This document shows, one piece after another, positions 1 through 64,000 of a DNA stretch of 64,000 bases. The DNA comes from Betaproteobacteria bacterium (GTDB lineage: Bacteria; Pseudomonadota; Gammaproteobacteria; Burkholderiales; SHXO01): assembly GCA_025356655.1 (NCBI GenBank), contig JANXRW010000004.1, positions 1-64,000 of the forward strand. Direction: 5' to 3'. The notes beneath the pieces were generated by a model. It searched no databases. It was not told the DNA's origin and saw nothing but the letters and a program-made list of their open reading frames with translations. The position numbers were made by a program, and so were the translations under genes. Position 1 is the first letter of the stretch, and every line of letters begins with the position of its first letter.

Positions 1-227
1 AAGTCCGGCGCGAGACCCGGGGGCGCTCGAGCCTCAGCAGCCTTGGTCGCAGAGACGAACCGCTCACCGACAACGTCGCCGCGTTGGCGCCTGCGGGCAC
101 TGCCTGGGTCCACCGTAAGGCAGTAAGCGTCCGGTAATCCAGGTCCTCGGGGTCCTGTCCGGAGATGCACGGATTGAGTCGGCTACCGGACTCATAGAAA
201 CTGGAGCCTCCTGTCCATAGTGAGGAG

Positions 228-425
228 GTGATGGCGATGAGCGACGAAGAACTCGATGGCGGCCAGCAGCGCGGGGCCGCGGCCCTGCGGGGAATGCGAA
301 GCGAAGAGGACTGGCAGCGCCTGGTGGTGGAGTTCAAGGCATCGGGATTGTCGCCCCCGTGCCTTCGGTCAAGCGTGCGGGGAGGCCTCGAGCACTTTTT
401 TGAGCCGGGCCAGACCGCCTGAGGC
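228..425 (+). pseudogene. IS66-type accessory protein (TnpA-like) N-terminal remnant, probably frameshifted
   Basis: ORF has EDWQRLVVEFKASGLSP then diverges; the overlapping frame continues with PRAFGQACGEASSTFLSRARP, resembling IS66 accessory ORFs. Confidence 0.4.
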
Positions 426-693
426 TGTCCGACGTTGGAGCCTACGCAGAAGTAGTGGCGATATTCGCTGATCTTACCGTGGCGTTTGGTGTCCAGAGTT
501 CTTCGGAAATAGAATCAGTAAGATTCTTCACTGTTGTCCAAAACGGATTATGACGTTGGATCGTCCGACGGTGTAGGGTGTAGGCGAATCGCCAAACCCA
601 CCTGCACCCAGCCGAAGTAGACCCACCGGGAAAGCATCATGGAGCCTGTTAAGCCAAATACTAACGCTGATTCCGCGAGCCGACTTTGAACGC

Positions 694-1475
694 ATGGTCA
701 GGGAAACGGGAGCGGAAAATCGCAACAAGGGGTTGTCGAGCTGGAGCCAGCTTGGCCGAGCGCATTCCCTGCGGGAAATTCAACGCGGACTGAAGCGTTG
801 CGAGGGCAAGTGGGCCCACCTGGGCATCGAGGCACCGGCGCGCGCGTCGCTGTCCCACGCCAATGGCCATCGCCCCTGGCAACTGTTCGAAAAGGTGTTC
901 TACGCGTTGCTCGAGATCGTTGCCGCCAAAGCGGTTGGCAAGTGGAGAAGATCCAGTGGTACGCCCAGCGCTGGAACATCGAGGTGTTCCACCGCACGCT
1001 GAAGAGCGGGTGCCGGATCGAGGACCGCAGGCTGGGAGAGGCGAGCAGCCTCGCGGCGTGCCTGGCCATCGACAGGGTGGTGGCTTGGCGCATCTGCCAC
1101 CTGGTGCGGCTCGCGCGCGAGGTGCCGCAGGCGGATGCTTCGGTGTATTTCGCCGAGGACGAATGGAAGGCGCTGGTGGTCTACGGCACCAAGAACCGGG
1201 AGCCGCCGGCTAACGCGCCGACGCTGCGCGAGGCGATACGCCGGGTGGCGAAGCTGGGCGGATTCCGAGGCCGCAAGTCAGACGGCGAGCCCGGCGCCGG
1301 GGCGCTGTGGATCGGTTTGCGGCGGCTCGATGGCATCACCACGGGCTGGAGGATCAGGCAGCGCCGGGACGAGCAGAGCCTTGAGAGAATCGCCCAGCTA
1401 CAGCGGCGCGTGGACGAGAGTACCGAAGCCAACGAGCGCTTGCGCGCGCAGCCGGCTCCCATCCTTCCCTACTGA
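694..1475 (+). pseudogene. IS4-family transposase remnants (DUF4372-like N-terminal piece joined out of frame to a Tn5/IS50-like C-terminal piece)
   Basis: LSSWSQLGRAHSLREIQRGLKRCEGKWAHLGIEAPARASLSHANGHRPWQLFEKVFYALLE in one frame; QWYAQRWNIEVFHRTLKSGCRIEDRRLGEASSLAACLAIDRVVAWRI in another. Confidence 0.7.
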
Positions 1476-1766
1476 GCAAGGCCACCACAGTTCCTCTTCC
1501 ACACCGCAGCACTTTGGCAATCCCGCGCCCGCAGAGCAGGATCGGTCGGCTTACAGGCAGTGGCGTGCGGTCGTGGCCACGCGCGGGTCGGCGTCGGGAG
1601 CGGGGCCTGGTTCGGGGTGAGCCTGTGTCAGGTCTATCGGGCATGGGCAGGCCCAGCCGGATCCCGCTGGACCGCTGGAATCGGCACTGGGCGCTTCTTT
1701 GGCAATGCCATTGAGACTTGCTGGGGGAGCCCCTGGCCGTGAAACCCCTGGCAGGCTGAGCAGCGC

Positions 1767-2570
1767 TTAGCGCAAGCCGAGCACGTCCTGCATGTCGTAG
1801 AGGCCTGCGGGGGATTCCAAAAGGTAGCGGGCGGCACGGAGGGCGCCCTGGGCAAAGGTAGCCCGGCTGCTTGCCTTGTGGGTGAGTTCTAGCCGTTCGC
1901 CCACGCCGGCGAATAGCGCCGTGTGATCGCCCACGATATCGCCGCCGCGCACCGTGGCAAAGCCGATGGTGCCGGGGTTGCGCTCACCCGTGTGACCCTC
2001 GCGCCCATAGACGGCGCAGGTGCTCAGGTCACGCCCCATGGCTTTGGCGATCGCTTCTCCGAGGGCTAACGCCGTGCCCGAGGGAGCATCCACCTTAAAC
2101 CGGTGATGCGCCTCGAGCACTTCCACGTCATAGCCTTCCTGCAACACCGTTGCAGCGACTTCCACCAGGCGCAGTAGCAGGTTCACCCCCACGCTCATGT
2201 TTGGCGCCATGACGATGCCCAAGCGCGCGGCAGCCTCGACCACCTGCGCGCGCTGAACGGGGGTCATGCCCGTGGTGCCGATCACCATGCGAACGCCGTG
2301 GGGCAGGCAGCCCCGCAGATGGGCGAGGGTTCCCTCGGGTCGGGTGAAATCGATCAGCACGTCGCACTGGGCCAGAGCCGCGGTCACGTCGGAGGAGATT
2401 TTCACGCCGCAGGCATTTCCCACCAGTTCGCCGGCATCGCGCCCGATGAAGGGGTGGTCAGCCTGCTCCAAGGCCGCCTGCAGCCGCAGATCAGGTGCCT
2501 CGAACAGCGCCTCGAGCAGGGCCCGGCCCATACGCCCGGTCGTACCGGCAATGGCTACGCGCCGCATCAT
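1767..2570 (-). CDS. dapB: 4-hydroxy-tetrahydrodipicolinate reductase
   Basis: [41 protein letters not shown]; full length 267 aa. Confidence 0.95.
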
Positions 2571-2947
2571 TTCGGCGCCGACGGCACAGCGCCCGCGGGC
2601 GGCTCCACCGCCGCCGGAGCGCCGAAGGACTGACCTGGAAGGTCGGTGACCACGTGCTTGAGTGCGTCACCCAGGAAGATCACCGTCACCCGATGCTGGC
2701 GAACCTCGGGGCTGCGGCCCTTGCGGTCCACAAACAGATAGTCCCAACGGTCGGGATGAAACGCATCGGCGATGAGCGGGGTGCCGAGCACGAAACGGGC
2801 TTGCGCACGCGTCATGTCGGGCTTGAGCCGCGCGAGCATAGCCTCGTCGACATAATTCCCCTGCTGGACGTCGATCCGGTGGGGCCGGAGGAAACAGCCC
2901 GAGAGCAACAGGCACAGAAAGAGTGGTACGAGCTTGCGGATGGGCAT
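2567..2947 (-). CDS. bamE: Outer membrane protein assembly factor BamE (SmpA/OmlA lipoprotein)
   Basis: Lipobox [39 protein letters not shown]. Confidence 0.93.
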
Positions 2948-3061
2948 CAGCGGTCTGGCAGGGCGTCAGACACCCCCCCTTTAGTTTCCAAAGTTTGCAT
3001 GACCGTCTATCATACCGGGGGCCGTACCCCTTGTCAGGCCCCCAAATGAGTCGGCGCCCCA

Positions 3062-3493
3062 ATGACGAAAGCCCATGACCTGAAAACCAGCGGCCTGAAG
3101 GCGACCCTGCCGCGGCTCAAGATTCTCAATCTCTTCGAGACCTCCGACCAGCGCCACCTGACGGCCGAGGACGTGTACCGGTCGTGCCTGCGCGAAGGCA
3201 TGGATATCGGCCTCGCCACGATCTACCGAGTGCTCACCCAGTTCGAGCAAGCCAGCATTCTGGTGCGCCACCACTTCGAGGGTGGCAAGGCGGTGTTCGA
3301 ACTCAACCGCGGGGACCATCACGACCACATCGTCTGCATCCAATGTGGCATCGTGGAGGAATTCTTCGACGCCGAGATCGAAGAACGCCAGCGCACGGTC
3401 GCTCTGGCACGGGGCTTCGCGATTCAGGAGCATTCACTGCAGATCCAGGCCGAGTGCGTGCGGGATAACTGCCCGAACCGTCCGCGCAGCTAG
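3062..3493 (+). CDS. fur: Ferric uptake regulator
   Basis: GLKATLPRLKILNLFE, LTAEDVYRSCLREGMDIGLATIYRVLTQFEQASIL, GDHHDHIVCIQCG. Confidence 0.95.
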   Translation: MTKAHDLKTSGLKATLPRLKILNLFETSDQRHLTAEDVYRSCLREGMDIGLATIYRVLTQFEQASILVRHHFEGGKAVFELNRGDHHDHIVCIQCGIVEEFFDAEIEERQRTVALARGFAIQEHSLQIQAECVRDNCPNRPRS

Positions 3494-3521
3494 GCCGACG
3501 CGGACCGCGTTTGGCGGAGCA

Positions 3522-5180
3522 TCACCGGGCCCGGCGCAGCATCTCGGCCGCGTGCTCGCGCGTGGCGCGGGTGATCTCCATGCCGCCGATCATCCGCGCA
3601 AGTTCCTCCACGCGGGCCTCACCCTCCAGTACCTCCACGCCCGTGGCAGGGCGACCGGACTCCACGCGCTTGACCACCTGGTAATGCGCCGTGGCGCACG
3701 CAGCGACCTGAGCCAGGTGGGTGATGCACATGACTTGGTGCGCACCACCCAAGCCACGCAGCAACTCGCCCACGCGCTCGGCCACGCGCCCACCGACGCC
3801 CGAGTCCACCTCATCGAAAATCAGCGTGGGGACCTGGACTAGATCGCTGGTGGCCGTTTGGATTGCCAGGCTCAGGCGCGAGAGTTCGCCGCCCGAGGCC
3901 ACCTTGGCCAGGGGGCGCGCCTGCGCCCCGGCGTAGGCCACGACGCGGAACTCGACGGCCTCCAGGCCCTGGGCGCCGCCCTCGGCCAAATGTTCGATGC
4001 CCACCTCGAAACTCGCGGCCTCCATGGCCAACTGCTTGAGCGACCGTGTCACCTCGGCTCCCAGGCGCTCGGCGCCGGCGGCCCGAAGCGCCCCGAGCTG
4101 GCCCGCCAGTTCCAGGTAGTTCGCCTGCGCCTGCGTTTCATTGCGCGCCAGCGCCTCGGCATCCATACCCTGCTCCAGGCCCGCGAGACGCTCGCGAGCC
4201 TCCGCCAGGATGGAACTCAGGGCCTCGGGCGCGACGCGATGCTTGCGCGCCGCCTCGTGGTACTGCCCCAGCCGCTGCTCTAGCGCCTGCAGCCGGGCGG
4301 GGTCGGTCTCCAACCCACGGCGGTATTGGCGCAGCCCGTAGGCCACCTCCTCGATCTCCAACGCGGCCGACGCAAGCGACTGCTCCTGGGCCTGCAGGGC
4401 GGTGTCGAATCCCGCCCCGGTGCGCACCCGCGAGAGGGCGGCGTTGATCAAGCCCAGGGCCGCTTGGTCACCCTCGCTCAGCAGCTCCACCGCCGCCTCC
4501 ACGGCCTCCACTAGGCTGCTCAGGTGTGCTTGGCGACGGTGCTCCGCGGGGAGCGCCTCCCACTCCGCCGCGGAAAACCCGCCTGCGGTCAACTCGTCCA
4601 CCAACCACTGCAGCGCTTCGCGCTCGCGCTCGAGACTGCGGCTATCGTTGTCCCGCTGCACGCGCAGATCCACCGCGCTCCTCCAGGCCCTGTGCGCCGC
4701 CCCCACCTGAACCGCCAGCGACTGCCCACCGGCGTAGCCGTCGAGCAGGGCGCGCTGCGTGGCGGGGCGCAGCAGCCACTGGTGCTCGTGTTGGCCGTGC
4801 ACGTCCACCAGCAAGCTACCCAGTTCGCGCAGCTGAGAAATCGTGCAGGGACGGCCATTCACGTAGGCGCGCGTGCGTCCGCCGGTCTCCAGCAGGCGCC
4901 GCAACAGGCATTCCCCGGGCCCGGCACCCAAATCGGCCGCCTCCAGGAACGCCACTGCTGCGCCCGCAGGGAGGTCGAACTCGGCCCAGATTTCCGCGCG
5001 TGAGCAGCCATCGCGCACCAGCAGCGGGTCGCTGCGCTCGCCCAGCACGAGCGCCAGCGCATCGATCAGGATGGACTTCCCTGCGCCGGTCTCCCCGGTG
5101 AGCACGGTAAATCCGCCACCGAACTCCAGGTCGAGCGCTTCGACGGTGACGAAATCACGGATGCTCAACGAACGCAGCAT
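3522..5180 (-). CDS. recN: DNA repair protein RecN
   Basis: LTGETGAGKSILIDAL; FDEVDSGVGGRVAERVGELL; 552 aa. Confidence 0.95.
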   Translation of the reverse strand: MLRSLSIRDFVTVEALDLEFGGGFTVLTGETGAGKSILIDALALVLGERSDPLLVRDGCSRAEIWAEFDLPAGAAVAFLEAADLGAGPGECLLRRLLETGGRTRAYVNGRPCTISQLRELGSLLVDVHGQHEHQWLLRPATQRALLDGYAGGQSLAVQVGAAHRAWRSAVDLRVQRDNDSRSLEREREALQWLVDELTAGGFSAAEWEALPAEHRRQAHLSSLVEAVEAAVELLSEGDQAALGLINAALSRVRTGAGFDTALQAQEQSLASAALEIEEVAYGLRQYRRGLETDPARLQALEQRLGQYHEAARKHRVAPEALSSILAEARERLAGLEQGMDAEALARNETQAQANYLELAGQLGALRAAGAERLGAEVTRSLKQLAMEAASFEVGIEHLAEGGAQGLEAVEFRVVAYAGAQARPLAKVASGGELSRLSLAIQTATSDLVQVPTLIFDEVDSGVGGRVAERVGELLRGLGGAHQVMCITHLAQVAACATAHYQVVKRVESGRPATGVEVLEGEARVEELARMIGGMEITRATREHAAEMLRRAR

Positions 5181-5188
5181 GGCGGCGC

Positions 5189-6061
5189 CTAGAGCGACTC
5201 GCTCCAGTGGAGCTTCTCGCGCAGCATGTGGAAGTAGTTGTGCTCCCGCGGGTGGATCAGACGGATGCTTCGCTCGTAGCGGCGCACGACAACCTGGTCG
5301 CCCGCGGCCAGTTCCACGTGCGAGTGACTGTCGAAATGCGCCTGAGCGCTGGCGCCACGGTGCAGGATCACCTCGATCAGGGAGTCTCCACCCACGGCGA
5401 TGGGCCGGTTCGATAGGGTGTGCGGGCAGACCGGCACCAGCGCAATGGCGCTCAGTGCCGGATGCAGGATGGGCCCGCCGGCGGAGAGCGCGTAGGCGGT
5501 GGATCCCGTCGGGGTCGCCACCACCAGGCCGTCGGCCCGGAGGTTGTAGACGAACAGCCCGTCGATGCGCACTTCCAACTCGATCAGTCCGCCGTCGAGG
5601 CCTTTACCGATGCTGGCATCGTTGAAGGTGAGCACGCGCTCGAGTTCCACGCCATCGCGCAGGACCCGGGCCTCAAGCAGCATGCGCGGCTCGGTGACGT
5701 AGTTTCCTTCGAGGATGGCGGCCACGGTGTCGAGCATCGTGCCCATGGAGACGTCGGTCAAGAACCCCAGTCGTCCCTGGTTCACCCCGACCAACGGCAC
5801 GTCGGCTGGTGCCAGCCGGCGGGCGATGTTCAACATCGTGCCGTCGCCACCCACGACGATGGCCAAGTCGGCCAGCGCCCCGATTTCCTCCAGGCTGCGC
5901 ACCTCAAGCTCGTGACCGTCCATGTGCTGGGCCGAGAGCGGGTCGATCAGCACACGCAGGCCGCGGGCACGGAGAAAGGCGGCCAGCGCACCCAGAGGGC
6001 CTGCGGTCTCCGGGCTCTTGTACTTGCCGATGAGGGCGATTGTCTTGAAGGTGGGGCTCAT
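5189..6061 (-). CDS. nadK: NAD kinase
   Basis: VVGGDGTMLNIAR, GVNQGRLGFLTD, TPTGSTAYALSAGGPI. Confidence 0.95.
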   Translation of the reverse strand: MSPTFKTIALIGKYKSPETAGPLGALAAFLRARGLRVLIDPLSAQHMDGHELEVRSLEEIGALADLAIVVGGDGTMLNIARRLAPADVPLVGVNQGRLGFLTDVSMGTMLDTVAAILEGNYVTEPRMLLEARVLRDGVELERVLTFNDASIGKGLDGGLIELEVRIDGLFVYNLRADGLVVATPTGSTAYALSAGGPILHPALSAIALVPVCPHTLSNRPIAVGGDSLIEVILHRGASAQAHFDSHSHVELAAGDQVVVRRYERSIRLIHPREHNYFHMLREKLHWSESL

Positions 6062-6184
6062 GGCCGTGGATTATAAGGGCTAGCCGCCCCAGAAAACCTT
6101 GCGAGCGTAGCGTCTTTCGGTCCGTGCCCGCCAGCGCCAGCGAGATGTCCCCTTCGGCCGGGGCGCTTCGGTTAGAATCGAGCG

Positions 6185-7228
6185 ATGCTCTCCGAACGTG
6201 CACAGATTCTGCTCAAGACCCTCGTCGAGCGCTACATCGCGGATGGCCAGCCGGTCGGTTCCAGGGCCCTGTCACGGTTTTCTGGGCTGGACCTGAGCCC
6301 GGCGAGCATCCGCAACCTGATGTCGGACCTCGAAGAGATGGGCCTCATCGTGAGCCCGCACACCTCTGCCGGGCGTATTCCGACACCGCGCGGTTATCGC
6401 TTCTTCGTCGACAGCCTGCTCACCCTGCAGCCACTGGAGCGCGAGCAGATCCGTGCGCTCGCGGACCAGTTCCACCCGGAGAACCCGCACCAACTAGTGC
6501 AGGCTGCCTCCACGCTGTTATCAGACCTCACCCACTTCGCGGGCCTGGTGATGACGCCGCGGCGCCGTACAACCGCTTTCCGCCACATCGAATTTCTGCG
6601 CTTGAACGAGCAGCGCGTCCTGCTCATCATCGTCTCGCCCACGGGCGACGTGCAGAACCGGGTCATCCTGGCCGACCGGGACTACAGCCCTTCGGAGTTG
6701 GTGGAAGCGGGGAATTTCCTGAATCAGCACTATGCCGGGCTGGACTTCGACCAAATCCGGGACCGCCTGTGTGACGAGTTGAAAGCGCTGCGCGACGACA
6801 TGACCCGCCTGCTCACCCAGGCGATGGAAGCCGGTTCCCAGGCCATGACCGAAGGCGAGGACGGTTTCGTCCTCTCCGGCGAGCACCGCCTGCTGCACTC
6901 GGCGGACCTCTCCTCCAACATGGTGAGCCTGCGCCGCCTGTTCGAGGAGTTCGAGCAGAAGACCGGCCTCCTCCAATTGCTTCACTTGGGCACACGCGCC
7001 CAAGGAATACAAATTTTCATTGGTGGCGAATCCGGCCTTGTGCCTGTTGACGAGTGCTCAGTGGTGACCGCTCCCTACGAAGTGGATGGCGAGGTGGTGG
7101 GCACCGTAGGCGTCATCGGGCCAACCCGCATGGCCTACGAACGCGTCATCCCCATCGTGGAGATCACCGCCCGCCTGCTCTCCAATGCCATGTCCCAACG
7201 CCCCTCGGACCGAACACCCACCTCCTGA
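6185..7228 (+). CDS. hrcA: Heat-inducible transcription repressor HrcA
   Basis: [54 protein letters not shown]. Confidence 0.95.
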
Positions 7229-7277
7229 CTTCTGGCGCGGCCCGCGGGGCCGGGCCCCACCGCCCCGAAGAGTAGCC

Positions 7278-8381
7278 ATGGCCTTCCTGACTGAACCCGC
7301 CTACCGTCACGACAGCGCTCCTGCCATCGGTGTGCTGCTGGTGAACCTCGGCACGCCCCAGGCACCCACGCCCGCCGCCGTGCGCACCTACCTGCGCGAG
7401 TTCCTCACTGACCCACGGGTGGTGGAACTCCCTCGGCTGCCCTGGCGCGCGCTCCTAGAGGGGGTGATCCTGCCGCTGCGCTCGCGTTCCTCGGCGAAGA
7501 AGTACGCCAAGATCTGGACCCCGGAAGGCTCACCGCTGGCCTTCCATACCCAACGCCAGGCGCGCCTGCTGCAAGGCTATCTCGGCGAGAAAGTGGCGGC
7601 CCCGGTGCGGGTGGAGTACGCCATGCGCTATGGCCGTCCCGCCGTGGCCGAGGCCCTGGGTCGCCTGCGCCAGGCGGGTTGCGACAAGATTCTGGTCCTG
7701 CCGCTTTATCCGCAGTACGCATCGAGTTCCTCGGGGACGGTTTTCGACGCAGTGGGCCGGGCGGTCCAGAACCTGCGCAACGTCCCTGAACTGCGCGTGG
7801 TGAAACAGTTCCCCGCCCATCCGGGTTACATCGCGGCCTTGGCCAGCAGCGTGCGCGAGTACTGGCGCAGCAATGGCCGCGGGGAACTGCTGGTGACGAG
7901 TTTCCATGGCCTTCCGCGGGTCAGCCTGGACCGCGGCGACCCCTACCACTGCGAGTGCCATCGAACGGCCCGACTGCTGGCCGAGGCCCTGGAACTACCC
8001 CGCGACCGGTTGCTGGTGACCTTCCAGTCCCGCTTCGGGCGCGCCCGCTGGCTAGAACCCTACACGCTAGAGACGATGACCAAGCTCCCCGGCAAGGGCG
8101 TGCGGCGGGTGGACGTGTGCTGCCCGGGCTTCGTGTCGGACTGCCTGGAAACCCTGGAAGAGATCGCCCTGGAGAACAAGGCTGCGTTCCTGCAGGCCGG
8201 CGGCGCGGAGTTCCACTATATCGCCTGCCTAAATGAGCGCGACGACTGGATCCGCGCGTTGCGCGACCTGGCAGTGGAGCACATGGCGGGTTGGATTGGA
8301 GCGGACTACGACGCGGCTGCGGCCAAGAGCGACGGCGTGCAGCGTTTGGCGCGGGCGCGCGTCCTCGGCGCTACGAACTGA
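7278..8381 (+). CDS. hemH: Ferrochelatase
   Basis: GVLLVNLGTPQAPTPAAVRTYLREFLTDPRVVELPR, SFHGLPRVSLDRGDPYHCEC; start ATG 7278 inside ORF 7185..8381. Confidence 0.95.
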   Translation: MAFLTEPAYRHDSAPAIGVLLVNLGTPQAPTPAAVRTYLREFLTDPRVVELPRLPWRALLEGVILPLRSRSSAKKYAKIWTPEGSPLAFHTQRQARLLQGYLGEKVAAPVRVEYAMRYGRPAVAEALGRLRQAGCDKILVLPLYPQYASSSSGTVFDAVGRAVQNLRNVPELRVVKQFPAHPGYIAALASSVREYWRSNGRGELLVTSFHGLPRVSLDRGDPYHCECHRTARLLAEALELPRDRLLVTFQSRFGRARWLEPYTLETMTKLPGKGVRRVDVCCPGFVSDCLETLEEIALENKAAFLQAGGAEFHYIACLNERDDWIRALRDLAVEHMAGWIGADYDAAAAKSDGVQRLARARVLGATN

Positions 8382-8396
8382 TATTGCGCGTTGCCT

Positions 8397-8424
8397 CTTG
8401 AAACCGGCAGATGCAGCCCCACTT
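8397..8424 (+). promoter_or_regulatory. Sigma-32-type heat-shock promoter upstream of grpE
   Basis: CTTGAAA (8397-8403), 13 nt spacer, CCCCACTT (8417-8424); close to consensus CTTGAAA-N13-15-CCCCATNT. Confidence 0.75.
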
Positions 8425-8455
8425 GCCGGAAGATTTCGTATCCAGGAGGCGTCAC

Positions 8456-9010
8456 ATGCAGCACCCGCAAGACGACACAGCAAGCAGCGCGCCCGAGGAA
8501 TCCGGCGCCCCGCAACAACCCGCTGCCACTGACACGCCGGCCGAGTCCATACCCGGCCCCCTGGAACTGCTGCGCCGCGCCGAACTCAACGCCGAGGAGC
8601 ACCGAGATGCTTGGCTTCGGGCCAAGGCGGAACTGGAGAACGCCCGCAAGCGCTTCCAGACGGAAATGAGCCAGGCGCGCAAATTCGCCAACGAATCCTT
8701 CGCCGAGGATCTGCTGCCGGTGCGCGACTCCCTGGAAGCCGCCCTGGCCGCGGAGAGCACGACGGTGGAGAACCTGCGTCAGGGGGTGGAATTGACCCTG
8801 CGCCAACTGCAGTCGGCCTTCGAGCGCAACGCGCTCAAGCAAGTCGACCCGGTGGGCGAGAAATTCGACCCGCACCGCCACCAAGCCATCTCCGCCGTGG
8901 AGTCCCCGGAGACGCCCAATACCGTGATTCAGGTGCTGCAGAAGGGCTACCTGCTACACGACCGCATGCTGCGCCCGGCGCTCGTCACCGTTTCGCGAGC
9001 GCCCGCCTGA
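8456..9010 (+). CDS. grpE: Nucleotide exchange factor GrpE
   Basis: [36 protein letters not shown]...[28 protein letters not shown] 8456 has SD AGGAGG and lies downstream of the predicted TSS, unlike the ORF-track ATG at 8411. Confidence 0.95.
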
Positions 9011-9012
9011 GG

Positions 9013-9041
9013 CTTGAAACTCCGGCCTGGCGGCCGCAAAT
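9013..9041 (+). promoter_or_regulatory. Possible second sigma-32-like promoter upstream of dnaK
   Basis: CTTGAAA (9013-9019), 14 nt, CCGCAAAT (9034-9041); -10 only partly matches. Confidence 0.4.
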
Positions 9042-9093
9042 ACCGTTACAGAATCAATATTCACTCACATTGACGACCAGTTAAGGAACCAGG

Positions 9094-11010
9094 ATGGCAA
9101 AAATTATTGGTATCGACCTGGGCACGACGAATTCCTGCGTTGCCATCATGGAGAACGGGCAACCTAAGGTCATCGAGAATGCCGAGGGCACCCGCACGAC
9201 CCCCTCCATCGTCGCCTACGCGGAGGACTCGGAAGTTCTCGTGGGCGCGCCCGCCAAACGGCAAGCGGTCACCAACCCGAAGAACACGCTGTACGCGGTC
9301 AAGCGGCTGATCGGGCGCAAGTTCGAGGACGCAGAGGTGCAGAAGGCGCTCAAGCTCGCCCCCTATGGCATCGTCGGCGCCCCCAACAAGGATGCCTGGG
9401 TAGAGGTGCGCGGCAAGCGGATGGCGCCGCCAGAGATCTCCGCCCAAGTGCTCATGAAGATGAAGAAGACCGCCGAGGACTACCTCGGCGAGGAAGTGAC
9501 CGAGGCCGTGATCACGGTGCCCGCTTACTTCAACGACTCGCAGCGCCAGGCGACGAAGGACGCCGGCCGCATCGCCGGCCTGGAGGTCAAGCGGATCATC
9601 AACGAGCCGACGGCCGCGGCCCTGGCCTTCGGCCTGGATAAAAAGGAAGGCGACCGCAAGATTGCCGTGTATGACCTGGGCGGCGGCACTTTCGATGTCT
9701 CGATAATCGAAATCGCGGCAGTCGAGGGCGAGCACACTTTTGAGGTGCTCTCCACCAACGGCGACACTTTCCTCGGTGGCGAGGACTTCGACCAACGGCT
9801 CATGGACTACGTGGCCGACGAGTTCCGCAAGGAGCAGGGCGTGGACCTGCGTAAGGACATCCTGGCCTTGCAGCGCCTGAAGGAAGCGGCGGAGAAAGCC
9901 AAGATCGAACTGTCCTCGGCCCAGCAGACGGAGATCAATCTGCCCTACATCACGGCGGATGCCTCCGGGCCGCGGCACCTGGCAATAAAGGTGACGCGGG
10001 CGAAATTCGAGGCCTTGGTCGAAGAACTCGTGCAGCGCACGGCAGGGCCCTGCCTGACCGCCATCAAGGACGCCGGCGTAAGCCTCTCCGAGATCGCCGA
10101 CGTCATTCTGGTGGGCGGGCAGACGCGTATGCCCAAGGTCCAGGAGAAAGTGAAGGAGATCTTCGGACGGGAACCGCGTCGGGACGTGAACCCGGACGAG
10201 GCAGTGGCCATCGGTGCGGCCATCCAGGGCGGTGTGCTCAAGGGCGAAGTGAAGGACGTGCTGCTGCTGGACGTGACGCCCTTGTCCCTGGGTATCGAAA
10301 CCCTGGGCGGGGTCATGACCAAGCTGATCCAGAAGAACACCACCATCCCCACCAAGGCGCAGCAGGTGTTCTCCACGGCTGACGACAGTCAAACCGCGGT
10401 GACCATCCATGTGCTGCAAGGCGAGCGCGAGTTGGCCTCGGGCAACAAGAGCCTGGGGCAGTTCAACCTGGCCGACATCCCGCCTGCTCCGCGCGGCCAG
10501 CCGCAGATCGAGGTGGCCTTCGACATTAACGCCGATGGCATCCTGCATGTTTCGGCCAAGGACAAGGCCACGGGCAAGGAGGCCAAGATCACCATCAAGG
10601 CCAACTCCGGTCTGTCCGAGGACGAGATCCAGCGGATGATGAAGGACGCTGAAGCGCACGCCGAGGAGGACCGCAAGGCCGTTGAACTGGTCAACGCCCG
10701 TAACCAGTGCGATGTATTGATCGCGAGCGTGCGCAAGTCCTTGGCCGAGCACGGCGACAAGCTCAGCGCCGAGGAGAAGGGGAGCATCGAGGCCGCCATG
10801 CAGGCGGCGGAGACGGCTATGAAGGGCAACGAGCAGGCGGACATCGAGGCCAAGACGCAGGCCCTGGCAGCAGCTTCCCAAAAGCTGGGCGAGAAAGCCT
10901 ACGCGCAGCAGGCGGAAGCCGCAGGGGCCCCCGGCGGGGGCCACTCGGCCAAGCCGGAGGATGGGAACGTGGTGGACGCTGAATTCGAAGAGGTGAAGGA
11001 CCGCAAGTAG
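9094..11010 (+). CDS. dnaK: Molecular chaperone DnaK (Hsp70)
   Basis: [40 protein letters not shown]; full-length Hsp70. Confidence 0.98.
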
Positions 11011-11035
11011 CACCCGTCGCGAGCCGGGGTGTAGC

Positions 11036-11073
11036 GGGGGGTGTGGGCGCCGAGCGCGCCTCACCCCCCTTTT
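11036..11073 (+). terminator. Hairpin with T-tract between dnaK and dnaJ
   Basis: GGGGGGTG ... CACCCCCC followed by TTTT, with additional inner GCGC pairing. Confidence 0.6.
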
Positions 11074-11098
11074 ACTGCAAAGACACTTAGGGTGCGAG

Positions 11099-12211
11099 AT
11101 GGCCAAACGGGACTACTACGAGGTGCTCGGCGTTACCAGGGACGCCGCAGAGGACGAATTCAAGAAGGCCTACCGCAAGCTGGCCATGCAGTTCCATCCA
11201 GACCGCAACCCGGATGACGCCAAGGCCGAGGAGCGGTTCAAGGAAGCGAAGGAGGCTTACGAGGTTCTCTCCGACCCGCAGAAACGTGCCGCCTACGACC
11301 GTTATGGCCACGCTGCGATCGACGGCCAAGCTGCGGCCGGCGGCGGCGGCGGTTTTGGGGGCTTCAGCGACCTCGGGGACATTTTTAGCGAAATCTTCGG
11401 CGGCGGGCGCGGCCAGTCAAACGTCTACCGCGGGGCAGACCTCCGATACAACCTGGAGATCTCGCTGGAGGACGCCGCCCGGGGGACGGAGACCAAAATC
11501 CGGGTGCCCACCCGCGACACCTGCGAAACCTGCTCAGGCTCCGGCGCAAAGGCGGGAACCCAGCCCACCGCTTGCCCCACCTGCGGCGGACAAGGGCAGG
11601 TTCGGATGCATCAGGGCATCTTCTCCATCCAGCAGACCTGCCCGCGTTGCAGTGGCATCGGTAAGATCATCCGTGACCCCTGTGCCCCTTGCCAGGGCTC
11701 AGGCCGGGTCAAGGGCAGCAAGACGCTGTCCATCAAGATTCCGGCGGGTGTGGATGAGGGCGATCGTATCCGCTTGACCGGCGAAGGCGAGGCCGGCGTG
11801 AACGGTGGGCCCACCGGCGACCTCTACGTGGTGGTCCGCGTGAAACCACACCCCGTCTTCGCGCGCGAGGAAAACGACCTCCACTGCGAGATGCCCGTGA
11901 GCTTCACCTGCGCGGCACTGGGCGGAGAGATCGAGATCCCCACCCTGGAGGGGACGGCCAAGGTCCGCGTCCCTGCGGAGACCCAAACCGGCAAGGTGTT
12001 CCGGCTGCGCGGCAAGGGAATCAAGGGGGTACGCACCCATGCCTACGGCGATCTGCTATGCAAGGTCGTCGTGGAGACCCCGGTGAGCTTGACTGCGCGC
12101 CAACGCGAGTTGCTCGAAGAACTCGAAGCCCTGAACCTCAAGGACGCAGCGGCACACAGTCCGCGTGCCAGGTCCTGGATGGAGAAGGTGCGGGAGTTCT
12201 TCGCCGCCTGA
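11099..12211 (+). CDS. dnaJ: Molecular chaperone DnaJ
   Basis: J domain with HPD (FHPDRNP), [12 protein letters not shown], four CxxCxGxG-type zinc motifs. Confidence 0.97.
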
Positions 12212-12230
12212 GTCAGCCCGCCGGCCTTGA

Positions 12231-14675
12231 TTAGCCCTCGGCGGGCGGCGCCTCCTCCTCGGCGCCGTCCGCAGCAGGTGCGGCGAAGAAGTATCCCTGC
12301 GCCCAATCCACACCGAGATCGCAAAGCACCTGCGCACTCTGCGCGTCCTCTACCCACTCGGCGACGGTGACGAGCCCGAAGCTGCGCGCCGTGTCCACGA
12401 TGGTCCTCACCAACTGGCGCACACGCGGGTCGGTTGCTACCCGCGCCACCATCCAACCTTCGATTTTAAGGAAGTTGACCGTCAGATCCGCCAGGTAGCG
12501 GAAGGAACTGCTACCGCTACCAAAATCGTCCACCGCCACGCGGAAGCCGTTGTCCAGCAGGGGCTTCAATTGCTTCTTGAGGGCCTTGGGATCGCCGTTC
12601 TGGCGCTCGGTGATTTCCACCACGAGCGGGTTAGGCCGGCGTCGGCTGCCCAGCAGGTCCAAGGATTCGGCCAATTTAAGCAGCTGGGTCACTTGGTTCA
12701 CGTCCGCCAGGAACTGAGCAGAGAGATTGATGAACTGGGAGTGGGCGACGCCGCCCAGTTCCTGGGCGCGAGCCCCACGGGCCAGCGCGGCGTTGACGAC
12801 AGTGCGGTCGATGGAGGCAATCAGGTGCAGCGACTCGGCTGCCGAAATAAAGTGCGAGGCGGGCACGAGCTCGTTTTCACGGGTGAGGATGCGCGCCAAC
12901 GCCTCCTCTGCGACGACCTCGCCACTGCGCAGGTCCACCATAGGTTGGAAGGCGGCGACGATGCGGTTCTCGTGTAGCGCCGTCTGCACCTGAGAGGCCT
13001 CCCACACCACGCTCCCCCGACGGCCCTCGGCGACGCCACTGCAGATGACGCGGTCCCGGCCGGTCTGCTTGGCCTCGTAGAGCAGCGAGTCGGCCTGCCC
13101 GATCAGGGCATCCAGGGATTCCACCTCCGCGGTATAAATGGCCACGCCGCCGGAAATAGCGATCCCCAGATCCCCCTGAGGCAGCGTCAGGGGCTTCGAG
13201 CGCACCAGCTTGCGCGCGCGCTCCCCTGCGGAGAGGGCGCCACGTGAATCGAGCCGGTGCAGGCAGACGATGAACTCCTCGCCCCCCCAGCGGGCGATCC
13301 AGTCCCCACCCCGCAGGTTCTGCGAGAGCAACTTGGCCACGTGCGTGAGCGCGAGATCCCCCACGTGGTGCCCGTACTGGTCGTTCACCAGCTTGAATCG
13401 GTCGATGTCAAAAAGCGCCAGTGCGAAGACGGGGCCATCCCGGCGCGCCCGGTTCCACTCGATCTGCAGCCGGGCCTCAGCCGCACGCCGGTTGGGCAGA
13501 CCCGTGAGGTAGTCCTCCATGGCCAGGCGCGTGATCTCCTGTTCCTGGACCTTGCGCTCGCTGATGTCTCGCTCGATGGCAATCCAATGGGTCGGCGCCC
13601 CGCCCGCCTCCCCTGGCACGGGCACCACGGAGAGTTCCAGCCAGAACGGCTCACCATTCTTGCGATAGTTCAGAATCTCGGCATGCCCGCGGCGACCTGC
13701 GGCGATCGCCTCACGCAGGGCCATGCGCGTGGCTTGACTGGTGTCAGCTCCCTGCAGGAAGCGCGGGGTGCGCCCCTGGGCCTCCTCGCCGCTGTAACCC
13801 GTGACCTTGGTGAACGCAGGGTTCACGTACAAGATCTCCTGACGGTCATTGGTGATGAGAACGATCTGGTCCGAGGCCTCGATGGCTGCCGAGAGGAGCC
13901 GGCGCTGTTCCAGGGCCTGCTCGGCCGTACTCAAGTGGACGGCAAAGCAGTGCACTAGTTCATCACCCGCCTCGCCGAGCGCCACGCCGGCGACCTGCAC
14001 TCTCACCCCGCCGGACCTCGGCAGGGCGAGGCAGATACCCGGGGGTGGCGCACCATCCTCGCCGGCAACCTGCATGAGGTGACGCCAGGCGGCCTCGCCC
14101 AGCAGGCGCCGCGCGTTCTGGCCCACCAGCGCGCTGGTCGTTTGGCCGAAGAGCGTGGCAAAGGCCGGGTCGCAGTCGAGCAAAAGTTCGTCCGTGCGAC
14201 GGACGGTGAAACGCCCTATCTGAGCCGCATCCAAGAATTCCGCTGCGTAGCGATCGAGCAACTGACGCTCGCGCCGGAGGAAGGCCTGTGTCAACTCGTT
14301 CAGGCTAGCCCCCGCCACGAGTTCCAGTAATTGGTCTGAGAGGTGGAACAGGCGTTGCAGACCGGTGCGTGCCGCCGCCTGGCGGCCGTTGGAGACTTCC
14401 GCCTGCAGCACCACCCCCGCTTGCTGGAACTCGCCGCACAGCTCGCGCAGCGTCGCCCAGGCAGCAGCAAGCGCCGGGTCGGCGGGGCCCTGGGGCACGG
14501 CACCGAGGCTCTCCCATGCCGGGGGCGCGGGCTCCAGAGAGGTCCCTTCCAGGACCGCCGCCGAGGCCTGGGCAAGATAACGCTGCTGTTGCCCTAACAG
14601 CGCAAAGAACGGGGGGAACAGCGTGGGCGAACCCAGGGCACGGTCGTCTGCGGATTCGGGCGCGAGCGGATTCAT
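12231..14675 (-). CDS. PAS-GGDEF-EAL cyclic-di-GMP signalling protein
   Basis: PAS (YVNPAFTKVTGYSGEEAQGRTPRFLQG), GGEEF (ARWGGEEFIVCL), EAL (EEALARI, EITE, AVDDFGSG, AQGYFF); ATG 14675 chosen within the longer ORF. Confidence 0.92.
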   Translation of the reverse strand: MNPLAPESADDRALGSPTLFPPFFALLGQQQRYLAQASAAVLEGTSLEPAPPAWESLGAVPQGPADPALAAAWATLRELCGEFQQAGVVLQAEVSNGRQAAARTGLQRLFHLSDQLLELVAGASLNELTQAFLRRERQLLDRYAAEFLDAAQIGRFTVRRTDELLLDCDPAFATLFGQTTSALVGQNARRLLGEAAWRHLMQVAGEDGAPPPGICLALPRSGGVRVQVAGVALGEAGDELVHCFAVHLSTAEQALEQRRLLSAAIEASDQIVLITNDRQEILYVNPAFTKVTGYSGEEAQGRTPRFLQGADTSQATRMALREAIAAGRRGHAEILNYRKNGEPFWLELSVVPVPGEAGGAPTHWIAIERDISERKVQEQEITRLAMEDYLTGLPNRRAAEARLQIEWNRARRDGPVFALALFDIDRFKLVNDQYGHHVGDLALTHVAKLLSQNLRGGDWIARWGGEEFIVCLHRLDSRGALSAGERARKLVRSKPLTLPQGDLGIAISGGVAIYTAEVESLDALIGQADSLLYEAKQTGRDRVICSGVAEGRRGSVVWEASQVQTALHENRIVAAFQPMVDLRSGEVVAEEALARILTRENELVPASHFISAAESLHLIASIDRTVVNAALARGARAQELGGVAHSQFINLSAQFLADVNQVTQLLKLAESLDLLGSRRRPNPLVVEITERQNGDPKALKKQLKPLLDNGFRVAVDDFGSGSSSFRYLADLTVNFLKIEGWMVARVATDPRVRQLVRTIVDTARSFGLVTVAEWVEDAQSAQVLCDLGVDWAQGYFFAAPAADGAEEEAPPAEG

Positions 14676-14682
14676 GGTCGGT

Positions 14683-16050
14683 CTACCCTCGCCGCCAGAG
14701 CGTGCCGCCCGGCGTATCCTCGAGGACGATCCCCGCGGCGAGCAACTCGTCGCGAATCTCATCGGAACGGGCGAACGCGCGCGCCTTGCGCGCCTGGGTT
14801 CGTTCAGCCACGAGGGAGTCCACACGCGCCGCGTCGAGTGACGGCCCGGGGGCGCCTTGCAGAAACGCCTGGGGATCAAGCTGCAGCAGGCCTAGGCGCC
14901 CGGCCAGTGCGCGCAGGCGCCCGGCGTCTACGGCCGCCGCCTCCCGGTTCACCTTCCCCGCCAAGTCGAAGAGCACAGCGCAGGCCTCGGGCGTATTAAA
15001 GTCGTCATCCATGGCGAGTTTGAAACGTTGTTCGAAGGGGTCGCTCCCGTCCAACTCCAGCGCTACGGGCGGGCAGTCGCGAAGCGCCGTGTAGAGCCGG
15101 GTTAACCCCTGGCGGGCGTCATCCAGGTGCTGATCCGAGTAATTGAGCGGGCTGCGATAATGGGCACGAGTGATGAAGAAGCGCACCACTTCAGCACTAT
15201 ACTTCTGCAGGACGTCGCGGACGGTGAAGAAATTGCCGAGAGACTTCGACATTTTTTCGTCGTCCACCCGGACGAAACCGTTGTGCATCCAATAATTCAC
15301 GAACCGATGACCGTGGGCCCCTTCGGACTGAGCAATCTCGTTCTCGTGATGCGGGAACAGCAGGTCCTGACCGCCGCCGTGAATGTCGAAATGCGCCCCC
15401 AGGAGTTCCTCGCTCATGGCCGAGCACTCGATATGCCAGCCGGGCCGCCCCGGCCCGTAAGGCGACTCCCAGAAGGGCTCCCCGGGCTTGGCGGCTTTCC
15501 ACAGCACGAAGTCCAGGGGATCGCGCTTGGACCGGTCCACCTCCACGCGCTCGCCCGCACGAAGGTCGGCCAGGGACTTGCCGGAGAGCTTGCCATAACC
15601 CGCGAACTCGCGCACAGCGTAGTAAACGTCGCCGTTATCAGCCCGATAGGCGAGTCCCCTCGCCACAAGCGACTCGATCAGGCGCATCATGCCGGGGATG
15701 TGCTCAGTGGCGCGGGGCTCGAAATCAGGTTTGGCGACGCCCAAGGCGGCGGCGTCCTCGTCCATGAACCCGATGAACCGCTGCGTGAGTTCCCCGATGG
15801 ATTCGCCGTTCTCCAGGGCCCGACGAATGATCTTGTCGTCGATGTCGGTGATGTTGCGCACGTAGGTGGTGTCGAAACCCGAGGCCTGCAGCCAGCGGCG
15901 GACGATGTCGAACGCCACCAGGACCCGGGCGTGCCCGATATGGCAATAGTCGTAGACGGTCATCCCGCAGACGTACATGGAAACCTGTCTCGGACGCAGC
16001 GGGACGAAGTCTTCCTTCTGGCGGGTGAACGAGTTGTGAATTCTCAGCAT
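14683..16050 (-). CDS. cysS: Cysteinyl-tRNA synthetase
   Basis: [28 protein letters not shown]. Confidence 0.96.
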
Positions 16051-16249
16051 GGTAGGCGGAACCGGCAAAGTAGCGAATGCTACGCAATTTTAATGGCTTG
16101 GCAACCCCACCGGACAGTCCCGATGGAACCGGTTGCCCTGCAGCCGGGGTACCACCCACACTATAGCAATTGTGTAGGGGCGGGCCTTGTTGGTAAAATC
16201 CCTCCCTATTACAACAGCCTAGCGCCGAAACCTCTAAAAGCATCGCACA

Positions 16250-17335
16250 ATGGCCAAGCACCGCCTCCGAGCCGTAGCCGGATTATTGTTGTTCGGCGCA
16301 GTTTGCAGTACTTCGGTGTATGCCGACGAATATCAGGAAGGGGTCAAGTTGTATCGCCAAGGCGCGAGGAACGAGGCCCTGGATCGGCTCAACGCGTTCC
16401 TCTCCGATCACGGAAGGGACGCACGGGCTCGATTCCTCAAGGGCGTTATCCTAACCGACTTGGGCAAAGTCCCCGATGCGGTCAAGGTTTTTACAGGGCT
16501 CACCGAGGATTATCCGGAGATGCCCGAGCCCTACAACAACTTGGCCGTGAACTTCGCGTCCCTGGGCGACTACGACCGTGCGCGCAAGACCCTCGAGATG
16601 GCCATCCGGACGCATCCAAGCTATGCCGTCGCCCACGAGAACTTGGGCGATATCTACGCTACGTTGGCGAGCCAAGCCTATGATCGGGCCCTACAACTCG
16701 ACGGCAGCAACGCCGCTGCTCAGAAGAAGCTCACGCTGATTCGGGAACTACTCCCGGCCGGTGCGCAAGTGAATCCGGCGCGCGTGGAAGCACCCAAGCC
16801 ACCGCCCCCGCCGCCGCCGCCGCCAGCGAAGCCGGTACCTGAGCTGCGGGCAACCCCGGAGCCGCGCCCGACGCCCGCACCCGCACCCGCGCCGGTCAAA
16901 GCACCCGAGGCGCGCCCTATGGCGGAGCCTAAGCCCGCGGTGGAGGCTCGGCCGGCACCCGAGGAGAAGCCGGCGCCGAAGGCGGTTCCCGAAGCCACCG
17001 AAGCGGTGAACCGGGCCGTGGAAGGCTGGGCACGCGCTTGGTCCAGCGGCAACATCGAGGCTTACCTGGGTCATTACGCGGCGGATTTCCAGCCCCCTGC
17101 GGGCGAAACGCGGGCACAGTGGGAGGCCAGTCGGCGTGAGAGGCTGGGACACTCCCGCAAGATCCGCGTCACCGCCAGCGGTATCCGGGTGCACGCCACG
17201 GACAGCACGCATGCTGCGGCGACCTTCCGGCAAACCTACAGTTCCGAGAGCTTGCACGCCTCTGGGACAAAGACCCTTCACCTGGTCAAACACGGGGAGA
17301 AATGGTTGATTCGGCAGGAACTGATCGAAAAGTGA
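16250..17335 (+). CDS. TPR-repeat secreted protein with Pro/Ala-rich linker and C-terminal NTF2/SnoaL-like (Cds6-type) domain
   Basis: Signal peptide, TPR-like repeats (ARFLKGVILTDLGKVPDAVKVFTGLTEDYPEMPEPYNNLAV), poly-Pro linker, WARAWSSGNIEAYLGHYAADFQPP. Confidence 0.8.
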   Translation: MAKHRLRAVAGLLLFGAVCSTSVYADEYQEGVKLYRQGARNEALDRLNAFLSDHGRDARARFLKGVILTDLGKVPDAVKVFTGLTEDYPEMPEPYNNLAVNFASLGDYDRARKTLEMAIRTHPSYAVAHENLGDIYATLASQAYDRALQLDGSNAAAQKKLTLIRELLPAGAQVNPARVEAPKPPPPPPPPPAKPVPELRATPEPRPTPAPAPAPVKAPEARPMAEPKPAVEARPAPEEKPAPKAVPEATEAVNRAVEGWARAWSSGNIEAYLGHYAADFQPPAGETRAQWEASRRERLGHSRKIRVTASGIRVHATDSTHAAATFRQTYSSESLHASGTKTLHLVKHGEKWLIRQELIEK

Positions 17336-18582
17336 TGAAACCCTTGTTCCTCAAACGGCGGCGCGCTCCCCTGGCACTGCTGGCGCTGTGCGCTTGCGCG
17401 GTGGTGATTCCAAGTAGCGTCTCCTCCATGGGCCGGCAACTCGCCCTGGGTGCGGTCGGCGCACCGGCCACCAGCATCGGGGCGGCCTCGCCGGAGAAGC
17501 GGTTGGTCAAGGCACTGCTGGCCATTCGCGAGAACCACCTCTCGGCTGCGCTCGCCGAAATCGATGGATTACTCGAGACCTACCCGAATTTTCGGCTGGC
17601 GCAGTTGATCCGTGGCGACCTCCTCCTGGCGAGGGCGAAGCCGATTCGCGCCATGGGCGATGCCGACCAGGCGCCCGCAGACCGTCTGAACGACCTGCGC
17701 GCCGAGGCGCGTGCGCGCCTCGTCCGCCATCAGCGCGAGGTGCCTCGCGGCATGGTGCCCAAGTACCTGCTGAAACTGCAGGCACGCCAGCGAAACGCCA
17801 TCGTGGTGGACACGGCAAAATCCACCTTGTATCTGTTCGAGAACCACGATGGCGAGGCCCGCTACGTGGCGGACTACTACATCTCCGTGGGCAAGAACGG
17901 CAGCGACAAGGCGCGCGAGGGGGATAAGCGCACGCCCTTGGGCGTCTACCACGTGGCGGCCGAACTCCCCACCCGTCGCCTGGGCGCACTCTACGGAATC
18001 GGCGCCTTCCCACTCAACTATCCCAACGAGTGGGATGAGCGGCAGGGCCGCAAAGGCCACGGCATCTGGCTCCACGGCGTTCCGCGCGACACCTACAGCC
18101 GCCCGCCGCGGGCGAGCGACGGCTGCGTCGTGCTGACCAACCAGGACCTCGACGCGGTGTCCAAGCACCTGCAGATCGGGCTCACGCCCGTGATCATCGC
18201 CGACGGTGTGGAGTGGGTGCCGCCCGCGCAGTCAGCACAACGCCAGGAAGCCCTGTCGCGGGAGTTGGAGAATTGGCGGCAGAGTTGGGAGAACCGGGAC
18301 ACCGATGGCTACCTGCGCTTCTACGCGCGCAATTTCTCCAGCGGCGACCAGAACCTGGAGCAGTGGGGCGGGCAGAAGCGGCGCGTCAACGCGAGCAAGA
18401 CCTGGATCAAGGTGCACCTGACGGAAGTGTCCATGTTCCTCTACCCGGGCCGTGATGACTTGGCCGTGGTGGACTTCATGCAGGACTACAGCAGCAACAA
18501 CCTCGGCAACAAGATGCGCAAGCGCCAGTACTGGGCCAGGGATGGCGCTGGCTGGAAGATTCTCTACGAAGGCAGTGCCTGA
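17335..18582 (+). CDS. L,D-transpeptidase (YkuD) with C-terminal NTF2/SnoaL-like domain
   Basis: GIWLHGVPRDTYSRPPRASDGCVVLTNQDL (HG...SDGC active site); C-terminal NWRQSWENRDTDGYLRFYARNFSS. Confidence 0.88.
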   Translation: MKPLFLKRRRAPLALLALCACAVVIPSSVSSMGRQLALGAVGAPATSIGAASPEKRLVKALLAIRENHLSAALAEIDGLLETYPNFRLAQLIRGDLLLARAKPIRAMGDADQAPADRLNDLRAEARARLVRHQREVPRGMVPKYLLKLQARQRNAIVVDTAKSTLYLFENHDGEARYVADYYISVGKNGSDKAREGDKRTPLGVYHVAAELPTRRLGALYGIGAFPLNYPNEWDERQGRKGHGIWLHGVPRDTYSRPPRASDGCVVLTNQDLDAVSKHLQIGLTPVIIADGVEWVPPAQSAQRQEALSRELENWRQSWENRDTDGYLRFYARNFSSGDQNLEQWGGQKRRVNASKTWIKVHLTEVSMFLYPGRDDLAVVDFMQDYSSNNLGNKMRKRQYWARDGAGWKILYEGSA

Positions 18583-18595
18583 AGGATGACTGAAC

Positions 18596-19180
18596 ATGCT
18601 CCGTAAACTGATTTGTTCCACCCTGCTACTCGCCTCGCTGGCCAGTGCGGACCTGCGCGCGGCCCCGCCCTCCCAGGTCGAGGTAAAGACCAACCGCGGC
18701 ACCTTCGTGATTGAGCTCTACGCGGACAAGGCGCCGAAGACGGTGGCGAACTTCCTGGAGTACGTGAAGGACGGATTTTTCAAGGGGACCGTGTTCCACC
18801 GAGTCGTACCCGGATTCGTGATCCAGGGCGGCGGCTTCGACGCTGACCTGCGCCAGCGGCCCAACCGAGCCCCCATTGAGAACGAGGCGGCCAACGGCCT
18901 GCGCAACGAGCGTGGCACGCTGTCCATGGCGCGCACCCGTGACCCGCAGTCAGCGACGTCCCAGTTCTTTGTGAACCTGGTGGACAACGTGGCGCTGGAC
19001 TACCGCTCCGCCACCCCGTCGGGCTACGGCTATGCCGTGTTCGCCAAGGTGGTGAAGGGCATGGATGTCATTGACGCGATCGGCGCGGCGCCCACCCAAT
19101 TCGCCGGTGGCATGGAGAATGTCCCCTCCACCGCTATCGTCATCGAGCGCGCTTGTGTGCTCGGCACCAAACCCTGCTGA
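18596..19180 (+). CDS. ppiA: Peptidyl-prolyl cis-trans isomerase, periplasmic cyclophilin type
   Basis: Signal peptide then VEVKTNRGTFVIELYADKAPKTVANFLEYVKDGFFKGTVFHRVVPGFVIQGGGF. Confidence 0.9.
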   Translation: MLRKLICSTLLLASLASADLRAAPPSQVEVKTNRGTFVIELYADKAPKTVANFLEYVKDGFFKGTVFHRVVPGFVIQGGGFDADLRQRPNRAPIENEAANGLRNERGTLSMARTRDPQSATSQFFVNLVDNVALDYRSATPSGYGYAVFAKVVKGMDVIDAIGAAPTQFAGGMENVPSTAIVIERACVLGTKPC

Positions 19181-19199
19181 AGGAGCATCGAAAAAGATC

Positions 19200-19691
19200 A
19201 TGGTTCGTCTACATACGACGCTGGGCATCATCGGGCTGGAGCTCGACCCGGAAAATGCCCCCCTCACGACGGCAAATTTCCTCAAGTATGTGACCGAGGG
19301 TCACTACGACGGAACCTTGTTCCATCGCGTCATCGACAACTTCATGATCCAGGGCGGCGGCTTCACTGCGGGCTTCAAGCAAAAGCCCACCCACCCGCCG
19401 ATCAAGAACGAAGCGGCGAACGGTCTGAAGAACGCTGCCTACACCGTGGCGATGGCGCGCACGCCGGATCCGCATTCGGCTTCCAGCCAGTTCTTCATCA
19501 ACGTGTCGGACAACGACTTTCTCGACTACCGTGCGGCCACCGAGCGTGAATTCGGCTACTGCGTCTTTGCCACGGTCGTGGAGGGTAAGGAAGTGGTCGA
19601 CGAGATCAAGCGTGTGCGCACGGGCTCCAAGTCTGGGCATCAGGACGTCCCAGTCGATGATGTGATGATCACCCGCGCCGAAGCGGTCTGA
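19200..19691 (+). CDS. ppiB: Peptidyl-prolyl cis-trans isomerase, cytoplasmic cyclophilin type
   Basis: MVRLHTTLGIIGLELDPENAPLTTANFLKYVTEGHYDGTLFHRVIDNFMIQGGGF. Confidence 0.9.
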   Translation: MVRLHTTLGIIGLELDPENAPLTTANFLKYVTEGHYDGTLFHRVIDNFMIQGGGFTAGFKQKPTHPPIKNEAANGLKNAAYTVAMARTPDPHSASSQFFINVSDNDFLDYRAATEREFGYCVFATVVEGKEVVDEIKRVRTGSKSGHQDVPVDDVMITRAEAV

Positions 19692-19717
19692 CTCCCGAAG
19701 GCGGAGCCCGCGCGGGC

Positions 19718-20449
19718 GTGGGCTTCACTGCCTTCATCTCCGACCTGCACCTGAGCCCCGGACAGCCACGCCTTCAGGAACTCCTCCTGTCGTTCCTGAG
19801 CGGGCCGGCGCGCGAGGCTTCCGCGCTCTACATCCTCGGAGACCTGTTCGAGTACTGGGTCGGTGACGAGGCCCTGCGAGAGCCCTTCAACGCGGCAGTG
19901 GCACAGGGGATGAAGTCCTTGCGCGCTGCGGGCGTGCCGCTCTACCTGATGCACGGCAACCGCGACTTCCTCTTGGGTCGGCGCTTCGCCGCCGCCGCCG
20001 GTGCGCAGCTACTCCAAGACCCCACGGTGTTGAACCTGTATGGCACGCCCACGTTACTCATGCATGGCGATACCCTATGCACCGAGGACCTGGCTTACCA
20101 GCGGTTTCGGCGCCGCGCGCGCCATGCGCTGCTGCAACGACTGTTCCTGCTGCAACCCTACGCTTGGCGCCTTCGCTGGGCCGGGCGGGCACGTGCCATG
20201 AGCGAAGTGGCAAAACAGACGAAAAGCATGGCGATCATGGACGTCGCCCCCCTGGCCGTGGCGGCAGCGCTGCGCGAGCACGCGTGCAGCCGACTCATCC
20301 ACGGCCACACCCACCGCCCGGCGCGCCACAGTCTGCTGGTGGACGGTAGGGCCTGCGAACGGCTGGTGTTGGCGGACTGGCATGGCGCGGGCCACTACCT
20401 GCGCTGCGATGCCTCCGGTTGCCAGCCGGTGGAACTAGGCGCGGACTAA
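19718..20449 (+). CDS. lpxH: UDP-2,3-diacylglucosamine diphosphatase
   Basis: FISDLHLSPGQPRLQ, LYILGDLFEYWVGDE, LMHGNRDFLLG, LIHGHTHRPARH. Confidence 0.93.
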   Translation: MGFTAFISDLHLSPGQPRLQELLLSFLSGPAREASALYILGDLFEYWVGDEALREPFNAAVAQGMKSLRAAGVPLYLMHGNRDFLLGRRFAAAAGAQLLQDPTVLNLYGTPTLLMHGDTLCTEDLAYQRFRRRARHALLQRLFLLQPYAWRLRWAGRARAMSEVAKQTKSMAIMDVAPLAVAAALREHACSRLIHGHTHRPARHSLLVDGRACERLVLADWHGAGHYLRCDASGCQPVELGAD

Positions 20450-20989
20450 GCCTGGAGGCGAAGGAAGCGGCCTGGGGTGCGCGCCGGAAGCGTTTCGGTG
20501 TCGCCCCGGTGGCCCCCCTCGACGGGAACCTCCACCTGGGTGATTCAGGCCCCTGCAAAAGGCTAGCCATCCGGTCGGGCTTGGCAAAAAAATCCCTGAG
20601 ATGATGCGCACCGAGAGCCTGGTTGCTAACAATTAGGCCCCCTGGCCGAACTGAAGACCCAGGGGACTATCGCATCACGACCTGCCGGAATCAAAGCCCA
20701 TACAGGCGGCTCAAGGAGGCTGGAGGTATTCAGCCCCACCGCTAAGGCTGCAGTCATGTTGAAGATGGTCGTCCCTAAAAGACCATTTCTGTACGCCGAA
20801 TACCCACATTGAAAGCGGAGGGGGCAGGGCCGCGGAACCAACTCGAAGGCAGTTGCCTTTGGGCAATCGACCCCACTGCTGGCGCCGTGGCGGGGTGCCG
20901 GCTGCTGGGTAGGCAGCGTTCGTGCCGCGGGGCTTATAGAGAGCGACACGGGGGATTCCTGCCGACCAGAAGAGGACGTTGGGTCGCGC

Positions 20990-21123
20990 ATGATCGACGC
21001 CCCGAGCGGAGTGACGCAGGTGGCCTAGGACCGGCTAGGGAAACCCGGTGGGTCGCATCGACGCGGAAGGTCGAAGCGCCGCTTGGCACTACAACGGCCT
21101 AGGCCAAGTGTCCAGGCTAGAGC
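20990..21123 (+). pseudogene. Rhs/YD-repeat protein remnant (stop codon plus frameshift)
   Basis: IDAPSGVTQVA*DRLGKP then, after a shift, VGRIDAEGRSAAWHYNGLGQVSRLE: YD-repeat periodicity. Confidence 0.6.
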
Positions 21124-21338
21124 TTCGACGCTCCACGGGATTGACCGTGGGGCAGCGGTTGGCCAAGGCCTCTTTGTGCCCGGGGTTGGCCTGGGGAATG
21201 GCCCCGTGCACCCCGCCGCTTCGGCTCGCGCCGGGGAACCATCTCGGGCTGCGGTTCACCGGCGCGGGCTCCACCGATACCTAACCCCACCCTATTGGAA
21301 GGGGCTCGCCCGCGCTCCCGGTTAGCGGCTGTGAGATC

Positions 21339-23222
21339 ATGGGTTGTCGGTTGTGCTCCCGGCGCGCGCTGCAATGGCTGGGTGCTGCGTCGACTCCCAC
21401 GGGACCGGTTAAGCCGGTGCCGCCTTCCGGAAAACTCAGATTGGACGAACTGCCGAAACCGGGCGCGCGCAGCGGCATCACGCCCCTTGCGTACCTGATC
21501 CCCTTCCTTGCGCCTTACCGCCTGGTGGTGGGATTGGCTGCCGTGTTCCTGTTGTCTGCCGCCTTGCTTGCCCTGGCTGTACCCGTGGGCGTTCGGCAAA
21601 TGATCGACCACGGGTTCTCCCGAGACAACGCGCTCCTCATCAATCGCTACTTCCTGCTGCTGATAGTCATCGCGCTGGCGCTGGGCGTGGCCACCGCAGG
21701 ACGCTTCTACTGTGTCAGTTGGCTGGGCGAGCGCGTCGTTGCGGACTTGCGGCGGCAGATCTTCGGCCATCTGCTCACCCTTTCGCCGTCCTACTTCGAG
21801 GTCATGCCCACCGGCGATCTGCTCTCGCGCCTCAGTGCGGATACCACCCTGGTCCAGACCGCTCTGTCCTCGAGTCTGTCCATCGCCCTGCGCAATGTGC
21901 TCCTGCTCTGCGGGGGCTTGGCCATGTTGCTGCTCACCAGCCCGGCCATGACGGGCTTGGTGCTGCTGGCCGTGCCCGTGGTGGTGATGCCGCTGGTCCT
22001 GCTGGGGCGTGCCGTGCGCCGCCGCTCGCGTGCAGCGCAGGAGCGGGCTGCCGAGAGCAATGCCTGGGCAGCCGAAACCCTGGGCGGGATCCAGGCGGTA
22101 CAGGCCTACAACCAGGAGGGCTTCGCGCGCAGTCGCTTCAACGCCGCGGTGGATGCGGTTTTCGTCGCGGGCGCGCGGCGGGCGCGCACGAGAGCCCTGC
22201 TCACGGCGTTGGTCATCACCTTGGTTTTTTCGAGCGTCGTTGGTGTGCTATGGGTTGGCGCCCAGTCCGTGCTGGACGGGCGCATGAGCGCCGGAGCGCT
22301 CAGCCAGTTCATCCTCTACGCCATCATGGTGGCGACGGGCACTGGCGCGCTCTCGGAAGTCTGGGGCGAGCTGCAGCAGGCGGCAGGTGCCGCCGAGCGG
22401 CTGACGGACTTGCTCTCGGTGGTGCCAAGCATACGCGCGCCGGCTCACCCCATTCCCCTACCCGTACCGGCTAAAGGACATATCCAACTGCAGGGCGTGG
22501 ATTTGGCGTACCCCCTGCGCCCCGGGGTGCTGGCGCTCGATGGCATCGACCTCGAGGTTCGCCCGGGCGAGACCGTTGCGTTAGTCGGCCCCTCCGGCGC
22601 CGGCAAGACCTCGCTTTTCGCCCTGCTACTGCGCTTCTTCGATCCCACCCGGGGCATCATCCGTCTCGACGGGGTGGACGTCGCCCAGGCGGATCCGTCG
22701 GAGGTTCGCCGCCGCTTTGCCCTGGTGGCACAGGACACGGTCATCTTCAGCGGCACCGCGCTCGACAACCTTAAGCTGGGTCGCCCGGAGGCTAGCGCGG
22801 AGGAAGTGCGAGCCGCGGCGCGCGCCGCGCAGGCCGATGAATTCATCCTGGCCCTACCGCAAGGCTATGCGAGCTTCCTGGGTGAGCGCGGCGTGGCACT
22901 GTCCGGCGGACAGCGCCAGCGAATCGCCATCGCCCGAGCCATTCTGCGCGATGCGCCCGTACTGCTGCTCGACGAGGCGACCAGTGCATTGGATGCGCAG
23001 AGTGAACATCTAGTCGCACAGGCGCTCGGCACTCTCATGCGCAGTCGAACGACGCTGGTCATCGCCCATCGGCTGGCCACCGTACAGCGGGCCGACCGCA
23101 TCCTCGTGCTCGACCGCGGGCGCCTGGTGGCGCAGGGAACCCATGCTGAGTTGCTCGCGGCGGGCGGCCTCTACGCGACGCTCGCCACCCTCCAATTTGG
23201 CCTGCAGGCACCCCAGCAGTAA
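21339..23222 (+). CDS. ABC exporter, fused permease/ATPase (MsbA-like)
   Basis: Six-TM N-terminus, LVGPSGAGKTSLFALLLRFF, LSGGQRQRIAIARAIL, LLDEATSALD. Confidence 0.92.
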   Translation: MGCRLCSRRALQWLGAASTPTGPVKPVPPSGKLRLDELPKPGARSGITPLAYLIPFLAPYRLVVGLAAVFLLSAALLALAVPVGVRQMIDHGFSRDNALLINRYFLLLIVIALALGVATAGRFYCVSWLGERVVADLRRQIFGHLLTLSPSYFEVMPTGDLLSRLSADTTLVQTALSSSLSIALRNVLLLCGGLAMLLLTSPAMTGLVLLAVPVVVMPLVLLGRAVRRRSRAAQERAAESNAWAAETLGGIQAVQAYNQEGFARSRFNAAVDAVFVAGARRARTRALLTALVITLVFSSVVGVLWVGAQSVLDGRMSAGALSQFILYAIMVATGTGALSEVWGELQQAAGAAERLTDLLSVVPSIRAPAHPIPLPVPAKGHIQLQGVDLAYPLRPGVLALDGIDLEVRPGETVALVGPSGAGKTSLFALLLRFFDPTRGIIRLDGVDVAQADPSEVRRRFALVAQDTVIFSGTALDNLKLGRPEASAEEVRAAARAAQADEFILALPQGYASFLGERGVALSGGQRQRIAIARAILRDAPVLLLDEATSALDAQSEHLVAQALGTLMRSRTTLVIAHRLATVQRADRILVLDRGRLVAQGTHAELLAAGGLYATLATLQFGLQAPQQ

Positions 23223-23260
23223 GTTGGGCGCTCTCCACCCCACCGGCAGGAGCGCTCCCA

Positions 23261-23325
23261 TGAGTTCAGCACCTTCCGCCCAGTCCGTGGCCCTGTTCCG
23301 CTACGGCCTGATCGCCGAGTTCGCC
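23261..23325 (+). pseudogene. N-terminal fragment of an integrase/transposase-like protein
   Basis: MSSAPSAQSVALFRYGLIA, typical transposase N-terminus, then homology lost. Confidence 0.45.
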
Positions 23326-23329
23326 CAAC

Positions 23330-23412
23330 GCCACGCCCGACGACTCCACCAGGCGCTCCACGCTGACTGCGTTCTTTAGCTGCTCGAGTTCTAGATCTGG
23401 GATGCGCGCCAT
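23330..23412 (-). pseudogene. N-terminal fragment of a CHC2-type DNA primase
   Basis: Minus strand ATG at 23412 gives MARIPDLELEQLKNAVSVERLVESSGVALG, typical of mobile-element CHC2 primases, truncated head-to-head with the fragment above. Confidence 0.55.
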
Positions 23413-23543
23413 GCCGGTCGTCTCCTAAAACCTGTCAATACGCAAATACGCTTTCTTATTGCATGCATATATGGTCTCTTTCAAGCGACGCAGGAAAAAG
23501 GGTGCCGACCGTGGCGCCATCGCTTTCTTTTCATGGGTGGACG

Positions 23544-24140
23544 ATGGGCTTCGGCAAACGGTTGGCGGCGCTGCGCAAGGAGCGCGCGATGACACAGCAG
23601 GCATTGGCCGATCAGGTCGGCTGTCACGTCACGATGGTGCGCCGCTACGAGGCGGACGCGACTCAGCCTACGCTGGAGGTGATCCGCAACATGGCCCGGG
23701 CGCTGTCGGTCAGCGCAGATGCGCTGGTGTTCGAGGACAAGGAGCGTGACCCGGGCGATGAGCTGCGCATGCAGTTCGAGGCCGTCAGCCAGTTGCCGCC
23801 CGCCGAACAGTCCGTGGTCAAGGAAGTGCTGGAGAGCCTCATCATCAAGTACCAGGCCCGGCGCCGGGATTCGACCCGCGCGGCCACGACACCGCCAGAG
23901 GCCAAAGCCCCCGGCAAACGCACTGCACACACGCCACATCGCGATGAGCACGGCACCGACCACCGCGCCGCTGCAAGCGATCCTCGGCAGCCACATCCTC
24001 TTGCTGCGCGATCAGCGCGTGATGCTCGATGCCGACTTGGCCGAGCTCTACGGCGTGCCGACCAAGGTGCTGGTGCAGGCCGTCAAGCGCAACTTGGTGC
24101 GCTTCCCCGAAGACTTCATGTTTCAGCTATCGGACGATGA
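23544..24140 (+). CDS. XRE-family HTH transcriptional regulator (C-terminus possibly frameshifted)
   Basis: [61 protein letters not shown]; last ~200 nt overlap the next ORF in another frame. Confidence 0.75.
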
Positions 24141-24527
24141 GTTCGCCGCTTTGAGGTCACAAACTGTGACCTCAAACACCGGGCGCGGCGGCAGGCGCAC
24201 CGCGCCCTATGCCTTCACCGAACAAGGCGTGGCCATGCTCTCGTCCGCGCTCAGCAGCCCGCGTGCCGTCGCCGTCAACATTGAGATCATGCGCAGCTTC
24301 GTGCGCGTGCGGGCGCTGGCAGCCACGCATGGCGACTTGGCCAAGCGCCTGGCCGATCTGGAAGACAAAACCGAGGCATTGGCACAGCAGCACGACACCT
24401 TGCATCACAACACCCGCGCCCAGCTCAAGCAGGTGTGTTCAACGCGCTGCGCGAGTTGATGACGCCACCCGATCCGCCCAAGCGGCCTGTCGGCTTTGTC
24501 CCGCCCAAGGAGAAGAACAAGGGCTGA
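23944..24527 (+). pseudogene. ORF6N-domain protein, frameshifted near the C-terminus
   Basis: [47 protein letters not shown]...[25 protein letters not shown]; removing one GT at 24433-24436 restores [34 protein letters not shown]. Confidence 0.75.
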
Positions 24528-24792
24528 TCGCCAAGCGTTTCAAACTCAAGCCCGGGCTCCTCATGACACGCGGAGGAAGTGACCGGACGGGGCCGCGTCG
24601 CCAGCCCGCCCCATCCGGCATGGACGGGCGCCCTCGGCAGGATCGGGGGCAATGGGCTCAAGTTCTTGCGCCCAACAGCCGAATAGCCGAGGGTCGGTCG
24701 GCCAATCGGCCTTATTCCTCTTCGGTTCCGGCTAAACTATGGTTTCGACCGGCGCCGCCGGACCAACCAAGAATGACCTGGGAATCTTATCC

Positions 24793-25503
24793 GTGAAAGC
24801 CCACAGCATCGCCGTACTCGCAACAGTCCTCCTGTGCGCCTGCTCGAGCATGGGCTCCTCCCCGCGCGAACAGTCCAAGAACGCACTACCCGGAGACAAG
24901 GCAAAGATCGAATCTCGCGATCCGCTCAGCGCGAACAAGGTGGACGCCGCGCGGGGGCCCGCCACGGCGGCCACGGGAGCGACCGCGCCCACCCCCGACG
25001 CGCCCGTGGTGCAGCCCTTGCCGGACACGGGTGTTGAGGGTTCCGCCCCGCGCCCGACAGCCGGCGAGGGCAACAGCGTCGCCGTCGGCCCTGGCGCGGG
25101 AATTGCCGACAAGCCCGCCGACATAAAGGCAGCATTGTCCGATACAGCCAGCCCGCTAGGCAAACGCTCGGTGTACTTCGAGTTCGACAAGTTCAACATC
25201 CGCCCCGAAGACCAGGCGCTGGTCGAGGCGCACGGTCGCTTCCTCTCGGAACACCGCAGCGTGAAAATACGCATCGAAGGCAACTGCGATGCGCGCGGGA
25301 GCCGGGAACTCAACCTCAGCCTGGGCCAACGCCGGGCCGATTCGGTAAAAAAGGCGTTAATGCTCCTAGGCGCCCAGGAAAAACAAATCCAGTCGGTGAG
25401 CTACGGCTCGGAGAAGCCCAAGGCGACGGGCACGGGGGAAGAAGCCTGGGCTGAGAACCGCCGCAGCGATATCAACTATCCAGACTTCGACCCCAAACCC
25501 TGA
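24793..25503 (+). CDS. pal: OmpA-family / peptidoglycan-associated lipoprotein (Pal-like)
   Basis: Lipobox VLLCACSS; VYFEFDKFNIRPEDQALVEAHGRFL...EGNCDARGSRELNLSLGQRRADSVKKALM; GTG start at 24793 preferred. Confidence 0.85.
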   Translation: MKAHSIAVLATVLLCACSSMGSSPREQSKNALPGDKAKIESRDPLSANKVDAARGPATAATGATAPTPDAPVVQPLPDTGVEGSAPRPTAGEGNSVAVGPGAGIADKPADIKAALSDTASPLGKRSVYFEFDKFNIRPEDQALVEAHGRFLSEHRSVKIRIEGNCDARGSRELNLSLGQRRADSVKKALMLLGAQEKQIQSVSYGSEKPKATGTGEEAWAENRRSDINYPDFDPKP

Positions 25504-25511
25504 GTCGGCGG

Positions 25512-25850
25512 CCGCGGCAGACGCGCCCTCGACAACGACAGGGCCGGGGCAACCGGGCCCTGTCCAAACAATGCGATGTCGATGGGCTCCAGGACCGGAT
25601 GCTCGTCGCTGCGGATTTCACTGGCCATCGGCGACCCGCCGGCGTCCAAGGCGTAGCCCGTGCCGTTGGTTATAGGCACGTAGCGTTGCCACTGGACGAT
25701 CGACACGTTGTTGGTGGACAGCGCCACGGGCAGGCCTACGGCATCTTGATCCAAGTAGAACCGCAGCCCGCGGCGGGGCTCAAAGCGAAGAATATCCGAG
25801 ACCATGCCACCCGGCTTGTCGAACACCCACGCGTCATTCACGCTCGGGTC
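25512..25850 (-). pseudogene. Decayed PEP-CTERM-like protein C-terminus
   Basis: Minus frame: VNDAWVFDKPGGMVSDILRF...PVLEPIDIALFGQGPVAPALSLSRARLPR, resembling the PEP-CTERM tripartite signal with the first Pro lost. Confidence 0.45.
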
Positions 25851-26110
25851 CGGCGATGGATGGACCGAGCGGGAACCACCGACTGAAGGACAGATGTGTG
25901 GCCCAAGCGCCTGGGCTCGCGTCAGGCGTGAGTTACACGAGCACGGCGACGCGCACACCGAATAGTTTTGGGATGCACCCGCTACTTCCCTTCCCCCAAC
26001 CAAACTCCGAGGGGGACAGGCGCCACCGGCGCCCTTGTGGACCCGTCGTTTCTCTGACTGCGCGGGGGCTCGCTCGGCAAGTGGGTGGAGCCTAGCGGTT
26101 TAGGATCCTT

Positions 26111-27283
26111 CTAGCTCTCCAGCCCCTGGCGCAGATCCTCTTGCAGGTCGCTGAGGGCTTCAAGCCCCACGGCTACACGCAATAGCCCCTCGGTCACGCC
26201 TGTCTCCAGGCGCACCTCCGGCGCGATGCGCCCATGGGTCGTGCTAGCGGGGTGGGTGATCGTGGATTTGGCGTCGCCCAGGTTCGCGGTAATGGACAAC
26301 AGCCGCGTCGAATCCAACACGCGCCAGGCTGCCTCGCGACCACCGCGTACGACGAAGGAGACGACGCCACCGCCCAAGCGCTGCTGACGCAGCGCCAGTT
26401 CATGTTGCGGATGGCTCGCCAGACCGGGGTAGTAGACACGCTCCACGGCGGGATGGGCCTCCAGCCAGTGCGCGAGTTGCAGGGCCCCGGCACAGTGCGC
26501 CTCCATGCGAAGACGCAGGGTCTCCAGGCCCTTCAACACCACCCAGGCGTTGAAGGGGCTGAGCGTTGCACCACCCGTGCGCAGGAACGTAGTGAGCGGC
26601 GCACGCACGAGCTTGTCGCTTCCCAGGACGGCGCCACCCAGCACCCGGCCCTGACCGTCAAGGTATTTGGTGGCGGAATGGGTGACCACGTCGGCCCCTA
26701 GCGCAAGGGGCCGCTGCAGTGCGGGGGTACAGAAGCAGTTGTCCACGGCCAAGAGCGCATCGGCCGCGTGGGCGATTCGTGCGAGCTCGGCGATGTCGGC
26801 AATCTCGGTGAGCGGATTGGACGGCGTCTCCACAAAAAATAGCCGCGTGTTGGGCCGTAAGGCATCCCGCCACTGTTGCGTGTCGGTCAGGCTGACGAAG
26901 GTCGTCTCGACGCCGAAGCGGCCGAGCAGATTCTTCAGCAACTGGACGGTGGCGCCGAAGAGGCTGCGCGAGGCGACGATGTGGTCGCCCGCCTTCAGTA
27001 AGCCGAGCACGCAGCCCATGATCGCCGCCATTCCGGAGGCCGTGGCCACGCAGCACTCGGCGCCCTCGAGCGCGGCGAGCCGGTCCTCGAACATCTTGAC
27101 GGTGGGGTTGGTGTAACGCGAATAGACCATCCCCTCGTCCTCGCCGGCGAAGCGCGCGGCGGCCTGGGCAGCGGAGGAGAACACAAAACTCGAGGTCAGG
27201 TACAGCGCCTCGGAATGCTCATTGAAATGGCTACGCTCGACCCCTGCGCGAACGGCAAGGGTATCGAATTCGAGGTGGGACAT
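26111..27283 (-). CDS. metZ: O-succinylhomoserine sulfhydrylase (Cys/Met PLP enzyme)
   Basis: FDTLAVRAGVERSHFNEHSEALYLTSSFVFSSAAQAAARF; SATKYLDGQGRVLGG. Confidence 0.92.
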   Translation of the reverse strand: MSHLEFDTLAVRAGVERSHFNEHSEALYLTSSFVFSSAAQAAARFAGEDEGMVYSRYTNPTVKMFEDRLAALEGAECCVATASGMAAIMGCVLGLLKAGDHIVASRSLFGATVQLLKNLLGRFGVETTFVSLTDTQQWRDALRPNTRLFFVETPSNPLTEIADIAELARIAHAADALLAVDNCFCTPALQRPLALGADVVTHSATKYLDGQGRVLGGAVLGSDKLVRAPLTTFLRTGGATLSPFNAWVVLKGLETLRLRMEAHCAGALQLAHWLEAHPAVERVYYPGLASHPQHELALRQQRLGGGVVSFVVRGGREAAWRVLDSTRLLSITANLGDAKSTITHPASTTHGRIAPEVRLETGVTEGLLRVAVGLEALSDLQEDLRQGLES

Positions 27284-27353
27284 CGCGGTGGGAGAGGCCT
27301 TCGTGAAAAGGTTGGTCAGGGCACAGGCCGATCCGGACGGGGTCTCCAAAAGA

Positions 27354-27389
27354 TAAACCCCGCCCAGCAAGTGGCTGCGGCGGGGTTTA
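27354..27389 (-). terminator. Perfect hairpin between purF and metZ (possible terminator or attenuator)
   Basis: TAAACCCCGCC-CAGC-AAGTG-GCTG-C-GGCGGGGTTTA, 11-bp outer stem plus 4-bp inner stem. Confidence 0.6.
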
Positions 27390-27481
27390 TCCGACGCTTT
27401 AGCTGGATTTTTAGCGCGCCCGCAAGCAAGTCAACAAATCGGCGCGTGATGAGCGTATTACACCCGGGAAAACCGCAGGTG

Positions 27482-29002
<1,521 letters not shown>

Positions 29003-29079
29003 TGCGGGTTGCTCCTTTGCGGCCCGGCTCGCGCGGCGCACCCGCTGCCCGCGTCGAACAAGGGATGGGATTATACACG

Positions 29080-29568
29080 TCAGCGGGACTTCCACGCCCC
29101 TTCGAGTCGCGGCAGTTGCGCCTTCAGCGCCTGCGCGGCGGCCTCCAGGGGTGCCCTGAGCGCCGCGTCCCGCCACTGTGGATCCTTGCGCAAGGGCGTC
29201 AGCTGGCACAGGATCGTCAGCGCCACCAGCACGAGAACCCCGCGCAATAGACCGAAGAGCACGCCCAGGATGCGATCCGGCAGGCCCAGCCCCGCCAGGC
29301 GCAGCAGCGCCACCACGGCCGAGGTGAGCAGGCGGAACAGGATCAGCGCCCCCACCAGGATCAGCAAAAAAGCGATGGGCCGGGCGGCAGGGCCACTGCC
29401 CCAGCCCCCGGGCAAAAACCCGCCCAGGGCTCCACTGTAGGCACGTGCGGCAAGAAATGCACCCACCCAGGACAACAGCGCGAGGAGTTCCTTCACCGCC
29501 CCTCGCCACAGGCCAGTCAGCGCCGAGAGCCCCACCAGGACTATCGCCCCCCAGTCGATGTAGGTCAT
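29080..29568 (-). CDS. cvpA: Colicin V production family protein CvpA
   Basis: IDWGAIVLVGLSALTGLWRGAVKELLALLSWVGAFLAARAY; upstream of purF. Confidence 0.88.
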   Translation of the reverse strand: MTYIDWGAIVLVGLSALTGLWRGAVKELLALLSWVGAFLAARAYSGALGGFLPGGWGSGPAARPIAFLLILVGALILFRLLTSAVVALLRLAGLGLPDRILGVLFGLLRGVLVLVALTILCQLTPLRKDPQWRDAALRAPLEAAAQALKAQLPRLEGAWKSR

Positions 29569-29608
29569 GGCCGCTGGCGTCCTGCGGCTCGAGAGGCGCG
29601 CGGGGTTG

Positions 29609-30268
29609 TCACGGGCTGGCGGGCACCACCTTCAGGCCATGGGCGGAGACGAGATTCAGCCGATCCAAGCGCGCCACTACGGCGTTAGCTTCCTCCTGCG
29701 TGGCAAAGGGCCCCACGCGCACTCGCGTGCGCTCACCGGCAGCGGTCTTGACCGTCTCCACGTAGCTGGGAAGTTTGCTCGCACGCAGGTGGTCACGCAG
29801 GCGGTGGGCGGTCTGCGCGTTGCTGAAGGCCCCGACGGGGATCACGAAGCCGCGGTGGGCGCCCGGCGCGTTGTCTGCCGCTGCGGCGGGGCCGGCGGGT
29901 GGGGGCTTGGGCGCGGGGACGGCGGCAGCCGGCGCGGCCGGATCCAGCGGGGCGGGGGCCGGGCCCATCCCGGCGCTCAGCCCCGGGGGCGGCGCACTGG
30001 GCACCACGGCGGCCGAGGGCGGGGGCGCTGCGGGTACCACCTGCCCAGGCAAGATCGAGGGGGCGGTGTGTTCCATCGGCACTGGGGGGATCTGCACGCT
30101 CACGTCCTGGGGGCGGATCCGCGGTTGGCCGTCCAGCACCATGGGCAGAAACACAACCATGAGCACGACGAGTGCAGCGGCACCGACGAGGCGGCGGCGG
30201 GCACGCTTGCGCAGTTGGAGCTCCTCGTCCGGGAGAGGAGCGCGATCGAGGCTCGGTCTTTGCGCCAT
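29609..30268 (-). CDS. SPOR-domain protein (DedD-like)
   Basis: Single TM, Pro/Ala linker, C-terminal FVIPVGAFSNAQTAHRLRDHLRASKLPSYVETVKTAAGERTRVRVGPFATQEEANAV. Confidence 0.88.
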   Translation of the reverse strand: MAQRPSLDRAPLPDEELQLRKRARRRLVGAAALVVLMVVFLPMVLDGQPRIRPQDVSVQIPPVPMEHTAPSILPGQVVPAAPPPSAAVVPSAPPPGLSAGMGPAPAPLDPAAPAAAVPAPKPPPAGPAAAADNAPGAHRGFVIPVGAFSNAQTAHRLRDHLRASKLPSYVETVKTAAGERTRVRVGPFATQEEANAVVARLDRLNLVSAHGLKVVPASP

Positions 30269-30283
30269 GGCAGACAGGTGGGG

Positions 30284-31585
30284 TCAGGCGATCGTGGCAG
30301 GCCGACGGATCTCGACGAGCGCGTCGGCTACGGTATGGAACGAGCCAAACACGATAATTTTATCATCTTGAGCGGCCTCTGCCCTGGCGGCCCGTAGGGC
30401 GTGGCCCGCGCAGGAGAAGCACGACAGGCCCGCCGAGGCTGCCCGGGCCCGAACCACCTCGGCCAGAGCTTCGGCCGCGCGTCCGCGGGGGCCCTCCAAT
30501 CCGACCAGGAACCACCGGTCCACGAGATCGGAGAGCAGATCGACCACGCCGGCGGCGTCCTTGTCGCGCAGCATGCCGAACACTGCGAAGGTCCTCCCGC
30601 CCAGGCCCAGGTGGACTAGGTTCCTGCGCAAGCTCGCTGCCGCATGGGGATTGTGCGCAACGTCGAGCACCAGGACCGGACGGCCCGGCAGAACCTGGAA
30701 ACGCGCCGGGAGACTGACCTCCACGAGGCCCCGGCGGATAGCCCCGCCGTCGACCGGCAACGCTTCCCGCAACACACCGAGCGCGGCTAGCGCGGCTGCG
30801 GCGTTGCCCACCTGATGTTCGCCACGCAGCGCCGGCAGGGGCAAGCCGTTACGGCGCCCGTGCGCGTCCTCGAAGGACCAGGAGTCCTCGCGCATCTGAA
30901 AGCGGTAGTCGCGGTTGCGTAGCCGCAGGTCCGCGCCGAGTGTCGCGCCGTAGTCGAGCAGGCTTGCGGGCGGCGCAGGATCATTGATGATCGCGGGCCT
31001 CCCCGCACGGAACACGCCAGCTTTCTCGCGCCCGATGTGCTCGCGCGTGGGGCCCAGGTAGTCCTGATGATCCAGGTCAATGCTGGTGATAATGGCGCAG
31101 TGCGCGTCGAAGGCGTTCACCGCGTCGAGACGTCCACCCAGACCGACCTCCAGGATGGCCACGTCCACCGCGGCCGCCTCGAAGGCGAGGACAGCGGCAA
31201 GGGTGCCAAATTCGAAGTAAGTGAGCGGCGTATCGCCGCGGACCTGCTCCAGCCGCGCGAAGGATTCGCAGAAAGCCGCATCGGCTAATTCACGACCGCC
31301 GACGCGCACCCGCTCGTTATAGCGCTCCAGATGCGGCGATAGATAGCAGCCGACGCGGTAGCCTGCCGCCAACAAAATGGCCTCGAGCAGCGCGCAGGTG
31401 GAACCCTTGCCGTTGGTGCCCGCCACCGTAATGACGGGGAAGGCAGTGCTCAGGTACAAGCCGCCGATAACCTGCTGCACGCGCTCCAACCCCATCTGGA
31501 TTCGGCTGGGATCGAGACCCTCCAGATAGGCGAGCCAGAGCGACAGCGAATCGCCGGGACCCGGTGCCGCGGAAGCTTCCGGCAT
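30284..31585 (-). CDS. folC: Bifunctional dihydrofolate/folylpolyglutamate synthase
   Basis: VAGTNGKGSTCALLEAIL; LDVAHNPHAAASLRRNL. Confidence 0.94.
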   Translation of the reverse strand: MPEASAAPGPGDSLSLWLAYLEGLDPSRIQMGLERVQQVIGGLYLSTAFPVITVAGTNGKGSTCALLEAILLAAGYRVGCYLSPHLERYNERVRVGGRELADAAFCESFARLEQVRGDTPLTYFEFGTLAAVLAFEAAAVDVAILEVGLGGRLDAVNAFDAHCAIITSIDLDHQDYLGPTREHIGREKAGVFRAGRPAIINDPAPPASLLDYGATLGADLRLRNRDYRFQMREDSWSFEDAHGRRNGLPLPALRGEHQVGNAAAALAALGVLREALPVDGGAIRRGLVEVSLPARFQVLPGRPVLVLDVAHNPHAAASLRRNLVHLGLGGRTFAVFGMLRDKDAAGVVDLLSDLVDRWFLVGLEGPRGRAAEALAEVVRARAASAGLSCFSCAGHALRAARAEAAQDDKIIVFGSFHTVADALVEIRRPATIA

Positions 31586-31600
31586 AGCGGGGAAGGCGGC

Positions 31601-32464
31601 TCAGGCGGCTGGAAGCCGAAGGAGCAGCGTGATGAGCCCAGCGAGCCGGTCGCGCATGGCGCGGCGGTCCACGATCATGTCCACCGCCCCATGCTCGAGC
31701 AGGAATTCGGCGCGCTGAAATCCTTCGGGCAAGGTCTGCTTAACGGTCTGCTCGATCACCCGCGGTCCGGCGAAGCCGATGAGCGCGCCGGGCTCAGCGA
31801 TGACCACGTCACCGATCATGGCGAAGCTGGCCGACACGCCGCCCATGGTGGGATCCGTCAAGACGGAGATAAAGGGCAGGCGCTCATCGGCCAGTTTGCG
31901 TAGCGCGGCCGTGGTCTTGGTCATTTGCAGGAGCGACATCACCCCTTCCTGCATACGCGCGCCGCCGCTCGCGGTGAAACAGAGGAAAGGCAGTCGCTGC
32001 TCCATGGCCACCCGCACGCCGCGAACGAAACGCTCCCCCACGGCCGACCCCATGGAGCCACCCATGAAGCGAAACTCAAAGGCCGCCACCACGACGGGAA
32101 GATTTTTTATGGCACCCTGCATCACCACTAGCGCGTCGCTCTCGCCCGACTCGGTCGCATCGGCGAGCAACCGATCGCCATAGCGACGGCTGTCCACGAA
32201 TTTCAAGAAATCTACGGGTACGACCTCGGAGCCGATCTCGTATCGCCCTTCGGGGTCCAGCGTGGCGTCGATGCGTTCGCGCGCCCCGATTCGTTGGTGG
32301 TTCTGGCACTTCGGACAGACGCCTAAGTTGCTCTCCACATCCGAGCGGTAGAGCACGGCCTCACAGCGCGCGCACTTGGTCCACAGCCCCTCGGGCACCG
32401 CCTTGCGGGCACTGCCCGGGCTGTGCTTGATCTTCGGCGGGAGCAGCTTTTGCAGCCAGCTCAT
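31601..32464 (-). CDS. accD: Acetyl-CoA carboxylase carboxyltransferase subunit beta
   Basis: [32 protein letters not shown] zinc ribbon; [19 protein letters not shown]. Confidence 0.96.
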
Positions 32465-32503
32465 AGACAGACCCCCAACGCACTGTGCCCCTGACTGCGC
32501 GGG

Positions 32504-33316
32504 TCAGTCATCCATGGCCTTCCGGAACCCGGAGAGCAGATCTTCGACTCGTCGCACAACGTCCGCCGCTGGCGCATCCTCGATCTCCTGCACGATCCTG
32601 CTGCCGACGACAACGGCATCGGCGACGGCAGACACCGCACGGGCGGTCTGCGGATCCCGGATGCCGAAACCGACCCCAATGGGCAAATCGACGTGGCTAC
32701 GTATCCTGCGGGTCCGCTCGGCCACTTCGTTCACGTCCAGGTTGGCCGCGCCCGTGACCCCTTTGAGGGAAACGTAGTAGATGTAACCGCTGGCAATCTT
32801 GCTCACGGCTTCCATCCGGGCATCATCCGTGGTCGGAGACAGTAGGAAGATGCTATCGATCCCCTGGGTCCGCAACAGCGCCGTGAGAACCTCGCTTTCT
32901 TCCGGGGGATAGTCCACGACCAGCACCCCATCGACGCCGGCGGCGCCGGCCCGGCTAGCGAAGAGTTCGTAGCCCATGGCTTCAATGGGGTTGCCGTAGC
33001 CCATGAGCACCACGGGGGTGAGGGCGTCCTGGCGGCGGAACTCGGCCACTGCCTCGATCACCCCGCGCAGTGTCATCCCCGCCCGCAGGGCGCGCTCGGC
33101 GGCGCGCTGGTTGACCGGCCCGTCAGCCATGGGGTCGGAGAAGGGCACGCCCAACTCGATTACGTCAGCGCCCGCCCGCACGGCGGCGTGCATGAGCGGA
33201 ACAGTGAATTCGGGGCCGGGGTCTCCCGCCGCGAAATAAGGGATCAACGCCTTGCGCCCCGCCTCGCGCAGGCTCTTGAACCGCGCCGGAATGCGCGAGA
33301 CGTTGCCGGCGGTCAC
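32504..33316 (-). CDS. trpA: Tryptophan synthase alpha chain
   Basis: [45 protein letters not shown]. Confidence 0.96.
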
Positions 33317-34530
33317 AGGCTCAACCCGCCATGACTAGCCACCGTGTGCATGTCCTTGTCACCGCGGCCGGAGAGATTCACGAGTAGCAGTTGATCCCGG
33401 CCGAGGCCCGGTGCGATCTGCATGGCGTGCGCGAGCGCATGCGAGGACTCGAGCGCGGGGATGATCCCCTCGAAACGGCAAAGAGCGTGGAAGGCGGCCA
33501 AGGCTTGGTCATCCGTGGCGCTGGCGTACTCCACGCGGCCGCTGTCCTTCAGCCAGGCGTGTTCCGGCCCCACGCCGGGATAGTCCAGGCCGGCGGAAAT
33601 GGAGTGGGTCTCGATGATCTGCCCGTCCTCGTCCTGGAGCAGGTAGGTCCGATTGCCGTGCAGCACACCCGGCCGACCGGCGGTCAGGGTGGCGGCATGT
33701 CGGCCGGTCGCGATGCCGGAGCCGGCTGCCTCGACACCGATGAGTTTCACTCCGCGCTCGGCTATGTAGGGATGGAAGATCCCCATGGCGTTGGAACCAC
33801 CGCCCACGCAGGCAAGGATGGCGTCGGGCTGACGGCCGAAGCTCTCGGGCATCTGCCACTTGGCCTCGCGGCCCACCACGGCGTTGAAATCGCGCACCAT
33901 GACCGGATAGGGATGCGGCCCAGCCACGGTACCAATGATGTAGAAGGTGTTCTCCACACTGGCCACCCAGTCACGCATGGCTTCGTTTAGCGCATCCTTC
34001 AGCGTACGCGAACCACTCTCGACCGGCACCACGGAGGCGCCAAGGAGTTTCATGCGGTAGACGTTCTGCGCCTGCCGCTTGATGTCCTCCGAGCCCATAT
34101 AGACCACGCACTCCATACCGAAGCGGGCCGCCACGGTGGCCGCTGCGACGCCGTGCTGGCCCGCACCGGTCTCGGCGATGATGCGCCGCTTGCCCATGTG
34201 CCGAGCCAACAGTGCCTGGCCCATGGTGTTGTTGATCTTGTGCGCGCCGGTGTGGTTCAGGTCCTCGCGCTTGAACAGGATCTGGGCGCCACCGAGGTGT
34301 TCGGATAGCCGCCGGGCGTGGTAGATCGGACTGGGACGGCCCACGTAGTGTTTGAGTTCGGACTCGAACTCCGCCAGGAAGGATGCGTCATTCTTGGCGC
34401 GGTCATATTCGCGGGCGAGCTCCTCGAGGGCATGGATCAGGGTCTCGGCGACAAAGGTTCCGCCGTAAGGTCCAAAATGCCCTCGGCTGTCGGGAAAATC
34501 ATAGATCTGTCCCGGTTCATACATCTGCAT
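33313..34530 (-). CDS. trpB: Tryptophan synthase beta chain
   Basis: [38 protein letters not shown]. Confidence 0.97.
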
Positions 34531-35146
34531 CGCGCACTCCTTGTATGAAATCCCGCACCCGCTCGGGATCCTTTATTCCTGGGGCCGACTCCACCCCGCT
34601 GCTGACGTCTAACGCCCAGGGCCGAACGGCCCGCACGGCCTGCGCCGCATTGTGCGGGTTCAACCCGCCAGCCAGTACCACCGGCAAGGACAACCCCTTC
34701 GGGATGAGAGACCAGTCGAAGCGCGCGCCGGTTCCGCCGGGCACTCCCTCCACATGGGCATCGAGCAAGAGGCCGCTGGCGCCCGAATAGGCGCGCGCAC
34801 ATTGTAGCAAATCCACTCCCGCCTTAACCCGCAGCGCCTTCAGGTAGGGCAGACCGTGTGCAGCGCACACCCCCGGCGTCTCTTCGCCGTGGAACTGGAG
34901 CAACTGGAGCGGGACCGAACGCGCGATGGCGGCCACCTCCTCGCCGGGGGCATCCACGAAGAGGCCCACGACGGTCACGAAAGGGGGCAGGGCTCGGGCG
35001 ATGGCGCGCGCCCGCTCAGCATCCACGAAGCGCGGGCTGCGCGCGTAAAAAACCAGCCCGATGGCGTGCGCGCCGGCCTGCGCCGCGGCCAGCCCATCCT
35101 CCGGCCGGGTGATGCCACAGATTTTGACCGCAGTCTTTGAGTTCAT
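34517..35146 (-). CDS. trpF: Phosphoribosylanthranilate isomerase
   Basis: [43 protein letters not shown]. Confidence 0.95.
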
Positions 35147-35967
35147 GTTCCAGCCTCTCCCCGCGCGCCCGAAAGTCCCAGCAGCAGGTCCTCGGGTAAA
35201 CGCCGGGGTGGTGGTGGCAACCCCTGTGCCTCGTCGTAGTGCACGCCCGCGAGGTACAAGCCATCCGGGGCGAAGGTGGGCGCCGCCGCACGCCGGTCAC
35301 GCCCCCCCAAGACCCCAGCCAGCCACTGGGGCGCGGCACTGCCGTTACCCACTCGCACCAGCGAGCCCACGAGGTTGCGCACCATGTGGTGCAGGAACGC
35401 GTCGGCCAAGAACTCGAACATTACCAGATCGCCCTGGCGGCGAATGCTCACCTCACGCATGTCCTTGACAGGCGAGCGAGCCTGGCACTCGGCGGCACGG
35501 AAGGCACTGAAGTCGTGCGTGCCCAGCAAGTGTTGGGCGGCTTCCCGCATGAGCGCGACGTCCAGCGGCCGATGATGCCAGCCGACGCGACTCATACCCA
35601 CGCCCGGGCGTTGGGGCCGATTGAGCAACAAATAAAGATAGGACCGGCCGCGAGCGCGGTAGCGCGCGTGGAATTCCTCAGTGACCGGTTGGGCCCAGAG
35701 GGCACAGATGTCCCGCGGCAGAAGCGCGTTGGTCCCACGTACCCAGGCGCTGATGGGCCGGTCGGCCGTTGTGTCGAAATGCAGAACCTGCCCCAGGGCG
35801 TGCACCCCGGCGTCCGTGCGCCCCGCAGCGTGCGCCTCCAGGCGATGGCCGGCGATGCCTCCCAGAGCGCCCTCGAGAGCGTCCTGAACCGAAGCCCCAG
35901 AGGGCTGGCGCTGCCAGCCGCAATAGCGCGTGCCCTCGTACTCCACTCCCAGCGCAATCCGCATCAA
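35143..35967 (-). CDS. truA: tRNA pseudouridine(38-40) synthase
   Basis: LGVEYEGTRYCGWQRQ; AAGRTDAGVHALGQVLHF. Confidence 0.95.
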   Translation of the reverse strand: MMRIALGVEYEGTRYCGWQRQPSGASVQDALEGALGGIAGHRLEAHAAGRTDAGVHALGQVLHFDTTADRPISAWVRGTNALLPRDICALWAQPVTEEFHARYRARGRSYLYLLLNRPQRPGVGMSRVGWHHRPLDVALMREAAQHLLGTHDFSAFRAAECQARSPVKDMREVSIRRQGDLVMFEFLADAFLHHMVRNLVGSLVRVGNGSAAPQWLAGVLGGRDRRAAAPTFAPDGLYLAGVHYDEAQGLPPPPRRLPEDLLLGLSGARGEAGT

Positions 35968-36009
35968 CCGATCCCGCCGAGCGCCTAAGCCCCCCAGCCG
36001 AGGTCACCC

Positions 36010-38646
36010 TCAGTGGATAGTGGACATCAACTTCTCGGCTTCGGCCTTCTGCCCCGCATCGCCTTCGTTGACCACCTCGCGCAGGATCTCGCGGGCGCCT
36101 TCGCTGTCACCCATCTCCTGGTACGCGCGAGCCAAGTCGAATTTAGTCTGCACGTCGTGCCAGTGGGCGTCCTTGGGAGGCTCCGCGCCGCCGGCCGAGT
36201 GCGCACCGGAGACATCGAGCGCGATCGTGGATAGATCGAGGTCGGGGACGCCGGTGGTGGAGCGCGCCCCCAGTGGCTCGGTGCCCGGACTGGGGTAGGA
36301 CTCGCCGCCGCCGAAACCTTCAAGATCGAAGTCCAGACCCGCATCGTGATGCTCGGCACCCAGATCCAACACCGTCCGTGCTTCCGGAGACGAGGGTGGC
36401 GACAGCGCGTCCAAATCGAGGTCGAAGTCCAGGGAGTGGCCATCGTCCGCAACAACCGCCTCGTGCGAAGCATCGACAGGCGGCGCGTCCAGATCGAAGT
36501 CCATGGCGTCGAGCCGCGCGGTCGCCTCACCGGTGATATCCACCGTGTGCCCGGATCTACCCTCCACCGGGCCGAGCGCCCCCAAGTCCAAGTCGGTCGT
36601 GGTGCCGCCCACCTGCGCACCGATGTCCGCCAGGTCGAGGTCCGTGGCGGTTCCGGGCGTGACGCCGGCGGCCAGTGTGCCGATGTCAAAGTCGAGTTTG
36701 TCCTCGTCAGCGCCCGGGATCGCAGCCATGGCCACGGTAGAGGCGTGCTCGAAGTCGGTCGCCGCCTCCTTGCCCGCAGCGTAACGCGGGTTGGTCGGGT
36801 CGATGGTGAACCCCAGACGGGCAGCACGTGCCCAGATCTCGCCGGTGCTTCCAGTGACCCCCTGAAGGTCCCGGGCAACCGGTTCAAAGGCTTGCACATC
36901 CTTGCGCTTGGCGTAGATCTCCAAGAGTTTCAGGTAGACCTCGGGCCGCTGGCCCGGGCTCTGCAGCGCATCCTTCAGAATCTCCTCGGCCTGGGCGTCG
37001 CGGCCGTACGCCAGGTAGATCTCCGCCTCGGCTAGCGGGTCGACCTCTTCGGTGGTGGCCGCCGGGGCGCCGGAGCGACCCGTGTCGGTCGCCGTGCCGG
37101 TGTAGGGCTCCTTGCGATCGTCGCCACCCGGTACCGGTGCCGCACCTCTGGAAGCGGCGGGCTTGCCGCCGCGCTGCCGCAGCCGGTAAGCCAGCAAGCC
37201 GCCTCCGCCAAGGAGGGCTGCACCGGCGCCGCCGAGCAGCGCAGGTTGGTCGAGCAGTTCATTCAGGAAACTGGGGGGCGGGGGCGGTGGCTTGGACGCG
37301 ACGTAGGGCCGGGGCCGTGGCTTGGGCATGGCCGATTTCGCCTCCCCGGCCAGCGTGGGCTGAACGCCGGAGTTCCCCACGGCAGCCACGGAAGAACCGG
37401 CCGCAGCCGCCATCTCCGCCGGCTTGGACTCAGGTTTTACCGGCACCTTGCTCACCTCGGGAGCCTTCACGGGCTCCGGCTTGACGGGGAGCGGCGGCGC
37501 AGTCACGGCGAGCGCTGGGGCAGGCTTCTGGTTGGCCTCCTTGAGGGCTTTCAGGTCCGAGACCGTCTTCTCCAGTTGCGCGATGCGGCCCTGAGATTCC
37601 TTCATCTCGTGGGATTTGGCAGCGGACTCCTCCTTCTGGTGGCCGGCATCACCCTTGGCACCGGCAGGCGCGGCCTTGGACAGAACCACGACGTTTTCTG
37701 CGGGCGGCTTGCCTGCGGCGGCGCGATCCTCCACCTTGCCAGTCACCTTCCCACTGGCGGACGCCCCTGGTGCTTCCTGAGCGGCGCCTGCTCCTGCTGC
37801 CGATGCGAGCCGGTCACGGAAGGCGGCAAAGTTCTCCGCCTGCAGGCGCACTTCCTTGTGGGCGGCCGCGGGGGATAGTTCGCCGGCCTGCGAAGCGTCT
37901 GGAACCTGCAGCACGCGTCCGCGACGCAGCCGGTTCATGTTCTTGCCGTCGAAGGCGTCCGGATTGGCACGGAAGAGCAGAACCATCACCTGCTCGAGGC
38001 TCAAATCCTCCGGTTTCACCTTGCGTGCGATGCGGACCAAGGTCTCGCCCGACTTCACGGGTCCATAAGTCGCTGGCTTCGCGCTGTCACTCTTTGCCGG
38101 AGTCGTGGCCGCCGGTTCCGCTGGGGCGGTGGGCGCTGGAGCCGGCTCGGCGATCGTCTCGCCCTTCGGCGCAGGTGCGGCTTGGGGAGCGGGGCGCACC
38201 TCAGGGGCGGGCGCTACGGCCGCAGTGGGGTTTTCCGGGGAAGCGAAACTAGGGGGATCGAGGAGCGCCGCGTAGGCGCGCAGGATCCGACCGCCGTTCC
38301 AGGTGACCTCCAGAAGCAGGTCCAGAAAGGGCTCGGTCACCGGCTTGCTACTGGTCGCACTGACGTACATTTCCCCCGAAGCCCGCCTCTGCACCAAGAC
38401 CTGAAGTCCCAGCGAGGGCGTCGGGAAGGGAAGGTTCGCCTGCGCGTAAGCGTCGGGTGAACCCAATTTTGCAGCCAGACTTTCTTGCTCTCCCTTCTCG
38501 GGAGCCACCAACTCGATCTCCGCCCGTAAGGGCTCGCCAAGGTTCGAGAGTACGGTCAGGCGCCCCAGACCCGCTGCCGAAACTGCGGTGGAGAACACAA
38601 GCAGTCCGAGCGCCCACAACATGGCTCGAAAATAGGTTTTACCCAC
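36010..38646 (-). CDS. fimV: FimV/HubP-family protein with LysM and TPR domains
   Basis: LGRLTVLSNLGEPLRAEIELV; VKSGETLVRIARKVKPEDLSLEQVMVLLFRANPDAF; C-terminal DLARAYQEMGDSEGAREILREVVNEGDAGQKAEAEKLM. Confidence 0.9.
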   Translation of the reverse strand: MGKTYFRAMLWALGLLVFSTAVSAAGLGRLTVLSNLGEPLRAEIELVAPEKGEQESLAAKLGSPDAYAQANLPFPTPSLGLQVLVQRRASGEMYVSATSSKPVTEPFLDLLLEVTWNGGRILRAYAALLDPPSFASPENPTAAVAPAPEVRPAPQAAPAPKGETIAEPAPAPTAPAEPAATTPAKSDSAKPATYGPVKSGETLVRIARKVKPEDLSLEQVMVLLFRANPDAFDGKNMNRLRRGRVLQVPDASQAGELSPAAAHKEVRLQAENFAAFRDRLASAAGAGAAQEAPGASASGKVTGKVEDRAAAGKPPAENVVVLSKAAPAGAKGDAGHQKEESAAKSHEMKESQGRIAQLEKTVSDLKALKEANQKPAPALAVTAPPLPVKPEPVKAPEVSKVPVKPESKPAEMAAAAGSSVAAVGNSGVQPTLAGEAKSAMPKPRPRPYVASKPPPPPPSFLNELLDQPALLGGAGAALLGGGGLLAYRLRQRGGKPAASRGAAPVPGGDDRKEPYTGTATDTGRSGAPAATTEEVDPLAEAEIYLAYGRDAQAEEILKDALQSPGQRPEVYLKLLEIYAKRKDVQAFEPVARDLQGVTGSTGEIWARAARLGFTIDPTNPRYAAGKEAATDFEHASTVAMAAIPGADEDKLDFDIGTLAAGVTPGTATDLDLADIGAQVGGTTTDLDLGALGPVEGRSGHTVDITGEATARLDAMDFDLDAPPVDASHEAVVADDGHSLDFDLDLDALSPPSSPEARTVLDLGAEHHDAGLDFDLEGFGGGESYPSPGTEPLGARSTTGVPDLDLSTIALDVSGAHSAGGAEPPKDAHWHDVQTKFDLARAYQEMGDSEGAREILREVVNEGDAGQKAEAEKLMSTIH

Positions 38647-38811
38647 AGCGCACCTGTCTTATGACTTTGCGGGTTTCAAAAATAACATCATGTATTTACC
38701 GATGCAAGCTAAACTGGCATCTTAATGTCGCACGACAAGCGGCCGTGCATCGGCGTGACCGCTCGCGAGCGCCGGGAAATTGGACGGCTGGCTCGGGCGA
38801 AGGCCGCCCGA

Positions 38812-39924
38812 TCAGCGCTCAAGCAGGATGCGTAGCATGCGCCGCAGGGGCTCCGCGGCGCCCCAGAGCAGCTGGTCGCCGACGGTGAACGCGGTCAGAT
38901 ATTCCCCGCCCATGGGAAGTTTGCGCAAGCGCCCCACGGGCACGGCCAGCGTGCCAGTCACCCGCGCAGGCGTGAGCTCGGCGATGCTCTCCTCGCGCCG
39001 GTTGGGGACGACCCGCACCCAGGCATTGGCACTGGCCAGAAGCGCCTCGATCTCGGCGAGCGGCAAGTCCTGCGTGAGTTTCACGGTGAGCGCCTGGCTG
39101 TGACAGCGCAGGGTACCGACACGCACGCACACCCCATCGATGAGCACGGGGTGCGCATCGCGGCCGAGAATGCGGTTCGCTTCCGCCTGCGCCTTCCACT
39201 CTTCCCGGCTCTGTCCGTTGCCCAGATCCTTGTCGATCCAGGGGATGAGACTGCCCGCGAGCGGCACGCCGAACTGCTCCTGGGGCAGTTCGCCTCCCCG
39301 GAGCCGTTGCGTGACCCGGGCGTCGATGTCGAGCACGTTGCTCGCCGGATCGGCCAAGAGGGCTGCCGCGCTGTCGTGCAAGGACCCCATTTGGGCGAGC
39401 AGCTCGCGTATGTTTTGGGCGCCGGCACCCGAGGCGGCCTGGTAGGTCATGGAGCTCACCCACTCCACGAGCCCCGCCTGAAACAAGCCCTGCATGGCCA
39501 TGAGCATGAGGCTCACGGTGCAGTTGCCGCCAATGAAATCTCTCTTCCCGGCCGCCAGCGCCGCGTCGATCAAGTCCCGGTTGACCGGATCCAGGATGAT
39601 CACACTGTCGGGCGCCATACGCAGCGACGAGGCGGCATCGATCCAGTAGCCGTTCCAGCCCGCCGCGCGCAACTTCGGAAACACCGCGTGGGTGTAGTCC
39701 CCGCCCTGGCAGGAGATCAGCACATCCACCGCACCGAGTTGCCCCAGGTCGTGGGCATCGCGCAGCGGCCCCGTTGCGCCGCCGACCTCCGGCGCCTGCC
39801 CACCGGCGTTGGACGTGGAGAAAAACACCGGCTCGCAGCGCTCGAAGTCCCCTTCCTCGCGCATACGCTCCAGCAGCACCGAGCCCACCATGCCGCGCCA
39901 GCCGATAAATCCCACCCGCATCAT
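38812..39924 (-). CDS. asd: Aspartate-semialdehyde dehydrogenase
   Basis: [47 protein letters not shown] 39924 inside the longer ORF. Confidence 0.95.
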
Positions 39925-39955
39925 CGACCCCTCCCCACGCCCTCGAGGCCCGCTT

Positions 39956-41029
39956 TCACTGGCGGGCCAGCGCCGCCACCACGGCGTCGCCCATCTGCTG
40001 CGTGCCCACCGGCGTCTGCCCTGCTGCGCACAGGTCCGCGGTACGTAGCCCGTCCCGCAGCACCGACCGGACGGCCGCCTCCACGCGGCCAGCCGCCTGC
40101 ACTTGGCCGCCACTGTGTCGGAGCAGCATGGCCACCGACAGGATGGTCGCCAGGGGATTGGCCACGCCGCGCCCCGCGATATCGGGCGCCGAGCCGTGGA
40201 TGGGTTCGTAGAGCCCTTTGTTGCGGGAATCCAGCGAGGCCGAGGGCAGCAGGCCGATAGATCCGGTCAGCATGGAGGCCTCGTCAGAGAGGATGTCGCC
40301 GAACAGGTTACCCGTGAGCATGACATCGAATTGGCGCGGCGCCCGCACGAGTTGCATCGCGGCGTTGTCGACGTACATGTGGCTCAATTCGACATCGGGG
40401 TATTCGCCACCCACCTCAATGACCACCTCGCGCCAGAGGATACTGGTATCGAGCACGTTGGCCTTATCCACGGAGGTAAGACGGCGGGATCGCCCGCGGG
40501 CCAGTTCGAACCCCACGCGAGCGATGCGACGGATTTCGGACTCACTGTAGTGCATGGAGTCGAAGCCCTCGCGCTCCCCGGCGGCCGTGGTTCTACGGCC
40601 GCGCGGCTGCCCGAAGTAGATGTCGCCGGTGAGTTCACGCAGGATCATGAGGTCCAGGCCCGCGACCACCTCCGGGCGCAGCGTGGAGGCCGCGGCGAGT
40701 TCCGGGTAGACCACGGCCGGGCGCAGGTTCGCGAACAGCCCCAGTTCCTTGCGGATACGCAGCAGTCCTTGCTCCGGGCGGAGCGGGCGCGCCAGGGTGT
40801 CGTAGCGCGGACCGCCCACGGCGCCCAACAGCACCGCATCAGCGGCGCGCGCCAGGGCCAGCGTGGCCTCGGGCAGGGGGTCGCCTGCGCTGTCGTAGCC
40901 GGCGCCGCCGATCAGGCCCGTTTCGAACTCCAGAGACAGTCCCTCACGGGCAAGGAATTGCAGAACTTTAAGGGCCTCGGCGACGATCTCGGGCCCAATG
41001 CCGTCACCGGGCAATACGGCGATTTTCAT
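39956..41029 (-). CDS. leuB: 3-isopropylmalate dehydrogenase
   Basis: [45 protein letters not shown]. Confidence 0.96.
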
Positions 41030-41107
41030 GGAAGCGCTACCAGATAATGGACGGAAGGAACGCCGGGGCGCCAACGCCTCGGGCGCCAGCGATTCCGGTG
41101 GGGAGTG

Positions 41108-41746
41108 TCAGGCGAAGAGCCAGGGCTGGCTGGCGCGATGGGCCACCTCGAAGGCGCCGATCGCGTCGACGTTCTCCAGTGTGACGCCGATCTCGTCGAG
41201 CCCGTTCAACAGGCTGCGCTTGCGAACGGGCTCGATTTCAAAGCCGCAGGTCTCACCCGAAGGCAAGATGACGCTCTGCGAGGGCAAGTCGACCACCAGC
41301 CGGTAGCCCACCTGCGTGGCCACGCCCTGCAAGATGCGGTCGATGAGCTCGGCGGGCAGATCTGCGGCGAGCAGCCCGTTCTTGAAGCAGTTGTTAAAAA
41401 AAATGTCGGCGAAGCTCTCCGCCAGCACGACGCGGAAGCCGTATTCGAGCAGGGCCCAGGGAGCGTGCTCGCGCGAGGAGCCGCAACCAAAATTTGCCCG
41501 CGCCACCAGTACCTGGGCGCCCACGTAGCGCGGCGCGTTGAGCACGAAATCCGGGTTAGGCACCCGGCGCGTCAGATCCATGCCAGGCTCGCCCGGATCC
41601 TTGAAGCGCCAGGCGTCAAAGAGGTGGGCACCGAAGCCTGTGCGGCCGATGGCCTTGAGAAATTGCTTAGGGATAATCGCGTCGGTGTCAACGTTGGCCC
41701 GGTCCATGGGCGCCACCAAGCCGTCGAGGCGTTCGAACTTTTGCAT
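41108..41746 (-). CDS. leuD: 3-isopropylmalate dehydratase small subunit
   Basis: [35 protein letters not shown]. Confidence 0.95.
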
Positions 41747-41776
41747 GATCGTTTCTCGCGTAATCCGGTTTAGGGG

Positions 41777-41926
41777 TCAGTTGGAAGACTTCTTGTCCGA
41801 GGCGGCACCTTTGATTTTCTCGCCGGCCTTTTCCAAGTCTTTACCGAAACCGGCCACGGTATTGCAGCCGCCGAGTGCCAGGCAAGCCGCCAGCAGTAGG
41901 GTCAAGGCGCAGGCCAGTGAACGCAT
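41777..41926 (-). CDS. Entericidin A/B-family small lipoprotein (49 aa)
   Basis: Missing from the ORF track (<60 aa): MRSLACALTLLLAACLALGGCNTVAGFGKDLEKAGEKIKGAASDKKSSN*; lipobox LGGC and entericidin core. Confidence 0.9.
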   Translation of the reverse strand: MRSLACALTLLLAACLALGGCNTVAGFGKDLEKAGEKIKGAASDKKSSN

Positions 41927-41943
41927 GAAGATTTCCTCCCACC

Positions 41944-43350
41944 CTAGAGTTCGCCGCGTATATCCACGAAGTGCCCGGCAATGGCCGCCGCCGCCGCCAT
42001 CGCGGGACTCACCAGATGCGTCCGCCCACCGGCCCCCTGGCGACCCTCGAAGTTGCGGTTCGAGGTCGACGCGCAGCGCTCCTGGGGCATCAGCCGGTCA
42101 TCGTTCATGGCCAGACACATGGAACAGCCCGGCTCACGCCACTCGAACCCGGCCGCCTGAAAGAGGCGGTCGAGCCCCTCGCGCTCGGCCTGCTGCTTGA
42201 CCGGCCCGGAACCCGGCACGACGAGTGCCAGCTTCACTCGCGCAGAGACTTGGCGACCGCGGATGACCGCCGCGGCAGCGCGCAGGTCCTCGATGCGCGA
42301 GTTGGTGCACGATCCAATGAAGACCTTGTCGACTTCCAACTCGGTGATGGCCACGCCCGGGGTAAGGCCCATGTAGGCCAGCGCGCGCTCCAGTGCCTCG
42401 CGTTTTGCGGGATCGCTGATGGCCGCGGGATCGGGCACACGCGCACTCACCGGCGCGACCATCTCCGGTGACGTTCCCCAGGTGACCTGGGGTTCAATGG
42501 ACGCAGCCTCGATGTGCACCTCTCGATCGAAACGCGCCTGCGGATCGCTCACCAGCGTGCGCCAATGCGCGACCGCGCGACTCCACATCTCGCCCTTGGG
42601 GGCAAAGGGGCGCCCGCGCAGATAATCGATCGTGGTGTCATCCACTGCCACCATGCCAGCGCGTGCGCCGGCCTCGATGGACATGTTGCAAAGGGTCATG
42701 CGCCCTTCCATGCTGAGCGCGCGCACGGCCGAGCCGGCGAACTCGATGGCGAAGCCCGTACCTCCAGCCGTGCCGATCTGGCCGATCACCGCCAGGGCGA
42801 TGTCCTTGGCCGAGAGGCCGCGACCCAGTTCTCCCTCGACACGCACCCGCATGGCGCGAGACTTTTTCGCCACCAAGCACTGGGTGGCGAGCACGTGTTC
42901 TACTTCAGAGGTCCCAATGCCTTGGGCCAGGCAGGCGAACGCGCCGTGGGTGCTGGTATGGGAATCCCCGCACACCACCGTCATCCCAGGCAAGGTCGCG
43001 CCCTGCTCCGGGCCGATCACGTGAACGATACCCTGGCGTGGATCATTCATGCGGAACTCTGTGATGCCATAGGCTTCACAGTTGGCATCCAGCGTGTCCA
43101 CCTGCAGGCGGGAAATGGGGTCGACGATGCCGCCACTGCGATCGGTCGTGGGAACGTTGTGATCGGCAACGGCGAGTATGGAATCGATGCGCCGGGGTTT
43201 ACGGCCATGCAGGCGCAGCCCATCGAAGGCCTGCGGGCTGGTCACTTCATGCACGAGGTGGCGGTCGATGTAGAGCAGCGCGGAGCCGTCGGCATCTTCG
43301 CGCACCAGATGGCTGCTCCAAAGCTTGTCGTAGAGAGTCTGTGCGCTCAC
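41944..43350 (-). CDS. leuC: 3-isopropylmalate dehydratase large subunit
   Basis: [56 protein letters not shown] start at 43350 preferred. Confidence 0.95.
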
Positions 43351-43572
43351 GGTATTGAGTGCCCTCACGTGTGTTTTTGGACAATCTGCAATTATTGCAC
43401 AGGCGCCAAGCAGCCGGGCGCTGGGTCTCGAACAGCGATCGGGGGGACCTTCCTTCAGGCCATGGGTGGCCCCCGGGTGTGGCGCATCGCCCAAGATCTG
43501 ACGAGCCCCGGGAGCGCGGGCCGCTTACTGCGGCGCCCGCCGATCAGACGTCGGCAACCCTTCGAGGCACGT

Positions 43573-44736
43573 TTAGAGTCGCTGCGCGCGAGCCGGGTGG
43601 AAGCCCACGAGGATCACCAATAGCCCGCAGAGCGCGGCCAGGGCGCCGAGGCAGAAGGTCGCCAGGGCCCCGGCGCTGCCCCACAGCCAGCCGCTGAGCA
43701 ATCCGCCGACGGCGCCGCCGGCGCCGAAGCCGATGCCGCTGTAGAGGGCTTGGGCGCGCGCTCGGTGCGGCCCTGGGAACGCCGCGTGGATGGCGGCGAG
43801 TGCCGCGGCGTGGTGGGCACCGAAACTCGCCGCATGCAGCAACTGGGCCAGCACCGTGAGAAGGATGAGCCCAGGCCAGGCACCGATGACGATGAAGCGA
43901 AGGGCGGCGAGCAGGAAGCTACCAACGAGCAGGGCACGCAGGCTGAACCGGCGCATGAGTTGCGGCAGCCATAAAAAAACGCCCACCTCGGCGACGACGG
44001 CAAGCCCCCAAAGAAGCCCCACGGTCGCCTTGGAGTAGCCCTGCTCCACCAGGTAGATGGAGAAGAAGGTGTAGTAGGGCCCGTGCGCCACGGCCATCAG
44101 GAAACAACCCGCCAACAGCGCCACCACGTCCCGCCGGCGCAGCGCTTGCAGCCAGGGTCCCGTGGCGGCGACCGGTCCGGTCGGCGCGTCGAAGGGCACC
44201 CCCCAGGCGGCTAGCGCGTTGGCCGCGAACAGCAAAGCCAGCGCCGGGCAGAGCACGCCGGGGCCCCATCGTTCGACCAGCGCACCCAGGCACACGACGG
44301 CCAGCACGAAGCTCACCGACCCCCAGACGCGGATGCGGCCGTAGTCGCCGGGGCGCTCGCGCAGGCGCGAGAGCGTGGCACTTTCCACTAGCGGCAGCGC
44401 CGCGCACCAGAGCACGTTGAGCAGGAGCAGGACGGCGAACAGCCCCCAGAAGCTCTGCACGAAGTTCAGTGCCGCGGCGCTGCCCACCGCGCCCCAGGTG
44501 CTCACCCGCAGCACCTGCCGGTGACGCCCCCCGGCCTCCGCCGCAGCGGCCCAGAGCACGGGCATGACGATGCGAACGAGCGGCACCAGCGAGAGCAACA
44601 CGCCAATGTGCCAGGCACTGAAGCCCAGGCTCTTCAGGTACAGCCCGAAATAGGGCGCGTAACTGCCGAGCAGGGTGAAGTAGACGAAATAGAAGACCGC
44701 AAGGCGGCGGCGCGCCGCCCGCTCGCCTGCCAGCAT
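43573..44736 (-). CDS. MFS transporter (PPP/HcaT-like)
   Basis: FYFVYFTLLGSYAPYFGLYLKSLGFSAWHIGVLLSLVPLVRIVMP; 12-TM pattern. Confidence 0.85.
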   Translation of the reverse strand: MLAGERAARRRLAVFYFVYFTLLGSYAPYFGLYLKSLGFSAWHIGVLLSLVPLVRIVMPVLWAAAAEAGGRHRQVLRVSTWGAVGSAAALNFVQSFWGLFAVLLLLNVLWCAALPLVESATLSRLRERPGDYGRIRVWGSVSFVLAVVCLGALVERWGPGVLCPALALLFAANALAAWGVPFDAPTGPVAATGPWLQALRRRDVVALLAGCFLMAVAHGPYYTFFSIYLVEQGYSKATVGLLWGLAVVAEVGVFLWLPQLMRRFSLRALLVGSFLLAALRFIVIGAWPGLILLTVLAQLLHAASFGAHHAAALAAIHAAFPGPHRARAQALYSGIGFGAGGAVGGLLSGWLWGSAGALATFCLGALAALCGLLVILVGFHPARAQRL

Positions 44737-44752
44737 CGGGGCGCCTAGCGCC

Positions 44753-45883
44753 TCAGCCGCCGATGCTGGCCGGGGGCCGTGCCGCCGGGGCCCAGGCAGC
44801 GATCCGGGGCGTGGTCGAGCGCACCGCGGCGTTCTGCGCCCGATGGCGCAGGGCATGGTCCATCAGCACCAGGGCCAGCATCGCTTCGGCCACCGGTGTG
44901 GCGCGGATACCCACGCAGGGGTCGTGACGCCCGGTCGTTTGCACCTGCACGGGTTGTCCGTCGATATCGATGGAGCGGCGGGGAATGCGGATACTGGAGG
45001 TCGGCTTGATGGCGATGCCGACAACCACGTCCTGACCCGTGGAGATACCGCCCAGGATCCCCCCAGCGTTGTTGGAGAGGAACCCTTCAGGGGTCATCTC
45101 GTCGCCATGCTCGGAGCCCTTCTGGGCGACCGAGGCGAAGCCGGCGCCGATCTCTACGGCCTTGACCGCATTGATCCCCATCATGGCGTAGGCGATCTCG
45201 GCATCTAAGCGGTCATAGACCGGTTCGCCCCAGCCCGGGGGGAGCCCCGTGGCCACCACCGTGATCTTCGCGCCGGCCGAATCCCCCGCGCGGCGCAGCC
45301 CGTCCATGAAGGCCTCGAGCGCCGGCACGGCGGTTGCGTCCGCCGCGAAGAAGGGGTTCTCCCCCACCGCGTCCCAGGAGCGGAACGGCACCTCGATGGG
45401 TCCCAATTGGCAGAGGTAGCCGCGGACCTGAACGCCGTGCTCGTACGCCAGCCATTTGCGGGCGATGGCCCCAGCGGCCACGCGCACGGCGGTCTCACGC
45501 GCAGAGGAACGCCCCCCGCCGCGGTAATCCCGCACACCGTACTTCTGCCAGTAGACATAGTCCGCATGCCCAGGGCGGAAGGTCCGCGCGATGTCCGTGT
45601 AGTCCTTGCTGCGAGCGTCGACGTTGCGGATCAAGAGCGCAATGGGCGTGCCGGTGGTGCGCCCCTCGAACAGGCCGGACAGGATCTCCACCGAGTCGGT
45701 TTCCTGACGCTGCGTGACGTGACGCGAGGTGCCTGGCCGACGCCGGTCCAGGTCCCGTTGCACGTCTTCTACCGTGAGCGCAAGACCGGGGGGACAACCG
45801 TCGACCACACAGCCGATCGCTGGACCGTGACTCTCGCCGAAGGAAGTCACGCTAAAGAGCTTGCCGAGGGTATTGCCGGACAT
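44753..45883 (-). CDS. aroC: Chorismate synthase
   Basis: [36 protein letters not shown]. Confidence 0.96.
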
Positions 45884-45978
45884 GGGAATGGGAAGCCAGA
45901 CTTGGGGGGGATCCGACCCCGGGTAAAACCCCGAGGATCGGCGGGAAACTATAGCACAGGCCTGCCCGCCCGCCGGGC

Positions 45979-47472
45979 TTAGGCCGGCGGCGTAGCCGCG
46001 AGCGCAGCGCCCAAGCGCTCATCCATGAGCAGGCCGAGGCCCCAGCCTACGCCGAAGCCGGTGATGTCGGTGCCCACGGCGCCTAGGCCACCCTTGCAGT
46101 TGGCAGCCGCCAGATCCACGTGCAGCCACGGAAGCCCCTGCACGAAGCGCTGCAGCAGCCGTGCCGCGAGGATGTGGTCCGCCTCGCCCTCGAGCGTGCA
46201 TTGTTTGACATCGGCCACCTTGCTCTCCAGGGCCGCGTCGTAGTCCTCGTCCAGCGGAAAGCTGCACACCCGCTCACCGCTGCGCCACCCTGCCTCGACC
46301 GCCAGCGCCGCCAATTCGGGCCGATTGGCGAACACACCGGCGTAGCGTTGCCCGAGCGCGGTGATCATGCTCCCGGTGAGGGTAGCGAAGTCCACCAGCA
46401 GCGCCGGCTTCTCCTTGGCGGCCAGGGTCAGGGTATCGGCCAGCACCATACGGCCTTCGGCATCGGTGTGGACCACCTCGATGGTGGTGCCGTCGAGGGC
46501 ACGCACCACCTCGTTTTGCTTATAGGCCTCGGGGCTGATGTGATTCTGTGCCAGCGCCAGCCAGCCGGTGATAGCCAGGGGCAGGCGCAGTTGCGTGGCC
46601 GCGCTCAACAAGCCCAGCACCACCGCTGAGCCGTTCATGTCCTCGTGCATGCCATGCATGTAGCGGGCAGGCTTGAGGTTATGACCGCCCGTATCGAAGC
46701 AGATGCCCTTGCCCACCAGGGCGACCTCCGGCGCAGCGCGGCGCGAGCGCGCGGGCTGGTAACGCAGACGCAGGATGGCGGCATCCTTGCGCGGACTGCC
46801 GCGCGCCACCGCGAGGAAGGCGCCCGCACCCAGGCGCTCCAGCGCCTTGGTGTCGTAAGCCTTGCACCCCCAGCCCTGCGCCGCAGCCAGGGCCTCCACG
46901 CGCTTGCGGTAGCTGCCCGGGTCGAGTTCGTTGGGTGGCAATGCGGTGAGTTCCCGCGCCAAAAAATTGCCCTGCGCCGTGGCCACCGCAACCGCCAGCC
47001 CGGCGGCATCGGGAGCGCCCCGCAGGCGGATGGTTCCCAGGGCCCGGGCGGGCTTCTGGCTGCGCCGCGTCGGCAGCGGCGCGCCGTTGACCAAGGCGCA
47101 GTACACCGCCACCCGGGCAAGCTCCGCCCGCGGGGCCAGCGCTCCGTGGAGTTCGATAACCAACAGTTTTGGGGACTCCGCCAGCAGCGGTGCCAGCGCC
47201 TTGCACAGTAGGCTCTGGCGCTCGAAGGCCGAGCGACCCACGGGCACCGCGACGAACATCCTGAGGACGCCGTCGTCCAGGGTGAGGGACGCGCCCTTGT
47301 CCAAGTCATGGGGCTTCAGGCCGCGCCGGTCGAGTACCCGTGCCAAAGCAACGGCGAGCACCGGGGGCAGGTCTGCCGGCAGGCTACCGGTGTCTGCCCA
47401 CAGGTGCAGTACATGGGTCGGCGCCGGCGCACCGCGGCCGCTGCGCTCCGAGAGGTCGAGTTTTGCGAGCAT
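45979..47472 (-). CDS. M17 leucyl aminopeptidase family protein
   Basis: [23 protein letters not shown]-like [14 protein letters not shown]. Confidence 0.92.
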
Positions 47473-47621
47473 GAGGAATCTCCTGTGGCCAGCGCCCGAT
47501 TATAGCGGGCTCACTGCGGCGGCCCGCCCCCTCTCGGCTTGCAGGGTGGTTCGGCCGTGGCTCGGGCATCGGCGGGGCGGCTATTGCTACACTGGCGGTA
47601 AATTCTACGCGCGAGCCTATC

Positions 47622-48455
47622 ATGCAGATCTACCACGACCTGATCCGCGACATTCTGGCCAACGGAACCCGAAAGGCCGACCGCACGGGCACCGGGACCC
47701 TCAGTGTCTTCGGACGGCAGTGCCGCTTCGACCTGTCGCAGGGATTCCCGGTGGTGACAACCAAGCGCATCCACATCAAAAGCGTGGTGCACGAGCTGCT
47801 TTGGTTTCTCAGTGGCGACACGAACATCGCCTATCTGAAGGCTAACGGCGTGAGCATCTGGGACGAATGGGCGGACGAACACGGTGACTTGGGGCCCGTC
47901 TACGGGCACCAGTGGCGCCATTGGCCGGCGCGTGATGGCAGCACGATCGACCAGTTGACGCAACTCATGGACCAGATCCGAACCCGCCCCCATTCGCGAC
48001 GGCTCCTGCTCACGGCGCTCAACGTCGCGGACTTCCCCGACGAGAGCCTGTCGCCCGTGGAAAACGCCCGACGAGGCCTGATGGCACTCGCGCCCTGCCA
48101 CTGCTTCGCGCAGTTCTACGTGAACGAGGGGGCTCTGAGTTGCCTGCTTTATTGCCGCAGCCAAGACGTCTTTCTGGGCACGCCCTTCAACTGGGCCAGC
48201 TATGCGCTGCTCACGCACATGATCGCGCAGCAATGTGACCTGCGGGTCGGTGACCTGGTGTGGAGCGCCGGGGATTGCCACCTCTACCTGAACCACTTGG
48301 AACAGGTCGAGACGCTGCTCGCGCGCGCCCCGCTGCCGCTGCCACGGCTCGCCATCGGGCGCCGCCCGGCGAACCTTTTTGACTACCGATACGAGGACTT
48401 CGACTTCCCGGATTATCAGTGCCACCCGGCTATCAAGGCCCCCATTGCGGTTTGA
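47622..48455 (+). CDS. thyA: Thymidylate synthase
   Basis: [60 protein letters not shown]. Confidence 0.97.
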
Positions 48456-48459
48456 TGAC

Positions 48460-48972
48460 GTGGACGCCACACAGGATCCCCGCTCGCTTTACTTGGTCGT
48501 CGCCGTGGCGCGCAACCGGGTCATCGGCCAGGGCAACCAGTTGCCCTGGCGCCTCCCCGCCGACCTTCGCCACTTCAAGGAACTCACCCTGGGCCACCCC
48601 ATCATCCTGGGTCGGCGAACCCATGAGTCCATCGGCCGCCTGCTCCCGGGGCGGAAGAGTTTCATCCTGAGCCGCGACCCGGGTTATCAGGTCCCGGAGG
48701 CGCTCACCTTCACCGGACTCGACCAGGCGGTGGCGGCGCTGCCCGAGGGCCGTCCGGCCTTCGTCATCGGCGGAGCCCAGGTCTACGCCGCTGCGCTGCC
48801 GTTCTGCTCTCGTATCCATTGCACGGAAGTGCTGGCCGACTACCCCGGCGACCGTTTCTTCCCGGCGCTGGACCCGCTGGCCTGGCAAGAGGCGGAGCGC
48901 GAGCACAACGGACCAGCGGAGGGGGCGCCCGCCTTTGATTTCGTCCGCTACGAGCGCATCGCGCCCGCCTGA
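48460..48972 (+). CDS. folA: Dihydrofolate reductase
   Basis: VVAVARNRVIGQGNQLPWRLPADLRHFKELTLGHPIILGRRTHESIG; GTG start at 48460 just after thyA. Confidence 0.95.
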   Translation: MDATQDPRSLYLVVAVARNRVIGQGNQLPWRLPADLRHFKELTLGHPIILGRRTHESIGRLLPGRKSFILSRDPGYQVPEALTFTGLDQAVAALPEGRPAFVIGGAQVYAAALPFCSRIHCTEVLADYPGDRFFPALDPLAWQEAEREHNGPAEGAPAFDFVRYERIAPA

Positions 48973-48979
48973 GGCCCGA

Positions 48980-49954
48980 GTGAGAGCAGCCCCTGTACCT
49001 CGGCAGGCAGTCAGCTTCGTCATCGAACTAGAAAACCTGCGTCGAGCCCAGGCCGATCGCCTCCCCTCGGTGCTACAGCGATTGGCGAGCGAATTGCGCC
49101 ACTGTGCGCCCCGGTTACTCCCCCCCCTGGAGGTGTTCCTGGTATGCAACCAGGGCGACTCAGTCGCCGGTGCACCCGAGACTGCGTTGAGAAACCTCTT
49201 CCGAGGCGTCACCCTGAACGTCGAAGCGCTGGTGTGTGAAGGGCTGGATTACTACCAGATGAAGAACGCGGGAGCCCTACGGGCGCGAGGCGACCTGGTG
49301 ATCTTCCTCGACAGCGATGTCTTGCCCGACGAGGGTTGGCTCGAGGCCATGCTCAGCGCCTTCGACGACCCCGCCGTGGAGGTCGTCACGGGATGCACCT
49401 ACGTGGCCCCACAGGGTTTGTACCGAAAGGCCTTCGCGCTTTTTTGGTTCTATGGCCTGCGCCCGGAATCAGTCCAGTTGGCACCTACCACCCGCTTCTA
49501 CGCCAACAATCTTGCCTTTCGCAGGCCCATCATCACCGCGCATCCGTTTCCCGACCTGCGCCCACGCTTTCGTGGGCAGTGCGCGGAACTGGCACGGCGA
49601 CTGGTCGCGCAGCGCGTGGGGATTTTTTGTGCCGCCGGCGCGCGGGTCGAGCACCCACCGCCCAAGGGCTGGAACCACTTCCTACGCCGTGCCCTCTGCG
49701 AAGGCCACGACACCACCCTGGAATTGCGCGCGACAGAAGGCACCCCAAGCTTAGTGGGCGTTTGGGCGCGCTGGCGCGATGGCCAGCGGCGCGCGGGGCA
49801 GCGCATCAGGGAGCAGGGAGCCGGGGTCGGGCTTCGCCGCCGGGAAATCCTACCGGCGCACGCTATTGCCCTCGCCTATTTCAGCCTTCGGGCGTTAGGC
49901 GAGCTGCTTGCCCGCGTGGCACCCGCATTCCTTCGCCGCCACTTCGGTATTTAG
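48980..49954 (+). CDS. Family 2 glycosyltransferase
   Basis: KNAGALRARGDLVIFLDSDVLPDEGWLEAMLSAF (GT-A DxD-type); GTG start at 48980 suggested. Confidence 0.8.
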   Translation: MRAAPVPRQAVSFVIELENLRRAQADRLPSVLQRLASELRHCAPRLLPPLEVFLVCNQGDSVAGAPETALRNLFRGVTLNVEALVCEGLDYYQMKNAGALRARGDLVIFLDSDVLPDEGWLEAMLSAFDDPAVEVVTGCTYVAPQGLYRKAFALFWFYGLRPESVQLAPTTRFYANNLAFRRPIITAHPFPDLRPRFRGQCAELARRLVAQRVGIFCAAGARVEHPPPKGWNHFLRRALCEGHDTTLELRATEGTPSLVGVWARWRDGQRRAGQRIREQGAGVGLRRREILPAHAIALAYFSLRALGELLARVAPAFLRRHFGI

Positions 49955-49975
49955 CCCCCTCCCCGCGGTGGGCGA

Positions 49976-51514
49976 CTAACGCCGTAGACTCACCGGCCCC
50001 AGAGGCGCCAGGGCGGCGCGCGCGGCAGAGGCGCCCTGCACCCTTAGCCCAGGGACAGCGCTGCCACCGCCGGCGATGCTCCCGCCGGCCAGCCCCGCCG
50101 TGGAGCGATAACCCGCAGAGCCCCCGAAGCTCGTGGTGTGAGTCCCATCATCAGGGCTCGAAGAGCCGATGAAGATGAGACCCAGGCGTTCGGCCTTGGC
50201 ACCGGCCACCACCCCCCCCACCGCGGCGAAGCTGCAGGAGCCCACCCCCGAGGAGGAGCAATTGAGCGAATCGCTGAACCGCGAGCCTCCCGCGGAAATC
50301 TGCAAGGACGTGGGCGAGGCGCTCGACAGCGTGAGGACTTGACCCGGCAGGGAGAGTTGCAGCCCGCTGATGTTGAGCGAGGTGTTGAGGGTGTCCAAAA
50401 CCACCGTTCCGCCGTTGGTGATGGGCACGACGCCCGAGTGACTGGCCGACGGGTAGTTCGTAGTCCAACTCACGACGCCGGAAATGAGCGTGAAGTTGAG
50501 AAAGCGGCGGCCACCGCCCGTCGTGGAATCCACCTGGACCGGCGTGCCCGCGGTGTAGTGCCGATACTCCCCGGTGCTGGGGGACTGGGTTGTACCCCAG
50601 GCGAGGATGCCGTCATTACCGACAGCGGGCACGCCGCCCACCAAGGCCGGCGCAGAGAAGGTGACGGTGCCCGGCGAGACAATCATGGAAACCGCGCGCG
50701 ACACAAAGGTGACCTGACCCGGCTGAGAACCGGGGACTTGCAGCGAACTACCATCGTAGTAGGCGCTGGTCAGGTCTCGCGTACCGGTGAACTCGTTCCC
50801 GCCCAGGGTGGCGTTGCCGCCCGTGGAAGTCGTGTCGTTGGTACTGGAGTAGGTGTTGTTCGCCGAGGGCGGCGTATTGACCTGGGGCGGCCGAGCCCTG
50901 TGCTTCGGCGTCTGGTCTAGGCCGTTGATCACGTAAGCGTCGCCGGTACTGAAGGTCTGGCAGCCACCGGTGCCGCAGACCACGATCCCGCCGTCGGCCA
51001 CGTCCCCGGACACCGTCTGAGCCCCGCCGGTCCCGGGAACGTAGTCAGCCGTGTAGGCCGTGCCGCGGATGCCGATGGTGGCCACGGTGGTGCTGAGCTG
51101 GTAGGCTTGGTGGTTACTCTTGCCGATGAAGCCGGTCACGGTACGAAGGCCGCCCTTCAGCAGGCTGAAGAAGCCCTTTTCATCGCCGTCGGGCTTGCCC
51201 GCATAGCGGTACTGATCGATGCGAAACTCGCTCCCCGGCTTGAGCGATACGAAAGCGCCGTCGGTGAAGCGCAGCTGTACCCGGCCATCGCCGGTCAGGA
51301 TCGTGTCCCCCTCGGCCAGCTCCGTCCCGCGCGAAAGCGGGCGCGCGGCCGCCCCTGGGGCGGTAGCGGTCGCGCCACCGAAAGCGAATTCCACTCGGGC
51401 CGCGGGCGCAGCCTGCGCAGCCATCGGGAAAACCGCTAAAAGCGCCAACGCCACTGGCGTCAGCATCCCGCCCGGAACCCTGTGCGCTACCAACCTGCCT
51501 TGGAACGTTTTCAT
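49976..51514 (-). CDS. FecR-domain secreted protein with a possible TbpB-like C-terminal beta-barrel region
   Basis: Signal peptide; GTELAEGDTILTGDGRVQLRFTDGAFVSLKPGSEFRIDQYRY...GGLRTVTGFIGK...YQLSTTVATIGIRGTAY; C-term SCSFAAVGGVVAGAKAERLGLIFIGSSSPDDGTHTTSFGGSAGYRS. Confidence 0.8.
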   Translation of the reverse strand: MKTFQGRLVAHRVPGGMLTPVALALLAVFPMAAQAAPAARVEFAFGGATATAPGAAARPLSRGTELAEGDTILTGDGRVQLRFTDGAFVSLKPGSEFRIDQYRYAGKPDGDEKGFFSLLKGGLRTVTGFIGKSNHQAYQLSTTVATIGIRGTAYTADYVPGTGGAQTVSGDVADGGIVVCGTGGCQTFSTGDAYVINGLDQTPKHRARPPQVNTPPSANNTYSSTNDTTSTGGNATLGGNEFTGTRDLTSAYYDGSSLQVPGSQPGQVTFVSRAVSMIVSPGTVTFSAPALVGGVPAVGNDGILAWGTTQSPSTGEYRHYTAGTPVQVDSTTGGGRRFLNFTLISGVVSWTTNYPSASHSGVVPITNGGTVVLDTLNTSLNISGLQLSLPGQVLTLSSASPTSLQISAGGSRFSDSLNCSSSGVGSCSFAAVGGVVAGAKAERLGLIFIGSSSPDDGTHTTSFGGSAGYRSTAGLAGGSIAGGGSAVPGLRVQGASAARAALAPLGPVSLRR

Positions 51515-51609
51515 GCTTTGCCTCCACCGGGCCCTGGCACCCGCCAGTGCGCCCTTGGTCCCGCAAACCGGCCAGGGGCTACTCCCCTCGCCGCCTTAAG
51601 CTCAGGGCA

Positions 51610-52950
51610 TCAGAACTCGCGCCGCGCCGTGACAAAGACCTGAGTCTGATCGAACTGGTTGATGGGGATGTTCGAACGGTTGTTGACGTAGCTAAGCTGC
51701 GGCGAGATCACCCAACCCTTCACGGTGTTGATGCGCAGCCCTAACGACCCAGTCAATTGCAAATCGCCGCGGTCGAGGTTGAACAAAGGATCTGTTCCGC
51801 GATAATCGCGCCGCTCGGCCGAGCCGGAAAGGAACAGGCTCATGCGTTCGCTGATCCGCTTCGTCCCCCCCAGCCGCAGCCCGATCGGGTTGTGGCCCAG
51901 GTATTCGAAAGCACCGAGCTTGGACTCCTCCACACCGCCATACACCCCGGCGTAGACAAGCGGATCCCCGCCGCGGAACGTGTGCGCGTAGCCGAGGCCC
52001 AGGATGTAACGGTTGGCATCGCGCCCAAGCTGCTCCGGGTAGCTAAGCGACGCATACTGCCCATAGACCGTCATCTGGTTGTTGGCGTCGTAGTCATGGG
52101 TCCACTGAAAAGTAGCCCCAACCGCGTCACGGTACTCGAAGCGCAGTGTCGGATCATCCAGGAAGAACATGTTGGCCTGGGCGATGGCGGTGAAAGTCTC
52201 CTTGCCGATTTGCTTGGTAACACCCAGGTACGCATCCAGGTAGCCGTTGCCGAAATCCGGCTGGTCGACACCGAAACGCTTGCTGACACTGAGCCCGCCC
52301 AGCAGGCCCAGGCCGCCACCCAGCGGCGTCGAGAAATTGAGACCGCCGGTTGCGGAGACGAACCGGTCCTGCTTCACCGCGGAGCGATTATTGACGGTGA
52401 GCACGGCGTTGCCGAGGGCAGGAACGGCCACGTCGGTCAGGGCCGTCGCACTATTGATGTTGCTATCCCAGCCGAGGGCGAATTCCAGAAAGAACTGACT
52501 GGCGAAGCGATCACGCAGCGATAGGTGCTCGATGGCATCGAGGTACTGGTCGACACGTTTCAACTCCTCCCCGTCGGAAGTCTTGGTCTTGAGCGCCTGA
52601 AACTCCTTGCGCGCCGCGTCCGTCTCCCGGAGCGCGAAATAGGCCCGCGCCAGCGCGGCCTTCGCGGTGAAGTTGTCTGGTTGCAGCGCCACGACCCGCT
52701 CGAGTGCGAACACGGCCTGCGTGGGTTTCCCCGCCTCCAGTGCCGCCGAGCCCAGCAGTTGGTCGAAGGCGGGGTCCCCCGCCCGCTCCGACTCCAGGGG
52801 GGCGAGCAGGGCGTAGGCTGCCGGCGCATCCTTGGCCACGAGCAGGCTCCTGGCGCGCGCCAAGTCCGCATCCTCCGCATGACTGGTCAGCGCCCCACAC
52901 AGGAGGACACCGAGTACCGTCGACAATGCCAAGCGCTTCAGAATCTTCAT
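51610..52950 (-). CDS. TPR plus C-terminal DUF560/Slam-like outer-membrane beta-barrel protein
   Basis: Signal peptide; TPR segment (QAVFALERVVALQPDNFTAKAALARAYFALRETDAARKEF); C-term RRDYRGTDPLFNLDRGDLQLTGSLGL...PQLSYVNNRSNIPINQFDQTQVFVTARREF ending in Phe. Confidence 0.75.
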   Translation of the reverse strand: MKILKRLALSTVLGVLLCGALTSHAEDADLARARSLLVAKDAPAAYALLAPLESERAGDPAFDQLLGSAALEAGKPTQAVFALERVVALQPDNFTAKAALARAYFALRETDAARKEFQALKTKTSDGEELKRVDQYLDAIEHLSLRDRFASQFFLEFALGWDSNINSATALTDVAVPALGNAVLTVNNRSAVKQDRFVSATGGLNFSTPLGGGLGLLGGLSVSKRFGVDQPDFGNGYLDAYLGVTKQIGKETFTAIAQANMFFLDDPTLRFEYRDAVGATFQWTHDYDANNQMTVYGQYASLSYPEQLGRDANRYILGLGYAHTFRGGDPLVYAGVYGGVEESKLGAFEYLGHNPIGLRLGGTKRISERMSLFLSGSAERRDYRGTDPLFNLDRGDLQLTGSLGLRINTVKGWVISPQLSYVNNRSNIPINQFDQTQVFVTARREF

Positions 52951-53057
52951 CGCGCCCCCAGGGCCCTGTTCACAAAAAACATTGAGATTACGCGGGAATA
53001 TACACCGAATTTAAGGCTTTGCAGCAGAATGGCCCTCCCGGGGCGCAACCCCTGGGC

Positions 53058-54035
53058 TCAATAGGCGAACCGGTAAGCGCGCAGCCCCTGCGCTTGCCCA
53101 GCCTCGATGAGCGATCCGGCGTCCGCCATCCACGCGCGCCAGCGGAAGTTCACCACCACGTCAAAATCCTCCGCCACCTGGGCGTAAAATTCGAGCGCTG
53201 CGGTCAAGGCTGCGCGCAGGGCATCCCCATCGCCCAAGCGGGCAAGCACCTCCAGCAGTACCAGGCTGGCATTCAGGCATTCCACCGGGAACTCGCGGCT
53301 GCACGAGGCCGCCGCGATCCCCAGCGCGTCGCGCGCCCCCGCCAGGTCGCCCGCACAGTAGCGTCCGTAGCCGAGGAACCAGTGATACCGAGTGCACTGC
53401 GGCTCGTGGGCCAACGCGCAGACCAGGCGCCGGCGGTAGAACGCCCGCTTGGCGGGCAGGTTGGCAAGGTCGGGGGCATGCGCCAGCACCGCACCCTCTT
53501 GCCAGAGCGCCTGCCAGCCCAGCGCCCGGAACGAGGGCTGCATGTTTTCGTGCACGCGACCGCGGCTGCTCGCTCCCCGCCGGAAGATCGCGAGCTTATA
53601 GTCATCCACGAAGTCGCCGCCCAAATCCGTCACCCAGCGCAGGAATAGCCCTTCGGCTTCGGGCTCGGGTGCCGCGATGAGGCGCATGAGGTCCTGCCGG
53701 GAAATCCGCTCGTCCGCGTCCAGCGAGAGAATCCAGGGGGTCCCCAGCGCCTCGTAGGATAGGTTGCGCGCGGCCGCCTTGGACAGGCACTCCGACTCGT
53801 GGAGCCGCGTCTGCAGCGCGGTGATGCCGAACCGATGGCGCAGGATCTCCCGGGTGGCATCCCGCGAGCCGGTGTCGACCACGGCGATCTCGTCGAACAG
53901 GTCGTGAATGGACGCCAGACAGGAAGCGATGCGCGCCTCCTCGTCTCGCACGATCATGGCCAAGCCGATCCGCACGGCGTCCGGCCGAGACTCAGGCCGC
54001 GGGGAGTTCCGAACGGAACTCCTCGTACTTGCCAC
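53058..54035 (-). CDS. Family 2 glycosyltransferase with C-terminal TPR-like region
   Basis: GLAMIVRDEEARIASCLASIHDLFDEIAVVDTGSRDATREIL...WILSLDADERI. Confidence 0.85.
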   Translation of the reverse strand: MASTRSSVRNSPRPESRPDAVRIGLAMIVRDEEARIASCLASIHDLFDEIAVVDTGSRDATREILRHRFGITALQTRLHESECLSKAAARNLSYEALGTPWILSLDADERISRQDLMRLIAAPEPEAEGLFLRWVTDLGGDFVDDYKLAIFRRGASSRGRVHENMQPSFRALGWQALWQEGAVLAHAPDLANLPAKRAFYRRRLVCALAHEPQCTRYHWFLGYGRYCAGDLAGARDALGIAAASCSREFPVECLNASLVLLEVLARLGDGDALRAALTAALEFYAQVAEDFDVVVNFRWRAWMADAGSLIEAGQAQGLRAYRFAY

Positions 54036-55332
54036 CCGGACCCCGAGGGATCGCGTCGCAGTAGCGGATGCTCACCCGGAAGGCAAAGCCCAGCCGCTCG
54101 ACCGCGCCCGAGCGCAGCTGTGCCTCCTCTGCGGCGGTGAGCACCCGGGTGGAAACGAGGCGAACCTCGATGTCCTCGCGGCCGGTCTGCGCGACCTGGA
54201 TCTGCCGCACGCTGTCGAGGCCCCGGAAGGCGTAGCCGATCATCGGCCAGCGCTGTTGCCCATCGGGCAGCAAAAGCATGTTGCGCACTCGCCCAAGGAT
54301 GCGCGAGAGCACGGGCAACCCTCGCCCACAGGGGCAGGGCGGCCCCACCTCGGCGAAGTCCCCGATCCGGTAGCGCAACAGCGGCATCGCAAAGTTGTGC
54401 AAGGCGGTGACCACGACCTGCCCCACCTCGCCAGGTGCGCAGGCCCGCCCTTGTTCGTCGAGGACTTCCATCAGTGCCACCTCGGACTGCACGTGGTAGC
54501 GCCCGGACAGGGGGCACTGGAGTGCCAAATAGCCGCACTCCTGAGTGGAATAGACGTCGCTCACCTCCACCTGCCAGGCCTCCCGGACCAGTTCTCGCGT
54601 CTCCTCGGTGAGGACCTCGGCGAAGCTGCGCGCTTCGCGTAGCCCCGGAGGCGGCCAACCCACGCGCAACCAGTACTTGGCGAGGGCACCGAGGTTGGTG
54701 GCGTGAGTCTGCAAATAGGCCGGCCGGAGCTCGCGCAGGACCTTGGCTTGCTGCTCTATCGACTCGCGGATGGGCTGGACTACGCAGGGCCCCGTGCTGA
54801 GCAAGGGTGAACCCCCGGCGTCCAAGTACCAGCCCGGCAGACGGGCGGGTTCCGCATCCCGGATGGAGAGCAGGACGCTGTTCATGTCGCGCCCGTGCCA
54901 GAGGTGGTCCCGGACGGAACAGACCTCCGTAAAAAAAGCCGCCAGATCGCTCGACCAGAAGGCAACCGGCGTGCCGGTGGAACCCGAGGTGGCGCCCGGC
55001 CGCGCCTGGCCGTGGGAGGGCGGCAGGGACAGCGCGCGCAGGCTTACCCCGGCCGCCTGCACGTCGCCGCGGCCGAGCAGGGGGAGACGGCGCAAATGCT
55101 CCAGCGGTGAATCCCCACCGGCTTCGGGCAGGCGCTCACGCCAATAGGGCACCTGCGCGCGGGCGTGACGCAGCAGTTCCTGGAGCTGCTGCGCCTGCAG
55201 GTCTGCCAGCGCAGCCGCGTCCAACCATTGGGTCTGTTGCAGTTGCATCTGCATGGCGAGCATCACGCTGGCCGCCGAGGACGGGATGGCTGGCCAAGCG
55301 ACGCCGGGGACGCAGGAATTGGCTAGCAGCAA
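53992..55332 (-). CDS. Putative adenylate-forming enzyme (phenylacetate-CoA ligase / CapK-like)
   Basis: ATSGSTGTPVAFWSSDL; YSTQECGYLALQCP; LLRYRIGDFAEVGPPCPCGRGLPVLSRILGR; start uncertain. Confidence 0.82.
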   Translation of the reverse strand: MLLANSCVPGVAWPAIPSSAASVMLAMQMQLQQTQWLDAAALADLQAQQLQELLRHARAQVPYWRERLPEAGGDSPLEHLRRLPLLGRGDVQAAGVSLRALSLPPSHGQARPGATSGSTGTPVAFWSSDLAAFFTEVCSVRDHLWHGRDMNSVLLSIRDAEPARLPGWYLDAGGSPLLSTGPCVVQPIRESIEQQAKVLRELRPAYLQTHATNLGALAKYWLRVGWPPPGLREARSFAEVLTEETRELVREAWQVEVSDVYSTQECGYLALQCPLSGRYHVQSEVALMEVLDEQGRACAPGEVGQVVVTALHNFAMPLLRYRIGDFAEVGPPCPCGRGLPVLSRILGRVRNMLLLPDGQQRWPMIGYAFRGLDSVRQIQVAQTGREDIEVRLVSTRVLTAAEEAQLRSGAVERLGFAFRVSIRYCDAIPRGPGGKYEEFRSELPAA

Positions 55333-55365
55333 GGACGGAGACCGCTCGCCGCAGAGCGCAAGGGA

Positions 55366-55395
55366 CCCGGCGCCATCACCGTCGATGGCGCCGGG
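55366..55395 (-). terminator. 12-bp perfect hairpin immediately downstream of the decarboxylase gene (terminator-like, no strong U-tract)
   Basis: CCCGGCGCCATC-ACCGTC-GATGGCGCCGGG. Confidence 0.5.
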
Positions 55396-55404
55396 AGGCC
55401 GACT

Positions 55405-56580
55405 TCAGGAAATGAAGCGGACTTCGGGCAGGGGGAACCCGTTGAACTGGCTCGCATAGGCCGTGGTGTAGGCGCCGGCATTGGGGATATACACAAAATC
55501 ATCCGCCACTAGATCCTCGGGGAGCAACTGATCGCGCATGACGATATCCACCGAATCGCAGGTGGGTCCTGCCACGCACCAGGAAGTGGGTGCGCCCTGG
55601 CGGTCGGTGAGCACGTTGTACTCCAGCCCTTCGACCGTCTCGATGATGCCACCAAACATGCCCGCATCCAGATAGGCCCAGCGCTTGCCCGCCCGGGTGG
55701 CCGTTCCGACCACGCGGCAGACGAACCAGCCGGCATCGGAGACCAGAAAGCGACCGGGCTCGGCCATCACCCGCACCGAGGGTGGCAGGTCCTCCAGGGC
55801 GCGCGTGATCACCGCACCAATGGCCTCAATGGACGGGATGGCCTTGGTGTGCTGCACCGGGTAGCCGCCGCCCAAGTTCAGCAGGCGCGGGTTCAGGCCC
55901 ATGAGGCGCATCTTGCGCATGAGGCGCTTGGCGCTCTCGATGCCCACACGCCAATTCTCCGGGTTGCGGCACTGCGAGCCCACGTGGAAGGTGACGCCCG
56001 CCAGATCCGCCCCCAGGCGAGCTGCCTCGGCGATGATGTCGTCGGCCTCGCTCGGATGGGCGCCGAACTTACCCGACAGCGGCCAGTCGCTTCCCACATT
56101 GGGCGCATCGATGCGCACGTAGAGCTTCGCATCGGCCTTCACCGACACCACCTTCGCCAGTTCCTCGAGGCTGTCCACCACGTACCATTCGACGCCACGT
56201 GCCGCGGCCACCTGCAGGAACGCGCGGGATTTCATGGGGTTGCTGTAGTAGATCTCGGCCGCGGGTACGCCCAGGGAGAGCAGCAGATCCAGTTCCGAGA
56301 TGGACGCGATCTCGAATCCGCAACCCTCTTCGATCAGCGTCCGCAGCACGCGGGGATCGGGATTGGCCTTAACGGCGTAGTGCGGATGGACCCGGGGCAT
56401 GGCCGCGTGGAAGCGGCGGCATTTAGTGCGGATGATGTCCGCGTCGAGCAGGAGGACGGGCTTTTCGTAGGCGCGGTCGATGGCCTGCTTGACCGCAGGG
56501 AACGGGATGCTGACTTCAGCGGGAGTGTCGAGCGCGGGCTCGGAGGGGGATTCGGTGTACAGCGCACGGCGCAGAGGCAT
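55405..56580 (-). CDS. Type III (alanine racemase-fold) ornithine/lysine decarboxylase
   Basis: HYAVKANPDPRVLRTLIEEGCGFEIAS; HVGSQC; NLGGGYPV; EPGRFLV; CVAGPTCDSVDIV; NAGAYTTAYASQFNGF. Confidence 0.9.
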   Translation of the reverse strand: MPLRRALYTESPSEPALDTPAEVSIPFPAVKQAIDRAYEKPVLLLDADIIRTKCRRFHAAMPRVHPHYAVKANPDPRVLRTLIEEGCGFEIASISELDLLLSLGVPAAEIYYSNPMKSRAFLQVAAARGVEWYVVDSLEELAKVVSVKADAKLYVRIDAPNVGSDWPLSGKFGAHPSEADDIIAEAARLGADLAGVTFHVGSQCRNPENWRVGIESAKRLMRKMRLMGLNPRLLNLGGGYPVQHTKAIPSIEAIGAVITRALEDLPPSVRVMAEPGRFLVSDAGWFVCRVVGTATRAGKRWAYLDAGMFGGIIETVEGLEYNVLTDRQGAPTSWCVAGPTCDSVDIVMRDQLLPEDLVADDFVYIPNAGAYTTAYASQFNGFPLPEVRFIS

Positions 56581-56600
56581 CTGCTTCTCCTTGGGAGACG

Positions 56601-56666
56601 CTACGTGACGGGGATGTGAAGGTTGCTCAGGTCGACGCAGGGGAAGTAGTTCCTTTGGCTTGTCAT
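56601..56666 (-). CDS. 21-aa leader/short ORF upstream of the decarboxylase
   Basis: ATG 56666 to TAG 56601: MTSQRNYFPCVDLSNLHIPVT*; SD AGAGGAGGT just upstream; ends 20 nt before the decarboxylase ATG; absent from the ORF track because of length. Confidence 0.6.
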   Translation of the reverse strand: MTSQRNYFPCVDLSNLHIPVT

Positions 56667-56717
56667 GATGACCTCCTCTGAGGATAGTACGGCGGACCGC
56701 CAGTCAGGCGCCGGGCC

Positions 56718-56746
56718 ATTATAGGGCCAACTCACCGGGAATCCAA
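56718..56746 (-). promoter_or_regulatory. Sigma-70-type promoter for the short ORF-decarboxylase transcript
   Basis: Minus strand TTGGAT, 17 nt, TATAAT (perfect -10). Confidence 0.7.
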
Positions 56747-56819
56747 CGCGTTGTTCCGGGCGTACACAAGGCCCCTGGTCGGGCCGGGCGCAAGAGTTGT
56801 GCCCACCCCACGGCTGCGC

Positions 56820-58229
56820 TCAGGTCTTGGGCAGGGTGACCCCGCGCTGCCCCTGGTATTTCCCGCCCCGGTCGCTATAGGACACCTCGCAAATATCATC
56901 GGCATCGGCTTCCAGAAAAATCATCTGGGCGACACCCTCGTTGGCGTAGATGCGCGCGGGCAAGGGCGTGGTGTTGGAGAACTCCAGTGTCACGTGGCCT
57001 TCCCACTCCGGCTCCAGGGGCGTGACGTTGACGATGATGCCGCAACGCGCGTAGGTGGAGTTATGCACCACCAGATCGGCCGCGAGGAAATTGCGCAGCC
57101 GCGGCACGCTGATATCGTAGACCTCCGCCGCTCCCGCCGGGGTGATGCGTGCCACTTGGTCCCAGTAGAGATCGCCCGCCGGTGCCTGTGCGGAGACGGA
57201 AGTTCCACCCACCACCTGCCAACGCACCGCCGCGCGCGCCGCCTCCCCCAGCAGCCATGCCGTCGCAGCCGTGCCCGCAGGCAAATCCAGTCCGTCCAAC
57301 AGGGCCTGGGCATCGCAGGGCTCGGCCGGTTGCAGCGCCCAGTCCCCGGCCAGCGGCAGCAGGCGGGTGAAACACCCGAGGCGCAGAAATAAATGGTGCA
57401 GGCCTTCCGCCCGCTCGCGATCCCCGGCCGCGAGCATGAATCCGGCCGCCTGCTCCATCGCGGCCGCCAGGAGGTAAGCGCGCAGGAAGGCCCGCAAATC
57501 CCCGGGGGCGGCGCGAAAGACCGCGGCGGGCAGACCAGCGCCGGCACCGGCGCGAGCCCATTCACGCCCGAGCCCAGCGGCCCCGGGAAGCGCGTCGCGC
57601 CCGGGCGAGGGGATGCGTCGGGCGGCGGCGATCCGGTCCCCAGGGCGCAGGTCCTCCAACGCCGCCCACCCACTCGGCTGCCGGAAGGGATGGTTTGCAG
57701 TGGCACGGATGCGCAGGCCGGCTCGGGTTTCCAATTCGAACACGGGCCTACGGCCCTGGGCGAGCAGGGCAGACACCCCCGCCGCGGCGATGCGCCCGCC
57801 GGCGAGTCCGAAGGTCCGGCGACCGAAACCCATTTGCTCCAGGGGCAGGCGCTCGCCGCTAGCGGCGTCCACCACCAGGGTATCCCCCGTGAGGCACTTC
57901 CCCAGGCAGATGGTCAGCACGTTGCGCGGAATGCGGAAGGACTCCACCGTGCGCGCCAGGGCGAAGGAATTGGGGGGGATGATGCAGGAGTCGCCGCTCA
58001 CGTCGACGAAGGAGCGCGGATCGAAGTTCTTCGGGTCGACGATGGTGCTGTTGATGTCGGTGAAAAGCTTGAACTCATTGGAGCAACGCACGTCGTAGCC
58101 ATAGCTGGAGGTGCCGTAGGACACCACGCGGTTGCCGTTGACCTCCTTCACCTGGCCCGACTCGAAGGGGTCGATCATGCCCTGCTCCAGCGCCATGCGC
58201 CGGATCCAGCGGTCGGACTTGATGCTCAT
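56820..58229 (-). CDS. dcd: dCTP deaminase precursor containing an in-frame intein
   Basis: N-extein MSIKSDRWIRRMALEQGMIDPF...PRNVLTICLGK; C-extein STYARCGIIVNVTPLEPEWEGHVTLEFSNTTPLPARIYANEGVAQM...YQGQRGVTLPKT; together a normal Dcd; ATG 58229. Confidence 0.95.
   Translation of the reverse strand: MSIKSDRWIRRMALEQGMIDPFESGQVKEVNGNRVVSYGTSSYGYDVRCSNEFKLFTDINSTIVDPKNFDPRSFVDVSGDSCIIPPNSFALARTVESFRIPRNVLTICLGKCLTGDTLVVDAASGERLPLEQMGFGRRTFGLAGGRIAAAGVSALLAQGRRPVFELETRAGLRIRATANHPFRQPSGWAALEDLRPGDRIAAARRIPSPGRDALPGAAGLGREWARAGAGAGLPAAVFRAAPGDLRAFLRAYLLAAAMEQAAGFMLAAGDRERAEGLHHLFLRLGCFTRLLPLAGDWALQPAEPCDAQALLDGLDLPAGTAATAWLLGEAARAAVRWQVVGGTSVSAQAPAGDLYWDQVARITPAGAAEVYDISVPRLRNFLAADLVVHNSTYARCGIIVNVTPLEPEWEGHVTLEFSNTTPLPARIYANEGVAQMIFLEADADDICEVSYSDRGGKYQGQRGVTLPKT
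57060..57896 (-). mobile_element. Intein (279 aa) inserted in Dcd
   Basis: Block A CLTGDTLVVDAASGERLPLEQM; block B ELETRAGLRIRATANHPFRQPSGWAALEDLRPGDRIA; blocks F/G VYDISVPRLRNFLAADLVVHN, then +1 Ser. Confidence 0.95.
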
Positions 58230-58254
58230 GCCGGGACACCCCCGTCGGTTCGGC

Positions 58255-59346
58255 TCACGTGTTCTTGATGACGATCTTCGGAAAACTTTCGCTGAAGTCC
58301 TGGGCGCGCTCGGCGATGCGCGCGGCCATGCGCCGGGCGATTGCACGAAAGGCGCCGGCCAGCGCGCCGTCGGGATCAGCAACCACGGTGGGATTGCCGG
58401 AGTCCGCCTGCTCGCGGATGCGGATGTCCAGCGGCAGCGAGCCCAACAACTCAACCCCCTCCTCCTGGGCGAGCCGCTCCCCACCGCCGCCGCCGAAGAT
58501 GTGTTCCTCGTGGCCACAGGCGGAACATCGATGCGTGCTCATGTTTTCCACCACGCCGAGAATGGGCACATTCACCTTCTCGAACATCTTTAATCCCTTT
58601 CGGGCGTCCAGGAGCGCAATGTCCTGGGGCGTGGTGACGATCACGGCACCGGTGACGGGAACCTTCTGTGCCAGCGTGAGTTGGATGTCGCCGGTGCCGG
58701 GCGGCATGTCCACGATGAGGTAATCGAGATCGCGCCAGCGCGTGTCGCGCAGCAGTTGCTCCAGGGCCTGCGTGACCATGGGGCCGCGCCAGACCATGGG
58801 CTGCTCCGCATCGATCAAGAATCCGATGGACATGCCCTGCACGCCGTGGCTCAACAACGGCTCGAGCGTCTTGCCGTCGGCTGACTCCGGCCGCTGGCCC
58901 GCCAGTCCCAGCATCTGCGGCTGCGACGGCCCGTAGATGTCGGCATCGAGCAGGCCCACGCTGGCCCCTTCGGCGGCGAGCGCCAGGGCCAGGTTCACCG
59001 CCACAGTGGACTTGCCCACGCCGCCCTTGCCGGAGGCGACCGCAACGATGTTACGCACACCGGGGACGAGCGGCATGGGGCGCTGCACGGCATGGGAGAC
59101 GATCTTCACGCTGACCTCGGCCTGCGCGGCAGTGACGCCGGGGATCTGCCGTAGGCGCGCTTCGATCTGTTCACGAACCGACCCCAGCACGCTGCGCGCG
59201 GGATAACCCAGCACGACTTCCACCCGGACGGCTCCCCCGTCCACGTGGATCGCCCCGACGGTCTTGCCGGTGACGTAATCCCGTCCGGTGGTGGGATCCA
59301 CGGTCTGGCTCAGGGCACTCTGGACATCGGCATGACTCACTGACAC
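58255..59346 (-). CDS. apbC: Iron-sulfur cluster carrier protein (Mrp/ApbC P-loop ATPase)
   Basis: IVAVASGKGGVGKSTVAVNLALAL; CSACGHEEHIFG; GTG start at 59346 suggested. Confidence 0.94.
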   Translation of the reverse strand: MSVSHADVQSALSQTVDPTTGRDYVTGKTVGAIHVDGGAVRVEVVLGYPARSVLGSVREQIEARLRQIPGVTAAQAEVSVKIVSHAVQRPMPLVPGVRNIVAVASGKGGVGKSTVAVNLALALAAEGASVGLLDADIYGPSQPQMLGLAGQRPESADGKTLEPLLSHGVQGMSIGFLIDAEQPMVWRGPMVTQALEQLLRDTRWRDLDYLIVDMPPGTGDIQLTLAQKVPVTGAVIVTTPQDIALLDARKGLKMFEKVNVPILGVVENMSTHRCSACGHEEHIFGGGGGERLAQEEGVELLGSLPLDIRIREQADSGNPTVVADPDGALAGAFRAIARRMAARIAERAQDFSESFPKIVIKNT

Positions 59347-59456
59347 GGTGCGCTTCCTTGGGCGTTGCGAGAGAGGGGATTCTACCACTGCGTCCCCGCC
59401 TGGCCCTGTCCCGGGCCCCGGTTTGCTAGACTTGCCCCTTTGTTGCGGATGCGTCC

Positions 59457-61538
59457 ATGGCCTCTCGGAAGATTCTCGTCACCTCGGCACTGCCCTACGC
59501 CAACGGCAGCATCCACCTCGGGCACCTGGTCGAGTACATCCAGACCGACATCTGGGTGCGGTTCCAAAAAATGCGCGGCCATGAGGTCCACTACGTCTGC
59601 GCCGACGACACGCACGGCACCGCCATCATGCTGCGCGCCGAGCAGGAGGGCATCTCCCCCGAGGCCTTGATCAGCCGGGTCTGGGAGGAGCATCGCGCCG
59701 ACTTTGCCGGCTTCGGCGTGGGCTTCGACAACTTCCACAGCACCCACTCCGGGGAGACGCGGGCACTCGCGGAGGATATTTACCTGCGGCTGAAGGATCG
59801 CGGGCTGATCGCCGTGCGGCCGGTGGAGCAGTTCTACGATCCGATGAAGGCCATGTTCCTGCCGGACCGCTTCATCAAGGGCCAATGCCCCAAATGCAAC
59901 TCCAAGGACCAGTACGGGGATAACTGCGAGGTCTGCGGCGCCACCTACGCACCCACGGACTTGGTGGAGCCTTACTCGGTGGTTTCCGGGGCGAAGCCCG
60001 AACTGCGTACCTCCGAGCACCATTTTTTTGCCTTATCGGACCCGCAGTGCCGGGAATTCCTCGAGCACTGGACGCAGGCGGACGACCACCTGCAGGAAGA
60101 GGCGCGCAATAAGATCCGCGAATGGTTCGACCAGGGCCTCGGGGATTGGGACATATCCCGCGATGCGCCCTATTTCGGGTTCGAAATCCCCGGTGCGCCC
60201 GGCAAATATTTCTACGTCTGGCTCGACGCCCCGATCGGCTACCTGGGTAGTTTCCAGAATCTGGCGCAGCGGACCGGCCTGGATTTCGAGGCCTGGGCAA
60301 GGCCCGGCCCCGGCGTCGAGATGGTCCACTTCATCGGCAAGGACATTCTCTACTTCCACGCGCTATTCTGGCCTGCCATGCTGCGCTTCGCCGGCTACCG
60401 CACCCCGCACCGGGTTTTCGCGCACGGCTTCCTCACGGTGGACGGACAGAAGATGTCCAAGTCCCGGGGTACCTTCATCACGGCGGGGAGTTACCTCAGC
60501 GAGGGCTTGGACCCGGAGTGGCTACGCTACTACTATGCGGCGAAGCTCAACGCCACGATGGAAGACATCGACCTGAGCCTCGGCGACTTCGTCGCGCGCG
60601 TCAACAGCGACCTCGTGGGCAAGTACATCAACATCGCCAGTCGCAGTGCCGGATTCATCACCCGGCTCTTCGAGGCGCGCCTGTCGGCCCATCCGGACCG
60701 CCCGAGCGTGCTCGAGCGCCTTCTCGACCCGGCCACCTGGGACTTGGTGGGCCAGCTCTACGAGGCGCGCGAATTCAGCAAAGCCGTGCGCGAGATCATG
60801 GCGCTCACCGATCTCGCCAACCAGTACGTGGACGCGCAGAAGCCCTGGGAACTGGCGAAGCAAGAAGGCGAGCGCGAGCGCTTGCACCAGGTCTGCAGCG
60901 CAAGCCTGAATCTCTTCTGGCTGCTCTCGGTCTATCTGCGTCCGATCCTCCCCCGCGTGAGTGCGGAGGCAGCGACGCTGCTTGGTCTGGGCGCCGAGCA
61001 GATGGCCTGGGGTCAAACCCAGGCGCTCGGCGCGCAGCCCATCCGGCCGTACCGCCACCTGCTGACCCGCGTGGACCCCAAGCAGGTGGAAGCGCTCGTG
61101 GAAGCCAACCGCCCGACCATGCAGCCCGCCGCCGTGGCTAACACCACCGCAGCGCGTGCAGCCAAGCCCCAGGAGAAAACCGCCGTGGAAGCCCCTCCCG
61201 CAAGCACCAGCAGCACGATCACGATCGATGACTTCAACAAGGTGGAACTGCGCGTGGCGCGCATCGTTTCGGCCACGCACGTGGACGGCGCGGAGAAACT
61301 GCTCAGGCTGGAGTTGGACCTGGGTGGCGAGCGCCGTCAGGTGTTTGCCGGAATCAAGTCGGCCTACGATCCAGCGGTGCTCGAGGGGCGCCTCACGGTA
61401 ATGGTTGCGAACCTGCAACCGCGCAAGATGCGCTTCGGCGAGTCCCAGGGCATGGTCCTCGCGGCCAGCGGCGAGGGCCCCGGGATCTTCCTATTGGCGC
61501 CCGACGACGGCGCCCAACCCGGCATGCGCGTCAAGTAA
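59457..61538 (+). CDS. metG: Methionyl-tRNA synthetase
   Basis: [40 protein letters not shown]-terminal EMAP/tRNA-binding domain. Confidence 0.97.
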
Positions 61539-61539
61539 C

Positions 61540-61842
61540 GTGGGCACCGAAGCTCCCCAGCGCCGCCAGGTGCGCGCCTACGGCCGGGTCCAGGGCGTAG
61601 GATTCCGTCAGGCGCTACGCGAGGAGGCGGCAAACCTGCAGGTCACCGGCTGGGTGCGCAATCGCAGCGACGGCTCCGTAGAAGCCATGCTCCAGGGCAG
61701 CGCAGAGGCGGTGGATGCGTTGCTGGCCTGGATCCGCGTGGGCCCGCCAGGGGCCAGCGTCGAGCGCGTGGACGTCGCCCCGGATGCCGGCGAGCACCCG
61801 GGCGGCGAGCATCACGGCTTCGCGCACCTCCCCACCGAGTAG
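61540..61842 (+). CDS. acyP: Acylphosphatase
   Basis: VRAYGRVQGVGFRQALREEAANLQVTGWVRNRSDGSVEAMLQG; GTG start at 61540. Confidence 0.92.
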   Translation: MGTEAPQRRQVRAYGRVQGVGFRQALREEAANLQVTGWVRNRSDGSVEAMLQGSAEAVDALLAWIRVGPPGASVERVDVAPDAGEHPGGEHHGFAHLPTE

Positions 61843-61877
61843 GCCGCCCGAGTAGGCCCCCCCCGGGGACAGGGCGC

Positions 61878-62927
61878 TCAGGGGCGGGCGGCGTGGAACA
61901 CGAAGGACTGGCTCTTGATGTCCAGGTGCTCGAAGCCGGAGAAGCCCGCTTCGCGCACCAAGTCTCCCGTGCGGGCCGGCCCCAGGCAGGTGCCGAGCCC
62001 CGGCCCGCCGTTGGCCAGGGACTGCGTCATGCAGTGGAACACGGAGAAGCCGTAGAACATGGTTGCCATGGGGTTGCGGTTGTCTTCCAGTCGGTCGGCC
62101 ACCTTCGGCTCGACGATGAACAGAACCCCGTCGGGCTTCAGCAGGCGGCGAATCTCCTGCAGGGTTTGTACCGGGGCCGCGAAATCATGCACGCAGTCGC
62201 AAACGGTGATGAGGTCGAACCCGTCCCCACGCGCGACCTCACCGGTCGTCTGCGCCAAAAATTGTACCTGCGCGCCCACGGCTTGTGCGGCCGCCTGCGC
62301 CTGGGCGATGGATTCACCGTCCGGATCCAGGCCAAAGATCTGCGCTTGCGGGAACGCTTGCGCCAAGGCCACGCAAACGCGCCCGGCCCCGCAGCCCACG
62401 TCCAGGGCGCGGCCGCCGGCCTCCAGGCGCCCGACCACCTCCGGCAGCGCCCTTAACCAGTAACTCGCGAAGCGCTGCTCGTACTGGCCACGGTTGACCA
62501 GATCCAGCGCCACCACCCCTTCGGGCCCGAAATCCGAAAAGGGCACGCCGCCACCGTGACGGAATGCTTCGGCGACGCGCGGCGCGGCCTTGAGCAGCAC
62601 CGTGGCCATGGAGAACAGGCCCCCCATGTAGTGGTCCGTGCCGTCCGAGGCCAGGAGGTAGGCCTGCTCCTCCGGCAAGCTAAAGGTCTGCGCCGCCGGA
62701 TCGTAGGTGAGATAGCCTGCGCAGGCCATGCCCTTGAGCCACTCCTCAACGTAGCGCGGCTGCAGTCCGGAGGCGTCGACCACCGCCTGCAGGGCCATCG
62801 GGCCCTTGTCATGCATGGCGGTGAACAGGCCCGTCGTGGCCCCCACGTAGCACAGCCCCACGGTCATAGCCCCGGCCATGTCGGCGAAGATCTTGTCGGC
62901 CGCAGCCTTCAGTAGTTGTTTATCCAT
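61878..62927 (-). CDS. Class I SAM-dependent methyltransferase with N-terminal winged-helix region
   Basis: GRALDVGCGAGRVCVALAQAFPQAQIFGLDPD; N-terminal VDASGLQPRYVEEWLKGMACAGYLTYD; ATG 62927. Confidence 0.88.
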   Translation of the reverse strand: MDKQLLKAAADKIFADMAGAMTVGLCYVGATTGLFTAMHDKGPMALQAVVDASGLQPRYVEEWLKGMACAGYLTYDPAAQTFSLPEEQAYLLASDGTDHYMGGLFSMATVLLKAAPRVAEAFRHGGGVPFSDFGPEGVVALDLVNRGQYEQRFASYWLRALPEVVGRLEAGGRALDVGCGAGRVCVALAQAFPQAQIFGLDPDGESIAQAQAAAQAVGAQVQFLAQTTGEVARGDGFDLITVCDCVHDFAAPVQTLQEIRRLLKPDGVLFIVEPKVADRLEDNRNPMATMFYGFSVFHCMTQSLANGGPGLGTCLGPARTGDLVREAGFSGFEHLDIKSQSFVFHAARP

Positions 62928-62940
62928 CAGTACTCCGGTG

Positions 62941-63453
62941 TTATTGGGACTTCGGTTTGAGCAATCCCTCGCGGGCCAGGGCCTCAAAGAGGCGCCGTTC
63001 AATGCCGGGGCCAGCCGTCTGCAGCCATTGCTGTACCGCCCCGGTAGCCTCCCCCACCAGCCGCGGCATGACCGTGATCACCTTGCGTCCGAGGGCACTC
63101 TCGTAGAAGGCGTTCAGGTCCCGCAGTTCCTGCAGGGTAAAGGCGGCGTCGTACGACAGGATCTGCTGCCGGCTCATGGGCCCACCCGGCGCGAAAAACT
63201 CCTCCAGGCTCGCCTCCAGTTCCGCCTTCATGACTTCGCGCGCGCGATCGGGTAAGTCCGGCTGATTGCTACGCAGGGCCTGGAGTCCGGCGTCGAGTAG
63301 GCTGCTAGTCAACTGGCGACGCACGGCCGCCACCCCGCTGAGATTGAGGAGTCGCTCGATCTGCACCCGCTTGGCGGGGTCCACCTCCTCCGCCCCTTTC
63401 GCGCAGGGCGCGAGCAGCAGGCACAGGAGAATGAGCAAACAGCGTCGCGCCAT
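62941..63453 (-). CDS. Secreted DUF2059-like protein
   Basis: Signal peptide MARRCLLILLCLLLAPCAKG; FTLQELRDLNAFYESALGRKVITVMPRL. Confidence 0.7.
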   Translation of the reverse strand: MARRCLLILLCLLLAPCAKGAEEVDPAKRVQIERLLNLSGVAAVRRQLTSSLLDAGLQALRSNQPDLPDRAREVMKAELEASLEEFFAPGGPMSRQQILSYDAAFTLQELRDLNAFYESALGRKVITVMPRLVGEATGAVQQWLQTAGPGIERRLFEALAREGLLKPKSQ

Positions 63454-63457
63454 GGCG

Positions 63458-63961
63458 TCACTCCGGATTTTGGGTTGCGAGGGGAGGCGGGAAGAGGCCC
63501 TGCATGCGATCCAGGAAAGCAGCCACCCCGGCCTCGCCCTCGCGCGGCGCCCAGGGTGCCCGCTCGGTCTCGTGCAAGGGGAGGAAAGGACCGGCCTTGG
63601 CTTCCAGGAACACCGAACCGGGCTCAAGGGCAAGCAGGGTGTGCCACGTCCCGGCTTCGATGTTGATACCGAGAACAGGTCCGTCGGCCGTCAGACACGC
63701 CCTTTGCAGCACCTCCCCCGCGTCACTGAAGATCACCACCCCGAAGCGGCCGCGCAGCACGGTGATGGTTTCGGACTTGCCGGGGTCCAGGTGCCGGTGA
63801 GGGGCAACGTAGGAGCCCGGCTCCACGGCATTGAGCAGGCGGTGGCAGCGCTCGGCGTCGTCCCCGTGGAAGTTCAGGTTGCGCCGACCCCGGGCACTGG
63901 CACGGGCAAGGGCCGAGGCCTGGTTGAGCAGGACGGTGTCGATGAGGGTGATGGGCGCCAT
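63458..63961 (-). CDS. WbuC-like cupin-fold metalloprotein
   Basis: RRNLNFHGDDAERCHRLLNAVEPGSYVAPHRHLDPGKSETITVLRGRFGVVIF. Confidence 0.8.
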   Translation of the reverse strand: MAPITLIDTVLLNQASALARASARGRRNLNFHGDDAERCHRLLNAVEPGSYVAPHRHLDPGKSETITVLRGRFGVVIFSDAGEVLQRACLTADGPVLGINIEAGTWHTLLALEPGSVFLEAKAGPFLPLHETERAPWAPREGEAGVAAFLDRMQGLFPPPLATQNPE

Positions 63962-64000
63962 AGCACGGGCAAAAAGCGGCAGTCTCTTCTTTTAACCGCC

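Follow-up and report, generated by a model that had tools for sequence, protein, structure and literature searches.

A short ORF with its own promoter precedes an ornithine decarboxylase gene

The window, by which we mean the whole 64,000-nucleotide stretch of DNA analyzed here, carries the gene order apbC/mrp, dcd, a short leader ORF and a gene for ornithine decarboxylase (ODC). The features of the leader and the decarboxylase gene are as follows.

56718..56746, minus strand: sigma70-type promoter TTGGAT-N17-TATAAT (-35 at 56746-56741, -10 at 56723-56718, 17-nt spacing), read from the sequence; an equivalent is conserved before orthologous leaders
Downstream of TATAAT, minus strand: AGAGGAGGT, which contains the Shine-Dalgarno sequence, then the leader ATG at 56666, read from the sequence
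56667..56678, minus strand: very strong leader Shine-Dalgarno sequence and spacer GAGGAGGTCATC; the block AGGAGGTCATC is conserved across families
56601..56666, minus strand: leader ORF of 21 codons, peptide MTSQRNYFPCVDLSNLHIPVT, stop TAG; orthologues in ten families
56601..56633, minus strand: conserved core of the C-terminus, D-L-x-N-x-H-I-P-x-T-UAG, where arrest and sensing are proposed to take place, from the leader alignment
56581..56600, minus strand: 20-nt spacer cgtctcccAAGGAGaagcag with the ODC Shine-Dalgarno sequence AAGGAG, which starts 9 nt past the leader stop
55405..56580, minus strand: ODC, a fold-III (alanine-racemase-like) PLP enzyme of 391 amino acids with its ATG at 56580, from Pfam and structural relatives

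The initial annotation had described the 21-residue ORF, its promoter and Shine-Dalgarno sequence, the 20-nt gap and the ODC start, and our re-reading reproduced each of these to the base. Its description of the promoter as consensus holds for the -10 element, which is perfect, but not for the -35 element, in which TTGGAT matches TTGACA at 3 of 6 positions; for this reason, a consensus scanner does not list the promoter. The initiation signals had also been judged too good to be incidental, and comparison with shuffled sequence likewise speaks against chance: a pattern for the C-terminus of the peptide matches the window once and none of 100 shuffles, and 52 of 71 leader loci have a promoter scoring 10/12, as compared to 3 of 71 shuffled controls. 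The commonest promoter among the orthologs is TTGATT-N17-TATAAT, ending approximately 45 nt 5' of the leader ATG.

The decarboxylase matches the Pfam families Orn_Arg_deC_N (3e-56) and Orn_DAP_Arg_deC, and its closest solved relatives are the lysine/ornithine decarboxylase 2plj and the eukaryotic ODCs. It has the PLP-binding barrel, the C-terminal sheet domain and the GPTCD motif (here within GPTCDSVD) of fold-III ODCs.

The neighboring dcd gene, which encodes dCTP deaminase (56820-58517, minus strand), contains an in-frame intein of approximately 270 amino acids (Pfam Intein_splicing) that starts with CLTGDTLVV and ends with VVHN ahead of a serine. The dcd orthologues in L002, L005 and L018 lack the intein and read ...ICLGK-STYARCG.

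The leader is confined to one order and lies next to ODC

We searched for relatives of the leader with the window peptide against 199 genomes of the order and then with an HMM of twelve members against 398 genomes. These searches place the leader directly 5' of the ODC gene in many genera of the order. The 72 distinct orthologous leaders belong to a single betaproteobacterial order, in which they span ten families and occur in Nitrosomonas, Nitrosospira and Nitrosovibrio, among others. When the C-terminal motif was written as a DNA pattern and applied to the genomes of 85,462 species, 63 loci were found, 62 of which lie directly 5' of an ODC gene; the 63rd (L108) ends at a contig edge. The named hosts of these loci are mainly Nitrosomonas, Nitrosospira and Nitrosovibrio, together with unclassified Betaproteobacteria and Burkholderiales. 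Across the same 85,462-species collection, no leader was found before a gene other than ODC, and none was found in viral contigs. Beyond the order, the HMM finds no convincing leader in 369 genomes of the class, where the matches with E values of 0.02-1 are short and partial.

A survey that started from the enzyme finds an ODC of the window type in 74 of the 398 genomes of the order, and we inspected the DNA upstream of ODC in nearly all of these 74. A leader ending in P-x-T-stop is present in 36 genomes, again from ten families.

The C-terminus of the peptide and its stop codon are under selection

The core of the peptide across leaders is D-L-x-N-[LIV]-H-I-P-[VE]-T, reduced in variants to [HDQ]-[ILT]-P-[VEL]-T. 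Over the last ten codons, pN/pS is 0.16-0.27 (0.16 for all 21-codon leaders, 0.25 for 21-codon leaders found independently of the DNA pattern, and 0.26 for a thinned set), while the other two reading frames of the same codons give values of about 1.5 and 2.7-3.0, all above 1.4. Codons 2-11 are only weakly constrained (pN/pS 0.56-0.81). Synonymous codons are freely exchanged within the C-terminal core: proline is encoded by CCT, CCC, CCG and CCA in 31, 29, 8 and 4 leaders, asparagine by AAT and AAC in 36 and 31, and leucine by all six of its codons, and valine and isoleucine are likewise spread over many synonymous codons. The amino acid conservation with synonymous change that the initial annotation had proposed to look for upstream of ODC orthologs is thus abundant among the 72 leaders, and, judged by this pattern of substitution, the 21-codon ORF is a real, conserved peptide gene.

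The length of the peptide varies (13, 16 and 19-24 residues). In the short or divergent leaders MTADQFNLHIPVT, MTRQPADLINLQIPVT and MTSHNPCFDNKFDLHIPVT, the end alone is preserved, MTADQFNLHIPVT being the extreme of this shrinkage, and more distant leaders terminate in LDLPET, LDIPVT or QHTPVT. A length and an N-terminus that drift while the end stays fixed would fit a peptide whose acting residues are those closest to the peptidyl-transferase center.

The stop codon is UAG in 71 of the 72 leaders, the sole exception being a UAA (L063/L166). Given that the DNA pattern itself demands UAG, the fair figure is that for leaders found without the pattern, namely 30 of 31. In the same loci, UAG ends 11 of 63 ODC genes and 10 of 55 dcd genes (17-18%). 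The last sense codon, which would occupy the P site during termination, is ACG in 66 of 72 leaders (26 of the 31 that were not chosen by UAG), and UAG is followed by C in 57 of 72 (22 of the 31). UAG, the C that follows it and the ACG codon are apparent marks of a mechanism that acts at the termination step, and the ACG codon and the C suggest that the identity of the tRNA and a weak context for termination may play a part. The leaders show the amino acid conservation of the C-terminus beside a fixed stop codon that characterizes the termination-arrest class. Nucleotide conservation is also seen at the ACG-UAG junction and in the first codons, so part of the conserved signal may act as mRNA.

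The leader stop lies close to the ODC ribosome-binding site

Where it can be measured, the gap from the leader stop to the ODC start is 12-30 nt (mode 22; 20 in the window), and the core of the ODC Shine-Dalgarno sequence begins mostly 8-13 nt past the leader stop. By standard toeprint geometry, a ribosome that stalls when UAG occupies its A site is expected to cover approximately ten bases past the stop. Stalling at the leader stop would therefore place the ribosome over or directly against the ODC ribosome-binding site and keep a second ribosome from initiating.

We found little at the level of RNA structure. RNAalifold predicts no base pair common to 22 orthologous leader regions, individual leaders mostly fold no more stably than shuffled sequence, and Rfam has no match in positions 50000-60000 of the window. 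On these results, a structured RNA or riboswitch was rejected, and what is conserved is the peptide.

The block AGGAGGTCATCATGACA, an imperfect palindrome (GTCAT-C-ATGAC), is conserved at the nucleotide level. At other places in the genomes, this sequence simply serves unrelated genes as a strong ribosome-binding site. We read its conservation as probably the result of selection to load many ribosomes, and it may have a further role. The block as GGAGGTCATCATGA was considered as an ODC-specific element and ruled out, since it precedes unrelated ORFs too.

Proposed mechanism of control

The selection on the C-terminus, the fixed stop codon, the drifting N-terminus, the strong initiation signals, the short gap and the strict linkage to ODC make termination arrest the best reading of the leader. 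On balance, we lean toward a cis-acting leader peptide that controls ODC through nascent-chain-dependent stalling of the ribosome at its own UAG; the stalling itself, the participation of RF1, the effector and the sign of the control are all inferred from the features above. The regulatory mechanism is thus a well-supported hypothesis, as follows. The strong promoter and near-perfect Shine-Dalgarno sequence would load ribosomes onto the leader. At low effector levels, RF1 would free the peptide, and ODC, approximately 20 nt further on, would be initiated either by the ribosome that is terminating or by a new 30S subunit. At high effector levels, D-L-x-N-x-H-I-P-x-T within the exit tunnel would slow RF1-dependent release, and the ribosome parked on UAG would cover the ODC ribosome-binding site and turn ODC translation off.

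The most economical effector would be putrescine, the product of the pathway, or another polyamine, which would provide feedback control. A full-length arginine decarboxylase (speA) was not found in the window genome (68.6% complete) or in three relatives, so ODC may be the main source of putrescine in these four genomes. A relative (G015) from the Nitrosomonas-like family f16 has a full-length arginine decarboxylase.

Alternative explanations and known leader systems

The main rival is translational coupling without sensing, in which the leader feeds a weaker ODC start by termination and reinitiation and sets a fixed level of expression. The very strong leader Shine-Dalgarno sequence and the short gap would suit such a coupler, as would the survival of the leader Shine-Dalgarno block where the peptide has decayed, including one family (f23) in which a decayed ORF overlaps the ODC start. 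Coupling of this kind, however, needs neither specific C-terminal residues nor UAG, and both are strongly selected. Plain coupling is therefore disfavored, and we consider it unlikely.

A second possibility, which we consider improbable, is an arrest peptide that activates ODC in response to ornithine, as SpeFL (OrnR, orf34) does for speF in E. coli and Salmonella. In both cases, a short leader ORF lies 5' of an ODC gene, the enzyme downstream catalyzes the same reaction, and arrest at the stop codon (proposed here) would be involved, with a stop that is probably RF1-dependent. The enzymes differ, speF encoding a fold-I ODC and the window gene a fold-III ODC. SpeFL senses ornithine and undergoes metabolite-dependent termination arrest with RF1 inhibited (PMC8429421). 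Salmonella orf34 has 34 amino acids with Arg12-Arg13, lies in an mRNA with its start at nt 32 and that of speF at nt 516, and works via Rho and alternative folds (PMC6386406). The window leader differs: it bears no sequence resemblance to SpeFL, it has 21 residues (13-24 in relatives), and its stop lies 20 nt (12-30 in relatives) from the ODC ATG with no conserved fold found that an arrest could open. At this distance, a stalled ribosome should hide the ODC ribosome-binding site, which is the main reason that we prefer repression, the sign predicted here, to SpeFL-like activation. With neither a SpeFL-like peptide of about 34 residues nor a long leader with alternative folds at the locus, membership in the SpeFL/OrnR family was rejected, in agreement with the initial annotation, which had noted that the peptide does not look like SpeFL.

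The leader is not the alphaproteobacterial speF RNA motif (RF00518) either. That motif, too, lies ahead of fold-III ODC genes, though in other proteobacteria, but it is an RNA family of approximately 150 nt, and its ODCs are only 36-41% identical to that of the window. Its covariance model has no match in the window genome, and no H-I-P-x-T peptide was found at ODC genes preceded by RF00518; a relationship was rejected.

We also give a low probability to a nucleic-acid element, such as an operator or mRNA-binding site, in which the block AGGAGGTCATCATGACA or the ACGTAG junction is functional and the peptide incidental. The block is conserved as nucleotides even in decayed leaders, and ACG and TAG are nearly invariant, which would suit such an element. 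The strongest constraint, however, falls on the residues encoded by the last ten codons, where synonymous change is free, and the block, besides serving as an ordinary ribosome-binding site elsewhere, is absent from some intact leaders (L024, L119 and L142). A small trans-acting peptide, for example an antizyme-like regulator of ODC, is very improbable: the peptide is conserved and always lies beside ODC, but its conservation extends to the stop and the choice of stop codon, its N-terminus is free and shrinks until 13 residues are left, and no copy was found away from ODC.

Two other systems are instructive for the termination-arrest reading. TnaC, which senses tryptophan, also arrests at termination and conserves a few scattered residues of its C-terminus, among them Asp, His and Pro close to the stop. 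It depends on RF2, lies far from the gene that it regulates and acts through Rho, and in sequence, release factor, distance to target and the Rho route it is unlike the window leader. Like SpeFL, TnaC is by analogy a precedent for metabolite-dependent termination arrest. In the mammalian AMD1 uORF (MAGDIS), polyamines cause stalling at termination. The logic of product feedback proposed here would be similar, with a polyamine stabilizing the ribosome as it terminates on a very short ORF ahead of a gene for a polyamine enzyme, although the AMD1 uORF belongs to a eukaryotic, scanning-based system, has six residues and has no sequence relation to the window leader.

The leader-peptide family is genuine and, as far as can be searched, previously undescribed: we found no description of it in the literature searched, the coverage of which excludes most subscription journals. 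The earlier interpretation, which had offered a polyamine- or ornithine-sensing arrest peptide, a translational coupler or a small functional peptide, possibly of a separate class, is partly supported overall. More tentatively, and with doubt outweighing confidence, we suggest that the leader could represent a class of its own among arrest peptides that sense metabolites, independent of SpeFL, with sensing in the last ~7-10 residues and product feedback exerted by a ribosome parked over the ODC start. If so, leader peptides for ornithine decarboxylase would have evolved independently a second time; to our knowledge, few bacterial arrest peptides sense small metabolites. The hosts of this leader are nitrifying and related betaproteobacteria, in which polyamine control has been little studied, and the leader could tell whether bacteria have a polyamine-dependent termination arrest resembling that of the AMD1 uORF. 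The leader is readily testable, given its 13-21 residues, single UAG, 20-nt gap, many natural variants and lineages that lack it.

Some lineages have lost the leader and kept ODC

In the enzyme-first survey, a decayed remnant that retains the leader ribosome-binding site is present in 9 genomes, and the remaining inspected ODC-bearing genomes have no leader. Leader presence is strongly clustered when mapped onto a maximum-likelihood tree of 66 ODC proteins, requiring 6 changes as compared to 22.3 in shuffles. The remnants, along with two losses that fall among intact relatives, suggest that the leader is ancestral and decayed later. Since several lineages in which the leader decayed or was deleted keep ODC, the leader is dispensable in some backgrounds.

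In family f23 (L155, L160, L162, L164 and L165), the leader ribosome-binding site is intact and the peptide has decayed or been converted, leaving either seven codons (MTRTRNY or MTRARNY) or a longer, arginine-rich ORF that overlaps the ODC start by 16 nt. In genus g56, L178 and L176 show an apparent deletion of the leader such that ODC adjoins the former leader 5' UTR; their close relatives L172, L173 and L175 have an intact leader, which provides a natural leader-minus comparison. In family f19 (L184, L185, L187 and L188), ODC has the same promoter and no leader, and its 5' UTR of approximately 110 nt shares a different conserved stretch, GTGACTTGAAAAAGCTTTGATAGGAG, which is possibly another regulatory element.
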